Under the pieces are notes generated by a model. It saw only the letters and a program-made list of their open reading frames with translations, had not been told where the DNA came from and searched no databases. Position numbers and translations under genes: made by a program. Positions 1 through 50,781 of a stretch of 50,781 nucleotides of DNA are shown here, one piece after another. Position 1 is the first letter of the stretch, and every line of letters begins with the position of its first letter. This DNA comes from Chitinophagales bacterium 65-1 (lineage in GTDB: Bacteria; Bacteroidota; Bacteroidia; Chitinophagales; Chitinophagaceae), in assembly GCA_002050465.1 (NCBI GenBank), contig MWYX01000052.1:1-50781 (forward strand), written 5' to 3'.

Positions 1-403
1 AGACAGGTGCGGAGGGTGCAGGGTTAAAACTTAGTTCATTACCATAAGCGGTGCCTGCGCTATTGGTAGCATAAGCCCGTACATAATAAGTAGCACCTGC
101 GGTAAGCCCGTTTACAGAACTACTAAAAACACCGGTGCCGGAGCCATCTGCGGTTTTGCTATTCGCAGTGGTAGGGTTTGCTGTAGTACTCCAGCAAACG
201 CCACGGGCAGTTACCGCATCGCCGCCGTCAGCCGTAATATTACCACCACTTTGTGCAGTAGTACCTGTTATGGAAGTTACTGCCGTGGTAGTTAAGGTGG
301 GTAAGCCAGGTGCAGGAGGTGCAGGGTTATCTACTTTTTTACAGCCGCTGAAAACGATAATTGAAATAAGAAGGAGGATTGAGAAAAATGATTTCTTTTT
401 CAT
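1..403 (-). CDS. Lipoprotein with fibronectin-III-like domain, 3' end beyond window
   Basis: The ATG is at 403 and the reading frame stays open to the window edge, giving 134 visible residues. The N-terminus is a lipoprotein signal: KKK, a hydrophobic run, then the lipobox FSGC at about residues 19-22. A short Pro/Ala-rich linker follows, then a beta-rich domain with CWSTTANPTT and TYYVRAYATNSAGTAYG, the signature seen in Bacteroidota surface proteins with repeated fibronectin-III-like modules. It is probably anchored in the outer membrane or on the surface. The C-terminal part and any partner are outside the window, so the function is unknown. Confidence 0.75.
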   Translation of the reverse strand, partial: MKKKSFFSILLLISIIVFSGCKKVDNPAPPAPGLPTLTTTAVTSITGTTAQSGGNITADGGDAVTARGVCWSTTANPTTANSKTADGSGTGVFSSSVNGLTAGATYYVRAYATNSAGTAYGNELSFNPAPSAPV

Positions 404-469
404 GATTTTATTTTTTAGTTCTATTTTTTGTAAACTGTTTATTCATGGTCGTAATCATTCTTTTCAGAA

Positions 470-627
470 TTATTTTATAGCCTCACATTTTACCTCATAA
501 TCCGTACGAGCATCTAAATTATAGGAACCCGTAGCCTGGTAACCAATTTTAAATGAATAATATTGCCCGTATGGAAGCAGGTACCAGTATTTGAGTTGCA
601 GGTTTCCGGAATAAAAATATTTTGATT
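470..627 (-). pseudogene. C-terminal gene remnant without a start
   Basis: An open frame of about 52 codons ends in TAA at 470-472. It begins right after an in-frame stop and has no ATG, GTG or TTG start in a sensible place. The translated text (for example GNLQLKYWYLLPYGQYYSF and DARTDYEVKCEAIK) looks like real protein rather than random sequence. I read it as the tail of a lost gene or of one with further frameshifts. No family is recognised. The rest of 404-812 shows nothing else I can support. Confidence 0.3.
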
Positions 628-812
628 ATTTGCATATTAAATTTGCATTTTACCAACGGTGGTTCTGAATGTATTTACGGCGCTTCATTTACTGTTGCTT
701 GGTTTACCTTTCCATTTGATTTCGTATATTGAGAGAAAGCATTTCTTATAAGTATCAAATACCTGATCAGTATTCAACAACATCTTTTTAATTCGGCAGA
801 AATCATTATTCT

Positions 813-2255
813 TTGCAAGTATCTTCTTATATCAGGTTTTCCATTCTTACGACTACTTTTTGGCTTTTTGCCAAACCAGCAATAGCGCAGTATGATGAAA
901 AAAACTTTATACGCTATTCTGTTGAAAATGGCTTGAGCAATAATTATATTACCTGTATTCAGCAGGATGACTGGGGTTATATATGGGTAGGCACTGATGA
1001 AGGACTGAACCGATTCGATGGAAGCTCTTTCTCTAATTTTTTTCAGGGGTCTAAGTCCCTGCCATTGTCTTCTAGTATTGTCCGTAACATTAAAAGGCTT
1101 GGCCCTCACGAATTGGGTATCATTACTAGTGGCGAGTTTCAAACATTCAATACCCGGAATTTGTCACTGCGTAAATATTTTGTTCCGGATAGTACCCCAT
1201 TTGCAAAGCATCTAAACCTGGCCTTTGATGCTGTGAAGTTGCCTGATGGGAAATATGCAGTAACTACAAAAACTGGTTTTCATGTTTTTGATAAAGATGG
1301 TACTGTAAAACTTCAGCACGATGAATACACGATGGAAGACGTAGGAAAAAAGAGATTGCACTATGGGCGCAATATAGTGCGGCTGAACAACAAAGAGTAC
1401 CTCATTTTTGTGGAGGAGAATGGACTTGCTTACTACAACCAGGCTGAGAACCGGTTCCACCGAATTAGCAGCGACGACAAAGCACCACATATTTTTTATC
1501 CCTTATCGCCTAACAAAACCAGGGGGCATGTGCTTGACTATAAAATAGCGGAACATGAATTTTTATTTTTTGATTTTCATAGCAACATGGTATACTACAA
1601 TCACCTTACGAAAAAGACAGTTGCTACGTACATTCCGCATGTTAACACTACACTCTATTGGGCAAGTAAATTTCTTATGGTAAACGATACTACAATACTT
1701 GTAAACGGTGCAGTAAATGGGTTTTACAAATTTCATATAAACCGGCATTCAGGTGAAATAAAATGGAATGGAATTATTTACCTGCCGAACCAAAAAGTTA
1801 ATTGTCTTTTCCTGGATAAAGCTGAAAAATTATGGATAGGCACTTCAAAAGGTTTGCTTAAACAAAAACCTGGTGCGCAGGCTTTGCAATCATATTCTCT
1901 GGTCCCCTCTACCGGAATAGGTGGTAGGTACAGTGCTGTTTACCGGGTTAAAAATAAAATCTATATCGGCCGTTTTTTATGGACCGGCGGTCTTGTGATA
2001 GCAGATGCTAACACATTAAAAGCTGAAAAGGAAATAAAGTTCTTCAACGATAATAATATGTGGAATGAGGTACTGTCTATACAGATGTACCATCCGGATA
2101 CTTTATGGATCGCAACTACTGCAGGATTTTTATGGTTTGATATAAAAACACACCGCTATGGAAAACTGGAATTGCATCATGATCAACGGGTAAATGATTT
2201 AATGACTTTATACCCTGAGAACAAAGATGGCTATGCATGGATGTGCGGTATTTGA
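813..2255 (+). CDS. N-terminal half of a frameshifted propeller-type sensor kinase
   Basis: This 480-codon frame opens at a TTG; an in-frame TAA at 789-791 excludes an upstream ATG. The first 25 residues look like a signal peptide ending near AIAQYD. The rest consists of two-component-regulator-propeller repeats such as DDWGYIWVGTDEGLNRFDG, expected to form a periplasmic sensor. The frame stops at 2253-2255 in the middle of a repeat (DGYAWM), and the missing continuation appears in the -1 frame from 2237. With the following frame it would make one hybrid sensor of about 1040 residues. It is a pseudogene, a recent mutation or a sequence error; no slippery heptamer is evident. Confidence 0.7.
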   Translation: MQVSSYIRFSILTTTFWLFAKPAIAQYDEKNFIRYSVENGLSNNYITCIQQDDWGYIWVGTDEGLNRFDGSSFSNFFQGSKSLPLSSSIVRNIKRLGPHELGIITSGEFQTFNTRNLSLRKYFVPDSTPFAKHLNLAFDAVKLPDGKYAVTTKTGFHVFDKDGTVKLQHDEYTMEDVGKKRLHYGRNIVRLNNKEYLIFVEENGLAYYNQAENRFHRISSDDKAPHIFYPLSPNKTRGHVLDYKIAEHEFLFFDFHSNMVYYNHLTKKTVATYIPHVNTTLYWASKFLMVNDTTILVNGAVNGFYKFHINRHSGEIKWNGIIYLPNQKVNCLFLDKAEKLWIGTSKGLLKQKPGAQALQSYSLVPSTGIGGRYSAVYRVKNKIYIGRFLWTGGLVIADANTLKAEKEIKFFNDNNMWNEVLSIQMYHPDTLWIATTAGFLWFDIKTHRYGKLELHHDQRVNDLMTLYPENKDGYAWMCGI

Positions 2256-3931
2256 ATGGCATTGTGGCACGTTATCATGTAGCCTCACGTACATTTACTT
2301 TTTTCACTAAGTTCACCACCCCAAAACTTCCGTTTAGCCAGGTTAAAAGCATCACATATGATTCCTACGGTGATGTTTGGATAGGAGGGCATTCCCTTGC
2401 AAGATGGAGTAGCCGTAATGAGAATTTTGATACGCTTATCTCGGTGTACGGAGGTGTAAATAAATATAATGATGATATAGTTGCATTGACGGCGGATGAG
2501 AATGGCTCCCTCTGGTTGCACAACGCTGAAAACGGCTTGCTGGAGTATAGGATACAGGAAAAGCAATTCAATTCTTATGCCCGGCATAACGGAATGCCCT
2601 ATGAAGTGCTGGAAAGCGTGAGTCCTGTGCTGAATGATATCTTATGGATCTCCAGTTCCAGTAATTTGATAAGATTTGACACAAGAACAAAAAAAATATT
2701 TGTTTATGATCATAACGATGGCTTTCCTGACGAAGCTCCTAAATACAGGAAGATGTATTATGATGCCATTGGCGGAAGAATGTATTTACTGTTTAATGAA
2801 AGCATACTTAGGTTTGACCCCTCACTACAATTAAAGTCACCCGTCGCTGACAATATTCTTCTTACCGAACTTAGAACGAATAACAACAGATCAATTTATT
2901 ATCCTGCTGATGATCATTCATTCCTGTACAACCAAAATAATCATTCTCTTTACTTCACTATAATTGATTACGAGAATAACGACTACAAATTTGATTATCG
3001 CATTAACGAGACTGAGAAATGGGCAGGCCTTGATAAACAGCGCAGCTTAAATCTTACAAGCTTATCACCTGGCACATATAAAGTGCACCTACGTGCAACT
3101 GGCAGATCAGGTGATGAAAAGTTAAAAACTTTCTCTTTCATAATAAAGCCTCCTTTCTGGAACACCGTTTGGTTTTATGTCATCGCGGGCATTTTACTTC
3201 TCAGTGTTATTTACCTGTTTTACCGGGCACGGATCAAAACTATTCGCGAAAGAGCCAATGTTGATAAGCTATTAGCACAGACAGAGCTTAAAGCACTGCA
3301 TGCGCAGATGAATCCTCATTTCATATCTAACAGCCTTAACAGTATCAGGGAAATGATACTGAATGATGAAAACAAGCAAGCGTCGCATTTTCTTACAAAG
3401 TTTGCGCACCTGATTCGCATTACGCTAGATCAGTCTTCGCAGAGTTTTATTTCATTACGTAATACTATAGATTATCTGAACAGGTACATAGAAATGGAGC
3501 AGATCCGTAATGATCAATTTGTATCTAATATTTATGTTGATAAAGAACTAAACGAAGATGAAATCCTTCTGCCTCCTATGCTCATTCAACCTTTTATAGA
3601 AAATTCAATCTGGCATGGGTTAGATGGAGAGGATAAATCTATTACAGTGGCTATACATTTCAAAAAACAAGATGATAAACTTGTATGTATTATTGATGAC
3701 AATGGCATTGGCATTAAACAATCTCTTGAGATGAAAAAGATGGTGAACGGCAATCACAGTTCAGTAGCAGTATTCAATATAAAACAGCGGATCAATTTAT
3801 TGAATGAAAAATATGACTTGCGCAGTTCAGTTACAATAGAAGATAAAATGTCATGTACAGCCTTTCCCGAAAAAGGCACAAGAGTTATTTTAAATTTACC
3901 ACTTCAATTGAACCATCTTGCCGATAATTAA
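2237..3931 (+). CDS. C-terminal half of frameshifted sensor kinase: propeller, Y_Y_Y, membrane segment, LytS-type kinase
   Basis: The frame continues the propeller repeats (YGDVWIGGHSLARW) of the upstream frame. It then shows a Y_Y_Y-like beta-sandwich domain (about residues 210-305), one membrane helix (about 308-330, FYVIAGILLLSVIYLFY) and a His_kinase domain with HAQMNPHFISNS, where the NPHF histidine is residue 361. An N-box (PFIENSIWHGL) and a G-box (DDNGIG) complete the ATP site. The kinase catalytic parts look intact, so the damage is confined to the junction near 2237-2255. The ATG at 2237 is probably not a true start. The stop overlaps the response regulator by 14 nt, so the two are co-transcribed. 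Confidence 0.75.
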   Translation: MDVRYLNGIVARYHVASRTFTFFTKFTTPKLPFSQVKSITYDSYGDVWIGGHSLARWSSRNENFDTLISVYGGVNKYNDDIVALTADENGSLWLHNAENGLLEYRIQEKQFNSYARHNGMPYEVLESVSPVLNDILWISSSSNLIRFDTRTKKIFVYDHNDGFPDEAPKYRKMYYDAIGGRMYLLFNESILRFDPSLQLKSPVADNILLTELRTNNNRSIYYPADDHSFLYNQNNHSLYFTIIDYENNDYKFDYRINETEKWAGLDKQRSLNLTSLSPGTYKVHLRATGRSGDEKLKTFSFIIKPPFWNTVWFYVIAGILLLSVIYLFYRARIKTIRERANVDKLLAQTELKALHAQMNPHFISNSLNSIREMILNDENKQASHFLTKFAHLIRITLDQSSQSFISLRNTIDYLNRYIEMEQIRNDQFVSNIYVDKELNEDEILLPPMLIQPFIENSIWHGLDGEDKSITVAIHFKKQDDKLVCIIDDNGIGIKQSLEMKKMVNGNHSSVAVFNIKQRINLLNEKYDLRSSVTIEDKMSCTAFPEKGTRVILNLPLQLNHLADN

Positions 3932-4700
3932 AACCATACTTGTTGATGATGAACCAAGGGGATTAAAATCCCTGCAAAAGCTACTTCAGTTTCACTGTCC
4001 TGCAGTGGAAGTTATCAGTTGCTGCAGCAGTGCAACTGAGGCTAAGAACGAGATCTTTGAGTTGCATCCCGATCTGGTTTTTCTGGACATTGCAATGCCA
4101 GGAAAAACAGGATTGGACATGTTGGCCGAATTGCCGGAAGTTAATTTTGAAGTCATTTTTGTGACTGCGTATTCGGATTATATGACGCAGGCATTTCATT
4201 TTAGCGCTGTTGATTATCTTCTAAAGCCTGTAGATGAAGACTTACTAATACAGGCGGTGAGTCGGGTTGAAAAAAAGCTAGACAGAAATGAAAACGATTA
4301 CGTAACGACAAAGAAAGACCAGCTGGAAACATTTCTATATAACATGCAGCATGCTTCTGTAAATCAAAAAAAACTTTGTATTCCTTCCATTACAGGATTT
4401 GAAGTGATTGAAATTGCGGATATAATTTACTGTGAAGCAAGCGCTAACTACACAAATTTTTATTTTACCAACCGGTCGCCAATCTGTGCTTCAAAACAAA
4501 TTCACGAATATGAGCAACTCTTATCCGATTGCAATTTTATCCGAACACATAAGTCCTTCCTGGTAAATCTGCAGCACATAAAGGAATATGTTCGAGGTGA
4601 AGGCGGAAGCCTGATTTTATCCAATGGTAGTGAAGTAGAGGTATCCCGCAGAAAAAAAGACTGGCTGATGACCAAAATGAAATCATTTTACAAGTTTTAG
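3918..4700 (+). CDS. LytTR-family response regulator
   Basis: Of 260 residues, 1-120 form a receiver domain with acidic residues D10-D11, a phosphoacceptor in LVFLDIAMPG (D57) and the conserved Lys in DYLLKPVDE. Residues about 155-258 form a LytTR DNA-binding domain (EASANYTNFYF, FIRTHKSFLVNLQHI, VSRRKK). The start is TTG at 3918, overlapping the kinase stop at 3929-3931; no ATG is nearby in frame. This is the expected cytoplasmic output partner of the LytS-type kinase upstream. Because the kinase is frameshifted, the regulator may be orphaned. Its targets cannot be read from the window. Confidence 0.88.
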   Translation: MPIIKTILVDDEPRGLKSLQKLLQFHCPAVEVISCCSSATEAKNEIFELHPDLVFLDIAMPGKTGLDMLAELPEVNFEVIFVTAYSDYMTQAFHFSAVDYLLKPVDEDLLIQAVSRVEKKLDRNENDYVTTKKDQLETFLYNMQHASVNQKKLCIPSITGFEVIEIADIIYCEASANYTNFYFTNRSPICASKQIHEYEQLLSDCNFIRTHKSFLVNLQHIKEYVRGEGGSLILSNGSEVEVSRRKKDWLMTKMKSFYKF

Positions 4701-4719
4701 GTGTTAATATTTATCATTA

Positions 4720-5060
4720 AAATACCATCTTTAACTGGCTAGCCAAAAGGACTGGAGCAACTGCAATCAAATCTTTTGAAGCTGCAGTAGCAGCAGAAGA
4801 CACCTTAAGGCGAATACCTGCTAGGTATAGAAACTAACTATAATGAGCCTGGACAAAAACATCTGAAAAATTATGGATGGTATCAATACCGGTTACATGT
4901 AGCAGCAAAAAATATTTATAATGCCGGCGGAAAGAAAGTTCTTGTAAAACTATGGAAGGCGCTGCGTTCAACATCAGCAAAAATGGATGACAAACAATTC
5001 GCTTCCTTTTTAAAAAGAAAAGTACATCCCTCTGTTGCAAATGTATTGCTGAAATGGTAA
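4720..5060 (+). pseudogene. Degenerate gene remnant in two frames
   Basis: Two pieces of protein-like sequence lie in different frames. The first, about 4722-4837, reads NTIFNWLAKRTGATAIKSF and ends AARY-like before a stop. The second, about 4816-5060, reads GEYLLGIETNYNEPGQKHL through KRKVHPSVANVLLKW and a TAA at 5058-5060. A single shift near 4815-4835 would join them, but there is no start or upstream body. I interpret this as the C-terminal remnant of a larger deleted gene. I cannot name the family. It fills the otherwise empty gap between the LytTR regulator and the DUF4112 gene. Confidence 0.45.
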
Positions 5061-5062
5061 CA

Positions 5063-5518
5063 TCAAAACAAAGCCAATAATAATTTATACGTAAGCCATA
5101 TAATGCCGATAATTATTACAAACAAAATTATTAAAACCGGGATGATCACTTTCCATGCACTGCCCTTATGCCGGCCTTCCTGGTAATGCTCCTGCATTAA
5201 CTTCATATTGCGGATATTGGCTTTAAATGCTATATCAAAAATATCACCCAACAATGGTATCATCCCCACTATGGCATCAATTAAAATATTCAATACCATT
5301 CTTGCCAATAAAAATCCACTTGCACCATTATTTGCCATTATCCAAACCATATATCCTGAAACTGCAAAAGTGGAAAGGTCGCCAACGCCGGGTATTAACC
5401 CTATTAATGAATCAAGGCCAAAACGAATATTAGTGCCCGGTATTTTAAACTGGGCATCCATTAGCTTTGCCAGCTTTTCAATACTTATCATTCCGCGTTG
5501 CGAGGCAACTTGCTCCAT
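5063..5518 (-). CDS. DUF4112 domain membrane protein
   Basis: This 151-residue protein matches the DUF4112 pattern: KLMDAQFKIPGTNIRFGLDSLIGLIPGVGD followed by hydrophobic helices and MIPLLGDIFDIAFKANIRN (quoted here in shorter parts: FGLDSLIGLIPGVGD and LLGDIFDIAFKANIRN). Hydrophobic segments lie near residues 45-65, 75-95 and 122-150. It is an inner-membrane protein whose family has no established function. Its ATG overlaps the cyanophycinase TAA by one base (TAATG), so it is translationally coupled and in the same transcript. Any link to cyanophycin storage is inferred from position only. Confidence 0.85.
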   Translation of the reverse strand: MEQVASQRGMISIEKLAKLMDAQFKIPGTNIRFGLDSLIGLIPGVGDLSTFAVSGYMVWIMANNGASGFLLARMVLNILIDAIVGMIPLLGDIFDIAFKANIRNMKLMQEHYQEGRHKGSAWKVIIPVLIILFVIIIGIIWLTYKLLLALF

Positions 5519-6408
5519 TACACTGCCTTATTTTGAATATATGTAGTTACTTCAGCAATCGGTAAAAAATTTCTTTCTTTTAAAAGATAGCCATTCCCTT
5601 TTTCACAAAAATGAACTTTTAAATTTTCAACGCTGATAGGATTGCCCACCGGTATATCAGCAATATTATTATGACGGATATCATACCCGTCTATAATAAT
5701 AACAAGCCCGCTGCCAATAGCTTCCATTTTATTTCCATCTGTAATAAGCATACCCGTATCTTCTCCCAGGCCTATACCCAAACATTGAGGATTTGATGCA
5801 ACCGCCTGTACAAGCCTGCCAAATCTTCCTCTTTTTTCAAAATGGCTGTCAAATATCACATCATCCATAAAGCCAAGGCCTGTTGTAATTTTTACCTCTC
5901 CTTTTAAATGTGCACGTGTTGCATTGCCTTCATAAATCATAGTATTGCTCATGGCCATAGCTCCTGCAGAGGTGCCTGCCACCACAAAATTTTCTTCATC
6001 ATGGTACCTGTCCAACGCAATTTGTAAAAGCTCAGTACCTCCAAATGTTGCAGATAAACGCAATTGATTTCCGCCGCTGAACATCACGGCATCACAGGCA
6101 TGCATACGTTCAATAAATTCACTGTTCATTGCATCTGCCCGGTTTCGGATAGGCATAACTCCTATATTAGTACACCCTATTTTTCCAAAAGCATTAAGAT
6201 AATTTTCACCTACTTCATAAGGTATCATGGAAGCTGTAGTAATTACTTCCATTCTTTTATCAGGGCCACCTGTCTCTTCTACAATTCTGCGAAGTATGCC
6301 TAACTCAAAAAAGTTAAGATTGTTACGGATAATCTCGCCCTTTTCAAGATCTACGCCTTTATCTTCTGCGCCACCTATCGCAAAAAGTTTTCCCAGAGGA
6401 TGCTGCAT
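5518..6408 (-). CDS. cphB: Cyanophycinase (peptidase S51 family)
   Basis: The 296-residue protein has the S51 family layout. IGGAEDKG lies near the N-terminus, FSGGNQLRLS at about 110-119, and the nucleophile motif GTSAGAMAMSN contains Ser147; GLGEDTGM follows. Cyanophycinase is an exopeptidase that cleaves multi-L-arginyl-poly-L-aspartate to beta-Asp-Arg dipeptides in the cytoplasm. The gene diverges from a cyanophycin synthetase across 197 bp (from its ATG at 6408 to 6606), which supports this call over a generic S51 dipeptidase. The downstream DUF4112 gene overlaps it by one base. Confidence 0.92.
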   Translation of the reverse strand: MQHPLGKLFAIGGAEDKGVDLEKGEIIRNNLNFFELGILRRIVEETGGPDKRMEVITTASMIPYEVGENYLNAFGKIGCTNIGVMPIRNRADAMNSEFIERMHACDAVMFSGGNQLRLSATFGGTELLQIALDRYHDEENFVVAGTSAGAMAMSNTMIYEGNATRAHLKGEVKITTGLGFMDDVIFDSHFEKRGRFGRLVQAVASNPQCLGIGLGEDTGMLITDGNKMEAIGSGLVIIIDGYDIRHNNIADIPVGNPISVENLKVHFCEKGNGYLLKERNFLPIAEVTTYIQNKAV

Positions 6409-6550
6409 TAATTTAATTTTCGTGAAACAGCATTATCTTTTCCTTTCTAAATAATTAATCCTGGTATGCCGTTTAAAAAAAATTGCTACACAAATGTAAC
6501 TCAATTGAATAAAAACTTATTGTAATACTCTGTGTATTTTTTATGATAGC

Positions 6551-6558
6551 TATTTTTG
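6551..6558 (+). promoter_or_regulatory. Candidate -7 box upstream of cphA
   Basis: TATTTTTG matches the Bacteroidota -7 consensus TAnnTTTG and lies 48 nt before the ATG at 6606. No convincing TTTG -33 box is present at the usual spacing, so the call rests on one box. Its location inside the possible longer reading frame from 6543 argues that translation starts at 6606, not at 6543. Confidence 0.45.
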
Positions 6559-6605
6559 CTATCTTGAAATTTATCCCAAATTATTTAAGTCAATACATTC
6601 TATTT

Positions 6606-9236
6606 ATGAGGATAATTGAAATAAAAGTTTTAAGAGGGCCAAATTATTGGAGTGTAAGAAGGCCAAAGCTCATACAGATGAAATTAGATCTGGAAGAAAT
6701 GGAGCAAAGACCTTCTGATACACTTCCCGGATTCAAAGAAAAGCTTGAAAAACTTTTACCAGGCCTGTATGAACACAGGTGCAGTGAAGGCGTAGCAGGG
6801 GGCTTTCTTTCCCGGGTATCAGAAGGCACATGGATGGGGCATATTATTGAACATGTAGCACTGGAACTGCAAACTCTTGCCGGAATGGACATGGGATTCG
6901 GACGCACACGAACTACCGGAAAAGAAGGCGAATATTTTGTGATATTCGATTATATGGAAGAAGAGGCAGGAGTATATGCAGCAAGAGCAGCATATAATTT
7001 AGTAACATCATTAATTGATAATTCAGGTTATAATCTTGAAGAAGATATTCAAAGATTAAGAGAAATAAGAGAAAATACACGGCTCGGTCCATCAACAGGA
7101 AGCATTGTTGAAGAAGCTGAAAAAAGGGGTATTCCATATATACGCCTGAATAAGCATAGCCTGGTACAGCTTGGCTATGGGATACATCAAAAAAGAATCC
7201 GTGCAACAATTGCAGGTACTACATCCTCCATTGGTGTTGACATTGCCGGAGATAAAGAAGAAACAAAAAATTTACTAAGTGCTGCTGAAATTCCGGTGCC
7301 AAAAGGACGGCTGATTTATAGTGAAGAAACTGCACAGGATGCATTGGAAGTGGTTGGTTTTCCTTTTGTACTAAAACCTTTGAATGGCAACCATGGCAAA
7401 GGTGCCACTACAAATATTACTACGCTGGAGCAGGCAGAAAAAGCATTGGAAGTTGCACGAAAATATGGACGCTACGTTATCTGTGAACAATTTATATCCG
7501 GCTTTGATTTCCGTATACTTGTTATCAATTATAAATTTATTTGTGCTGCACTACGTACCCCTGCTGCGGTTACAGGTGACGGGAAACATTCCATTCAATG
7601 GCTGATAGAGGAAACAAATAAAGATCCACGCAGAGGTTATGGTCATGAAAAAGTATTAACTCAAATTAAGATCGATCATTTTACTGTGAGAATGCTGGAG
7701 GATAAAGGTTATACTTTGGAAAGTATACCGCCAAAGGGCGAATTGGTATTATTAAAACCGACAGCAAATCTTTCAACCGGAGGTACTTCCGCGGATGTTA
7801 CGGATGAAGTGCACCCGGTAAATATATTTATGGCAGAACGAATTGCAAAGATCATTGGATTAGATATTTGCGGAATTGATATCATAGCTTCTGATCTTAA
7901 AAAACCTCTCATGGAAAATGGCGGAGCAGTGCTGGAAGTAAATGCTGCCCCTGGTTTCAGAATGCATATAGAGCCATCAGAAGGTATTGGGAGAAATGTG
8001 TCAGAGCCTGTTGTTGATATGCTTTATCCTAAAGGCATTAATGGAAGAATTCCAATAATAGCTATTACAGGAACCAATGGTAAAACAACTTCGAGCCGCC
8101 TTATTGCACATATTGTAAAAACTGCTGGATATAAAGTAGGTTTTACCACATCAGATGGAGTATATATTCAAAATCAAATGCTAATGAAGGGTGATTGTAC
8201 CGGCCCACGAAGTGCAGAATTTGTATTGAAAGATCCTACTGTTGATTTTGCTGTACTGGAATCTGCAAGAGGAGGTATATTAAAGAATGGCCTGGCATTT
8301 TCTAACTGCGATGTTGCCATAGTTACCAATATTACTGCTGATCATATTGGCTTAGGAGGAATTCATACATTAGAGCAAATGGCAAAAGTAAAAGCTGTAC
8401 TTCCTGAAACAGTTTTTCCTCATGGATATGCAATTTTAAATGCAGAAGACGATCTTGTTTATGAGATGAGGGAAGGTTTAAAATGTAACATAGCGCTCTT
8501 TAGCATGGATGAAAATAATAAACGAATAAAGAGACATTGCAGTAAAGGAGGCCTTGCAGCCGTTTTTGAACATGGATACGTAACAATATTGAAAGGAACA
8601 TGGAAGATAAGGATTGAAAAAGTTACAGAGATACCGCTTACATTTGGAGGAAAGGCCATTCATAATATAATGAATGTTTTACCTTCTATACTTGCGTGCT
8701 ATATTTTTAGAAATATTAAAGTAGAAGATATACGCCTTGCCTTGCATAGCTTCATTCCTTCCTCATCACAAACACCTGGAAGACTGAATCTGTTTGATTT
8801 TAAAAACTTTAAATTTTTGGTAGACTTTGCACACAATCCTGCCGGGCTTAATTTATTATGTGACTTTGTAAATCAATTGGGCGGCACACCTAAAGTTGGA
8901 ATTATTAGTGGTACAGGCGACAGGCGGGATGATGACATAAGGGAGATTGGAAGAATATCTGCAAAAAATTTTGATGAGATAGTTATACGGCAGGATAGAA
9001 ATTTACGGGGAAGAACCGCTGATGAAATAATAAATCTTTTGGTGGAAGGCATCAACCAGGGTAAACCAAAGGATATACCAATTACGATTATTCATGATGA
9101 GAAAGAGGCAATATTATATGCCTATAAAAATGTTACACCCGGGGCAATTATAACCATAATGTGTGATGTTATTCCTGATACTATCAACTTCATAAAAAAA
9201 TTAAGAGAAGATGAAGACAGGATTGTGGAGTCGTGA
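6606..9236 (+). CDS. cphA: Cyanophycin synthetase
   Basis: From the ATG at 6606 the protein has 876 residues, the usual CphA length, and starts MRIIEIKVLRGPNYWS like other family members. An upstream in-frame ATG at 6543 would add 21 atypical residues. The domains are an N-terminal domain (1-160), an ATP-grasp module that adds Asp to the backbone (FPFVLKPLNGNHGKGAT, AVLEVNAAPGFRMH) and a Mur-ligase-like module (GTNGKTT at 489-495; DFAHNPAGL) that adds Arg. It polymerises Asp and Arg with ATP into cytoplasmic storage granules. The neighbouring cphB would mobilise the polymer. No second, primer-free synthetase copy is seen here. Confidence 0.95.
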   Translation: MRIIEIKVLRGPNYWSVRRPKLIQMKLDLEEMEQRPSDTLPGFKEKLEKLLPGLYEHRCSEGVAGGFLSRVSEGTWMGHIIEHVALELQTLAGMDMGFGRTRTTGKEGEYFVIFDYMEEEAGVYAARAAYNLVTSLIDNSGYNLEEDIQRLREIRENTRLGPSTGSIVEEAEKRGIPYIRLNKHSLVQLGYGIHQKRIRATIAGTTSSIGVDIAGDKEETKNLLSAAEIPVPKGRLIYSEETAQDALEVVGFPFVLKPLNGNHGKGATTNITTLEQAEKALEVARKYGRYVICEQFISGFDFRILVINYKFICAALRTPAAVTGDGKHSIQWLIEETNKDPRRGYGHEKVLTQIKIDHFTVRMLEDKGYTLESIPPKGELVLLKPTANLSTGGTSADVTDEVHPVNIFMAERIAKIIGLDICGIDIIASDLKKPLMENGGAVLEVNAAPGFRMHIEPSEGIGRNVSEPVVDMLYPKGINGRIPIIAITGTNGKTTSSRLIAHIVKTAGYKVGFTTSDGVYIQNQMLMKGDCTGPRSAEFVLKDPTVDFAVLESARGGILKNGLAFSNCDVAIVTNITADHIGLGGIHTLEQMAKVKAVLPETVFPHGYAILNAEDDLVYEMREGLKCNIALFSMDENNKRIKRHCSKGGLAAVFEHGYVTILKGTWKIRIEKVTEIPLTFGGKAIHNIMNVLPSILACYIFRNIKVEDIRLALHSFIPSSSQTPGRLNLFDFKNFKFLVDFAHNPAGLNLLCDFVNQLGGTPKVGIISGTGDRRDDDIREIGRISAKNFDEIVIRQDRNLRGRTADEIINLLVEGINQGKPKDIPITIIHDEKEAILYAYKNVTPGAIITIMCDVIPDTINFIKKLREDEDRIVES

Positions 9237-9300
9237 GTTGTGAGATTGTGAGTCGGGGGTTCTCCTGACTACTGACTACTTCCCTACTAACAACTCACTA
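9231..9300 (+). repeat. Heptad-unit hairpin between cphA and tRNA-Gln
   Basis: Directly at the cphA stop, the 5' arm (9231-9255) repeats units like GTTGTGA at 7-8 nt spacing. The 3' arm (about 9262-9300) repeats CTACTGA-like units. The outer stem GTGAGTTGT (9233-9241) pairs perfectly with ACAACTCAC (9290-9298), and an inner AGTC/GACT stem closes on GGGG-TT-CTCC. It may act as a terminator-like end for cphA, but no U-tract follows. Confidence 0.7.
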
Positions 9301-9308
9301 AAACTCCT

Positions 9309-9316
9309 TATTTTTG
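9309..9316 (+). promoter_or_regulatory. Candidate -7 box for tRNA-Gln
   Basis: TATTTTTG fits TAnnTTTG and lies 11 nt before the mature tRNA 5' end, which is the expected distance. A -33 TTTG is not clear. Confidence 0.5.
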
Positions 9317-9327
9317 CAAATCATTTT

Positions 9328-9398
9328 TGTCCCATAGTATAAAGGTAGTACGACAGATTTTGATTCTGTTTGTCGAGGTTCGAATCCTCGTGGGACAA
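9328..9398 (+). tRNA. tRNA-Gln (anticodon TTG)
   Basis: The cloverleaf can be folded by eye. The acceptor stem TGTCCCA (9328-9334) pairs fully with TGGGACA (9391-9397), with discriminator A at 9398. The D arm GTA/TAC contains the GG pair. The anticodon stem ACAGA/TCTGT closes the loop TTTTGAT with anticodon TTG. The variable region is TTGT, and the T arm CGAGG/CCTCG has the TTCGAAT loop. CCA is not encoded. Confidence 0.95.
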
Positions 9399-9521
9399 CA
9401 CCTTCAATTTTAGTCGCTTTCCTGATATTCTCAAGATATTTCAGCGTCGTACTTCTTACCTAACAGGCATAAGTATTGCTTTTAAAAAATCTGATTTTTA
9501 TTATAGTACAAAAAAGTAAAA

Positions 9522-9746
9522 ATGAGCAATACAACCGGAAAATATATAATTATAATTGGAGCCATAGTAATTGTAGTGGGAGTGATAATTTATTTTTTTC
9601 ACGATAAATTAAACTGGATAGGAAAACTACCAGGAGATATCCGAATTGAGAAAGAAAATTTTAAATTTTATTTCCCCCTTACTACCATGCTATTATTAAG
9701 TTTAGCAGTAACTCTGATACTTAATCTTATAAGAAAATGGCTGTAG
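9522..9746 (+). CDS. DUF2905 small membrane protein
   Basis: This 74-residue protein has two predicted membrane helices (about 7-27 and 52-70). Between them lies the family signature LNWIGKLPGDIRIEKENF, which identifies DUF2905. The family has no known function; the helices place it in the inner membrane. It begins with ATG and lies 123 bp after tRNA-Gln. The next small gene follows after 46 bp on the same strand, so they could share a transcript. Confidence 0.88.
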   Translation: MSNTTGKYIIIIGAIVIVVGVIIYFFHDKLNWIGKLPGDIRIEKENFKFYFPLTTMLLLSLAVTLILNLIRKWL

Positions 9747-9792
9747 AAATATCAAAGAAAATCTTAATATCTTGCAAACAACCACCACAGAT

Positions 9793-10038
9793 ATGCCCAT
9801 AAATAAAAGACCGCTCACCAAAAGAATGATCCAAAAATTAAAGGATTGTCATGATAAAATAACTAAAAGCAACGGAGCACACCTATGTTTACAAGAGGAT
9901 TTAAAAGGCTCACTGGCCGGATTGTATAAAAGAGGCTTTGTGGATACCAAATTTCAGGATATAAACGGGAAAAAATTACTTTGCTTAATTATTACGGATG
10001 CAGGTGAAACATATTTAAAAAGCCTGGATAAAAAATAG
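9793..10038 (+). CDS. Small basic protein, possible winged-helix fold
   Basis: The ATG at 9793 gives 81 residues; a TTG at 9772 would add seven weak residues. The sequence has two helix-like segments (KRMIQKLKDCHDKI, LQEDLKGSLAGLYKRGFVD) followed by GKKLLCLIITDAGETYLKSL. The pattern 'LYKRGFVD...ITDAGETYL' resembles the recognition helix and wing of small winged-helix proteins. No family is recognised and DNA binding is inference. The following spacer, 10039-10248, holds no gene I can support. Confidence 0.6.
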   Translation: MPINKRPLTKRMIQKLKDCHDKITKSNGAHLCLQEDLKGSLAGLYKRGFVDTKFQDINGKKLLCLIITDAGETYLKSLDKK

Positions 10039-10248
10039 TTTTATTTTGGTACCTCCTCCATAATTTTTACTGTAGACCATTAGTCATTTGTATTTTAATA
10101 ACGGCTGCAATAGTAGGTGCAATTATATGTCATATAGGTTTCTCTCTTGGTTCTTCCGGTTTTATATGCATCCAAACCGATACTGAAGGAATATGGGAGT
10201 CATAGGGATTACTTATTTTTGAGCCAGTTTTAATATTAAATTATTGTT

Positions 10249-11520
10249 ATGATCGATGTGTTTGAAAAATTAGACGGCGGGCCTCTTGGGCAACATGTAG
10301 AAAGAGCTCACGGATATTTTGCTTTCCCAAAGCTGGAAGGTGAATTAGGAAGCCGAATGTTTTTTAGGGGTAAAGAAAAAATAGTATGGAGTCTTAATAA
10401 TTATTTAGGGTTAGTAAACCATCCTGAAACAAGAAAAGTAGATACTGAAGCTGCAGCAAAATGGGGTATGGGTCATCCTATGGGAGCCAGGATGATGAGT
10501 GGAAACAGCGAACAACATGAAGAGCTGGAAAAAATAATAGCTGAATTTGTAAAGCGTGAAGATGCGATGCTGTTGAATTTTGGCTACCAGGGCATAATGA
10601 GTTGTATTGATGCATTGGTTAACAGGCGTGATGTAATTGTTTATGATGGTGAAAGCCATGCATGTATTGTAGATGGTGTACGCTTACATGTTGGGTACAG
10701 CTATGCATATAAACATAATAATATTAATGATTGTGAAAAACAATTGGTACGTGCGGCAAAAATGGCTGAAAAAAATGGCGGTGGAATTTTAGTAATTACC
10801 GAAGGCGTTTTTGGCATGAGCGGCAACCAGGGAAAATTAAAAGAACTGGTAGCGCTTAAACAAAAACACAATTTCCGATTGTTGATTGATGATGCTCATG
10901 GATTTGGTTCCATGGGGCCAACAGGTGCAGGAGCAGATGAAGAACAGGGTTGCCAGGATGGAGTTGACCTTTACTTCAGCACTTTTGTAAAAAGCATGGG
11001 AAGTATAGGGGCTTTTATTGCGGGACAAAAAAAAGTGATGACATATCTGCGATACAATGTTCGCTCACAAATTTTTGCCAAGAGTCTGCCCATGCTGATT
11101 GTAGAAGGAATGATAAAAAGAATGGAGATGTTGAAAACAATGCCGGAACTCAGAGAGAAATTATGGCATAATGTAAACAAGCTCCAAAAAGGACTGAAAG
11201 AAAAAGGATTTGATATCGGAACCACCAATACCCCCGTAACACCTGTTATTATGAAAGGCGATCTGCCGCAAGCCACCGGAATGTTAATGGATCTGCGGGA
11301 GAACTATAATATTTTTTGTTCAGTAGTTGTGTTCCCTGTAATACCAAAAGGCCAGATAATATTCAGGCTTATCCCTACTGCAGCTCATACAGATGAGGAC
11401 ACTGATTTAACTTTGAAGGCGTTCGAGGAAACAAAAAAGAAATTAGACGAAGGGGCTTACAATGCAGAAGAAATTCCTGATATGGCTGATGCAGGTAAAG
11501 GTATGGTGGGAGAAATGTAG
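10249..11520 (+). CDS. Alpha-oxoamine-synthase-like PLP enzyme (serine palmitoyltransferase/BioF family)
   Basis: The 423 residues follow the fold-type I aminotransferase layout of the alpha-oxoamine synthase family. NNYLGL is near the N-terminus, FGYQGIMSCIDALV and DGESHACIVDG in the large domain, and LLIDDAHGFGSMGPTGAG is the cofactor-binding Asp/His segment. FVKSMGSIGAFIAG carries the likely PLP lysine. Family members condense an amino acid with an acyl-CoA. Serine palmitoyltransferase fits a sphingolipid-making Bacteroidota, but 8-amino-7-oxononanoate synthase or another ketosynthase cannot be excluded; no biotin or sphingolipid genes are adjacent. The C-terminal 25 residues are an acidic extension. 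Confidence 0.8.
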   Translation: MIDVFEKLDGGPLGQHVERAHGYFAFPKLEGELGSRMFFRGKEKIVWSLNNYLGLVNHPETRKVDTEAAAKWGMGHPMGARMMSGNSEQHEELEKIIAEFVKREDAMLLNFGYQGIMSCIDALVNRRDVIVYDGESHACIVDGVRLHVGYSYAYKHNNINDCEKQLVRAAKMAEKNGGGILVITEGVFGMSGNQGKLKELVALKQKHNFRLLIDDAHGFGSMGPTGAGADEEQGCQDGVDLYFSTFVKSMGSIGAFIAGQKKVMTYLRYNVRSQIFAKSLPMLIVEGMIKRMEMLKTMPELREKLWHNVNKLQKGLKEKGFDIGTTNTPVTPVIMKGDLPQATGMLMDLRENYNIFCSVVVFPVIPKGQIIFRLIPTAAHTDEDTDLTLKAFEETKKKLDEGAYNAEEIPDMADAGKGMVGEM

Positions 11521-11522
11521 CC

Positions 11523-11547
11523 CAGTCTGACCGTCCCGGTCTGACTG
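11523..11547 (+). terminator. Strong hairpin at the end of the PLP-enzyme gene
   Basis: CAGTC-t-GACCG (11523-11533) pairs with CGGTC-t-GACTG (11537-11547) around a 3-nt loop, two bases after the stop codon. The stem has one T-T mismatch. No perfect U-tract follows, only an A/T-rich segment near 11558-11568, so it may be a terminator or an RNA-stabilising structure. Confidence 0.5.
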
Positions 11548-11576
11548 TAAACAGAAAATTTTTATTAAATTGGGGT

Positions 11577-11817
11577 ATGACAACTACATTCAGGTTAAAT
11601 GAAAAAGAGTTTTCGGAAGAAATAGTAAAAGCCATCAGGGCGGCTTTTAAAAAATAAAGAAATTGAAATTACTATTGCCGATTGTATGGATGAAACTGAA
11701 TACCTTTTATCTACAGAAGCCAATAAAAAACATCTTCAAAAATCAATGGATGATATTGATTCTGGCAGAGGAATTACACTTACTTTAAATGAGCTGCAGG
11801 TAAAGTACGGTAAATGA
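11577..11817 (+). pseudogene. YefM/RelB-type antitoxin, frameshifted in an A6 run
   Basis: ATG at 11577 begins MTTTFRLNEKEFSEEIVKAIRAAF and then hits TAA at 11655-11657 directly after six A residues. Reading one A fewer restores KNKEIEITIADCMDETEYLL and continues to GITLTLNELQVKYGK, with a TGA at 11815-11817, giving about 79 residues. Length, acidic C-terminus and coupling (ATGA) to a YoeB-like frame identify an antitoxin that would repress the operon and bind the toxin. The single-base excess in a homopolymer may be a real slippage mutation or a sequencing error. Confidence 0.7.
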
Positions 11818-12073
11818 AATGCATCACATTAAGCCCTGATGCATTATCCCATCTTGAAATTGGAAAAAGCACGACCAAAAACTATTACTGAAAATAATTG
11901 GGCTGATAACAGAAATTTCTGTTACACCTTTTACAGGTACAGGTAAACCAGAGCCGCTTAAATATAACTTTAAAGGCAAATGGAGCAGAAGAATTACACA
12001 GGAACATAGATTGGTTTATGAAGTTACTGATACAACTATAAGTATTCTTTCCTGTAAATTTCATTATATATAA
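11814..12073 (+). pseudogene. YoeB/Txe-type toxin (mRNA interferase), frameshifted
   Basis: ATG at 11814 overlaps the antitoxin TGA. The first frame, MKCITLSPDALSHLE, stops early at 11889-11891. A one-base gain around 11859-11873 (for example restoring a YWKKHD-like segment) opens the frame KHDQKLLLKIIGLITEI through GTGKPEPLKYNFKGKWSRR and QEHRLVYEVTD, ending in SCKFHYI and TAA at 12071-12073. GKPEPLK, WSRRI.QEHRLVY and the terminal HY are hallmarks of YoeB, a ribosome-dependent mRNA endonuclease. Full length would be about 87 residues. As given, no intact toxin is made. Confidence 0.8.
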
Positions 12074-12102
12074 TATTTTTATTCTACCATTTCCAGATTT
12101 CT

Positions 12103-12486
12103 TCAAACAACATCAAACCAAACTTTTTTATTATCATTCCAATTACCGTTATAGTTGATGGTTAACTCCTCTTCTTTATCAATTACCCTTATTGTTTTTA
12201 CCTGAATGGTTTCATCTTCAAAGTTCATAAAGTACTCGCAATTGCTTATATAGCTATGGTTGTACATAGGCAAATAACCAAGGGCCATACAGCATTTATC
12301 TTTTTGCAATCCCCATTCAAAAATATAATCGTGCAATAAAGTTTTATCAAGATAAATTCTATCAGCTTTATCCATCACAATTACAGGGGAGTCTTCAATA
12401 ATTGTATCTGAAGGAATAGTTTTATTTGTAAATACACCTCTCCCCTTCTGCCCTGTTCCTTTTAAATATAAATATCGCTTTATCAA
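12103..12486 (-). CDS. SET domain protein
   Basis: The 127 residues form a compact SET domain. KGRGVFTNKTIPSDTIIEDSP (quoted in part: GRGVFTNKTIPSDTII) is the N-terminal SET strand pattern, YNHSYISNCEY matches the NHS cofactor/substrate motif, and KEEELTINYNG is the C-terminal ELTxxY element. SET proteins are usually lysine methyltransferases using S-adenosylmethionine; bacterial short forms have mostly unknown substrates. The start is TTG at 12486, since no in-frame ATG lies upstream. It converges on the broken toxin gene and diverges from mgtE. Confidence 0.8.
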   Translation of the reverse strand: MIKRYLYLKGTGQKGRGVFTNKTIPSDTIIEDSPVIVMDKADRIYLDKTLLHDYIFEWGLQKDKCCMALGYLPMYNHSYISNCEYFMNFEDETIQVKTIRVIDKEEELTINYNGNWNDNKKVWFDVV

Positions 12487-12561
12487 TTCATTAAGCCAAT
12501 AACTAAAGCAAAATAAAGTAATTTTGGCTCCTTCTTAAATTATTAAGAACATTAATTCCAA

Positions 12562-13950
12562 ATGTCAGCAGAAGTTGAACAAATATCCATGCAAACCCAG
12601 TTTGAAGATGTGCTTGCCACCAATGATGACCATCAGATTCAGCAATTTCTGGATGCGCAGAATATAACTGATGTTGCCGATCTTATTTATGAAAATGAAG
12701 AACATGAAGCTTTCATAATTTCTCATCTTTCCATTCACAGGGCTGCAAGTCTCTTTAAAATATTAGAGCATCCTACTCAGGAAAATATCATAAAGGCATT
12801 GCCACCTTCTAAAACCGCAGAACTTTTAAATGAATTGCCACCAGATGACAGAACTTCTTTTTTGGAGGATCTACCAAATGAAGTAGTGAGAGAACTGCTT
12901 AAAACTTTAAATCCCGAGGAAAGAAGGATTACACTTTCACTTCTTGGATATCCTGAAAACAGCGTTGGGCGGCTAATGACGCCTGATTATATTTATGTTC
13001 ATGAAAATAATACGGTACAGGAAGTATTGAATATAATACGCAGGGTGGGAAAGAATAGCGAAACGATTGATGTGATCTATGTAATAAATGATAAAGGAGA
13101 ATTGCTCGATGATATAAGGATCAGGGAATTTATTTTATCAGATGCGCAAACAAAGGTTTCTGATTTAATGGATGAGAGAGTTATTTCCTTAAATGTAAAT
13201 GATGATCAGGAGGTGGCATACGAAGTTTTTAAAATGAATAATCGTGTAGCATTGCCTGTAACAAGCGAAACAAAAAAACTACTCGGTATTGTTACCATCG
13301 ATGACGTTTTGTGGGTAGCAAGTGAAGAGTTCACTGAGGATATACAAAGAATAGGCGGTACAGAAGCATTAGAACAGCCATATCTTGAAATGCCGATCTT
13401 TCAGCTATATAAGAAAAGGATTATTTGGCTGTTTATTTTATTTATTGGTGGATTAATGACCATTTCAGCTATGCACTTTTTTGAAGATATGATTGCAAAA
13501 GTCACTATGCTGGCATCATTTATACCTATAATAATTGCCAGCGGCGGTAATACAGGTTCCCAGGCTGCTACTTTGATTATACAGGCTATGGCACTTGGTG
13601 AGATTACGCTGAAAGATTGGTGGCGGATTATCAAAAGAGAAATAATTTCTGGCTTACTGTTAGGGACTACATTGGCCCTGTTAGGAATAGCGATAATTTT
13701 CATTTGGCATCTTTTTTCTGATGTTTTTGGTGAATATTATTTAAGTATTGCTTTTACCATAGGGTTATCTATAATGGGTGTTGTTCTTTGGGGAACATTA
13801 ATTGGTTCTATGCTTCCCCTTATTTTAAAAAGATTAGGTGCTGACCCTGCAGCGTCCTCAACACCTTTTGTAGCAACACTGGTTGATGTAACAGGATTAA
13901 TTATTTATTTTTCAGTTGCCGTTATTGTACTTTCAGGAAAGCTTCTTTAA
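12562..13950 (+). CDS. mgtE: Magnesium transporter MgtE
   Basis: The 462 residues show the MgtE architecture. A cytoplasmic N domain of helical repeats covers about 1-130 (LLNELPPDDRTSFLEDLP), followed by two CBS domains at about 135-260 (VGRLMTPDYIYV, DLMDERVISLNV). Five membrane helices follow from about 285 onward, with FIPIIIASGGNTGSQAATL as the conserved pore segment. The protein is a Mg2+-gated Mg2+ channel of the inner membrane. A TAATTTTG box at 12519-12526 upstream fits a Bacteroidota -7 element. It stands alone between the SET gene and glmS. Confidence 0.95.
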   Translation: MSAEVEQISMQTQFEDVLATNDDHQIQQFLDAQNITDVADLIYENEEHEAFIISHLSIHRAASLFKILEHPTQENIIKALPPSKTAELLNELPPDDRTSFLEDLPNEVVRELLKTLNPEERRITLSLLGYPENSVGRLMTPDYIYVHENNTVQEVLNIIRRVGKNSETIDVIYVINDKGELLDDIRIREFILSDAQTKVSDLMDERVISLNVNDDQEVAYEVFKMNNRVALPVTSETKKLLGIVTIDDVLWVASEEFTEDIQRIGGTEALEQPYLEMPIFQLYKKRIIWLFILFIGGLMTISAMHFFEDMIAKVTMLASFIPIIIASGGNTGSQAATLIIQAMALGEITLKDWWRIIKREIISGLLLGTTLALLGIAIIFIWHLFSDVFGEYYLSIAFTIGLSIMGVVLWGTLIGSMLPLILKRLGADPAASSTPFVATLVDVTGLIIYFSVAVIVLSGKLL

Positions 13951-14010
13951 CAGAAAATTGATTTTCGGAAGTTGTTATTTTTTGCTTCTTCCTTAATAAT
14001 TTTTTTAAAT

Positions 14011-15846
14011 ATGTGTGGAATTGTAGGATATATCGGACCAAGAGAAGCTTACCCGATAATAATTACCGGGCTTAAAAGGCAGGAATACCGTGGGTATGAC
14101 AGTACAGGTGTGGCTTTAATTAATCATCATCTGCAGGTTTATAAAAAGAAAGGCAAAGTTGCAGAACTGGAAGAATCGCTGATAGGCAAAGCCGTAAGTG
14201 CACACATAGGTATAGGGCATACCCGTTGGGCCACACATGGCGAACCCAGTGACCGTAATGCACATCCGCATACAAGCGCCAGTGGCAAATTAGCAATGAT
14301 ACATAACGGCATAATTGAAAATTATGGACAATTAAAACAGGAGCTGCTTAATAAAGGTTATAAATTTTCAAGTGAAACTGATACAGAAGTATTGCTGAAT
14401 TTTATTGAAGAGATAAAAAATAATAATAAGTGCTCTTTAGAAGAAGCTATAAGGATTGCATTAAAAAGAGTAGCAGGCGCTTATGTTATTTTATTGCTGG
14501 ATGCCGATAACCCTGATACAATTATTGCCGCCAGAAAAGGAAGTCCATTGGTTATAGGCATTGGGAAGGGTGAACATTTTCTTGGTTCAGATGCTACGCC
14601 CATGCTGGAATACACTAAAGAAGTTGTTTATGTAAATGATTATGAAGTAGCCATTGTAAAAGCGGATGAATTAATTCTTAAGAACCTGGGTAATGAAAGG
14701 CAAACCCCTTACATTACTAAACTTGACATGGAATTAGCAGCAATTGAAAAAGGAGGTTATGAGCATTTTATGTTGAAAGAAATCTTTGAACAGCCACACA
14801 CAATTTATGATTGCCTGCGTGGAAGGTTAGATGCAAAAGAAGGTACGATTACAATGAAAGGGGTTCAGGATAATATTGAACAACTTACAAATGCCAGCAG
14901 AATAATTATTGTTGCCTGTGGAACCAGCTGGCATGCAGGTTTAATTGCTGAATATGTAATAGAGGAATTATGCAGAATACCTGTAGAGGTTGAATATGCT
15001 TCTGAATTCCGCTATCGCAATCCCATTGTTAATAAAGGTGATGTAATAATCGCCATTTCTCAAAGTGGGGAAACTGCTGATACATTAGTTGCTATAGAAA
15101 AAGCAAAGGAAAATGGTGCAATAATTTTTGGAATTGTAAATGTTGTAGGCTCTTCAATAGCCCGAATATCGCATGCAGGGGCTTATACACATGCAGGCCC
15201 TGAGATTGGAGTTGCTTCTACAAAAGCTTTTACTGCCCAGCTTGTTGTATTAATTATGATGGCATTAAAAATCGCAAAAGAAAAAGATACCATCAGTGAG
15301 GAATATTATTCCAAATTACTTTTTGAACTGGAAGATGTTCCTGAAAAAGTTGCTTCCCTTCTTAAAAATGCAGATGAATTAAAAATTATTGCCAAAAAAT
15401 ATAAGAATTCAAATGATGCTTTGTTCCTTGGAAGAGGATATAACTTCCCGGTGGCATTGGAAGGGGCGCTAAAGCTGAAAGAAATTTCCTATATACATGC
15501 TGAAGGTTATCCTGCAGCTGAAATGAAACACGGGCCTATTGCGTTGGTTGATGAAAAGCTTCCTGTAGTTTTTGTTGCTACTAAAGATGCCTATCATGCA
15601 AAAATCATTAGCAATATCCAGGAAATAAAGGCACGAAAAGGCAAAGTGATAGCAATTATCTCAGAAGGCGATGAAATTATTCCTTCTATGGCAGATGACG
15701 TATTTGCTGTTCCACTTGCTGATGAAATTATAGCTCCTATAATTAGTGTAATTCCCTTACAGCTTCTCTCCTATTATATGGGTGTGGCAAAAGGTTGTGA
15801 TGTTGATAAACCAAGGAATCTTGCAAAATCAGTAACGGTGGAATAA
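14011..15846 (+). CDS. glmS: Glutamine-fructose-6-phosphate aminotransferase (isomerizing)
   Basis: The start is set at ATG 14011, because GlmS must begin Met-Cys: MCGIVGYIG exposes the N-terminal Cys nucleophile after Met removal. A TTG at 13972 would bury it. The protein has 611 residues: an Ntn glutaminase domain (1-240, with GHTRWATHGEPS and HNGIIEN) and two SIS sugar-isomerase domains (CGTSWHAG, SQSGETADTLVA, and FLGRGYNFPVALEGALKLKE). It ends in the family-typical DKPRNLAKSVTVE. It makes glucosamine-6-phosphate for peptidoglycan and lipopolysaccharide. No glmS ribozyme is visible upstream, where only 60 bp separate it from mgtE. Confidence 0.97.
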   Translation: MCGIVGYIGPREAYPIIITGLKRQEYRGYDSTGVALINHHLQVYKKKGKVAELEESLIGKAVSAHIGIGHTRWATHGEPSDRNAHPHTSASGKLAMIHNGIIENYGQLKQELLNKGYKFSSETDTEVLLNFIEEIKNNNKCSLEEAIRIALKRVAGAYVILLLDADNPDTIIAARKGSPLVIGIGKGEHFLGSDATPMLEYTKEVVYVNDYEVAIVKADELILKNLGNERQTPYITKLDMELAAIEKGGYEHFMLKEIFEQPHTIYDCLRGRLDAKEGTITMKGVQDNIEQLTNASRIIIVACGTSWHAGLIAEYVIEELCRIPVEVEYASEFRYRNPIVNKGDVIIAISQSGETADTLVAIEKAKENGAIIFGIVNVVGSSIARISHAGAYTHAGPEIGVASTKAFTAQLVVLIMMALKIAKEKDTISEEYYSKLLFELEDVPEKVASLLKNADELKIIAKKYKNSNDALFLGRGYNFPVALEGALKLKEISYIHAEGYPAAEMKHGPIALVDEKLPVVFVATKDAYHAKIISNIQEIKARKGKVIAIISEGDEIIPSMADDVFAVPLADEIIAPIISVIPLQLLSYYMGVAKGCDVDKPRNLAKSVTVE

Positions 15847-15908
15847 CTCCTACTCACTAATGGAGAATAAGAAAATAAAAATTTATCTTACGATAATTAA
15901 AACTTTAT

Positions 15909-15927
15909 AGCCCCCTCAGGGGTTGGT
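15909..15927. repeat. CCCCTAAAGGGG-family palindrome copy
   Basis: AGCCCCCTCAGGGGTTGG just before the DUF4954 start belongs to the same G/C-rich palindrome family as the copies at 33264-33352, 44608-44643, 44879-44904 and 48381-48490. It lies within 5 bp of the ATG, so it could affect initiation. Confidence 0.55.
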
Positions 15928-15929
15928 GT

Positions 15930-18047
15930 ATGAATATCATTACAAAACATCCGGTAAATAATTTAGGTTATGGTTTTATTAATGCAAAATATCTGCCCAA
16001 AGGCAAGAATGAATATCATCTGCGAAATATTCAAAATAAGAATGGCATCAGCTACCGCAATCTTACGAGTACTGAAAGAGAAATATTAATAAGAAATGGC
16101 AACAACTCTGATGATTGGGATAAGATATTAGTATCAGAAGCGTTTGATCCCGGGCTGGTAAAAAATTGTAAATTCTTCGGGCTAATAAGAATCGGAAAAT
16201 TAGAACCTTTTTACCTGGAGTTTCATAACCTGAGAATGCCCGTGGGGTTATACAACAGCACCATAATCAGCTGCGATTTTGGTGATAATGTTTGTATTGA
16301 TAATGCATCCTATTTAAGTCATTATATTATTGGCAATGAAGTAATGATTGCGAATGTAAATGAACTGGCCACTACGGATTACGCAAAGTTTGGGAATGGA
16401 ATATTAAAAGAGGGAGAAATTGAGGAGGTAAGAGTGTGGATGGAATTATGTAATGAAAATGGTGGACGAAAAGTACTTCCATTCAATGGCATGCTTCCTG
16501 GCGATGCTTACTTGTGGAGTAAATCCATAGATGATGAAGGGCTACAAAAGAAATTTATCCAGCTAACTGAAAAGGAATTTGACAAACAGAGAGGCTATTA
16601 TGGAACTGTGGGTGACAGAACCGTAATAAAAAATTGTAAAATTATTAAAGATGTTCGCATAGGCTCAGATGCGTATTTAAAAGGAGCGAATAAATTAAAG
16701 AATTTAACCATTAACAGCGATGAGGATCGTACCTCGCAAATAGGTGAAGGCTGTGAATTAGTGAATGGTATTGTTGGTTATGGTTGTCGCATTTTTTATG
16801 GCGTAAAAGCTGTTCGTTTTGTAATGGCATCACATTCCCAGCTAAAATATGGTGCCCGGCTCATTAATTCTTATCTGGGAAATAATTCGACTATCTCCTG
16901 CTGCGAAGTTTTGAATTCCCTTATTTTTCCTGCACATGAGCAGCATCATAACAATTCATTTTTATGTGCCTCTCTTGTAATGGGGCAGAGTAATATAGCT
17001 GCAGGAGCTACCATTGGAAGTAATCATAACAGCCGGAGTGCAGATGGTGAAATTGTTGCGGGTCGTGGCTTTTGGCCAGGTTTGTGTGTTAGCTTAAAAC
17101 ATAATTCAAAATTTGCATCATTTACAATTTTATCCAAGGCAGATTTTCCTGCTGAACTCAACATTTCAATTCCCTTTAGTTTGGTTAGTAATGATGCTGC
17201 TAATGATATGCTTGTAATAATGCCGGGTTATTGGTTTATGTATAATATGTATGCATTGTCCCGCAATACATGGAAGTATACGGACAGGGATCAAAGAACA
17301 GAAAAAATACAGGCAATAGAATATGATTACCTGGCGCCGGATACAATAAATGAAATATTTGATGCCATTAAATTTCTTGAAAAACTTTTGCCTGATGAAA
17401 ACGGATGTTATTATACGGATGGATTTGAAAACAGTAATCGCAGAACGCAGATAACCAAACTGCCTGAGGCTTTAAAATTATTTAATGACCTCATTATTTA
17501 TTACGGCGTATCTCAATTCTTAGATCATGTCAAAAAAAATAAGACTAATTCTTTTGAAGAGTTTAAAGAAAGCATTCCGGTAAAAATTACCAGAAGCCAA
17601 TGGATAAATGTAGGTGGTCAATTAATGAAAGCTACTGATGTAGATAAAATAAAGCAACAAATAAAAACGGATAAAATACAAAGCTGGCAACAATTACATA
17701 CTATTTATAAAAAGATTGGAAACGATTATTATGCTGATAAACTGGAGCACTCTTACACGAGCCTGTTAGAAATTTTAAATATTACATCCAAACAATTCAC
17801 GAAAGAAATATTTAAAAATATCCTGAACGATTCTATAACAATCAAAGACTGGATGGGAAAAAGTATTTATGAATCAAGGGAAAAAGATTATACCAACCCC
17901 TTTAGAAAAATGGTTTATGATACTAAAAAGGAAATGGATAAAGTGATTGGTAAAATAGAGGACAATACTTTTCTTCAGCAACAGCTGGGCGAACTTGATA
18001 CGTTTAAAAAAGAAGTAAAAGAAATAATAAAGAAGTTACAATTATAA
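15930..18047 (+). CDS. DUF4954 left-handed beta-helix protein
   Basis: The 705 residues match DUF4954, a Bacteroidota/spirochaete family. About residues 90-380 contain hexapeptide-repeat sequence of a left-handed beta-helix (IISCDFGDNVCIDNASYLSH, AAGATIGSNHNSRSADGE), a fold common in acyl- and nucleotidyltransferases. GRGFWPGLCVSLKHNSKFASF is strongly family-like. The C-terminal 250 residues are helical and lysine-rich, ending in a coiled-coil-like segment. The biochemical role is unknown; a sugar-metabolism role is suggested only by its neighbour glmS, 83 bp upstream on the same strand. Confidence 0.85.
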   Translation: MNIITKHPVNNLGYGFINAKYLPKGKNEYHLRNIQNKNGISYRNLTSTEREILIRNGNNSDDWDKILVSEAFDPGLVKNCKFFGLIRIGKLEPFYLEFHNLRMPVGLYNSTIISCDFGDNVCIDNASYLSHYIIGNEVMIANVNELATTDYAKFGNGILKEGEIEEVRVWMELCNENGGRKVLPFNGMLPGDAYLWSKSIDDEGLQKKFIQLTEKEFDKQRGYYGTVGDRTVIKNCKIIKDVRIGSDAYLKGANKLKNLTINSDEDRTSQIGEGCELVNGIVGYGCRIFYGVKAVRFVMASHSQLKYGARLINSYLGNNSTISCCEVLNSLIFPAHEQHHNNSFLCASLVMGQSNIAAGATIGSNHNSRSADGEIVAGRGFWPGLCVSLKHNSKFASFTILSKADFPAELNISIPFSLVSNDAANDMLVIMPGYWFMYNMYALSRNTWKYTDRDQRTEKIQAIEYDYLAPDTINEIFDAIKFLEKLLPDENGCYYTDGFENSNRRTQITKLPEALKLFNDLIIYYGVSQFLDHVKKNKTNSFEEFKESIPVKITRSQWINVGGQLMKATDVDKIKQQIKTDKIQSWQQLHTIYKKIGNDYYADKLEHSYTSLLEILNITSKQFTKEIFKNILNDSITIKDWMGKSIYESREKDYTNPFRKMVYDTKKEMDKVIGKIEDNTFLQQQLGELDTFKKEVKEIIKKLQL

Positions 18048-18107
18048 AAAATGTAACCATATACGACAAAATATTATTGTTTACATTTAACCCGTAAACT
18101 ATAAAAA

Positions 18108-19010
18108 ATGAAGCATTGCTATACGTTTATAATTATTTTGCAGTTATTTTTTTTTAACAATAGCATTGCGCAACACGATTCATCTTCAATCAGGTCTTTT
18201 ACAAAATTCAATATAAATTATCTTTCTAATTCTGTTTATTTTGGCAGAAAAGATTCTTCAACTACCCCCTATTTACGTTCTTCCATAAGTTATTTCGATA
18301 GATCCGGTTTTTATATCTCTGCAGGTATGGCATTACTTATTAAAACTAATACACCTGTACGGTTAGATGTTTTCAATATAGATGCAGGCTACAATTTTAC
18401 CATAAATCAATTTGATGCCGGAGTTTACGCTTCAAAATTTTTTTATAGTAAGGCTAGTTATGCTGTTGCATCAGAAATAAAAGGATTGTCTGGATTTTAT
18501 TTAAATTACAATCAAAGTATTATATCTGTAGGAGGCGGAGGATATATTCTTTTTTCTCCTGCTACTGACTTTGGAACGTACATTAATCTATCCCATACTT
18601 TTGAAAAAGAAAAAGAAAATAGTTATTGGTCCTTTGCTCCATCTATACAGTTAAATGCAGGTACACAATATTTTAACGAAGCCTATTACGAATTTCGCAA
18701 ATTCCCTTTTCCAACAACAGCCGGTAACAATGGTAAAAACAAAGGGAAGGGACATGCTCACAGCAGTAATAATGGTAATATAAACACACAGGTAAAAACG
18801 GTTACATTTTACAATCAAAAACAATTTAAAATTCTTGATCTGGAATTGTCGTTACCAATTAATTATGAAAAAAACTATTGGGGCTTGTATGCAATTCCAA
18901 CAGTTGCCTTCCCAACAAATGCAGCTGAATACGCAATTGATAATTCCTTACAAAAAGAAAGTTTAGCACCGGTATTTTTTACAGAGATCGGAGCTTATAT
19001 TAAATTCTAA
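18108..19010 (+). CDS. Secreted protein, probable outer-membrane beta-barrel
   Basis: This 300-residue protein has a signal peptide (about 1-21, hydrophobic FIIILQLFFFNN, cleavage near IAQ). The remainder alternates aromatic and polar residues in strand-like stretches (YLRSSISYFDRSGFYISAG, FDAGVYASKFFYSK) and ends EIGAYIKF, an aromatic C-terminus typical of beta-barrels. A Gly/Asn/Lys-rich loop (about residues 205-222, GNNGKNKGKGHAHSSNNG) interrupts it. No family is recognised. It is transcribed alone and ends at a hairpin terminator. Confidence 0.65.
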   Translation: MKHCYTFIIILQLFFFNNSIAQHDSSSIRSFTKFNINYLSNSVYFGRKDSSTTPYLRSSISYFDRSGFYISAGMALLIKTNTPVRLDVFNIDAGYNFTINQFDAGVYASKFFYSKASYAVASEIKGLSGFYLNYNQSIISVGGGGYILFSPATDFGTYINLSHTFEKEKENSYWSFAPSIQLNAGTQYFNEAYYEFRKFPFPTTAGNNGKNKGKGHAHSSNNGNINTQVKTVTFYNQKQFKILDLELSLPINYEKNYWGLYAIPTVAFPTNAAEYAIDNSLQKESLAPVFFTEIGAYIKF

Positions 19011-19056
19011 TACGAATTCTATATTTCAATTTATCGGAGGATAACTATGAAATAAA

Positions 19057-19086
19057 AAAAGCACTCCTGCCGGAATGCTTTTAAAA
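19057..19086. terminator. Bidirectional intrinsic terminator
   Basis: AAAAGCA (19057-19063) pairs with TGCTTTT (19076-19082), with an inner TCC/GGA stem around TGCC. A-tract and T-tract flank both sides. It sits between convergent genes ending at 19010 and 19102, so it can serve both strands. Confidence 0.8.
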
Positions 19087-19101
19087 AAATTATAAAATAA
19101 A

Positions 19102-19620
19102 TTAGCGCATAGTATCCTGCAAGTTACTTGTATCAGGTACCCGGTTCATCTGCTCAAGCATCTTTGATGCAGAATCCATTCCGCTATTCATATCATTCAT
19201 ATCCATTCCTTTTTCTTTCATTTTATCAGTTCCCATTTGTGTCATAGTAGCTTTATCAAATGCCACTTTCCATGCACCATCTTCTTTTTTTAAAGTGTAA
19301 TTAACTGTTTCACCAGATTTTTTATCTTTTACGGGAACAGTCGCTTTATCACCTTCAATTTTGGCATCGCCAAACTCCATATTACTCTTATCATAGGTTG
19401 TATCTTTTTGATCCTTGGGTGCCATAGACATACCCATTTGTACCATGCCAAGCATTGCTTCGCTGTCTTTTGTAGCATATTTTTTTGCCGCCTCAATATC
19501 TTTCTTCATAAGTGCATCCATAAAGCTCATTAGAACTCCTTTAGGGTCGCTGCTATTGCTATTACAGGCAATAATGCCAAAAGCTAAAATAGTTGCAGCT
19601 GATAAAATAATTTTTTTCAT
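19102..19620 (-). CDS. DUF4878-like lipoprotein
   Basis: The 172 residues begin with a lipoprotein signal ending FGIIAC (Cys19). A compact NTF2-like domain follows (DPKGVLMSFMDALMKKDIEAAKKYAT ... KKEDGAWKVAFDK; shorter motif DGAWKVAFDK), as in DUF4878 lipoproteins, and the C-terminus is Met/Asp-rich (MDMNDMNSGMDSASKM). It is a periplasmic-facing lipid-anchored protein of unknown ligand. A TACATTTG box at 19649-19656 fits its -7 element. A second DUF4878-like lipoprotein occurs at 37733. Confidence 0.78.
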   Translation of the reverse strand: MKKIILSAATILAFGIIACNSNSSDPKGVLMSFMDALMKKDIEAAKKYATKDSEAMLGMVQMGMSMAPKDQKDTTYDKSNMEFGDAKIEGDKATVPVKDKKSGETVNYTLKKEDGAWKVAFDKATMTQMGTDKMKEKGMDMNDMNSGMDSASKMLEQMNRVPDTSNLQDTMR

Positions 19621-19696
19621 AATAGTTTTTGATTTAGGTTTTATAAGACAAATGTATATTATTTTTTAAACAGCAATAAATTAATATCACAGGATA

Positions 19697-20440
19697 TTAT
19701 TGATACCTGATACGCTTTTTTTCAAGGCAGTTCCCATTTAGAAATAGGTTGTCCACAGCCACAAATTCAAAATTATTTATTTTGGAAGTAGCAAAATTCA
19801 TTTGATTATTGGTACATAGGCTAATAGCCTTGCTTACAAATTCTGCGCAATACAGTTTATTATTTGTTGCAAGATCAAATTTCATATCAAACGTTACCCC
19901 ATTCCTGTACCATGCTTTTATGATGCTGTCCAGCTTATTTTTTTGGTTTGAATCAAACTTAAAATTAAAAATGCCAAAGCCCCTGTTCTCTTCCGGATTA
20001 CAAAAAAGCTCTATGGGATCCCGCCTCAATTTTTCATCCGGGTTCCACTCTCCGCCTAATGCATGGTAAATAAATATTGAATCATTTTCAATGCTTGCTA
20101 TTCCACAGTGAGAGTATGTTTTATCTGTAAATGATAACTGTCTTAATGATTCACTGGTAAAATCGTTACCGGTTCTCAAAACCATATCACCTTGCCTGAT
20201 AATTGGCTTTACTAACTCAATAGATTTACATGCCCGTTCATTCTTTAATTTTATTCCTATAGAATCAATAGCCGTAATTGTTAATTGATTATACTTCTCA
20301 GCATTATTGCAGGAAATTGCAAAAATAAAAAGGGAGCATAAAATCCACCTCAAACTCTCTGTTTCTCTAAAGCCCGTCCGAATGACACGGTCCGACGGTG
20401 GAGTCTTCAGCTTTGAAATGAAATTGATTTCTTTATGCAT
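19697..20440 (-). CDS. YiiX/YebB-like NlpC/P60-superfamily hydrolase, lipoprotein
   Basis: The 247-residue frame contains the permuted-papain pattern QGDMVLRTGNDF (Asp/Gly segment), YSHCGIASIENDSIFIYHA (catalytic His region) and KLYCAEFVSKAI (catalytic Cys), as in YiiX/YebB-like cysteine hydrolases that act on lipids or peptidoglycan. A lipoprotein-like signal (RWILCSLFIFAISC) starts at about residue 31, so the functional start may be the TTG at 20353. The preceding 29 residues are partly encoded by a GC-rich inverted repeat (20374-20398) and look like an acquired extension. It is monocistronic. Confidence 0.75.
   Translation of the reverse strand: MHKEINFISKLKTPPSDRVIRTGFRETESLRWILCSLFIFAISCNNAEKYNQLTITAIDSIGIKLKNERACKSIELVKPIIRQGDMVLRTGNDFTSESLRQLSFTDKTYSHCGIASIENDSIFIYHALGGEWNPDEKLRRDPIELFCNPEENRGFGIFNFKFDSNQKNKLDSIIKAWYRNGVTFDMKFDLATNNKLYCAEFVSKAISLCTNNQMNFATSKINNFEFVAVDNLFLNGNCLEKKRIRYQ
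20374..20398. repeat. GC-rich imperfect palindrome inside the YiiX-like reading frame
   Basis: CCGTC at 20374-20378 pairs with GACGG at 20394-20398, and a second CCGT/ACGG pairing is possible within. It is much more GC-rich than its surroundings. It lies between the annotated ATG (20440) and the more plausible lipoprotein start (20353). Confidence 0.5.
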
Positions 20441-20557
20441 TTTATAAAGGAAAATTCCTTATAAAGATACTTATAGATAATAGAGATTTATAGATGATGA
20501 AGAAGATAAAAATGTTTGGTTTTATTCTAAAGTGGGAGATAAGAGGGGGAGGCCCTA

Positions 20558-21532
20558 TCATTTTTGCTCTTCCAGTTCTTTATGTTTTTCTTTATCGTAT
20601 GCCTTAATAATAGCTTTAACCAGCTTATGGCGAACCACATCTTCTTCGTCCAGCTCAACATGCCCTATACCATCAATATTCTTAAGTATTCTAACTGACT
20701 TTTCCAGACCACTTTTTATTTTCGGAGGTAAATCTATCTGCGTAACATCACCTGTGATAATGGCTTTTGCGTTGCCTCCAATACGGGTTAAAAACATTTT
20801 TAACTGGCCGTCAGTTGAGTTTTGAGCCTCATCCAGGATAATAAATGCGTTATCAAGGGTGCGGCCACGCATATAAGCCAATGGCGCAATTTCAATTGTT
20901 CGGGTCGTCATATAATAACCAAGCTTATCAGCAGGTATCATATCATCCAAGGCATCATACAAAGGGCGTAAATACGGATCGATTTTTTCTTTCAAATCAC
21001 CTGGCAAAAATCCAAGATTTTCTCCCGCTTCCACCGCTGGCCTAGTTAAAATTATCTTCTTTACTGCTTTATTTTTTAATGCTCTTACCGCTAAGGCAAC
21101 AGCAGTATACGTTTTACCTGTGCCCGCAGGCCCGATGGCAAAAACAATGTCATTTTTCTCAATAGACTGAACAAGCTTCTTTTGATTCAGCGTTCTTGCC
21201 CTTACCGTTTTACCATTAGGGCCGAAAACCAACACCTCGTTAGGATTTTTTTCTGTAAAATTATCAATAACTGTTTCATCATCCCCACCAAGAATCTGCT
21301 CAAGATAATTTTCACTCATATGTCCGTTGCGTTCAAGATATTGAACCGCAAGTCCAATCTTTTCTTTGGCATCTTCGATTTGATCAGGAGCTCCGCTGAG
21401 TTTAATTTGTGTACCGCGGCTGAGAATTTTTAAACGGGGAAATTTTTTCTTAAGGATATCCAGTTTTCCATTGTTAACTCCAAAAAATTCAATTGGATTA
21501 ACGGTTTCAAGGTTAATAATAGTGTCTGTCAA
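20558..21532 (-). CDS. PhoH-family ATPase
   Basis: The 324 residues show a KH-like N-terminal segment (about 15-70) and the PhoH ATPase domain with Walker A GPAGTGKT at 134-141. LTRPAVEAGENLGFLPGD, the Walker B FIILDEAQN and TRIGGNAKAIITGDVTQIDLP (in part GDVTQIDLP) are family signatures. PhoH-like proteins are RNA-associated ATPases or helicases linked to stress and RNA turnover. A canonical promoter lies 60 nt upstream. Neighbours give no operon; the length is normal for the PhoL/YbeZ type. Confidence 0.95.
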   Translation of the reverse strand: MTDTIINLETVNPIEFFGVNNGKLDILKKKFPRLKILSRGTQIKLSGAPDQIEDAKEKIGLAVQYLERNGHMSENYLEQILGGDDETVIDNFTEKNPNEVLVFGPNGKTVRARTLNQKKLVQSIEKNDIVFAIGPAGTGKTYTAVALAVRALKNKAVKKIILTRPAVEAGENLGFLPGDLKEKIDPYLRPLYDALDDMIPADKLGYYMTTRTIEIAPLAYMRGRTLDNAFIILDEAQNSTDGQLKMFLTRIGGNAKAIITGDVTQIDLPPKIKSGLEKSVRILKNIDGIGHVELDEEDVVRHKLVKAIIKAYDKEKHKELEEQK

Positions 21533-21592
21533 TAGTTTTTGTTTTATGTTTCACAATCACCGCAAATAGCAACTTTAAAAACTGCATTTCTT

Positions 21593-21625
21593 CAAATATA
21601 AAAGCTGAAAAATAGCTCTGCCAAA
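21593..21625 (-). promoter_or_regulatory. Bacteroidota-type promoter of the phoH gene
   Basis: On the minus strand TTTG (21625-21622), 21 nt, then TATATTTG (21600-21593) fit the -33/-7 consensus TTTG and TAnnTTTG. The resulting 5' UTR is about 55 nt. Confidence 0.65.
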
Positions 21626-21672
21626 TTACTTATACACACGTAGTTGAAAAAGTTAAAAAAAAGGTTATGTGT

Positions 21673-22602
21673 TTACTTATGCAGCCTCTTTATAAGATCA
21701 TAAACTCTTCGTGAAAGCTCTTGTAACTTAGGTCTGACTTTATCTTCCGTAACAGGGGTAAAAAGGGAAATGATATATTTTATTTTCCCGTCATCCACAA
21801 TACCCACATCATTTGTATAATAATTCCACCAACCGGTTTTATGATAGAATATTGCAGTGTTTGGCAAGCCTGTGGAAAGTTTTGTAGTATCTAACTGTCT
21901 TCCCAACAATGCCTTCATCTGCATACTAACCCATGGATTGATAAGTTTATTTTGAGAAATTTTAAACATAAAATCTGCGGCATGTAACGCATTGGTTTCT
22001 GTTGACTTTACTGTATCATAACCGGGGTCTTCAAATTTTCTTTTTAAAAATTTTCGGGTAACCTCACTCCCATTCCATTTATTCTCATGCATTGTTTGAT
22101 TGATACGTTTTCTGCCAGCAATATCTATTAAACAATTTGCAGCAGAATTATCACTGCGAGTTATCATAAGGTCCAGTAAATAATTTACCGTAACTGTATC
22201 CCCATTCTTTAATAAAGGTCTTGGATCAAATCCTATTTCCCTTGATCTGTCTACGTCATTAGGTGATTTTACAATATGCTGCTTAAACAATGAATACTCA
22301 TTATTACTTACCTGCTTTAAAATTTCCATCGCCACGTACATTTTATAAACAGATGCAGGGTAAATAAAATTTGTATAACTTACTCCGCCTAAAACAGGTT
22401 TCTTACCTGTAACATCAATCACAGCAAAAGATATTTGCTCTTCTCCATCTTCACCAACATCCCATGTACTGTCTAACCCAACATCATGAATTATAATTTT
22501 CAAAGATTCAGTAAAGCTTTTGTTTTCTTTATAATACGAAGACTGTTGTGCATTCGCACAGAAAGGAATTAAGAATACAATGATTAATTGCAGATATCTC
22601 AT
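21673..22602 (-). CDS. Class A beta-lactamase-fold serine hydrolase
   Basis: The 309 residues start with a signal peptide (cleavage near NAQ, residue 19). The active-site triad of the penicillin-binding/beta-lactamase fold is present: YPASVYKM (Ser84, Lys87), ITRSDNSAAN (SDN) and FYHKTGWW (KTG). The general-base Glu of the class A omega loop is not clearly assignable in KFEDPGYDTVKSTET. It may therefore be a periplasmic peptidoglycan hydrolase or transpeptidase relative rather than an antibiotic-hydrolysing enzyme. The ATG overlaps the stop of the upstream symporter by one base. Confidence 0.8.
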   Translation of the reverse strand: MRYLQLIIVFLIPFCANAQQSSYYKENKSFTESLKIIIHDVGLDSTWDVGEDGEEQISFAVIDVTGKKPVLGGVSYTNFIYPASVYKMYVAMEILKQVSNNEYSLFKQHIVKSPNDVDRSREIGFDPRPLLKNGDTVTVNYLLDLMITRSDNSAANCLIDIAGRKRINQTMHENKWNGSEVTRKFLKRKFEDPGYDTVKSTETNALHAADFMFKISQNKLINPWVSMQMKALLGRQLDTTKLSTGLPNTAIFYHKTGWWNYYTNDVGIVDDGKIKYIISLFTPVTEDKVRPKLQELSRRVYDLIKRLHK

Positions 22603-23822
22603 TAAAGATCTATTTTTTCTTCTTCATTAAAAGCAATCTTCATTTTCTTCCTGTCAAATTCTTTTTCATTATTGGCTAGAAAAACGGTAGCAACACCATT
22701 GCCGATAAAGTTGGTGATTGCCCTTGCCTCACTCATAAACCTGTCAACCCCCAGCAGTAATGCTAATCCTTCAACCGGAATAATTTTTATGGCAGTTAAA
22801 GTTGAAGCCAATACAATAAAGCCACTGCCTGTAACACCTGCAGCACCTTTTGAGGTGATAAATAAGATTCCAAGAATAGTCATTTCCTGAACAAAACTGA
22901 GATGTATATTATATACCTGTGCTAAAAAAACGGTAGCCATTGAAAGGTAAATGGTAGTACCGTCAAGATTAAAAGAATAACCTGCGGGTACTACCAAACC
23001 TACAACCGGCTTGGAGCAACCCATACGTTCCAGCTTTTCCATTAATGATGGTAAGGCAGATTCTGAAGAAGAGGTGCCTAAAACTATCAGCAACTCAGCT
23101 TTAATATATTTTAGAAAATTCCACAGGCTTACTTTATAATATTTTAAAATAAAATGAAGTATAACAAAAATAAATACTGCCATTGTTATATAAACAGTTA
23201 ACATAAGCTTACCCAACGGAAGTAAAGTATGCAACCCATATTTACCTATGGTATATGCCATTCCTCCAAATGCGCCAATGGGTGCTAACAGCATTACAAT
23301 ATGCAATGCTTTAAAAATATATTTTGAAATAAGTGTAAGGGGTTGAATTATTTTTTGCCTGCCTTTGTATTTACTTAAAAATATCCCAAACAAAATAGCA
23401 GCTATTAATACCTGGATAGTAAGATTATCCTTAAAAAATTGCCACCAGCTAAAGGCCTGCGCCTGTGAAGTATATTGAGAAATATCGCCGCCCTGAACAG
23501 CTGAAAGTGAAACCCCATTGCCTGGTTTAATAATATTTACAACTATCATCCCGATTATTAATGCAAGAGTTGTAACAACCTCAAAATAGATAATTGCTTT
23601 ACCGCCAACCTTACCTACTTTTTTTAAGCTGCTCATCCCGCTTATACCCAATGTAATTGTTAAAAAAATAATGGGAGAAATAAAAAGCTTTACAACCTCT
23701 ATAAAATATTTTCCAAGCGGTTGCATTTTTATTGCAATGTCCGGCATAGCGATTCCAAGTATTATCCCGGCTGATATGGCAGTAAGTACCCAGAAAGTTA
23801 GATTGGTAAATATTTTTTTCAT
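22602..23822 (-). CDS. Dicarboxylate/amino acid:cation symporter (DAACS)
   Basis: The 406 residues match the GltP/DctA family. There are several hydrophobic helices, GTSSSESALPSLMEKLERMG (in part TSSSESALP) as the serine-rich reentrant loop HP1, AGYSFNLDGTTIYLSMA as the TM7 NLDGT motif, and TSKGAAGVTGSGFIVLASTL (in part KGAAGVTGSGF) as HP2. It couples uptake of glutamate, aspartate or C4-dicarboxylates to Na+ or H+ in the inner membrane. The exact substrate is not readable. It is followed by the beta-lactamase-fold gene with a TAATG overlap. Confidence 0.93.
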   Translation of the reverse strand: MKKIFTNLTFWVLTAISAGIILGIAMPDIAIKMQPLGKYFIEVVKLFISPIIFLTITLGISGMSSLKKVGKVGGKAIIYFEVVTTLALIIGMIVVNIIKPGNGVSLSAVQGGDISQYTSQAQAFSWWQFFKDNLTIQVLIAAILFGIFLSKYKGRQKIIQPLTLISKYIFKALHIVMLLAPIGAFGGMAYTIGKYGLHTLLPLGKLMLTVYITMAVFIFVILHFILKYYKVSLWNFLKYIKAELLIVLGTSSSESALPSLMEKLERMGCSKPVVGLVVPAGYSFNLDGTTIYLSMATVFLAQVYNIHLSFVQEMTILGILFITSKGAAGVTGSGFIVLASTLTAIKIIPVEGLALLLGVDRFMSEARAITNFIGNGVATVFLANNEKEFDRKKMKIAFNEEEKIDL

Positions 23823-23939
23823 CTCAAAATTCAGGACAATTATAGAGTAATTAATTTTAAAAGCAGTAAATAAAAAGCTATCAACATCATTTAAATATTT
23901 TCCATAATTTGTATCTTTTAAACTCTTAAACTTTTTATT

Positions 23940-24038
23940 ATGACAGCCAAAACAGGAGCTTTAATCTGGGCCTTCGCTTTTATTGCTGTAGGTGCATTAG
24001 GGTTTATCGACAATCTCCAAATAATTAATCAGACATGA
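23940..24038 (+). CDS. 32-residue single-span membrane peptide
   Basis: ATG at 23940 opens 32 codons: a short polar start (MTAKTG), then a hydrophobic span ALIWAFAFIAVGALGF and a polar tail (IDNLQIINQT). The stop TGA overlaps the ATG of the next gene (ATGA), which is typical of translational coupling. The start, composition and overlap suggest a real small protein rather than chance, but I know no family. It could also be a short upstream frame that only couples translation of the oxidoreductase. Confidence 0.5.
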   Translation: MTAKTGALIWAFAFIAVGALGFIDNLQIINQT

Positions 24039-25018
24039 TAACCTGGGGCATTATCGGTTGTGGGGATGTTACTGAAATTAAAAGTGGACCGGCTTTTAAT
24101 AAAGTAAAAAATTCTTCTCTTATTGCCGTTATGGGAAGGGATGCGGCAAAAGCAAAAGATTATGCCCAAAGGCATAGCGTTCCTAAATGGTATACTGATG
24201 CAAATACATTAATAAATGACCCTGATGTAAATGCAATTTATGTTGCCACCCCACCCTCCTCCCATGAAGAATATACTATTGCCGCATTAAGTGCAGGTAA
24301 ACCCGTATATGTAGAAAAGCCTATGTCAGTAAACGCTGTATCTGCCCGAAGAATGATGGATACTGCGAATGAAAATGATATAAAACTTGTTATAGCTCAT
24401 TATCGCCGTGAGCAGCCTTTATTTAAAAAGATAAAACAGCTTTTAACTGAGAACATCATTGGCGACGTTCGTTTTGCAAGACTTGAGTTCTATAAAAAAT
24501 CTCTTACAAAAGAAGAACTGCAAATCCCTAAGAATTCATGGCGGGTTAATACAGCAATCGCCGGAGGTGGATTATTTCATGATCTTGCACCCCATCAGTT
24601 AGACCTGATGTACTATTTTTTTGGTGAAGTTGATACAGTAGCCGGTATGGCACTAAACCAACAACATTTATACAATGCAGATGATATTGTTGCCGGTAAT
24701 ATTATGTTTAAAAATGGAGTATTGTTTAATGGCTTATGGTGTTTTAATGTAGATGGATATGAAGAGAAAGACAGTTGTGAAATTATTGGGAGTAAAGGAA
24801 AAATAAAGTTCTCTGTTTTTGGAGAGCCAAAAATTACAATGACGGTTGAAGGAAAGAAAGAAAACTTTTTATTTGATGCATTACAACACGTGCAACTGCC
24901 TATGATTGAAGAAGTAATTGATTATTTTTTAGACAAAGCACCAAACCCGTGTAGTGCTGAAGAAGGTGTAAAGGTGATGGAGCTAATGGATAAATTCATA
25001 GCAAAAATTGTAGGATAA
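24035..25018 (+). CDS. Gfo/Idh/MocA-family oxidoreductase
   Basis: The 327 residues have an N-terminal Rossmann fold (WGIIGCGDVTEIKSGPAF, glycine motif at about 6-11). NAIYVATPPSSHEEYTIAAL and KPVYVEKPM provide the family EKP lysine motif (about residue 94), and a C-terminal alpha/beta domain includes GGGLFHDLAPHQLDLMYYFFG (in part HDLAPHQLD, with the catalytic-region His). Such enzymes oxidise or reduce sugars and inositols with NAD(P). The substrate is unknown and no sugar genes are adjacent. It follows the 32-residue peptide gene with ATGA overlap. Confidence 0.92.
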   Translation: MITWGIIGCGDVTEIKSGPAFNKVKNSSLIAVMGRDAAKAKDYAQRHSVPKWYTDANTLINDPDVNAIYVATPPSSHEEYTIAALSAGKPVYVEKPMSVNAVSARRMMDTANENDIKLVIAHYRREQPLFKKIKQLLTENIIGDVRFARLEFYKKSLTKEELQIPKNSWRVNTAIAGGGLFHDLAPHQLDLMYYFFGEVDTVAGMALNQQHLYNADDIVAGNIMFKNGVLFNGLWCFNVDGYEEKDSCEIIGSKGKIKFSVFGEPKITMTVEGKKENFLFDALQHVQLPMIEEVIDYFLDKAPNPCSAEEGVKVMELMDKFIAKIVG

Positions 25019-25082
25019 ATTATATACATACAAATATAATTAGCCAGCTTAAACAGAATAGCTCTACTTGCATAATCGGCAG

Positions 25083-25697
25083 TTAATTACTACTTTTATT
25101 AACATCGCTTTGCGGTTTAATATTGCAAAACTCTTCCAGCTTATATAATTGATGATTATAAAGAATAAAAACAAAAAAAGCAACACTATAAAGCAGTTCG
25201 CCATATTCTTCTTCCTGCTCTGTAGGAAAATCTAACATAAACAAAGTTGTTATTAAAAAAGCCGGGATTAAAAAAGGTGGAGGAACAATAAACATTTTAT
25301 TAAATCTGTATCGTTTATTCTTTATATATAATGGCAGAATTACTCCATATATAAACAGAACGAGCAGCGCAATGTGCTTTGTTTTAATACGTGTTTTTTC
25401 CTGGAAAGTATTATGAAGATTTATTTCTTTCTGGTCACTATGTTTTTTAAAAAATTCAGGTGATTCAACCCCAAAGACTCTTTGACCCCAGCTTATTTCT
25501 TCCAGGCCCGCCAGGATGGTGAACACAGAAAATAAAATAAAGAACCAATGAAAGTAGCGATACTTTTTTCTTATGCCATGAGCAATAATAATAGAGAGAA
25601 TGCCACTTGCTACAAGTAAAATAAAAGTCAGCCATTCTAGAACATTATCTTCATAAGTAATATCTATATAAACGGAAGGATTAATCAGGTAAAGCAA
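25083..25697 (-). CDS. Polytopic membrane protein of unknown function, start uncertain
   Basis: The 204 residues show about five hydrophobic segments. The loop GLEEISWGQRVFGVESPEFF followed by INLHNTF is a distinctive signature I associate with an unnamed bacterial membrane family. The frame begins at TTG 25697, yet it stays open upstream to about 25762 and encodes another hydrophobic stretch (CLFFFPAFFLSLILLYLINP) without ATG, GTG or TTG. The true N-terminus is therefore probably longer with an unusual start, or its start has been lost. 25763-25986 contains no gene I can support. Confidence 0.6.
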   Translation of the reverse strand: MLYLINPSVYIDITYEDNVLEWLTFILLVASGILSIIIAHGIRKKYRYFHWFFILFSVFTILAGLEEISWGQRVFGVESPEFFKKHSDQKEINLHNTFQEKTRIKTKHIALLVLFIYGVILPLYIKNKRYRFNKMFIVPPPFLIPAFLITTLFMLDFPTEQEEEYGELLYSVAFFVFILYNHQLYKLEEFCNIKPQSDVNKSSN

Positions 25698-25986
25698 AAT
25701 TAAGCTAAGAAAGAAAGCAGGGAAAAAAAATAAGCAAACCTTTTCAGATAAGTTATTTTTTTTACGACAGAATCATGTTAAGCATTCATTAATAAACCTT
25801 TTTATGGGTAGTCAAAAGTAATTTCCATTTATCATTTAATCAATTACACTTTTACTACTTTGCTATCCATAAGCCTTGTTATATACCAGCCCTCATTATA
25901 ATCTGCCTTCATTTACTGAGATCTATTATGTGTACTACTAAAATCTCATTATAAACGAGAAAATAAAAAGGTTTTTAGGGGACCGG

Positions 25987-26259
25987 CTACTCCGCTGTTA
26001 CAGGATCTATAACTGCAGATACTTTACTAACACAATTTGCCGGGAAGCCACCCTGTTTTGCATGCTCACGAACCATTTCCTCATTAGGTGCATTATACAC
26101 ACAATAGATTTTATCATCTGTTACATAACTATGCACCCATTGTATTTGAGGTCCCATGTTACTTAACACCCCGCAGGAAGTTTGTGAAATACCTTTTAAT
26201 TGTTCAGTAGTTAGTTTGCCTGCGCCTGGAATTTCTCTTTCAATTACAAATTTTGGCAT
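25987..26259 (-). CDS. DUF4242 family protein
   Basis: The start at ATG 26259 gives 90 residues beginning MPKFVIEREIPGAGKLT, the usual DUF4242 opening. An upstream in-frame ATG at 26307 adds 16 atypical residues. WVHSYVTDDKIYCVYNAP and the C-terminal EHAKQGGFPANCVSKV complete the ferredoxin-like domain. Members include the nickel-binding actinobacterial protein SCO4226; the function here is unknown. A TATATTTG box at 26325-26332 could be its -7 element. Confidence 0.85.
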   Translation of the reverse strand: MPKFVIEREIPGAGKLTTEQLKGISQTSCGVLSNMGPQIQWVHSYVTDDKIYCVYNAPNEEMVREHAKQGGFPANCVSKVSAVIDPVTAE

Positions 26260-26355
26260 AACGATTAATTTAAATTTAAAAAAATGAATCAATTTATGGA
26301 TTAACATATTACAAAAGAAAGAATCAAATATAAAAAAGTTAAATGGAATTGCTGA

Positions 26356-27096
26356 TTACTTATTTACTCTTCCAAGCTTAAGAAACAATGGAAAGGAAAC
26401 AGTCTTTACATCTTTCCAGAGAAGAACAAGATCGTTGATAATATCATCTACAGGGTTATATTGCTTAGAATTGATAAAATGCTGCACACTGCTCCATGAA
26501 TTTAAATAACCGATGAGATCGTCTTTGTTCCAATAAGCATTAATAAAAAAATTTTCAATTGGCAAGGGATTAAAATTAAAAGGAACACTTTGGTAATTAT
26601 CATCAACATATTTACGTTCCGCATCCCAATAAGGTCCAACTATTTCAAAATAAAATTTTTTTATCAGCGCATCAATAGTTGCATCATTAGCTGTAAGCAA
26701 ATTGTAACCCCATACGGCAATAACAGCGTTTTTTTTAGCCACTCTTCTTACTTCTTTCTCAAATGCATCAAACTTTAACCAATGATATGCCTGTGCAACT
26801 GTTATAAGATCGAAAGAGTTGTTTGGAAAGTTTGTTTGCTCCGCTGGAGCAATATGATATTGAATATTTGCATGCGGTTTAGCAAGCGATAATTGTTTTT
26901 CACTGATGTCAGTTGCAATTACTTTTTTAAAATAAGGTGCTAAGGCAAGTGCTGCTTGTCCGTTACCGGTTGCGCAATCCCATGCCATATTTTTTTCTGT
27001 AACAAACTTAAGTATGTAATTGTATAATTCTTTTGGATAAACAGGCCGGTATCTCGCATAAGTACTTGCCTGGTTAGAAAACAAATCCTTTGACAT
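26356..27096 (-). CDS. Class I SAM-dependent methyltransferase
   Basis: The 246 residues begin with the YafE/UbiE-like pattern FSNQASTYARYRPVYPKELY. Motif I WDCATGNGQAALALA binds S-adenosylmethionine, TDISEKQL is the acidic motif, and FDLITVAQAYHWLKFD is motif IV. The substrate cannot be told from sequence; close relatives are annotated only as methyltransferases. Eleven bases separate it from the rpe stop upstream of it on the same strand (rpe ends at 27108), so the two may be co-transcribed. Confidence 0.9.
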   Translation of the reverse strand: MSKDLFSNQASTYARYRPVYPKELYNYILKFVTEKNMAWDCATGNGQAALALAPYFKKVIATDISEKQLSLAKPHANIQYHIAPAEQTNFPNNSFDLITVAQAYHWLKFDAFEKEVRRVAKKNAVIAVWGYNLLTANDATIDALIKKFYFEIVGPYWDAERKYVDDNYQSVPFNFNPLPIENFFINAYWNKDDLIGYLNSWSSVQHFINSKQYNPVDDIINDLVLLWKDVKTVSFPLFLKLGRVNK

Positions 27097-27107
27097 GCTT
27101 TGAAATC

Positions 27108-27755
27108 TTATAAAAATTTAAGCTGATGAATTGTTTGTTTCGGATCAGCGGATTTAAACACTGCATTTCCTGCAACTAAAATATCAGAGCCTGCGTCAAT
27201 AATTTCTTTTGCATTATCCAGGGTCACTCCCCCATCTACTTCGATCTTCGTACTTATCTTAAGGTCATTTATCATTCTCCGCAAAACCCTTATCTTTTCC
27301 AGTGTTTGTGGAATAAAACTTTGTCCTCCAAACCCGGGATTAACACTCATTAAACATACTACATCTATTTCAGGCAGTATATCACGTAACAGTTCAACCC
27401 TTGTATGTGGATTTATCGCAACGCCAGCCTGCATTCCCAAAGACTTAATCTGTTGGATATTACGGTGCAGATGAATACAAGCTTCATAATGAACAGTGAG
27501 AATATCAGCGCCGGCATCTTTAAAGTCCTGAACATATTTTCCAGGCTCCAATATCATTAAATGCACATCAAAAACCTTTTCTGTTGTAGGTCTTAGTTGT
27601 TTTATGATGTTCATTCCAAAACTTATGTTGGGAACAAAACGTCCATCCATTACATCAAGATGAAACCAATCTGCTTCACTTTCATTTAGCATTTGGCATT
27701 CATCCGCAAGATGTAAAAAATTTGCAGATAATAAGGATGGGGCAATTAAGGGCAT
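27108..27755 (-). CDS. rpe: Ribulose-phosphate 3-epimerase
   Basis: The start at ATG 27755 gives 215 residues beginning MPLIAPSLLSANF, the normal Rpe N-terminus. The upstream ATG at 27803 would translate through a repeat element. The TIM barrel shows WFHLDVMDGRFVPNISFG (metal-binding His and catalytic Asp), FDVHLMI, LMSVNPGFGGQSFIP and IEVDGGV with the second catalytic Asp. It interconverts ribulose-5-phosphate and xylulose-5-phosphate in the pentose phosphate pathway. Confidence 0.96.
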   Translation of the reverse strand: MPLIAPSLLSANFLHLADECQMLNESEADWFHLDVMDGRFVPNISFGMNIIKQLRPTTEKVFDVHLMILEPGKYVQDFKDAGADILTVHYEACIHLHRNIQQIKSLGMQAGVAINPHTRVELLRDILPEIDVVCLMSVNPGFGGQSFIPQTLEKIRVLRRMINDLKISTKIEVDGGVTLDNAKEIIDAGSDILVAGNAVFKSADPKQTIHQLKFL

Positions 27756-27756
27756 G

Positions 27757-27812
27757 TTTTGAGTTTGTGATTTGTGGTTCATTTGTATATCTGCATATTT
27801 CACATCTGCAGA
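27757..27812 (-). repeat. Heptad-unit repeat in the rpe leader
   Basis: The 57-nt spacer between the TPR gene stop and the rpe ATG is built of units such as CCACAAA, TCACAAA and CTCAAAA in one half and AGATGTG, CAGATAT in the other, at 7-nt spacing. Pairing between the halves is weaker than in the other elements. Confidence 0.45.
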
Positions 27813-28616
27813 TTATCTTCCTTCAAGTGTTTTTAATGAGTCTCTGGCTTCTATAAAGTTTTTATCATACATTAATGCCATGTAATAACTCTGCATCGCT
27901 TCTTCTTTTTTATTTAATTTTTTGTAGCAATTACCCAACCAGTAATATGCTTCATCAAAATTATTCTGAATTGTAACGGCTCTTTCAAGCACCTTTATAG
28001 CTTCTTGATATTTTCCCAGGTCATACAATGCAATTGCTTTTTCCCGGTAAGCAAACATGTAGGTATAATCAAGACGAAGGCAACTGTCAAATAAAGATAT
28101 TGCTGTTTTTTTATCATTAATATAATTATAGTACAATCCTTTTATAAAGATAGCCTCCTTTGTTGCTTTTGCTTTATCTGCATGTGCTAATGCATCTGCC
28201 ATAATCAGTGCCTTAGCATTTTTTGTCTGCGCATAAAGTGTTCCTAAAGAAATTATGTATTCAGGCAAGGGGAATATGTTTATTGCATTTTCAAAAGATT
28301 TAATTGCATTTACAGTATCCTCATTTTCAAAATGAAGTAGTGCTTTTATATCCCAAAGCTCCGCAACATTTGGGGCTCTTTTAATAGTATTGTTCAGGAT
28401 TGCAAGCGCTGAATCATATGATCCATTATTTCTATAATATTGAATCAATTTTTCTATAAGTAAAAGTGAGTCCGGATACTTTTCAATTTCCTGTTTTAAT
28501 TGTTCAGACTGCTGTTTTTCATTGGGTAATACAGGGGAAGCCGGCTCATCATTATCATTGCAGGAAGATATAGTTATTATAATGCAAAAGAAGATATAAC
28601 ACATTCTTTTAACCAT
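27813..28616 (-). CDS. TPR lipoprotein
   Basis: The 267 residues start with a lipoprotein signal ending ITISSC (Cys19). At least five tetratricopeptide-like repeats follow (DSALAILNNTIKRAPNVAEL, AIKSFENAINIFPLPEY, EAIKVLERAVTIQNNFDEAYYWLG in part AVTIQNNFDEAYYWLG, EAMQSYYMALMYDKNF). TPR arrays mediate protein-protein contacts, here probably on the periplasmic side of a membrane. The partner is unknown. It precedes rpe by 57 bp and follows the phosphoesterase by 38 bp on the same strand. Confidence 0.85.
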   Translation of the reverse strand: MVKRMCYIFFCIIITISSCNDNDEPASPVLPNEKQQSEQLKQEIEKYPDSLLLIEKLIQYYRNNGSYDSALAILNNTIKRAPNVAELWDIKALLHFENEDTVNAIKSFENAINIFPLPEYIISLGTLYAQTKNAKALIMADALAHADKAKATKEAIFIKGLYYNYINDKKTAISLFDSCLRLDYTYMFAYREKAIALYDLGKYQEAIKVLERAVTIQNNFDEAYYWLGNCYKKLNKKEEAMQSYYMALMYDKNFIEARDSLKTLEGR

Positions 28617-28654
28617 GTAGCAAATGTAAGCGGCTAATTTTTTACAAAAAGATT

Positions 28655-29146
28655 TTATTTACCCAATTCAATTACTTCACAATCCTTAATTTCTTTTGCA
28701 TCAATTGCAAAACGAATAATCGTTCTTATTTTATGACATCCTTGTTTACCTGCGGCACCGGGATTCATGTGCAGGCATTTTAGTTGAGCATCATACATCA
28801 CCTTTAAAATGTGTGAGTGGCCACTGATAAAAAGTTGCACCGGGTTCGCTATCAATTCTTTTTTTACAACAGGGTTATATTTAGGTGGATATCCGCCGAT
28901 ATGTATCATCATCACCTCTATGTCTTCACATTTCCATCTTAATTTTTCAGGATAAGCACTTCTTATATCAAATCCATCTATATTTCCATACACACCTTTA
29001 AAAGGTTTAAAGCTTTTCAATTTATCGGCGATTTCACCAGTTCCGAAATCGCCTGCATGCCATATCTCATCACAACTTCTAAAATGTTCAAAAATTTGTT
29101 CGTCAAGGTAATGGTGCGTATCAGATATGAGGCCTATTTTGGTCAT
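28655..29146 (-). CDS. YfcE/MJ0936-type metallophosphoesterase
   Basis: The 163 residues carry the calcineurin-like phosphoesterase motifs in order: GLISDTHHYLD (Asp and His metal ligands), WHAGDFGTGE, VYGNIDGFD and FISGHSHILK, ending MNPGAAG. The short length and the GNID motif place it with YfcE-type enzymes, cytosolic phosphodiesterases of broad or unknown substrate. It starts at ATG 29146 and diverges from hmgA across a 124-bp spacer filled by a heptad-unit hairpin. Confidence 0.92.
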   Translation of the reverse strand: MTKIGLISDTHHYLDEQIFEHFRSCDEIWHAGDFGTGEIADKLKSFKPFKGVYGNIDGFDIRSAYPEKLRWKCEDIEVMMIHIGGYPPKYNPVVKKELIANPVQLFISGHSHILKVMYDAQLKCLHMNPGAAGKQGCHKIRTIIRFAIDAKEIKDCEVIELGK

Positions 29147-29147
29147 T

Positions 29148-29258
29148 GAAGTAAGATGTAAGAGATAAGATGTAAGATTAATAAATTTGCATGCAATTCT
29201 TAATAAGAATTAAATTTACACAGGATTTCTACACATCGTACTTCTTACACCGTACATC
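29148..29258. repeat. Heptad-unit hairpin in the divergent phosphoesterase/hmgA spacer
   Basis: The left arm, 29148-29182, is five consecutive 7-mers: GAAGTAA, GATGTAA, GAGATAA, GATGTAA, GATTAAT. The right arm, 29231-29258, is four 7-mers whose reverse complements are GATGTAC, GGTGTAA, GAAGTAC and GATGTGT, in the same phase. Between the arms lies ATTCTTAATAAGAAT, a smaller perfect palindrome. As both promoters must lie here, the element may overlap regulatory DNA. Confidence 0.75.
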
Positions 29259-29270
29259 AAACATATTATT

Positions 29271-30428
29271 ATGCCACAGTATTATAAAGCAGGCTCCATA
29301 CCGCATAAACGCCATACACAATTCAGAAAACCCGATGGTACATTATATTCAGAACAATTATTTTCAACCGAAGGATTTTCTTCAGATTATTCGTTGTTAT
29401 ATCATAATCATCCACCTACACAGATCACAAAAACTGAAAAGCCATTTGATGTTACACCAACCGTTGCAGAAGAAAAAATGCTTAAGCACAGAAGTTTCCA
29501 GGGACTTAAAATAAAGCCTCAAAAAGATTATTTAAAAAGCCGTAAACCTGTTTTGGTTAATAACGATTGCCATATTGTATTGGCAGCTCCGCAGGAAAGT
29601 ATGAAGGATTATTTTTATAAAAATGCTGATGCCGATGAAATGATATTTGTACATGAAGGAAGCGGTGTTTTAAAAACACAATATGGCCAATTACAATTTG
29701 GTTATGGAGATTATTTGATGGTTCCAAGGGGCACCATTTATCAAATGGAATTTACTACCGGCGATAACCGGTTATTTATTGTAGAATCCCTCAGCCCCAT
29801 TCGTTTTCCAAAAAAATATGTAAGCAAGTATGGCCAATTATTAGAGCATTCTCCTTATTGTGAGAGAGACATACGTCCTCCGGAAAATTTACAAACGATT
29901 AATGAAAAAGGCGACTTTCTTATAATGACTAAAAAGAAAGGGATGATGTACGGAATACATTACCTCCATCATCCTTTTGATGTTGTTGGGTGGGATGGAT
30001 GTTGTTATCCGTACATTTTTTCTATACATGATTTTGAACCAATAACCGGGCGGGTACATCAGCCGCCACCAATACACCAGACTTTTGAAGCACATAATTT
30101 TGTAGTATGTTCTTTCGTTCCACGGTTATTTGATTACCATCCGTTGGCAATTCCTGCCCCATATAATCACAGTAATATTGATAGTGATGAATTGATTTAC
30201 TATGTAGATGGAGATTTTATGAGCCGTAAAAATGTTACAAGAGGAATGATAACGTTACACCCTGGTGGCATACCCCATGGGCCACATCCCGGCGCTGTAG
30301 ATAAAAGCATAGGGGCAAAAGAAACCAAAGAGCTGGCAGTTATGGTAGATACTTTTCATCCATTACAACTTACTAAAGAAGCATTAGAAATTGAAGATGA
30401 GAATTATGTAATGAGCTGGAGTGAGTAA
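29271..30428 (+). CDS. hmgA: Homogentisate 1,2-dioxygenase family protein
   Basis: The 385 residues have the HmgA cupin layout: an N-terminal strand-rich part (EMIFVHEGSGVLKTQYG, YLMVPRGTIYQMEF) and the C-terminal part with RGMITLHPGGIPHGPHPGA, where the clustered His residues bind Fe(II). HmgA opens the homogentisate ring to maleylacetoacetate in tyrosine and phenylalanine breakdown. It is somewhat shorter than the roughly 430-residue classical enzymes, as is common in Bacteroidota. No other catabolic genes (hppD, fah) are adjacent, so substrate identity is by family only. Confidence 0.88.
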   Translation: MPQYYKAGSIPHKRHTQFRKPDGTLYSEQLFSTEGFSSDYSLLYHNHPPTQITKTEKPFDVTPTVAEEKMLKHRSFQGLKIKPQKDYLKSRKPVLVNNDCHIVLAAPQESMKDYFYKNADADEMIFVHEGSGVLKTQYGQLQFGYGDYLMVPRGTIYQMEFTTGDNRLFIVESLSPIRFPKKYVSKYGQLLEHSPYCERDIRPPENLQTINEKGDFLIMTKKKGMMYGIHYLHHPFDVVGWDGCCYPYIFSIHDFEPITGRVHQPPPIHQTFEAHNFVVCSFVPRLFDYHPLAIPAPYNHSNIDSDELIYYVDGDFMSRKNVTRGMITLHPGGIPHGPHPGAVDKSIGAKETKELAVMVDTFHPLQLTKEALEIEDENYVMSWSE

Positions 30429-30499
30429 ATGTGCAAATTAAAAAGCATTTGATTTTTTGATATTTATTTTTTTATCTTGAGCAATAAAATAAATTGAAT

Positions 30500-30904
30500 A
30501 TGATAAAGTTTCAGGACATTAAAAAAGGAGATTATGTTTTAGCTCAACAGGATGGTACAACATGGGCAGGTGAGGTAACTAATTTAAATCGGGATGAAAA
30601 AGAAATTTGTGTAGATAATGGTGTGCAGGAATTCTGGTTCAAAGCTGAAGAATTGAAACCATTGCCTTTAGATGAAGACCAATTAATGAAATTAAACTTT
30701 CAAAAAGAAGAACTTGAAGACGGATCGGTTAAATATAAAAAAGGTGCCTTTCGGATTCTTATTCCGAATAAAGGTGATTTTTCAAAATTTGAGGTTTGGT
30801 ACAGAGAAGAAAAAAGACAGATAATGCATCCAATCTCAGTTCACCAATTACAGAATCATTACCTGGAAATGACCAAAGTTCATCTAACGGATGAAGCATT
30901 TTGA
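30500..30904 (+). CDS. Conserved hypothetical protein with SH3-like N-terminal region
   Basis: ATG at 30500 gives 134 residues (a TTG six bases upstream is also in frame). The first 55 residues, KKGDYVLAQQDGTTWAGEV ... EFWFKAEELKPLPL, look like a small SH3/Tudor-type barrel with a water- or ligand-facing loop. The second half (KYKKGAFRILIPNKGDFSKF, HPISVHQLQNHYLEMTKV) ends in a segment I recall from Bacteroidota hypothetical proteins. No function is known. It lies alone between hmgA and the ribosomal operon. Confidence 0.65.
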   Translation: MIKFQDIKKGDYVLAQQDGTTWAGEVTNLNRDEKEICVDNGVQEFWFKAEELKPLPLDEDQLMKLNFQKEELEDGSVKYKKGAFRILIPNKGDFSKFEVWYREEKRQIMHPISVHQLQNHYLEMTKVHLTDEAF

Positions 30905-30995
30905 TAATATAAAATTCCATTACTATAGCATAATAACCAGGGTATTTGCAGGTTTCTTACATAGATTTTGCTAAAAGGTGAGAAAGCACTCTTTT

Positions 30996-31029
30996 TTTGC
31001 AAAAATTTAATATTTTACTCTTATCTTTG
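30996..31029 (+). promoter_or_regulatory. Promoter of the infA-rplQ operon
   Basis: TTTG (30996-30999), 22 nt, then TATCTTTG (31022-31029) is a near-perfect Bacteroidota promoter, 16 nt before the infA ATG. The predicted 5' UTR is therefore very short, about 10 nt. Confidence 0.75.
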
Positions 31030-31045
31030 CGCTCCCAAAAACAGT

Positions 31046-31264
31046 ATGGCCAAACAAGCATTGATTAAACAAGACGGGACGATCCTGGAAGCCTTATCCA
31101 ATGCAATGTTCAGAGTTAAACTGGAAAACGGTCATGAGATTTTGGCAACTATTTCAGGTAAAATGAGGATGCATTATATCAGAATTTTGCCCGGAGATAA
31201 GGTTGGTGTTGAAATGAGCCCATATGATTTATCAAGGGGAAGAATAATTTTCAGATATAAATAA
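31046..31264 (+). CDS. infA: Translation initiation factor IF-1
   Basis: ATG 31046 gives the exact family length of 72 residues, [19 protein letters not shown] to [10 protein letters not shown], an S1-like OB fold with the conserved [13 protein letters not shown] and [13 protein letters not shown]. The frame can be extended upstream by 26 residues, but this would run through the promoter. IF-1 occupies the ribosomal A site during initiation. It is the first gene of the ribosomal operon. Confidence 0.98.
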
Positions 31265-31293
31265 TGCCGAGGTTTCGGTACAAAACAAAGATA

Positions 31294-31410
31294 ATGAAGG
31301 TTAGAGCATCGATAAAAAAAAGAAGTGTTGATTGCAAGATCGTGAGGAGAAAAGGCAGGTTGTATGTTATCAACAAAAAAAATCCGCGTTTTAAACAAAG
31401 ACAAGGATAA
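31294..31410 (+). CDS. rpmJ: 50S ribosomal protein L36
   Basis: This 38-residue gene follows infA after 29 bp. The sequence [19 protein letters not shown], then [18 protein letters not shown], is the L36 of Bacteroidota. Compared with the classical four-ligand zinc ribbon (C-x2-C-x12-C-x4-H), only one Cys is kept, so this is a zinc-free C-minus form. Confidence 0.97.
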
Positions 31411-31413
31411 TAA

Positions 31414-31480
31414 TGGTCATTAAGTCAATGGTCAATAGGGTCATTGATAAGAACAAATAATGACAAATGACTTAATGACT
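31414..31480 (+). repeat. Heptad-unit hairpin, rpmJ-rpsM spacer
   Basis: GTCATTAAGTCA (31416-31427) is perfectly complementary to TGACTTAATGAC (31468-31479). The left arm continues with units GGTCATT, AAGTCAA, TGGTCAA; the right arm as reverse complement reads AGTCATT, AAGTCAT, TTGTCAT, in the same 7-nt phase. Confidence 0.75.
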
Positions 31481-31518
31481 AAGAATAAATATTAAATAAT
31501 AAAAATCTCCAGAAATAT

Positions 31519-31899
31519 ATGGCTCGTATTGCCGGTATTGATATACCTAAAAACAAAAGAGGTGAAGTTGGACTTACTTATATATATGGCATTGGCCGGT
31601 CAACCGCACGCTACATTTTAGACAAGGCAGGGGTTGTGTATGATAAAAAGGTGAATGAATGGAACGATGATGAGCAAACAGCTATTCGAAATGCTATAGC
31701 AAATGAATTTAAAACAGAAGGTGCTTTACGTAGTGAAGTTCAGTTAAACATTAAGCGTTTACTGGATATTGCATGTTATCGTGGTTTAAGGCATCGTAAA
31801 GGATTGCCTGTTCGTGGACAGCGTACACGTACCAACAGCCGTACACGTAAAGGAAAACGTAAAACAGTTGCCGGTAAAAAGAAGGCAGCTAAGAAGTAA
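31519..31899 (+). CDS. rpsM: 30S ribosomal protein S13
   Basis: The 126 residues start [19 protein letters not shown] and contain [14 protein letters not shown] (helix-turn-helix-like) and [24 protein letters not shown] (in part [16 protein letters not shown]), ending in a lysine-rich tail. S13 sits in the head of the 30S subunit and contacts the 50S and the P-site tRNA. It is 108 bp from rpmJ, an unusually long gap filled by a hairpin element. Confidence 0.98.
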
Positions 31900-31902
31900 A
31901 AG

Positions 31903-31970
31903 CAGCTATGAGCTGCCAGCTTTGAGCCTTGAGTATTTCCTCGTAGCTCACGGCTAATTGCTCACAGTTT
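31903..31970 (+). repeat. Heptad-unit hairpin, rpsM-rpsK spacer
   Basis: The left arm, 31903-31937, reads CAGCTAT, GAGCTGC, CAGCTTT, GAGCCTT, GAGTATT. The right arm, 31943-31966, has reverse-complement units TGTGAGC, AATTAGC, CGTGAGC, TACGAGG. TGAGC, AGC, TGAGC and GAG align at the same spacing in both arms, so they pair with interior mismatches. Confidence 0.7.
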
Positions 31971-31992
31971 TAAAATAAATGGCTTATTATTT

Positions 31993-32050
31993 TGAATCAA
32001 TACCAGATCTCTTAAGCCTGAAGGAGGATTGATTCACCCCCGATTTGGGG
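31993..32050 (+). promoter_or_regulatory. Two hairpins upstream of rpsK
   Basis: TGAATCAAT (31993-32001) pairs with ATTGATTCA (32028-32036), and right after it CCCC (32037-32040) pairs with GGGG (32047-32050). They may set mRNA stability or serve as ribosomal-protein binding sites; the sequence does not decide. Confidence 0.5.
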
Positions 32051-32085
32051 CTCAAATTTTAAAACAAAGATTACCTATTTAGATT

Positions 32086-32499
32086 ATGGCAAAAGCTACA
32101 AACACAAAAGCTCCCAGCGCTAAAGCAGCATCAAAAAAAAGAGTAGTAAGAGTAGATACTTATGGTGATGCTCATGTTACTGCAAGTTTCAACAACATTA
32201 TTATCAGTTTAACCAATAAGCAGGGTCAGGTTGTTGCATGGTCATCAGCAGGTAAAATGGGTTTTAAGGGTTCTAAAAAGAACACCCCTTATGCAGCGCA
32301 GATGGCAGCTTCAGATGCAGCAAAAGTTGCATTGGATGCGGGTATGAAGCGTTGTGATGTGTTTGTAAAAGGTCCGGGTTCAGGGCGTGAAGGCGCTATC
32401 AGGGCTTTATCACAATCGGGTTTGGAAATCTCCATGATAAAGGATATTACTCCTTTACCGCACAATGGATGCCGTCCGCCGAAAAAGAGAAGAGTATAA
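32086..32499 (+). CDS. rpsK: 30S ribosomal protein S11
   Basis: The 137 residues have a short lysine/alanine-rich N-terminal extension and the S11 core: [22 protein letters not shown], then [17 protein letters not shown] and the RNA-binding C-terminus [18 protein letters not shown]11 lies in the platform of the 30S subunit. Gaps of 186 bp before and 155 bp after are long for this operon. Confidence 0.98.
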
Positions 32500-32504
32500 A
32501 AAAG

Positions 32505-32578
32505 TACGAGGTACGATGTAAGACGTACGATGTTGTAAAACTTTTATACATCGTAAATCGCACATCAGACATCGAAAA
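32505..32578 (+). repeat. Heptad-unit hairpin, rpsK-rpsD spacer
   Basis: The left arm, 32505-32532, is four exact 7-mers: TACGAGG, TACGATG, TAAGACG, TACGATG. The right arm, 32547-32574, is four 7-mers: TACATCG, TAAATCG, CACATCA, GACATCG. Each right unit is the near reverse complement of a left unit. This is the clearest example of the family. Confidence 0.8.
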
Positions 32579-32591
32579 TATTTAATAACCG

Positions 32592-32630
32592 GGTACATCA
32601 TTAATTTTTGATTTTTAACGATGATGTACC
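32592..32630 (+). promoter_or_regulatory. Perfect hairpin in the rpsD leader
   Basis: GGTACATCAT (32592-32601) pairs perfectly with ATGATGTACC (32621-32630) around a 19-nt A/T-rich loop, 25 bp before the rpsD ATG. S4 is the autogenous repressor of the alpha operon in Escherichia coli, so a structured leader here is suggestive; a regulatory role is inference. Confidence 0.5.
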
Positions 32631-32654
32631 GACACTAAAAAATCAATATAAAAC

Positions 32655-33260
32655 ATGGCTCGCTACACAGGACCAAAAACCAAAATCTCCAGGATATTCG
32701 GAGAGCCAATTACAGGCAATGGTAAATGGTTAACAAAGAACAGTAATCCCCCCGGCATGCATGGCGCTGCCCGTAAACGTAAAACACTTGGTGAATATGC
32801 CTTACAGTTACGTGAAAAACAAAAAGCAAAATACACTTATGGATTGTTAGAAAAGCAGTTCCGTAATACTTTTACTGAAGCTGCCCGAAAAGGTGGTGTA
32901 ACAGGTGAGAACCTGATCAAATTATTGGAGGCCCGTTTAGATAACACCGTTTATCGCATGGGTATTGCTCCAAGCCGCCAGGCTGCACGGCAGCTGGTTT
33001 CTCATAAGCATATTACAGTAAATGGAAATGTAGTAAATATTCCTTCTTACTCTTTAAAGCCGGGAGATACTATCGGCCTTAAGGAAAAATCTTCTCATAA
33101 TGAATTTTTGGTAAGTTATTTACAACCTAAAAACCCAAAATTTAATTGGATAGATTGGAATGAGAAAGATATGAAAGGAACTTTTATAGCTTTTCCTGAA
33201 AGAGAAAGTGTTCCTGAAAATATTAAGGAGCAGTTGATAGTGGAATTGTATAGTAAGTAA
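32655..33260 (+). CDS. rpsD: 30S ribosomal protein S4
   Basis: The 201 residues begin [19 protein letters not shown] and show the S4 N-terminal domain and the S4 RNA-binding domain [20 protein letters not shown], then [20 protein letters not shown]. The N-terminal zinc cysteines are absent (C-minus form). S4 starts 30S body assembly by binding 16S rRNA and in many bacteria represses its own operon. Confidence 0.98.
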
Positions 33261-33263
33261 GAA

Positions 33264-33352
33264 ACCCCCTCCGCCCCCTAAAGGGGGAACCATGGAGGCT
33301 CATTGAAATATTTAGTTAATAACACACTTTAAGCCCCTTTAGGGGTTTGGGG
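33264..33352. repeat. Inverted pair of CCCCTAAAGGGG-family palindromes
   Basis: The rpsD-rpoA spacer holds CCCCCTAAAGGGGG at 33275-33288 preceded by AAACCCCCTCCG, and about 40 bp later CCCCTTTAGGGG at 33330-33341 followed by TTTGGGGTTT. The second copy is the reverse complement of the first, so the whole spacer can fold into one long structure. Confidence 0.75.
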
Positions 33353-33371
33353 TTTAAAACACAAAATAAAA

Positions 33372-34367
33372 ATGGCCATTTTAAATTTTGTAAAGCCTGA
33401 CAAAATCGTTCTGCAAAAAAGTACAGATTTTGAAGCACAATTCGAATTTCGTCCCCTTGAGCCGGGATATGGTGTAACTATTGGTAATGCCTTGCGCAGG
33501 GTATTGCTTAATTCTTTGGAAGGTTATGCTATTATCGGTATCAATGTTGCGGGGGCAGATCATGAATTTGCTACACTTAAGGGCATTACTGAAGACGTTA
33601 CAGAAATAATTTTAAACCTGAAACAGGTTCGCTTTAAAAAGAAAGTTGAACATGAACCGGGCACCGAAAAGCTTACTATTTCTTTAAAGAACAAGCAGGA
33701 ATTTACTGCAGGTATGATTGGTGACGCATCTCCTTCTTATGAAGTAATGAATCCCGAATTACTTATCTGTACGATGGATTCTTCTGCTAAACTGGATATT
33801 GAAATAACCATCGCAAAAGGCCGTGGTTATGTGCCGGCTGAGGAAAGTAAAGAGAAGAGTTCTCACTTTGGGTATATTCCGGTTGATGCAATATACACAC
33901 CCATCAAAAATGTAAAGTACACTATTGAAAACACCAGGGTTGAGCAAAGAACTGACTTTGAAAAACTGGTGATGGAAGTTAATACAGATGGTACTATCAA
34001 CCCTGAAGAAGCTGTGAAGCAGGCATCAAGGATATTGATACAGCACCTGATGATCATCACTGATGAGAATATAACTTTTGATACAAGAGAAGATAAAAAA
34101 GAAGACCTTGTTGATGAACAAACGCTTCAATTAAGGAAGACGTTAAAAACTCCTTTAGAAGATCTTGATCTTTCAGTAAGGGCTTTCAATTGCTTAAAAG
34201 CAGCCAAGATCAATTCATTAAGTGAACTTGTTCAATACGAGCAGGAAGACCTTATGAAATTCAGGAATTTCGGGCAAAAATCTTTAAGTGAAATTGAACA
34301 GGTATTAAATGAAAGAGGTTTAGGTTTTGGAATGGATCTAAGCAAGATAAAAATTGATGAAGATTAA
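33372..34367 (+). CDS. rpoA: RNA polymerase alpha subunit
   Basis: The 331 residues contain the alpha-NTD for assembly (EFRPLEPGYGVTIGNALRRVLLNSLEG, in part GYGVTIGNALRRVLL; VTEIILNLKQVRFK) and the alpha-CTD for DNA and activator contact (LDLSVRAFNCLKAAKINSL and FRNFGQKSLSEIEQVL). Length and domain order are normal. It lies between rpsD and rplQ as in other Bacteroidota. Confidence 0.98.
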   Translation: MAILNFVKPDKIVLQKSTDFEAQFEFRPLEPGYGVTIGNALRRVLLNSLEGYAIIGINVAGADHEFATLKGITEDVTEIILNLKQVRFKKKVEHEPGTEKLTISLKNKQEFTAGMIGDASPSYEVMNPELLICTMDSSAKLDIEITIAKGRGYVPAEESKEKSSHFGYIPVDAIYTPIKNVKYTIENTRVEQRTDFEKLVMEVNTDGTINPEEAVKQASRILIQHLMIITDENITFDTREDKKEDLVDEQTLQLRKTLKTPLEDLDLSVRAFNCLKAAKINSLSELVQYEQEDLMKFRNFGQKSLSEIEQVLNERGLGFGMDLSKIKIDED

Positions 34368-34372
34368 AAAAC

Positions 34373-34457
34373 AATTAGCTAATTAGCTGATGTGCTAATA
34401 TGCTTATAAAAAATAAAGGGAGAACAATTAGCACATTAGCTAATCATCACATCAGCA
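34373..34457 (+). repeat. Octad-unit hairpin, rpoA-rplQ spacer
   Basis: The left arm has 8-nt units TTAGCTAA, TTAGCTGA, TGTGCTAA, TATGCTTA. The right arm as reverse complement reads TTTGCTGA, TGTGATGA, TTAGCTAA, TGTGCTAA. The best stem, 34381-34399 with 34427-34445, matches at 17 of 19 positions. The loop is 27 nt of A/G-rich sequence. Confidence 0.75.
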
Positions 34458-34469
34458 AATTTATAAGTC

Positions 34470-35021
34470 ATGCGTCACGGAGATAAAAATAATAACCTTA
34501 GCAGAACAGCCAGCCACAGAAAAGCTTTATTAAGCAACCTGGCCTGCCAGTTGTTCCAACACAAAAAAATTGTTACCACCTTAGCAAAGGCAAAAGCTTT
34601 ACGTCCGTATGTGGAACCGCTAATTACCAAAGCAAAAGAAAACACTACCCACCAGCGTAGAATAGTTTTTAGTTATTTACAGGATAAAGAAGCTATCAAA
34701 GAATTATTTGATGTTATTAGTCCGAAAATTGCAAGCCGCCCCGGTGGATATACAAGAGTAATAAAGCTTGGCAAGAGAACAGGTGATAACGCTGAATTAG
34801 GCATGATAGAATTAGTGGATTACAATGAAGTGTATGGCAAAGGTGTAGAAGATAAAGAAGCAGCTACTGCTAAGAGAACACGCAGAGCGGGACGCAAGAA
34901 AGCAACTGCAGTTAAAGAGCCTGCTCCTGTTGAGGAAGCTGCTGCTGCTGAAACTACTACCGAAGTACCTCCAGTTGCAACATCTGAAACTCCTGAAGCA
35001 CAGGAAGAACCTTTGAAATAG
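34470..35021 (+). CDS. rplQ: 50S ribosomal protein L17
   Basis: The first 125 residues are the L17 core ([59 protein letters not shown]). The last 60 residues are a low-complexity Lys-then-Ala/Glu/Thr/Pro tail, an extension seen in L17 of this phylum. L17 sits near the peptide exit tunnel. It is the last gene of the operon; an intrinsic terminator follows 42 bp later. Confidence 0.97.
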
Positions 35022-35062
35022 TCTGAACCTTGATGTGGGTAGATTTATAGAATTATAGAGAG

Positions 35063-35104
35063 ACCGTCAAGATTGAAATATCTTCACGGTTTTTTATTTT
35101 TTAT
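35063..35104 (+). terminator. Intrinsic terminator of the infA-rplQ operon
   Basis: ACCGT-c-AAGAT (35063-35073) pairs with ATCTT-c-ACGGT (35080-35090) around a 6-nt loop, followed by a T-rich run from 35090 to 35104. It separates rplQ from carA. Confidence 0.85.
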
Positions 35105-35166
35105 AAGAAGATTGATGATTCGGACAAATACAAAATGCGTTTCTTTGCAAAAATTTTAATGCAACA

Positions 35167-36276
35167 ATGTCTGCACCCGAAATGAATAAACCTGCGATTT
35201 TAATTTTAGAAGATGGAAATGTTTTCAATGGAAAAGCTTTTGGAAAAATTGGTACTGCCACAGGCGAATTGTGTTTTAATACGGGTATGACGGGCTACCA
35301 GGAAGTTTTTACAGATCCGAGTTATTACGGCCAGATAGTGATAATGAACAATGTGCACATTGGAAATTATGGTGTAAAAAATGAAGATGTTGAGAGCACA
35401 AGCGTTAAAGTAAAAGGTGTAATCGGAAAAAATCTTGAAGAACAATATTCAAGATTCCAGGCAAATAATTCTTTACAAAAATATTTTGAAGAGCAGCATA
35501 TTGCTGCAATTGATGGCATTGATACACGTTCGCTTGTATCGCATGTACGAACTCAGGGTGCTATGAATTGTATTATTTCTTCAGATAATTTTGATGAAAA
35601 AGAGTTGAAGAAAATCCTTTCAGAAGTTCCTTCCATGGCAGGTCTTGAATTAGCCTCAGTTGTTTCTACAAAAAATAATTATGAATTAGGAAATCCTGAA
35701 AGTGATATAAGAGTTGCTGTTCTTGATTATGGAGTAAAGCAAAACATACTTAATTGCCTATTGGAAAGAGGCGCTTATTTAAAAGTATTTAATGCAAAGA
35801 CTACTTTTGAGGAATTGGAAGAGTTTAATCCCAATGGATATTTTATTAGTAACGGCCCCGGTGATCCTGAACCAATGAATTATGCGGTGGATACCATAAA
35901 ACAAATCCTTAATGCTAATAAGCCATTCTTTGGTATTTGTCTTGGCCAGCAATTGCTTGCATTGGCTAATGATATCCCTACTTTTAAAATGCATCATGGC
36001 CACAGAGGATTAAATCATCCTGTAAAAAATATTATTACAGGTAAATGTGAGATCACAACACAAAATCACGGCTTTGGTGTAAACCCAGAAGCAGTAAGAG
36101 CTGCAAAGAATATTGAGATAACGCATGTGAATCTGAATGATGATTCTATTGAAGGCATTCGTTTAAAAGATAAGCCCGCTTTTTCTGTCCAATATCACCC
36201 TGAAGCAACTCCCGGTCCGCATGACAGCCGCTATTTGTTTGATGACTTTATAGCACTAATGAAAAACACAAATTAA
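35167..36276 (+). CDS. carA: Carbamoyl-phosphate synthase small subunit
   Basis: The 369 residues contain the CPSase small-subunit N-domain (AFGKIGTATGELCFNTGMTG, in part TGELCFNTGMTGYQEVFTDPSY) and a class I glutamine amidotransferase domain with FFGICLGQQLLAL (Cys nucleophile) and SVQYHPEATPGPHD (His-Glu). It supplies ammonia from glutamine to CarB for arginine and pyrimidine synthesis. carB is not in the window. It follows the ribosomal operon, behind that operon's terminator. Confidence 0.97.
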   Translation: MSAPEMNKPAILILEDGNVFNGKAFGKIGTATGELCFNTGMTGYQEVFTDPSYYGQIVIMNNVHIGNYGVKNEDVESTSVKVKGVIGKNLEEQYSRFQANNSLQKYFEEQHIAAIDGIDTRSLVSHVRTQGAMNCIISSDNFDEKELKKILSEVPSMAGLELASVVSTKNNYELGNPESDIRVAVLDYGVKQNILNCLLERGAYLKVFNAKTTFEELEEFNPNGYFISNGPGDPEPMNYAVDTIKQILNANKPFFGICLGQQLLALANDIPTFKMHHGHRGLNHPVKNIITGKCEITTQNHGFGVNPEAVRAAKNIEITHVNLNDDSIEGIRLKDKPAFSVQYHPEATPGPHDSRYLFDDFIALMKNTN

Positions 36277-36281
36277 AACGC

Positions 36282-36319
36282 ATTACACGAATGATAAAAT
36301 TTGGCTCAATTCGTGTAAT
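36282..36319 (+). promoter_or_regulatory. Perfect hairpin between carA and aroQ
   Basis: ATTACACGAAT (36282-36292) is the exact reverse complement of ATTCGTGTAAT (36309-36319), 16-nt loop, six bases after the carA stop. There is no U-tract, so it may belong to the dispersed hairpin class rather than being a terminator. Confidence 0.6.
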
Positions 36320-36346
36320 CAGTGTATAAAATTAAAATAAAAAGGT

Positions 36347-36763
36347 ATGAGAATTTCTATCATCAACGGACCCAATCTTAATCTTATCGGAACAAGAGAA
36401 ACTGATATTTATGGTGGCGAAAGCTTTGAGCATTATTTTCAAAAACTTCGCAGGAAATATCAAAATGTTGATTTCGACTATTTTCAAAGTAATGTTGAAG
36501 GTGAGTTGATAAATGAGATACAGCGTGCAGGAGCTAAAATGGATGCAATTATTTTAAATCCCGGTGGATATTCTCACACATCTGTAGCCATTGGTGATTC
36601 GATAGCTGCAATAAAAATTCCGGTAATTGAAGTTCATATTTCCAATATTGACGCAAGAGAAGAATTCAGGAAATTATCTCACGTTTCTGCTAAATGCAGA
36701 GGTACAATCAGTGGTCTTGGGTTAAAAGGATATGCACTGGCTGTTGAATATTTTTTAAAGTGA
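36347..36763 (+). CDS. aroQ: Type II 3-dehydroquinate dehydratase
   Basis: The 138 residues have all type II signatures: INGPNLNLIGTRETDIYGG (Arg and Tyr of the active-site lid), DYFQSNVEGELINEI, LNPGGYSHTSVAIGDSI (Asn/Gly/His substrate site) and VIEVHISNIDAREEFR. It dehydrates 3-dehydroquinate to 3-dehydroshikimate in the shikimate pathway. It is separate from the aromatic operon at 43.6-50.5 kb, where it is missing, so this copy completes that step. Its TGA abuts the stop of the convergent lipoprotein gene (TGATCA). Confidence 0.97.
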   Translation: MRISIINGPNLNLIGTRETDIYGGESFEHYFQKLRRKYQNVDFDYFQSNVEGELINEIQRAGAKMDAIILNPGGYSHTSVAIGDSIAAIKIPVIEVHISNIDAREEFRKLSHVSAKCRGTISGLGLKGYALAVEYFLK

Positions 36764-37642
36764 TCATTCTGCTTGCATTATATAATCTCCTTTCATCGTC
36801 ATAGGCATTTTTTTCCCCAGTATTTCCATTTCAATTTTCATATTCATTTTATAAGATCCGGTTTGTAAATAACTGGTTTCCATTTTTATAGTATAGATTC
36901 CTTTTTGTCCTCCACTCATATTCATTTTTAATCCTTCTGTATTTTTATTCATAGAACCATCACTATTTACGGTGCCATCAATTGCAATTTCCCCTATTCC
37001 ATTTTTTACAGAATTTAAGGTGTACCTATTATTAATTTTCATCGCAAACCCACTCATGTTCATCGATGTCTCGGAAGTCCAGTTGTCTCCAATTCTAACA
37101 GGTTTTTTTGGATACATATCAAACATCATCCCGAGTAAATTATTGAATTGATCTTTGGAAAACATTTTTTGTATAATTTGTTTTTGAGCAGAATCTATAA
37201 AACTATTATTCACCATGCTATCCATTCCGGAAACCATGGTAACATGATTATCCTTATTTAATTTTATGAAAACTGATTTGCCCTCAAAATTATTTTTCAT
37301 TTTATTTAATATGCTATCCTGTTTTATGTTCATTGTACTATCGTTCTTTTGATGCATGCTTTTTAATGCATTCATATCAATTTGTTGATCCATTTTTTTG
37401 AAGGTCAACTGTATTTCTTTTTCTGCATCATCCGATTTAATAACTTCAAATAAGCTCGTAGCTTCTGTGCTTGTCTTCATCATAGAATTCATTTCCATAT
37501 TGGTCTTAATATGCTGCACAAACTTATCACCTTTGTTCAATCTCATTTTAATGGTATAAACTTCTCCCGAGCCACCGGAATTACATGAAGAAAAAAACAA
37601 GATTGGGAGCATTAAGGATAAAAGTGAAAATATTTTTTTCAT
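36764..37642 (-). CDS. DUF6263-like lipoprotein
   Basis: The 292 residues begin with a lipoprotein signal ending FFSSC (Cys20). The sequence is Met/Asn/Lys-rich with long strand-like stretches (YTIKMRLNKGDKFVQHIKTN, MMFDMYPKKPVRIGDNWTSE, IYTIKMETSYLQTGSYKMN). The 'GDNW' segment and overall layout agree with DUF6263. The role is unknown. Its stop abuts the aroQ stop, and its ATG is divergent from the gene at 37733. Confidence 0.75.
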   Translation of the reverse strand: MKKIFSLLSLMLPILFFSSCNSGGSGEVYTIKMRLNKGDKFVQHIKTNMEMNSMMKTSTEATSLFEVIKSDDAEKEIQLTFKKMDQQIDMNALKSMHQKNDSTMNIKQDSILNKMKNNFEGKSVFIKLNKDNHVTMVSGMDSMVNNSFIDSAQKQIIQKMFSKDQFNNLLGMMFDMYPKKPVRIGDNWTSETSMNMSGFAMKINNRYTLNSVKNGIGEIAIDGTVNSDGSMNKNTEGLKMNMSGGQKGIYTIKMETSYLQTGSYKMNMKIEMEILGKKMPMTMKGDYIMQAE

Positions 37643-37682
37643 AAAAGGATATTAATGATGCAATAAATATAACTAAAAAGGA

Positions 37683-37714
37683 TTGTACATATTTGTATTT
37701 GAAAGTTATCTTTG
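37683..37714 (+). promoter_or_regulatory. Promoter of the lipoprotein-crcB-ppa-TSUP cluster
   Basis: TTG (37683-37685), 21 nt, TATCTTTG (37707-37714) fits the Bacteroidota consensus and lies 18 bp before the ATG at 37733. Confidence 0.65.
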
Positions 37715-37732
37715 TAAGACATTCATTATGCA

Positions 37733-38140
37733 ATGCATAAAATCATTTTATTTTTCCTTGTTCCACTTTTTTTAACCTCCGCCTGCAATCAACAAGCAAA
37801 AACAGTAAAGAATGCTGATCCCTTAGAAGCAGGACGGGAATTTATTAATGCATCGCTTACCGGTGAATATGATTATGCTAAAAAATATCTTTTAGCTGAC
37901 AGCACTAACCTTATGTATTTTGACAGGTTTGTAGAATTTGATGAAAAAAAGCCTTCAACAGATAAAGAAGGATATAAAAATGCAAATATCATTATCAATT
38001 CAACCGAAAATATTTCTGATTCGTTAACCATTATTAATTATTCCAATACTTATAAAAAAGAACCGGCAAAAATAAAATTGATCAAAAAAAATAATAAATG
38101 GCTGGTAGATTTTAAATATACTTTTTTAGACAGCTTATGA
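37733..38140 (+). CDS. DUF4878-like lipoprotein
   Basis: The 135 residues start with a lipoprotein signal ending LTSAC (Cys18). A small NTF2-like domain follows: DPLEAGREFINASLTGEYDYAKKYL (in part FINASLTGEYDYAKKYLL), then strand pairs, ending IKKNNKWLVDFKYTFLDSL. It is the first gene of a tight cluster; its TGA overlaps the crcB ATG by four bases. The link to fluoride handling is positional only. Confidence 0.75.
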   Translation: MHKIILFFLVPLFLTSACNQQAKTVKNADPLEAGREFINASLTGEYDYAKKYLLADSTNLMYFDRFVEFDEKKPSTDKEGYKNANIIINSTENISDSLTIINYSNTYKKEPAKIKLIKKNNKWLVDFKYTFLDSL

Positions 38141-38499
38141 ATTTTATAAGTTTTTTACTGGTGGGTGCAGGAGGCGCAATAGGCTCAATGCTGCGTTATG
38201 GTGTTGCTCAAGTATCAGTAAATAAACTTTTTCCATATCATACTTTTATTGTAAATATTATAGGCAGCTTTGTTATCGGGGCATTACTTGGATTGCTTTT
38301 GAAAAACAATATATCAAATGATGGCTGGAAATTTTTAGCAACAGGAATTTGCGGCGGGTTTACTACGTTCTCTGCATTTTCATTAGAAGGCTTTGAATTA
38401 TTGCAGCAACATCGCTATACAGTTTTTTTATTGTATTTTTTTCTTAGTATTATTATTGGTTTAGCCGCCACCTGGCTTGGCTATACACTTACAAAATAA
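38137..38499 (+). CDS. crcB: Fluoride channel CrcB/Fluc
   Basis: The 120 residues show four membrane helices and the Fluc signatures VGAGGAIGSMLRYGV, FIVNIIGSFVIGALLG and GICGGFTTFSAFSLEG (the Phe box and the central Na+-binding segment). Fluc dimers let fluoride leave the cell. A fluoride-sensitive pyrophosphatase gene follows after 5 bp, and that neighbourhood is biologically sensible. No fluoride riboswitch is visible in the short leader of the cluster. Confidence 0.95.
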   Translation: MNFISFLLVGAGGAIGSMLRYGVAQVSVNKLFPYHTFIVNIIGSFVIGALLGLLLKNNISNDGWKFLATGICGGFTTFSAFSLEGFELLQQHRYTVFLLYFFLSIIIGLAATWLGYTLTK

Positions 38500-38504
38500 T
38501 TTTT

Positions 38505-39047
38505 ATGTATGTACTTCATCCATGGCATGGTGCACATTACGGCGATAAAGCGCCTGAAGTAGTAAATGCTTTGATCGAAATTCCCCAAAATTCCAAAACA
38601 AAATACGAGATTGATAAAACTACAGGATTATTAAAATTAGACAGGGTTATTTATTCATCATTCCATTACCCTGTCAATTACGGGTTTATCCCACAAACGC
38701 TGGGTAAAGATGGCGACCCGTTAGATATCCTGGTTATATGTTCAGAATCTATTCAACCTTTATGCCTTGTAGAAGCATATGTAATCGGCAATATGCAAAT
38801 GATAGATACTGGTTTGTTCGATGATAAAATTATAGCAGTGGCAGCCAAAGACCCAAGTGTAAATTTTATTACAAGCATTGATGCAGTTCCCCCTCATTTT
38901 TTTACGGTATTAAAAAATTATTTTGAGCAGTATAAAGTTTTAGAAAATAAAAAAGTGGAGATAAACGATTTCCAGAATAAGGCTGAAGCTTTTGCAGTAA
39001 TAAATGAATCAATAGCATTTTATAAAGAAACATTTCCTAAACAATAA
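38505..39047 (+). CDS. ppa: Inorganic pyrophosphatase (family I)
   Basis: The 180 residues contain SSFHYPVNYGFIPQTLG (active-site Tyr/Lys region), KDGDPLDILVICSE (metal-binding Asp residues), IDTGLFDDKIIAVAAKDPS (third Asp region) and FFTVLKNYFEQYKVLENKKV. It hydrolyses PPi in the cytoplasm and needs Mg2+. Family I enzymes are strongly inhibited by fluoride, and the gene is 5 bp from crcB. Confidence 0.95.
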   Translation: MYVLHPWHGAHYGDKAPEVVNALIEIPQNSKTKYEIDKTTGLLKLDRVIYSSFHYPVNYGFIPQTLGKDGDPLDILVICSESIQPLCLVEAYVIGNMQMIDTGLFDDKIIAVAAKDPSVNFITSIDAVPPHFFTVLKNYFEQYKVLENKKVEINDFQNKAEAFAVINESIAFYKETFPKQ

Positions 39048-39058
39048 CAATAAAATTT

Positions 39059-39523
39059 ATGACCATACAAACCATTCTAATTCTTATAATAACAGGTATT
39101 GCAGCCGGCATTCTTGGTGGCCTGGTTGGTGTTGGAGGAGGAATTATAATTGTACCCTCATTGGTTTATTTTTTAAGCTTTTCTCAAAAGTCTGCGCAGG
39201 GAACTTCGCTTGGGTTATTACTGCTGCCGGTAGGGATTTTTGGCGTATTGCAATATTATAAACAAGGACATGTAGACTTAAGAGTAGTGGCTATTATTGC
39301 AATTGGATTTTTAGCAGGCAGCTACTTTGGGAGCAAAATAGCTTTAAGTCTGCCCCAGGAAACTGTAAAGAAGATCTTTGCAATTATGTTATTGCTGATA
39401 GCATTTCAAATGCTGTTTATTGATAAAAAAGTAAAAGAAACTGCTGTGAAAAATGAGAAAAAAAATTCTGAGTCAACCAATGCCAACGGGCAACACAAAC
39501 CCGATATCAACCGCTTATCTTAA
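39059..39523 (+). CDS. Half-size TauE/SafE (TSUP) family transporter
   Basis: The 154 residues hold one TSUP repeat: IAAGILGGLVGVGGGIIIVP is the family GGxxGxGGG element, SAQGTSLGLLLLPVGIFG follows, and four membrane helices precede a hydrophilic Lys/Asn-rich tail (about 125-154). Classical TSUP exporters have two repeats; single-repeat proteins probably dimerise. The substrate is unknown (sulfite, sulfonate or other anion). It is last in the crcB-ppa cluster, and its 3' end overlaps the convergent peptidase gene by 17 bp. Confidence 0.85.
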   Translation: MTIQTILILIITGIAAGILGGLVGVGGGIIIVPSLVYFLSFSQKSAQGTSLGLLLLPVGIFGVLQYYKQGHVDLRVVAIIAIGFLAGSYFGSKIALSLPQETVKKIFAIMLLLIAFQMLFIDKKVKETAVKNEKKNSESTNANGQHKPDINRLS

Positions 39524-40289
39524 AACATCTTTTAATAATCCGCAGCTTATGTGTGCGCTGTTTCGTTTCTAAATTGAATATTCCTTCATTATCAATTTTA
39601 TCGAGCCGAACTTTACCCGAAGAATGAATTATCTCCTGCGGGCTTAATATAATTCCTACATGTGTTATTCTACCTTCTTCATTATCAAAAAATGCAAGGT
39701 CTCCGCAAACTGTTTCTTTAAGTGTACTTACCGTATCACCTTTTTCTGCCTGTTGCCACGCATCCCGTGGCAATTTAACATCTAAAAATTTGTAAACCGT
39801 TTGGCTGAAGCCGCTGCAGTCTATGCCGAATACACTCTTACCTCCCCATAAATAAGAAGTGTTTAAAAATTTATATGCAACCTGTTTTATAGTTTTACAG
39901 GTTAATTTTTCTATACCGGGCTTCCAGACCTTTCCTGCAAACTTAACAGGCGTCTTTTGCCAAAATGCCGCTCCATGATTTAATGAAGTTAAAGTACTGC
40001 CCAATGGAACAAACATATGTTGCCCATTATACTCCACCTCATTTGCCCAGTCGTTGGTAAGTTCGGCATTCGTCTGCCTATAATTGTCTTCTCCAATTTC
40101 TACAAAATGGCTTAGCTGACACCAGCCTTCATAATCATCATATCTACACTTTACTTTTATCCACTTATCAGTACCATATTCCAAAATTGTGCAACATTCA
40201 CCAAACAATAACTGGCTCACCATTTCACTTTGATGTGAAGGATCTTTTCTTAAGGGACTTACCGGTACACAACAACCTGCATATTTCAT
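39507..40289 (-). CDS. NlpC/P60 (C40) peptidase with SH3 domain
   Basis: The 260 residues start with a bacterial SH3-like domain (about 1-65, VSPLRKDPSHQSEMVSQLLFG and DDYEGWCQLSHFV in parts) and a linker. The NlpC/P60 domain follows: YLWGGKSVFGIDCSGFSQ (catalytic Cys158), GDLAFFDNEEGRITHVGIIL (catalytic His210) and IIHSSGKVRLD. It cleaves gamma-D-Glu-diaminopimelate bonds in peptidoglycan peptides. No signal peptide is obvious, so it may act in the cytoplasm on recycled muropeptides, like DPP VI-type enzymes. Confidence 0.92.
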   Translation of the reverse strand: MKYAGCCVPVSPLRKDPSHQSEMVSQLLFGECCTILEYGTDKWIKVKCRYDDYEGWCQLSHFVEIGEDNYRQTNAELTNDWANEVEYNGQHMFVPLGSTLTSLNHGAAFWQKTPVKFAGKVWKPGIEKLTCKTIKQVAYKFLNTSYLWGGKSVFGIDCSGFSQTVYKFLDVKLPRDAWQQAEKGDTVSTLKETVCGDLAFFDNEEGRITHVGIILSPQEIIHSSGKVRLDKIDNEGIFNLETKQRTHKLRIIKRCFKISG

Positions 40290-40373
40290 AATCCTTGTTA
40301 TTTTAAATATTCAAATTATGGAATTTATTTATGTTTACATCTCATCTGAATATAATCTGCTAATTCTTAATTT

Positions 40374-40940
40374 TTGCAAAAATTAAACCATATTGATGAC
40401 AAGGAATTGCTTGATAGGTTTTATGGCGATTACAACAATGACTGGCTTGGAGAATTATTACCAAGGTATACGCTATTATTATTTGGGGTATGCATGAAAT
40501 ACTTAAAAAATGAAGAAGATGCAAAAGACTGTGTTCAGCAAATATTTTTGAAAGCAATTAATGAATTACATAAATATAAGGTTGAATATTTTAAAAGCTG
40601 GATATACATGATTGCAAAAAATCATTGCCTGATGAAGCTCAGGGATAAAGGAAAATATCCTGTGGAAATAACAGCGAAAATGGCCGCTACACCTGATGTA
40701 AGTGAGGATAAAAATTTATTAATTGAAAAAGACAATACATTAATTGAATTACAAGCCGCATTACAACAGCTTAGTAAAGAGCAGCAAGTATGTGTAACTT
40801 TGTTCTATCTGGAAAAGAAATCATATACGGAGATCTCAGGTGAAACAGGATATAGTATGATGCAGGTAAAAAGCCATATTCAAAACGGAAAAAGAAATTT
40901 AAAGTTATTGCTTGAAAAGAAATTAAATCATGGACGATAA
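40374..40940 (+). CDS. ECF-type RNA polymerase sigma factor
   Basis: The 188 residues match the sigma-70 family ECF group. Region 2 covers about 25-95 (YLKNEEDAKDCVQQIFLKAI, then KSWIYMIAKNHCLMKLRDK) and region 4 covers about 125-180 (LSKEQQVCVTLFYLEKKSY and MMQVKSHIQNGKRNLK). The start is a TTG, since an in-frame stop lies just upstream (40368-40370). It overlaps the next gene by 11 bp; that gene is a candidate anti-sigma factor. The signal and regulon are unknown. Confidence 0.88.
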   Translation: MQKLNHIDDKELLDRFYGDYNNDWLGELLPRYTLLLFGVCMKYLKNEEDAKDCVQQIFLKAINELHKYKVEYFKSWIYMIAKNHCLMKLRDKGKYPVEITAKMAATPDVSEDKNLLIEKDNTLIELQAALQQLSKEQQVCVTLFYLEKKSYTEISGETGYSMMQVKSHIQNGKRNLKLLLEKKLNHGR

Positions 40941-41292
40941 GCTATTAAACATATTATCCCACAGTAATAAAGATATCGATAACCAAAAGGTAATGGATTA
41001 CTTAAGTGGTAAACTGTCTCCGGAGAAAAAGCATGAAGTTGAAAGAGAAATGGTTAATTCTGATTTTATTAATGATGCAGTAGAAGGTTTGGAAGAAGTA
41101 AAAGATAAAAAGGATCTGACTTTTTTTGTAGAGCAACTAAATGCTAATCTTCATAAACAATTAGATAAAAAGAAAAAAAGAAAACAAAAACGTGCATTAA
41201 AACAACAGCCCTCAATTTATTTAGCTATTGTGCTTTTATTATTCCTTATAATAATCTGCTTTATCGCCGTAAAAAAATACATGGAAAATTAA
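40930..41292 (+). CDS. Candidate membrane anti-sigma factor
   Basis: The 120 residues have a cytoplasmic-type N-terminal region with QKVMDYLSGKLSPEKKHEVE and EMVNSDFINDAVEGLEE, the pattern of anti-sigma N-terminal helices. A very basic stretch follows (KKKKRKQKRALKQ), then one membrane helix (SIYLAIVLLLFLIIICFIAV) and a four-residue outer tail. The 11-bp overlap with the ECF sigma gene supports a sigma/anti-sigma pair. The nearly absent outer domain means a membrane-internal or partner-mediated signal. Confidence 0.7.
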   Translation: MDDKLLNILSHSNKDIDNQKVMDYLSGKLSPEKKHEVEREMVNSDFINDAVEGLEEVKDKKDLTFFVEQLNANLHKQLDKKKKRKQKRALKQQPSIYLAIVLLLFLIIICFIAVKKYMEN

Positions 41293-41368
41293 ATGCATGA
41301 ATACCGGATTTGACGAACCTATTTACAACTTAATTCGCCCCATCTTAACGGAGGTAATAAAATAAAAT

Positions 41369-41623
41369 TTATCGGGTTTTAATAGTATCAACCTTTGTTC
41401 TATCTGCAGCACCTTTTAATTTATCAGCAGCTTTTTCCATTTTGCTTTGTGCAGAATCAACCAGGTCTTTGGCTTCATCCAGTACCTTATCTGTAGTATC
41501 TATGTCAGTGCGTGATGTATCTGTGATAGTAGAGTCGGTGCTGGTAGTTTCTGTTTTGGTAGAACTGTCGTTACAGGCGGTGATAAAAGAAACAACAATT
41601 ACAATTGCAATTAATCTTTTCAT
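41369..41623 (-). CDS. Small Thr/Asp/Ser-rich lipoprotein
   Basis: The 84 residues begin with a lipoprotein signal ending SFITAC (Cys17). A low-complexity Thr/Asp/Ser segment follows (TSTDSTITDTSRTDIDTTD), then an amphipathic helical region (VLDEAKDLVDSAQSKMEKAADKL) resembling small envelope-stress lipoproteins. The function is unknown. A similar Thr/Asp-rich tail is visible in the truncated gene at 50711. Confidence 0.7.
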   Translation of the reverse strand: MKRLIAIVIVVSFITACNDSSTKTETTSTDSTITDTSRTDIDTTDKVLDEAKDLVDSAQSKMEKAADKLKGAADRTKVDTIKTR

Positions 41624-41696
41624 TTTAAATTATTTTAGTTTATTAATCCATCGCAAGGTAATGGGATATTATGAAATAAGCAACTTGATGGTATTA

Positions 41697-43001
41697 CTAT
41701 TTCTTTCTAAAAAATATACGTACTGGTACACCTGTCAGTTCGAAACTTTCTCTTAATTTATTTTCAAGATAATTTTTATAAGGTGTTTTTATATCATCAG
41801 GGAAGTTACAAAAGAATGCGAAGGAGGGCACCGGCGTTGGCAGCTGCGCTACATACTTAATTTTTACTGCATTTCCGCGAACAACAGGTGCATGATATGC
41901 TTCCACTGCCTTCAACATAGTATCATTTAGTTTAGAAGTTGCAATTTTCTGGCTTCTGTTTTTATATACGTCCAACGCAACTTCCATTGCTTTAAAAATT
42001 CGTGTTTTTTCAGTGGCTGAAATAAAGAGCACAGGAACATCGCTAAAGGGAGCTAATCGTTTTTTCAGGTCTTTTTCATAATCCCTTGCACTATTCGTTC
42101 CCTTTTCTATCAAATCCCATTTATTTACCAGTACAACAATTCCCTTTCCTTTTTTTACCGCAAGCGAAAAAATAGTAAGGTCCTGGGCGGTTAATCCTTT
42201 TACAGCATCTAAAAGAAATAAGCAAACATCTGCCTCATCCATTGCTTTAATAGCCCGGATAACAGAATAAAATTCAAGGTCTTCACTTACTTTTGTTTTT
42301 CTCCTGATGCCTGCTGTATCAATTAAAATAAATTCTTTATTAAAAAGATTATAAGTAGTATGAATAGTATCTCTTGTTGTTCCGGCAATATCACTTACAA
42401 TAGTTCTCTCCTGCCCCGTTAGCGCATTCAAAAAAGAAGATTTACCAACATTAGGCTGACCAATAATGGCAAATTTCGGCAGCTCTCCAGTTTCATCAGG
42501 CTTTTCATCCGGTATCAATGCACAAACATCATCCAGTAAATCACCAGTACCCGTACCGCTTACAGAGGAAACAAAATATATTTTTTCAAAACCTAAGCTA
42601 TAAAATTCTGACGCTTCTAAAAGTCTGGCGTGATTATCCACTTTATTTATTACCAGGTAAACCGGTTTTTTGCTCTTCCGCAAAATCTCTGTCATTGATT
42701 CATCAAGATTGGTTATACCGGTAGTTACATCACACATAAAAATAATCGCATTAGCTTCTTCCAGGGCTATCAACACTTGTTTTCGTATCTCTCTTTCAAA
42801 AACATCAGTGCTGTGCGGTACAAATCCTCCGGTATCAACCACATTGAAAGTTTTGCCTGTCCATTCTGCAATTCCATACTGCCTGTCTCTTGTTACGCCA
42901 CTAATATCATCAACAATTGCCTTGCGCTGTTCAAGCATGCGATTGAAAAAAGTGCTCTTGCCAACATTAGGCCGGCCAACTATTGCCACTGTATAACTCA
43001 T
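41697..43001 (-). CDS. der: Ribosome-associated GTPase Der (EngA)
   Basis: The 434 residues have tandem GTPase domains. The first has Walker A GRPNVGKS (9-16) and VDTGGF, the second GQPNVGKS, IDTAGIRRK and NKWDL. A KH-like C-terminal domain ends VRIFFRKK. Der is essential for 50S subunit maturation. Length and motif set are complete. A heptad-unit half-element lies in its 5' leader at 43011-43038. Confidence 0.97.
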   Translation of the reverse strand: MSYTVAIVGRPNVGKSTFFNRMLEQRKAIVDDISGVTRDRQYGIAEWTGKTFNVVDTGGFVPHSTDVFEREIRKQVLIALEEANAIIFMCDVTTGITNLDESMTEILRKSKKPVYLVINKVDNHARLLEASEFYSLGFEKIYFVSSVSGTGTGDLLDDVCALIPDEKPDETGELPKFAIIGQPNVGKSSFLNALTGQERTIVSDIAGTTRDTIHTTYNLFNKEFILIDTAGIRRKTKVSEDLEFYSVIRAIKAMDEADVCLFLLDAVKGLTAQDLTIFSLAVKKGKGIVVLVNKWDLIEKGTNSARDYEKDLKKRLAPFSDVPVLFISATEKTRIFKAMEVALDVYKNRSQKIATSKLNDTMLKAVEAYHAPVVRGNAVKIKYVAQLPTPVPSFAFFCNFPDDIKTPYKNYLENKLRESFELTGVPVRIFFRKK

Positions 43002-43010
43002 TATATTTTA

Positions 43011-43042
43011 GATTTGCGATGTTTGATGTTTGATGTGAGAGT
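43011..43042. repeat. Half heptad-unit element between der and the OMP gene
   Basis: Four direct 7-mers GATTTGC, GATGTTT, GATGTTT, GATGTGA run from 43011 to 43038. No complementary second arm is found within 150 bp, so this copy is a half-element. Confidence 0.6.
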
Positions 43043-43051
43043 CCAGGTACC

Positions 43052-43531
43052 TCAAAATCTTTTGCCAATGGAAGCTCCAAGCCAAGGTACCAGTCCATAT
43101 TTATTAGCAACTGGCGTAACATTGATACGCCACATTAAATCTTTAGAAGTATGTCTTCTGTAACCAATACTTGGAATGAAGCTTACAAAATGTTCGCCAT
43201 TTGAATTTTTTGAGTCGCCAAATAATTTTCCGTCAATTTGTGTCCAGGTTACACCAAGTCCTGCATCAATGAATGATTTAGGATTTCTTAATCTGAATAG
43301 ATAATTAATACCTACAGGAATGGTCAAATAAAAAGAATTTTCTGAATAAAAACCTATCCCAATTCTTGCTCCCAATCCGGGCACTTTTGTTAATTGTCGT
43401 TCATAGTTTACAGATCCAAAAAGTCCATTGCCGCCAGCCTCTAAATAAATATCACTTTTTTTACAAGCTTCCTTACCAAATGTAAAAGCTACAAAAGCAA
43501 ACATAAAAATTGTTGAAAAGTATTTTCTCAT
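43052..43531 (-). CDS. Probable small outer-membrane beta-barrel protein
   Basis: The 159 residues start with a signal peptide (about 1-19, IFMFAFVAFTFG). The rest alternates in barrel fashion: GNGLFGSVNYERQL, PGLGARIGIGFYSENSFYLT (in part), GINYLFRL, FIDAGLGVTWTQ, ending WLGASIGKRF with a C-terminal Phe, the usual barrel-insertion signal. No specific family is recognised. It lies 50 bp after aroA on the same strand and could be a last, unrelated operon member. Confidence 0.7.
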   Translation of the reverse strand: MRKYFSTIFMFAFVAFTFGKEACKKSDIYLEAGGNGLFGSVNYERQLTKVPGLGARIGIGFYSENSFYLTIPVGINYLFRLRNPKSFIDAGLGVTWTQIDGKLFGDSKNSNGEHFVSFIPSIGYRRHTSKDLMWRINVTPVANKYGLVPWLGASIGKRF

Positions 43532-43581
43532 ATTTAAGGATTTGTTTAAACAGCGTTCACTATACTTCGCGAAGGTATTGC

Positions 43582-44877
43582 TTATGTTATTTGCAAATTG
43601 GCATTTACCTTTTGGAGATGCTCATAGAAATCAGGGTAAGATTTATTAACTGCTTCAGCATTATGAATTATTGTTTTATCATTAGCTTTTAAAGCAGCAA
43701 CTGCACATGCCATTGCAATACGATGATCATGATGAGAATGAGCCTCAGCACCCTTTAATTTTCCATAGCCTGCAATTGTCATTTCATCCCTGTTCACTTC
43801 AATCTCTACACCCATTTTTTTAAATTCTTCCTGTAAGGTGGCAGAACGATTGCTTTCCTTATGAGTTAATCTGGTAACACCTTTAATGGTGGTTGTTCCT
43901 TTGCAATAAGCAGCAAGAGCCACTAAAGGAGGAAAAAGATCAGGGCAATCCGTTGCATCAAACTGAAATGACGTAAGTGCTGCAGGAGAAATTGAAATTT
44001 TATTATTATCAACAGAAACTTTTGCACCTGCCATTTTTAAAGCAGAAAGTATTGATTTATCGGCCTGTGAAGAATTTATATCTAAACCATTTAGAGTAAT
44101 ATCACCGGCAATTGCTGCTGCTACTAATAAAAAAGCTGAGCTGCTCCAGTCACCTTCAACAGTATAGTTTACAGTTTGTAGTTTGCGGTTTGTGGTTGGA
44201 TTGAAATGAAATTCCTGATAATTATTATTTTCAACATTATATCCAAAATGTTTCATCACCTGTAAAGTAAGAGCGATATAAGGTTTGCTTTTAAGATCAT
44301 TCACTCTTATAGTAACAGGTTTAGTGCATGCTTTGCTATAAGCCATTATTAATCCGGTTAAAAACTGGGAACTCAAAGAGCCATCGATAGTGATATCAGC
44401 AGGCTGTAAAGGTCCTTTTATTTTTAAAGGAAGTTTACCATTGTTTGATTGAATTTGAACATTTAATAAAGGGAATATTTCATCAAAGAAATCCATTGGC
44501 CGCTGCAACAGGCTTCCGCTTCCATTCAGAATAATTTCCTGTGAACTTAATGCAGCAATTGGAGCAAACATTCTTAAGCCTAATCCGCTTTCACCACAAT
44601 TAATGGCCTCCCCCCGACCCCCTCCGGTGGAGGGGGAGCCAGGAGCAAAATCCCTACTTGTAATCAGAAATCTATTATTATTCAGAGACGTAACGGTTGC
44701 TCCCAACTTTTGAATAACATCTAAAGCTGCAAGATCATCATTGCTTTTGCCGGGATTACTGATAATGGTACCTCCTTCTTTTAATAATGCTGCCGCACAT
44801 GCACGTTGCATCGAACTTTTAGAAGCCGGCGCATGAATTGTACCCGAAATGGTAGATGGATAAATAGTAACTATCAT
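43582..44877 (-). CDS. aroA: 3-phosphoshikimate 1-carboxyvinyltransferase (EPSP synthase)
   Basis: The 431 residues contain APASKSSMQRACAAALL (phosphate-binding), SGLGLRMFAPIAAL, GSLSSQFLTGLIMA, VEGDWSSSAFLLVA, the Asp of FDATDCPDLFPPLVAL and HDHRIAMACAVAAL. It joins shikimate-3-phosphate with phosphoenolpyruvate. Two unusual insertions are visible: FAPGSPSTGGGRGEA (encoded by a GC-rich palindrome at 44608-44643) and NPTTNRKLQTVNY (encoded by a heptad-unit half-element at 44168-44207). The ATG overlaps the aroB TGA (ATGA). It is in the aromatic operon. Confidence 0.96.
   Translation of the reverse strand: MIVTIYPSTISGTIHAPASKSSMQRACAAALLKEGGTIISNPGKSNDDLAALDVIQKLGATVTSLNNNRFLITSRDFAPGSPSTGGGRGEAINCGESGLGLRMFAPIAALSSQEIILNGSGSLLQRPMDFFDEIFPLLNVQIQSNNGKLPLKIKGPLQPADITIDGSLSSQFLTGLIMAYSKACTKPVTIRVNDLKSKPYIALTLQVMKHFGYNVENNNYQEFHFNPTTNRKLQTVNYTVEGDWSSSAFLLVAAAIAGDITLNGLDINSSQADKSILSALKMAGAKVSVDNNKISISPAALTSFQFDATDCPDLFPPLVALAAYCKGTTTIKGVTRLTHKESNRSATLQEEFKKMGVEIEVNRDEMTIAGYGKLKGAEAHSHHDHRIAMACAVAALKANDKTIIHNAEAVNKSYPDFYEHLQKVNANLQIT
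44168..44207 (-). repeat. Heptad-unit half-element inside aroA
   Basis: On the minus strand the units run AACCACA, AACCGCA, AACTACA, AACTGTA, AACTATA. They translate in frame as the NPTTNRKLQTVNY segment of AroA just before the conserved VEGDW motif. Confidence 0.6.
44608..44643 (-). repeat. GC-rich palindrome inserted in aroA
   Basis: CCCCCTCCGGTGGAGGGGG (44622-44640) is a near-perfect palindrome, much more GC-rich than the gene, and encodes GSPSTGGGRGEA in frame. It is related to the CCCCTAAAGGGG family at other operon junctions. Confidence 0.7.
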
Positions 44878-45941
44878 ACCCCTAAATCCCCTAAAGGGGA
44901 CTTTGCAAATTTTTTTCTAACCTGATTAAATAATTCTTTAAGCTGATGCAAACGAATTTGTTTTACAATTCCTTCTCCTATTTTATTAAGCAGAACAAAA
45001 TTCATTGTATCCCCTGCTTTCTTTTTATCCATTAATAAAACTTTCCAAACCTTTTCTTTATCAAATTTTAAGTAGACGGGTAGCTTATACTTTTTAAGAA
45101 GATCGATGACCCTTTTACCGTCTGTTGCAGAAAAATCATTTATTGTTTCGGAAATTTTACATGCTGCTGCCATTCCAATGCTTATCGCACTTCCATGAGG
45201 TAGTTTATAAATATTCTCAATTGCATGCCCGAGTGTATGCCCGAAATTGAGAAGCTTTCTTTCTCCTGTTTCAAATTCATCTCCTGAAACAACATTATAT
45301 TTTATATCTGCATTTCTTTTTATCAGTTCAGCAACTTTTGCAGGCGAATTCTGAAATTCTTCTATAGAATTATTGGCTAATAATTCAAACATTGCTGCGT
45401 CTTTTATACAGGCGTGTTTTATTATCTCAGCAAAACCATTTATCCATTCTTCTTTTGGCAACGTTTTTAAAAAAGAATAATCATACAATAAAAATTCAGG
45501 GTGCCGGATAGTACCTATTAGATTTTTATACACCCCTACATCCACCCCATTCTTTCCTCCAATGGCTGCATCAACCATGGCTAAAATCGTGGTAGGCAAA
45601 AAAGCAAACTTAATTCCTCTCATATAAACCGAAGCCGTATACCCAGCTATATCAGTAATGACTCCTCCACCAATGCCAATAATAAAAGTTTCCCTATCTG
45701 CCTGTAATTTTATTAATTCACTGATAACATGGTCAACAGTTGATTGTTGTTTATTTTTTTCTCCCGGCTTTATTGCAATTACTTTCCAGCCTTTAAAGGT
45801 TTCTTTATAGATTGACGCAATGTTATCATCAGTTATAATTATTGCATTCTCTTGTGAAACTAACTTTTCCAACAAAGAAAAATCAGCGTCAAAATAACAG
45901 TCAACTGCTTTGGAAGAAAACTTATATTGTTTTTTACCCAT
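44874..45941 (-). CDS. aroB: 3-dehydroquinate synthase
   Basis: The 355 residues follow the AroB/glycerol-dehydrogenase-like fold: GEKNKQQSTV, FIIGIGGGVITDIAGYTASVY (in part GGGVITDIAGY, the NAD-binding glycines), LAMVDAAIGGKNGVDVG, KNLIGTIRHP, NGFAEIIKHACI and LNFGHTLGHAIE (metal-binding His). It converts DAHP to 3-dehydroquinate. The last ten residues, AKSPLGDLGV, come from a palindromic repeat. Its ATG overlaps the TAA of the DAHP synthase gene by one base. Confidence 0.96.
   Translation of the reverse strand: MGKKQYKFSSKAVDCYFDADFSLLEKLVSQENAIIITDDNIASIYKETFKGWKVIAIKPGEKNKQQSTVDHVISELIKLQADRETFIIGIGGGVITDIAGYTASVYMRGIKFAFLPTTILAMVDAAIGGKNGVDVGVYKNLIGTIRHPEFLLYDYSFLKTLPKEEWINGFAEIIKHACIKDAAMFELLANNSIEEFQNSPAKVAELIKRNADIKYNVVSGDEFETGERKLLNFGHTLGHAIENIYKLPHGSAISIGMAAACKISETINDFSATDGKRVIDLLKKYKLPVYLKFDKEKVWKVLLMDKKKAGDTMNFVLLNKIGEGIVKQIRLHQLKELFNQVRKKFAKSPLGDLGV
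44879..44904. repeat. CCCCTAAAGGGG repeat at the aroB/aroA junction
   Basis: CCCCTAAATCCCCTAAAGGG, followed by GACTTT, encodes the C-terminal AroB residues KSPLGDLGV. It begins two bases upstream of the aroA ATG, so initiation of aroA lies directly beside the hairpin. Confidence 0.75.
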
Positions 45942-47029
45942 TAATCATTCATTATTTTGTTCTGGTGATTTATACTCTCAAGATGAACTGCATCAAAATA
46001 TTTAGTTATAAACTCCTTGCTTAATCCTAAATGCTCTCCTTTTTTAAATGCTCTCTCCAGAATATCATTCCAACGATTGGTTTGAAGAATAGTGATATTA
46101 TTTTCCTTCTTATATTCCCCAATTTTATCTGCAATTTTCATTCGCTGACCAATCAATGTGAGTAATTCATCATCAATATGGTTTATCTGTTCTCTTAAAG
46201 TAGCCAATGCTGTTATAAATTCCTTTGCATCCGTATTTTCTGAACGCCAGATAAGCTCCTCCAGCATTTCTGCTAAACGTTCCGGAGTTATTTGTTGCTT
46301 TGAATCGCTCAAGGCATTGTCAGGGTCAATATGGCTTTCTATCATTAATCCGTCAAAATCAAGATCAATACTTTTTTGTGCAATTCCCTGAAGCATCGTC
46401 CTATTACCACATATATGGGAAGGATCACAAATCAATAACATATTGGGATATCGTCTTTTCATTTCGATGGGCAAATGCCACATAGGTGCATTACGATATT
46501 CCATATTACCATAATTTGAAAAACCACGGTGTATCATGCCTATTTTTTCAATACCTATCTTTTGTAAGCGTTCAATAGCGCCACACCACAGATCAAGATC
46601 CGGATGAACAGGATTTTTTATCAAGACAGGAATCTCAACACCACGTAATGCATCAGCAACAGCCTGCACACTAAAGGGATTTACTGTTGTTCTTGCACCT
46701 ATCCATAAAACATCCACATCAAAGTGCAATGCATCCTCAACATGTTTTGCCGTTGCTACTTCCACAGTAATTTGCAAGCCTGTTAATTTTTTCGCTTTAT
46801 CAAGCCATGCCAGGCCTTTTGCACCAATCCCTTCAAACATGCCCGGCTTTGTCCGTGGCTTCCATATACCTGCACGTAGCATATCTACCTTATTTGTTTT
46901 AGCAAGGCGTGTAGCGGTTTCTACCACTTGCTCTTCTGTTTCTGCACTGCATGGGCCGCTTATAATGAGCGGCCGTTTATTCCATTTTTCCTGCAATAAT
47001 TCTTTTTTTGTTTTTGCTTCTGTTTGCAT
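45941..47029 (-). CDS. Bifunctional DAHP synthase / chorismate mutase
   Basis: The 362 residues fuse a type I-beta DAHP synthase (about 15-260: PLIISGPCSAETEEQV, MLRAGIWKPRTKPG, VLWIGARTTVNPF, LICDPSHICGNR, GLMIESHIDPDNALSD) to a C-terminal AroQ-type chorismate mutase (about 275-355: LREQINHIDDELLTLIGQRM, KIGEYKKENN, with catalytic Arg/Lys/Glu positions). It performs the first step from phosphoenolpyruvate plus erythrose-4-phosphate and the branch-point rearrangement to prephenate. In related proteins the mutase domain confers feedback control by prephenate or chorismate. Confidence 0.95.
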   Translation of the reverse strand: MQTEAKTKKELLQEKWNKRPLIISGPCSAETEEQVVETATRLAKTNKVDMLRAGIWKPRTKPGMFEGIGAKGLAWLDKAKKLTGLQITVEVATAKHVEDALHFDVDVLWIGARTTVNPFSVQAVADALRGVEIPVLIKNPVHPDLDLWCGAIERLQKIGIEKIGMIHRGFSNYGNMEYRNAPMWHLPIEMKRRYPNMLLICDPSHICGNRTMLQGIAQKSIDLDFDGLMIESHIDPDNALSDSKQQITPERLAEMLEELIWRSENTDAKEFITALATLREQINHIDDELLTLIGQRMKIADKIGEYKKENNITILQTNRWNDILERAFKKGEHLGLSKEFITKYFDAVHLESINHQNKIMND

Positions 47030-47064
47030 TATTAAATTATTTTTTTGTTATCAGCATTTGCTTT

Positions 47065-47541
47065 TCATGTCATCATCGTTGTGTCACTCACTTCAACTTT
47101 TAGTTCTTTATTCATCCAATCCTCAAAACTCATTTCAAATTTTATTTCGCCTTTTCCATGTACACCCACTTCTTTCCACCCATTCATCCTGTAAAATGTT
47201 TCTGCCTTGGAGTTTGGCGAAGTTCCAAGCCAGATTTTTTCATTTGTCTTACAAAAATACCAGTCGAGCATTTCTTTGTGTAAACGCTTTCCAATTCCTT
47301 TGGCTTCATACTCAGGATGCACAAACAAGGCCCAGATATTTTTTTCTTTGATCTCCACGATAGAAAATGCTACAACTGTTCCTTCAATCTCACATACCCA
47401 GCCTTTTCCACGTACAGTTAAAAACTCTTCGCAATCTTTATCAGTTACCAGTGCAGGATCGGACAGAATATTTTCCTTTACTGAATGTCTTACAACCTGT
47501 ATTTGCGGTATATCATTCACCTTTGCTTCTCTAAAGATCAT
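47065..47541 (-). CDS. GNAT-family N-acetyltransferase
   Basis: The 158 residues have GNAT motif A, WALFVHPEYEAKGIGKRLHKEML, with the Q/RxxGxG acetyl-CoA loop (KGIGKR), and motif B, TFYRMNGWKEVG. A small N-terminal part, MIFREAKVNDIPQIQVVRHS, is standard. The substrate is unknown. It overlaps the tyrA stop by four bases, so it is a true member of the aromatic operon; a role in aromatic amino acid chemistry is not evident. Confidence 0.88.
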   Translation of the reverse strand: MIFREAKVNDIPQIQVVRHSVKENILSDPALVTDKDCEEFLTVRGKGWVCEIEGTVVAFSIVEIKEKNIWALFVHPEYEAKGIGKRLHKEMLDWYFCKTNEKIWLGTSPNSKAETFYRMNGWKEVGVHGKGEIKFEMSFEDWMNKELKVEVSDTTMMT

Positions 47542-48443
47542 TTTAAAATTCGTTTTATCTTATTCGCATTTTCCATAAGCTCGGTTAAGTATTCCAAATT
47601 TTCTTTTTCCAAACTCGATTTAAATTTTCTTAACTGGGATATATGTTCATTCAAAACATCCAGTACATTTTCCCTGTTCTGCATAAAAATTGGTGCCCAC
47701 ATAGCAGGGTTACTTTTAGCTAAACGAACTGTACTTTCAAACCCACCACCTGCCAGTTCGAAAATGGCGTCTTCTTCTCTTTCTTTTTCCAACACTGTAT
47801 TTGCCAATGCAAAAGAAGTAATGTGGGATATGTGACTCACATATGCTGCATGAGTATCATGACTTTCAGCATCCATATAAATGATATGCATTCCAAATGC
47901 TTTATAAATCTCTTCTACAATATTTAATGCAGCAAAATCGCTTTTTTCTTTTTCACAGATAACGCATGCTCTATCCTGAAAAGCATCCCTTACTGCCGCT
48001 TCCGGCCCGCTATATTCCGTACCCCACATAGGATGAGTTGCAACAAAACGCCTACGCATTGGATGATCCTTCAGCGATTGGCACAATCTATATTTAGTAG
48101 ACCCTGCATCAGCAACAATTTGCTTATCATTTACGAGGGCCATTATTTGTTCCATTACAGTGATAGTTACATCAACCGGAATGGCTACATAAATAAAGTC
48201 ACTTTGCCTTACTGCATCTTCTAAGGATAACGCCTCATCAATTATTCCCAGTTGAAGCGCCTTTTGTAAACTTGCTTCAGTTTTACTAACACCAATTATT
48301 TTTTTGGCAAAACCCTTTTCCTTCATCGCCAGGGCAAATGATCCGCTTATTAAACCAACCCCAACTATAGTTATAATAGCCTCCTCTAAATCTCCGCCAA
48401 AAGGGGAGACTTTTGAAGAATCTAAATTTTGATTTTCTTTCAT
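47538..48443 (-). CDS. tyrA: Prephenate dehydrogenase
   Basis: The 301 residues contain the NAD-binding segment ITIVGVGLISGSFALAMKEKG and IYVAIPVDVTITVM. DAGSTK, RFVATHPMWGTEYSGPEAA (prephenate site), HDTHAAYVSHISHITSFAL and ELAGGGFESTVRLAKSNP complete the family. It makes 4-hydroxyphenylpyruvate. The first 21 residues, including SSKVSPFGGDLEEA, precede the normal start of the family and are encoded by a palindromic repeat. The gene lies 38 bp after the aminotransferase stop. Confidence 0.95.
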   Translation of the reverse strand: MKENQNLDSSKVSPFGGDLEEAIITIVGVGLISGSFALAMKEKGFAKKIIGVSKTEASLQKALQLGIIDEALSLEDAVRQSDFIYVAIPVDVTITVMEQIMALVNDKQIVADAGSTKYRLCQSLKDHPMRRRFVATHPMWGTEYSGPEAAVRDAFQDRACVICEKEKSDFAALNIVEEIYKAFGMHIIYMDAESHDTHAAYVSHISHITSFALANTVLEKEREEDAIFELAGGGFESTVRLAKSNPAMWAPIFMQNRENVLDVLNEHISQLRKFKSSLEKENLEYLTELMENANKIKRILK

Positions 48444-48490
48444 TTATCTTACTGTTTTATAGCCCTCCCTTTAGGGAAGATTTAGGAGGG
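48381..48490. repeat. Two CCCCTAAAGGGG-family copies around the tyrA start
   Basis: Copy one (48381-48415, ATAGCCTCCTCTAAATC then CGCCAAAAGGGGAGAC) encodes the start of TyrA. Copy two (48460-48490, CCCTCCCTTTAGGGAAG then TTTAGGAGGG) contains the last codons and stop of the aminotransferase. They are in opposite orientation, 45 bp apart. Confidence 0.75.
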
Positions 48491-49633
48491 TTTTATTCGT
48501 TGTATAGCCTCTTCAATCTTTTCTTCAGTTGTACATAAACTCACCCTAATATATTTGTTACCCGCACTTCCAAAAATACCACCGGGTGTTACGAATACAT
48601 TGGATGCGGACAAAACCTTATCGCTTAATTGATATCCATCTTTATAGCCTGGAGGAACAGATGCCCAAACAAATAAACCTGCCTGGTTTTTATTAAAAAA
48701 ACAATTAAGCAATTCAAGTAATTTAAAAACCCTTTTCCTTCTTGCCCTATATACGTTATTTACCTGATCATGCCATTCCTGCCCCAACTCCAATGCCTTT
48801 GCAGCAGCCAGTTGTACAGGTAAAAACATACCACTATCCATATTACTTTTAAAACGTAACACACCATCTATTTTCTCCTTTGCACCAACCAGCATTCCAA
48901 TCCGCCAACCTGCCATATTATGGCTCTTACTGAGAGAATTTAATTCTATCACAACATCTTTTGCGCCATCTACGCTAAGCAAACTCATTGGATGATCATT
49001 TAAAATAAAACTATAAGGATTATCATGAATAATAAGAATGTTATGCTTTTTGGCAAAGGCAACCAATTGAACAAATAATTTCTTAGTTGGTAATTTTCCC
49101 GTGGGCATGTGAGGATAATTCACAAACATTAACCGTACATTTTTAAGATCATTCTTTTCTAATTCTTCAAAATCCGGAAACCAATTATTTTTTTCTATAA
49201 GATCATATTCTACAAGATTTGCTCCTGCAATTGTTGCGGCGCTTCTGTAAGTTGGATAACCCGGATTTGGAATTAAAACTATATCTCCTTCATTAAGAAA
49301 TGTCATGCATATATGCATAATACCCTCCTTGCTTCCAAGGAGTGGAAGTATTTCTGTATCAGCATTCAATTCAACATTATACCATTTTTTATACCATTTA
49401 AAAATTGCATTTCGCAATATAGGGCTCCCTTTATAATTCTGATAGCCATGCTGATTTGGCTTTAATGCTTCTTCCTGTAAAGTCTTAATCACATCCGGAT
49501 GAGGTGGCAGATCCGGACTTCCAATGCCCAGATTGATGACATTTCTACCAGCTTTATTCATCTCATCAATTTGCCGTAATTTCTGAGAAAAATAATATTC
49601 GCAAATTCCTTCAAGTCGTTTTGCAGTTTCCAT
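48482..49633 (-). CDS. Class I/II aminotransferase of the aromatic operon
   Basis: The 383 residues have the fold-type I aminotransferase motifs: INLGIGSPDLPPHPDVI, GSKEGIMHICMTFLNEGD, IPNPGYPTYRSA, LMFVNYPHMPTGK (Asn/Pro), HDNPYSFILND, LNSLSKSHNMAGWRIGM (PLP lysine in SLSKSHNMAGWR) and KYIRVSLCTTEEKI (carboxylate-binding Arg). It probably transaminates phenylpyruvate and hydroxyphenylpyruvate, or prephenate, with glutamate or aspartate. The gene context is the main evidence for the substrate. It starts exactly after the pheA stop (TAAATG). Its last residues, KPS, come from a repeat. Confidence 0.92.
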   Translation of the reverse strand: METAKRLEGICEYYFSQKLRQIDEMNKAGRNVINLGIGSPDLPPHPDVIKTLQEEALKPNQHGYQNYKGSPILRNAIFKWYKKWYNVELNADTEILPLLGSKEGIMHICMTFLNEGDIVLIPNPGYPTYRSAATIAGANLVEYDLIEKNNWFPDFEELEKNDLKNVRLMFVNYPHMPTGKLPTKKLFVQLVAFAKKHNILIIHDNPYSFILNDHPMSLLSVDGAKDVVIELNSLSKSHNMAGWRIGMLVGAKEKIDGVLRFKSNMDSGMFLPVQLAAAKALELGQEWHDQVNNVYRARRKRVFKLLELLNCFFNKNQAGLFVWASVPPGYKDGYQLSDKVLSASNVFVTPGGIFGSAGNKYIRVSLCTTEEKIEEAIQRIKPS

Positions 49634-50455
49634 TTACTTACCATTTTTGTAAACACCGTATACCTTCAGATCTTTAGTTAAAGGCTTAATATTTTTTATT
49701 ACCATATTGAACTGGTTTATATTTTCAAATTCCAGATCAGCATGAAAAGAATATTTCCAATCACTACCAGGGATAGGCATGGACTGCAGCTTACTTAAAT
49801 TTATATTGCCCTCAGCAATTTTGGCAAGCACCTTTACCAAACTTCCTTTTGAGTGATCAGTAGTAAAAATTAATGAAGCTTTATCAGCATTGTCAATTGG
49901 TTCTACTACATCTGTATGTTGCAAAACCAAAAACCTTGTGTAGTTATTCTTAAGTGTGTGAATGTTTGGTGCAATAATATCCAATTGAAAAAGATCAGCG
50001 GCTAAGCTGCTGGCAATAGCTGCAATATGTTTACTCCTGTGTTGATGAATGTGTTTTGCACTGAGAGCCGTATCTTCTGTCTCGATCAATTTCCAATTAT
50101 GCTTTTCAAGGAATTCTATACACTGCAGTAAAGCCATAGGATGCGAATGAACCTCACGAATATCTTCAAGCTTTATTCCCGGATTTACCAAAAGGTTTTG
50201 CTTTATTCGCAGATAAACCTCACCTATAATTTTTAAATTGGTTTTTTGTAACAAGTTATAATTAGGTAAAATACTTCCGGCAATAGAATTTTCTATTGCC
50301 ATAACTCCTCCTTCACATATCTTTTTATCGGCAGCAACTTTTACCACTTCTCTAAATGTTGAACAACAGATTACTCCCACATCTTTAAAGAATTGCTGAG
50401 CTGCCACCTGGTGAAAGCTACCTTCAAACCCCTGTATTGCTATTCTTTTATTCAT
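49634..50455 (-). CDS. pheA: Prephenate dehydratase
   Basis: ATG 50455 gives 273 residues (a TTG two codons upstream is also possible). IAIQGFEGSFHQVAAQQFF, GVMAIENSIAGSILPNYNLL and NNYTRFLVL form the dehydratase domain. KASLIFTTDHSKGSLVKVLAKI and SKLQSMPIPGSDWKYSFHADLE form the C-terminal ACT domain, with the GSLVKVL and ESRP-like (LQSMP) regions for phenylalanine feedback. It makes phenylpyruvate. It is first in the aromatic operon, 10 nt after a terminator hairpin and 60 nt after a Phe/Tyr-rich leader peptide. Confidence 0.96.
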   Translation of the reverse strand: MNKRIAIQGFEGSFHQVAAQQFFKDVGVICCSTFREVVKVAADKKICEGGVMAIENSIAGSILPNYNLLQKTNLKIIGEVYLRIKQNLLVNPGIKLEDIREVHSHPMALLQCIEFLEKHNWKLIETEDTALSAKHIHQHRSKHIAAIASSLAADLFQLDIIAPNIHTLKNNYTRFLVLQHTDVVEPIDNADKASLIFTTDHSKGSLVKVLAKIAEGNINLSKLQSMPIPGSDWKYSFHADLEFENINQFNMVIKNIKPLTKDLKVYGVYKNGK

Positions 50456-50458
50456 ATA

Positions 50459-50493
50459 CAAAAGAAAATCCCGACCTTTTTAGCCGGGATTTT
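50459..50493 (-). terminator. Attenuator terminator upstream of pheA
   Basis: On the minus strand AAAATCCCG (50493-50485) pairs with CGGGATTTT (50473-50465) across an 11-nt loop, and CTTTTG follows. The hairpin ends 10 nt before the pheA ATG. Its 5' arm can alternatively pair with AGCCCGGGAT in the leader-peptide codons (50535-50526), forming an antiterminator. Confidence 0.8.
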
Positions 50494-50514
50494 ATTTTAA
50501 TCTGTTATTTCAGT

Positions 50515-50589
50515 TTAACATAAGCATCCCGGGCTATTTATAAAATAGTAAGTAAAATAAAAACCGGTATTTGCTTTTGTAAATTTCAT
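50515..50589 (-). CDS. Aromatic leader peptide of the pheA operon
   Basis: A 24-codon frame runs from ATG 50589 to TAA 50515-50517. Codons 10-16 read FYFTYYF, six aromatic residues in seven; another Phe is at codon 3. Codons 19-22, SPGC, contain the sequence AGCCCGGGAT that is complementary to the terminator 5' arm. This is the arrangement of ribosome-mediated attenuation: shortage of Phe- or Tyr-tRNA stalls the ribosome early, frees this segment to form the antiterminator and permits transcription of pheA. The promoter lies so close that the leader mRNA starts only about 5 nt before the ATG. Confidence 0.78.
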   Translation of the reverse strand: MKFTKANTGFYFTYYFINSPGCLC

Positions 50590-50599
50590 TACCTGTATC

Positions 50600-50630
50600 C
50601 AAAAATAGTAAAGAGTTTTTAGATTACCAA
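50600..50630 (-). promoter_or_regulatory. Promoter of the pheA leader/operon
   Basis: On the minus strand TTG (50630-50628), 20 nt, TATTTTTG (50607-50600) matches the Bacteroidota -33/-7 consensus. Transcription should begin near 50593-50597, just before the leader ATG at 50589. Confidence 0.7.
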
Positions 50631-50657
50631 TCTAAATATTTAATTTCTTCTCTCAAC

Positions 50658-50684
50658 AAAAAAAGCCGCTCTATAAGAACGGCT
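50658..50684 (-). terminator. Intrinsic terminator of the gene at the window edge
   Basis: On the minus strand AGCCG (50684-50680) pairs with CGGCT (50668-50664), with inner pairing, and a run of T follows (50663-50657). It lies 27 bp after the TAA at 50711 and insulates the pheA promoter from upstream transcription. Confidence 0.8.
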
Positions 50685-50710
50685 GTAAATATCCTGGTAT
50701 CAAGATCAAT

Positions 50711-50781
50711 TTAACGAGTAGTTGTGTCAATTGGAGTAATTGCTGCACTATCAACTGAAAGATTTGTAGAATCAGTAGTTG
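50711..50781 (-). CDS. C-terminal end of a Thr/Asp/Ser-rich protein, 5' part beyond window
   Basis: Only the last 22 residues are visible, with TTDSTNLSVDSA and PIDTTTR before the TAA at 50711-50713. The Thr/Asp/Ser-rich text resembles the lipoprotein at 41369-41623, but there is too little to assign a family. An intrinsic terminator follows. Confidence 0.55.
   Translation of the reverse strand, partial: TTDSTNLSVDSAAITPIDTTTR

Follow-up and report, generated by a model that had tools for sequence, protein, structure and literature searches.

The DNA preceding pheA in the window, that is, the whole stretch of 50,781 nucleotides analyzed here, very probably encodes a ribosome-mediated transcription attenuator responding to charged Phe-tRNA and Tyr-tRNA. 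The case is built from sequence: the parts of the element, their conservation, the covariation of its 1:2 and 2:3 pairings within the family Chitinophagaceae, and its geometry all point to this reading. The mechanism class is known; as far as our literature search reaches, the dual Phe/Tyr form, its spread, the predicted near-leaderless start, and one case of codon retuning are new. The window is a single contig from an incomplete Chitinophagaceae genome (1.96 Mb, 80% complete), and the element lies on its minus strand. An earlier note on this DNA had proposed an attenuator here; segment 1, the spread far past Chitinophagaceae, and the near-leaderless leader are additions to it.

The leader region and operon of the window

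Upstream of the leader, the sequence can be read as a promoter of the Bacteroidota −33/−7 type (50600..50630, minus strand), with TTG at 50630-50628, a 20-nt spacer, and TATTTTTG at 50607-50600. Transcription is predicted to start at ~50595, 6 nt 5′ of the leader ATG at 50589; we placed +1 five bases past the final G of the box because TAnnTTTG occupies −12 to −5 in Flavobacterium psychrophilum, as described in a section of PMC9723704. The leader peptide open reading frame (ORF), MKFTKANTGFYFTYYFINSPGCLC, consists of 24 codons plus TAA (50515..50589, minus strand) and was read from the sequence together with the leaders of relatives. Phe and Tyr occupy codons 3, 10, 11, 12, 14, 15, and 16, and the run FYFTYYF at codons 10 to 16 (50542..50562, minus strand) represents the control codons. 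The promoter, the 24-codon frame, and this run, all claimed in the earlier note, were confirmed base by base.

Four RNA segments, all on the minus strand, can be assigned. Segment 1, GCAAATACCGG (50564..50574), is the protector strand, which pairs with segment 2 in the MFE fold. Segment 2, GCCCGGGATGCTTATGTTAA (50515..50534), lies in the final leader codons and forms the 5′ strand of the antiterminator, and segment 3, ATTAAAATAAAATCCCGGC (50483..50501), is the partner of either segment 2 or segment 4; both assignments draw on cognate pairing and covariation. The earlier note had described the leader end as complementary to the 5′ arm of the terminator, and the segment 2:segment 3 duplex, at −14.8 kcal/mol, bears this out. 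The intrinsic terminator 3:4 (50465..50493) consists of AAAATCCCGGCT-AAAAA-GGTCGGGATTTT, with 12 pairs, followed by CTTTTGTATA. A terminator scan of the window region found three terminator-like sites, the one between the leader and pheA among them, versus 0.3 in shuffles. The terminator described in the earlier note is present at 50493-50465, 9 nt before the pheA ATG (50455). We took this ATG as the pheA start; the ORF listing starts from TTG at 50461. Naked RNA folds into 1:2 plus 3:4 (MFE; z = −2.8), and 4/200 shuffles fold equally well. A transcript end is predicted near 50459-50465.

The first structural gene, pheA (49634..50455), encodes prephenate dehydratase, with a PF00800 match above the cutoff (3.3e-56) and matches to the NCBIfam prephenate dehydratase models under their cutoffs. 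It is followed, also on the minus strand, by an aminotransferase gene (48482-49633; the best models, for LL-diaminopimelate aminotransferase, match below the cutoff), and then, from profile matches and the ORF list, by tyrA (prephenate dehydrogenase; 47538-48443), a GNAT gene (47065-47541), a DAHP synthase-chorismate mutase fusion (45941-47029), aroB (44874-45941), and aroA (43582-44877). This gene order was also compared with that of relatives. All of the aromatic genes that the earlier note had listed are supported by profile matches, with the GNAT gene in addition; judging by gene spacing, pheA to aroA (43582..50455) would form a single transcript. The GNAT acetyltransferase gene overlaps tyrA, and a tblastn search of the DNA stretches taken from relatives gave no match for this gene.

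Among 294 family genomes, 204 have a pheA match and 90, some of them incomplete, do not. A tyrA search in 60 family genomes (59 lacking a pheA match, plus G016) returned a match in 4. Together, these counts suggest frequent loss of the aromatic operon in the family.

Conservation and pairing in Chitinophagaceae

The leader was sought as an ATG-started ORF of 10 to 45 codons, with ≥6 of 12 residues being F, Y, or W and a terminator within 140 nt. We inspected the upstream DNA at 90 of the 204 family pheA loci, namely, the 30 best (window included) and 60 lower in the list. A leader with a terminator precedes pheA at 30/30 and 58/60 of these, respectively, or 88/90 family loci; of the two exceptions, L112 has no terminator under our criteria and L134 begins its leader with GTG. 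Named records gave 77 loci, 75 with upstream DNA, of which 69 pass. Of the six that fail, L066 lacks a leader, L096 has a GTG start, and L100 to L102 have a leader but no terminator under our criteria; the sixth, L107, is titled Fredinandcohnia quinoae, a member of another phylum that we take to be Bacillota, and was counted as a miss. A further 22 family loci yielded 19 passes. These locus sets partly overlap, as some genomes entered by two routes. Before counting, we dropped L099 and L105, whose upstream DNA was too short, and G431, a 49-residue partial match.

Dinucleotide shuffles produced a leader with a terminator in 0/2,890 cases (ORF alone, 86/2,890), and the reverse strand did so in 1/289 (ORF alone, 11). 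The earlier note had named a lack of conservation of the leader frame or its aromatic codons in relatives as grounds for rejecting the attenuator; 88/90 family loci versus 0/2,890 shuffles indicate that both are conserved. Examples are the leaders of Ginsengibacter hankyongi (MNSTKAYTFFYFSYYFRNSPGGFC), Niastella yeongjuensis (MNITKAYRFFYFYFSFYFRNRPGMLLLTTK), and Terrimonas ferruginea (MIKTNTFFGFYFSFFYFRKRAGNALLK). The leader stop lies about 60 to 235 nt from pheA in relatives, with the terminator in between. In 38 of the 103 passing loci among L001 to L107, the distance from the leader stop to the pheA match is 155 to 235 nt; even at such loci (e.g., L005, L018, L047, and L061), the stem and T-run remain near the leader.

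Three loci titled Ignavibacteria, Ignavibacteriales, or Ignavibacteriaceae (L088, L097, and L103) have aromatic leaders and a pheA 60 to 66% identical to that of the window; they have a different terminator (ACCCGGTC...). Either these are mislabeled bins or the operon was transferred.

For pairing tests, we relaxed the rule to admit other start codons and shorter stems; 244 loci passed, and 170 leaders remained after removal of near duplicates, 115 of them in the family. In an alignment-free duplex test, strands were paired within a genome (cognate) and against all other genomes. Family 2:3 duplexes average −19.88 kcal/mol when cognate versus −16.80 when noncognate and are stronger than expected in 106/115 leaders (0/5,000 permutations); the corresponding values for 1:2 are −16.76 versus −13.50 kcal/mol and 95/114 (0/5,000 permutations). 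Control differences were 0.3 kcal/mol for reversed segment 3 and 0.5 kcal/mol for pre-leader DNA. Permutations reached the same strength in 186 and 123 of 5,000 cases, respectively, so a small composition effect is present. In other families, 2:3 is stronger than expected in 41/55 leaders (0/5,000 permutations). The 1:2 pairing is not supported there, with 18/41 when the segments do not overlap (75/5,000 permutations); the figure is 32/55 if overlap is permitted in short leaders. The 3:4 duplex figure, 115/115, is circular and lends no support, because the loci were chosen for having a stem.

Column-wise tests were run on alignment A1, whose structure was drawn from the same sequences that were tested; the pairing tests are not fully corrected for relatedness. 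With the 2:3 structure, 85% of cells are paired, versus 31 to 51% when it is slid. Nineteen cells changed on both sides, versus 5.9 in shuffles (0/500 as high), the covariation score is 0.128 versus 0.064 (0/500 as high), and both-side changes occur at 7/16 pairs, versus 3.7 in shuffles (5/500 as high). Further pair types in 2:3 show no excess (11 versus 11.1 in shuffles). RNAalifold on A1 recovered no more than a CCGG/CCGG stem of 4 pairs that shows no covariation; the reason is that the segments have a common core and that MAFFT placed segment 3 one position off in some rows. From these sequence comparisons, we conclude that antiterminator 2:3, which is mutually exclusive with 3:4, is backed by covariation and that protector stem 1:2 is supported in the family, not in other families.

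The two halves of the leader appear to be under different constraints. At least two Phe and at least two Tyr codons are present in 115/115 nonredundant family leaders and in 54/55 elsewhere. Leaders had entered this set on their aromatic content (≥6 of 12 residues aromatic), with no requirement that both amino acids be present. All four codons are in use (TTT 482, TTC 179, TAT 221, and TAC 193). In the 115 family leaders, the segment 2 core, CCGGG/CCGGC, occurs in frame 0 (62 leaders), frame 2 (17), and frame 1 (9), with 27 leaders lacking an exact core; its occurrence in three reading frames therefore argues for selection on RNA pairing there. Thus, the pattern is that of a leader whose first half is kept as a peptide and whose second half is kept mainly as RNA.

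Ribosome positions, rival explanations, and known systems

Stalled ribosomes were modeled by folding the RNA with the ribosome edge set at the first base of the A site plus 12 nt, which is the textbook footprint. In this model of the window, stalls at codons 10 to 16 leave segment 2 able to pair with segment 3 before segment 4 exists, and at codons 11 to 14 the antiterminator beats even the complete terminator; a ribosome at the stop codon blocks the antiterminator. Across the family, the model finds the first aromatic codon permissive in 115/115 leaders, the last in 114/115, and the stop codon blocking in 115/115, and naked transcripts form the terminator in 106/115 and 1:2 in 108/115. The geometry of classical ribosome-mediated attenuation, which the earlier note had put forward, is thus upheld by the covariation of 2:3 and by folding models in which a ribosome at the stop codon blocks 2:3 and an early stall frees it.

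An exact TAnnTTTG ends 0 to 20 nt before the leader ATG in 86/115 family leaders (2.9% in mononucleotide shuffles). The commonest spacing between the box and ATG is 7 nt (37 leaders), and TTG is also present upstream in 70. With one mismatch allowed, the box is found in 109/115 family leaders, 99 of them having it 4 to 10 nt from the ATG (ties were broken towards 7). The leader mRNA of the family is therefore predicted to be near-leaderless, with a 5′ untranslated region (UTR) of 0 to 6 nt in most members; we limit this claim to the family because outside it the box was found in only 13/55 leaders, at a median of 16 nt from the ATG. Sections of two transcriptome studies give median 5′ UTRs of 24 nt in F. 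psychrophilum (PMC9723704) and 32 nt in Bacteroides thetaiotaomicron, where about 3.7% are under 10 nt (PMC7366714).

We infer the transcription start, coupling, stalling, termination, and starvation response to run as follows. RNA polymerase would start ~6 nt 5′ of the leader AUG, so that a ribosome would load almost at the 5′ end. When Phe and Tyr are ample, the ribosome would reach the leader stop and cover segment 2, the 3:4 terminator would form, and transcription would end just before pheA. When either amino acid is short, a stall at codons 10 to 16 would cover segment 1, and the free segment 2 would take segment 3, allowing the operon to be transcribed. When translation is absent, 1:2 would form and 3:4 would terminate. 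Classical attenuation requires tight transcription-translation coupling, which to our knowledge is unproven in Bacteroidota.

The leader ribosome could instead control access to the pheA start through a hairpin, without affecting transcription. The window hairpin does end 9 nt before the pheA ATG, and Bacteroidia ribosomes, according to passages of PMC9976891, fail to recognize the Shine-Dalgarno sequence, so start accessibility could matter. We nevertheless consider such translational attenuation very unlikely, since in 38/103 loci the leader stop is 155 to 235 nt from pheA while the stem and T-run stay near the leader. It is a slighter prospect still that the peptide itself acts, by nascent-chain arrest or as a functional small protein. 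Such a peptide would be expected to leave a short ORF that is conserved and strongly biased in composition, as seen here, but the C-terminal half varies in frame and sequence (RPGMLLL, SRVVFAKA, and NRPGVFC) while most of the RNA core is retained, the aromatic content is maintained through all four codons, TTT, TTC, TAT, and TAC, and the His and Trp leaders described below carry other residues.

The least probable alternative, to which we give hardly any weight, is a constitutive low-efficiency terminator, with the leader persisting solely because it serves reinitiation or coupled translation at pheA. Korolev et al. (PMC4833913), in the text available, propose such a role for leader genes in general and report a peak of leader-gene distances at 11 to 14 bp in Bacteroidetes, which would suit this explanation; the leader stop described here, however, lies about 60 to 235 nt from pheA with a terminator between, and codon bias tracks the product of the pathway in the Phe/Tyr, His, and Trp leaders and in the Ile/Val leader of one relative. 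Transcription attenuation by a translating ribosome thus remains our strongly preferred reading.

RF01859 (Phe_leader) scores 26.6 bits at the window (E 0.092), below its gathering cutoff of 55, and has no match at gathering in L003, L005, and L019. No T-box or riboswitch was detected at the locus, as none of the 18 listed Rfam matches (window positions 49000-50781) reaches its cutoff. Rfam release 15 thus did not recognize the element at its cutoffs in the window and three relatives.

In the Escherichia coli pheA attenuator (pheL), cognate codons abound in the leader peptide, alternative stems compete, and a terminator precedes pheA. The window element has an aromatic leader, competing stems, and a terminator in the same place; unlike pheL, it has mixed Phe and Tyr codons, an operon with tyrA and shikimate genes, a predicted near-leaderless start, and a Bacteroidota promoter. 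The E. coli trp attenuator is the mechanistic archetype, with a four-segment logic in which a stall at the control codons masks segment 1. Compared by mechanism, not by sequence, the window element likewise has four segments and control codons placed so that a stall would mask segment 1, but its codons and operon differ, and it has almost no predicted 5′ UTR.

Our search of the open-access literature, outside which most subscription papers and preprints lie, found no Phe/Tyr attenuator with its segments described for Bacteroidota. A comparative survey of attenuation by Lopatovskaya et al. (2010) may include Bacteroidetes. The earlier note knew of no characterized case in this phylum; this holds for a defined Phe/Tyr attenuator, whereas attenuation as such was already suspected in print. 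A section of the 2021 transcriptome study of F. psychrophilum (PMC9723704) reports “strong clues” for leader-peptide attenuation before amino acid operons and conserved structured elements before pheA and hisG, also in other Flavobacteriaceae genera, without Rfam hits. These elements share the phylum and the gene, pheA, with the window element; compared by description only, they differ in that the section describes no peptide, segments, or codon specificity. B. thetaiotaomicron small ORFs reminiscent of leader peptides are mentioned in a passage of PMC7366714. Leader-peptide attenuators outside Proteobacteria are treated in parts of PMC1262725 (Actinobacteria) and PMC2965389 (Firmicutes hisS), but these are phyla other than that of the window; the main text of PMC2965389 contains no word beginning with Bacteroid-.

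Spread, codon specificity, and other amino acid operons

Order- and class-level samples contained 103 pheA matches outside the family, of which 102 were inspected; many of these outside families contributed only one or two loci. An aromatic ORF is found at 73/102 loci in 16/27 families, and an ORF with a terminator at 56/102 loci in 15/27 families, f64 having the ORF only. In this 102-locus scan, no ORF over the threshold was found in f2, f3, f12, f29, f33, f37, f38, f41, f42, f70, and f78; f33 has subthreshold near misses, such as MKLTQTYFWFYPASKREG. Where the terminator alone is missing at outside loci, our terminator rule may be too strict. By sequence signature, the arrangement recurs across many Bacteroidia families, much more widely than in Chitinophagaceae.

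A covariance model built from the element (R1) was run on 147 family genomes and matched 98 of them, with 102 matches in all, 83 of these lying upstream of a listed pheA match at a distance of no more than 500 nt. The remaining 19 comprise 11 in genomes without a listed pheA position, one in G149 (confirmed by tblastn), those in G074, G016, and G068 and on contig C39 of G073, and three chance matches. Second R1 matches in G071 (C14), G100 (C47), and G104 (C8) were rejected as chance; they are weak and have no convincing aromatic leader.

Genomes in which the aromatic branches are incomplete or separated bear on codon specificity. G068, which is 99% complete, has no PF00800 match in a search that was positive in 14/14 control genomes, and its leader before tyrA, MTQYSKYYYWYYLNRITG, encodes six Tyr, one Trp, and no Phe. 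This Tyr-only leader, from a single genome, sharply fits branch-specific codons. In G074 (90% complete, no PF00800 match), the leader MTITKTYTRVYSYFFYYALKRGML, with five Tyr and two Phe, precedes an aminotransferase gene. In G016, pheA and tyrA lie apart, the R1 match noted above precedes tyrA, and each gene has its own leader with both amino acids: MTLFTSYYAFSFFFYREERGIV contains five Phe and three Tyr, and MQQVSNINWFYVYYFSCTADRVAFA contains three Phe and three Tyr. These leaders lean in the right direction without separating the Phe from the Tyr branch. L365 (f55) has a Tyr-rich leader, yet no tyrA was found downstream. In G059 (no PF00800 match; aminotransferase and tyrA present), the stretch ends inside the aminotransferase gene, and the leader position falls outside it.

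The genome of the window also has a His-rich leader, MKQLLHLHHHHFLPQGRLC, upstream of hisG (L306, G000:C7) and a Trp leader, MIIQTNNNSWWQSIF, upstream of trpE (L328, G000:C3). Among the 19 of 20 hisG loci examined (L311 was dropped), all 19 have a short ORF with 3 to 6 His in 8 residues, 17 of them with a terminator. For trpE, 12 of 27 rows were dropped, mostly as weak, partial, or other-family matches; 14 of the 15 loci examined have an ORF with WW, and 12 have a terminator by the rule, the trpE leader of the window genome not being among these 12. The hisG and trpE counts are without a shuffle control. By eye, promoter spacing in the His and Trp leaders of the window genome and of close relatives is similar to that of the pheA leader. 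In G073 (L352, G073:C39:49500-51400), an Ile/Val-rich short ORF, MNKFNKANIINAIMIIVIVIIIPALQGSECFM, with a terminator precedes ilvD (TIGR00110) and is a candidate branched-chain attenuator. Leader-peptide attenuation thus looks like a general habit in the genome of the window, covering Phe/Tyr, His, and Trp.

A broader proposition, which we regard as evenly balanced, is that Bacteroidia generally use leader-peptide attenuators on amino acid operons, with mRNAs that start almost at the leader AUG (0 to 6 nt, in Chitinophagaceae) and 5′-end loading in place of Shine-Dalgarno initiation, and that the aromatic operon RNA reads both Phe and Tyr tRNAs, retuning its codons upon branch loss. If true, transcription and translation would have to be tightly coupled across a whole class in which ribosomes disregard the Shine-Dalgarno sequence. 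Since attenuation works only if ribosome and polymerase move together, the leader and terminator before pheA in Chitinophagaceae and in 15/27 other sampled families are sequence evidence of coupling there, and the element would be a simple reporter for measuring it. The element would also be a compact two-amino-acid sensor in bacteria that matter in both soil and gut. Its predicted near-leaderless start raises the testable question of how ribosomes load fast without Shine-Dalgarno recognition.

Near the hisG locus of the window genome, we also observed a SAM riboswitch aptamer (RF00162, 73 bits; L306:1081-1196, minus strand).
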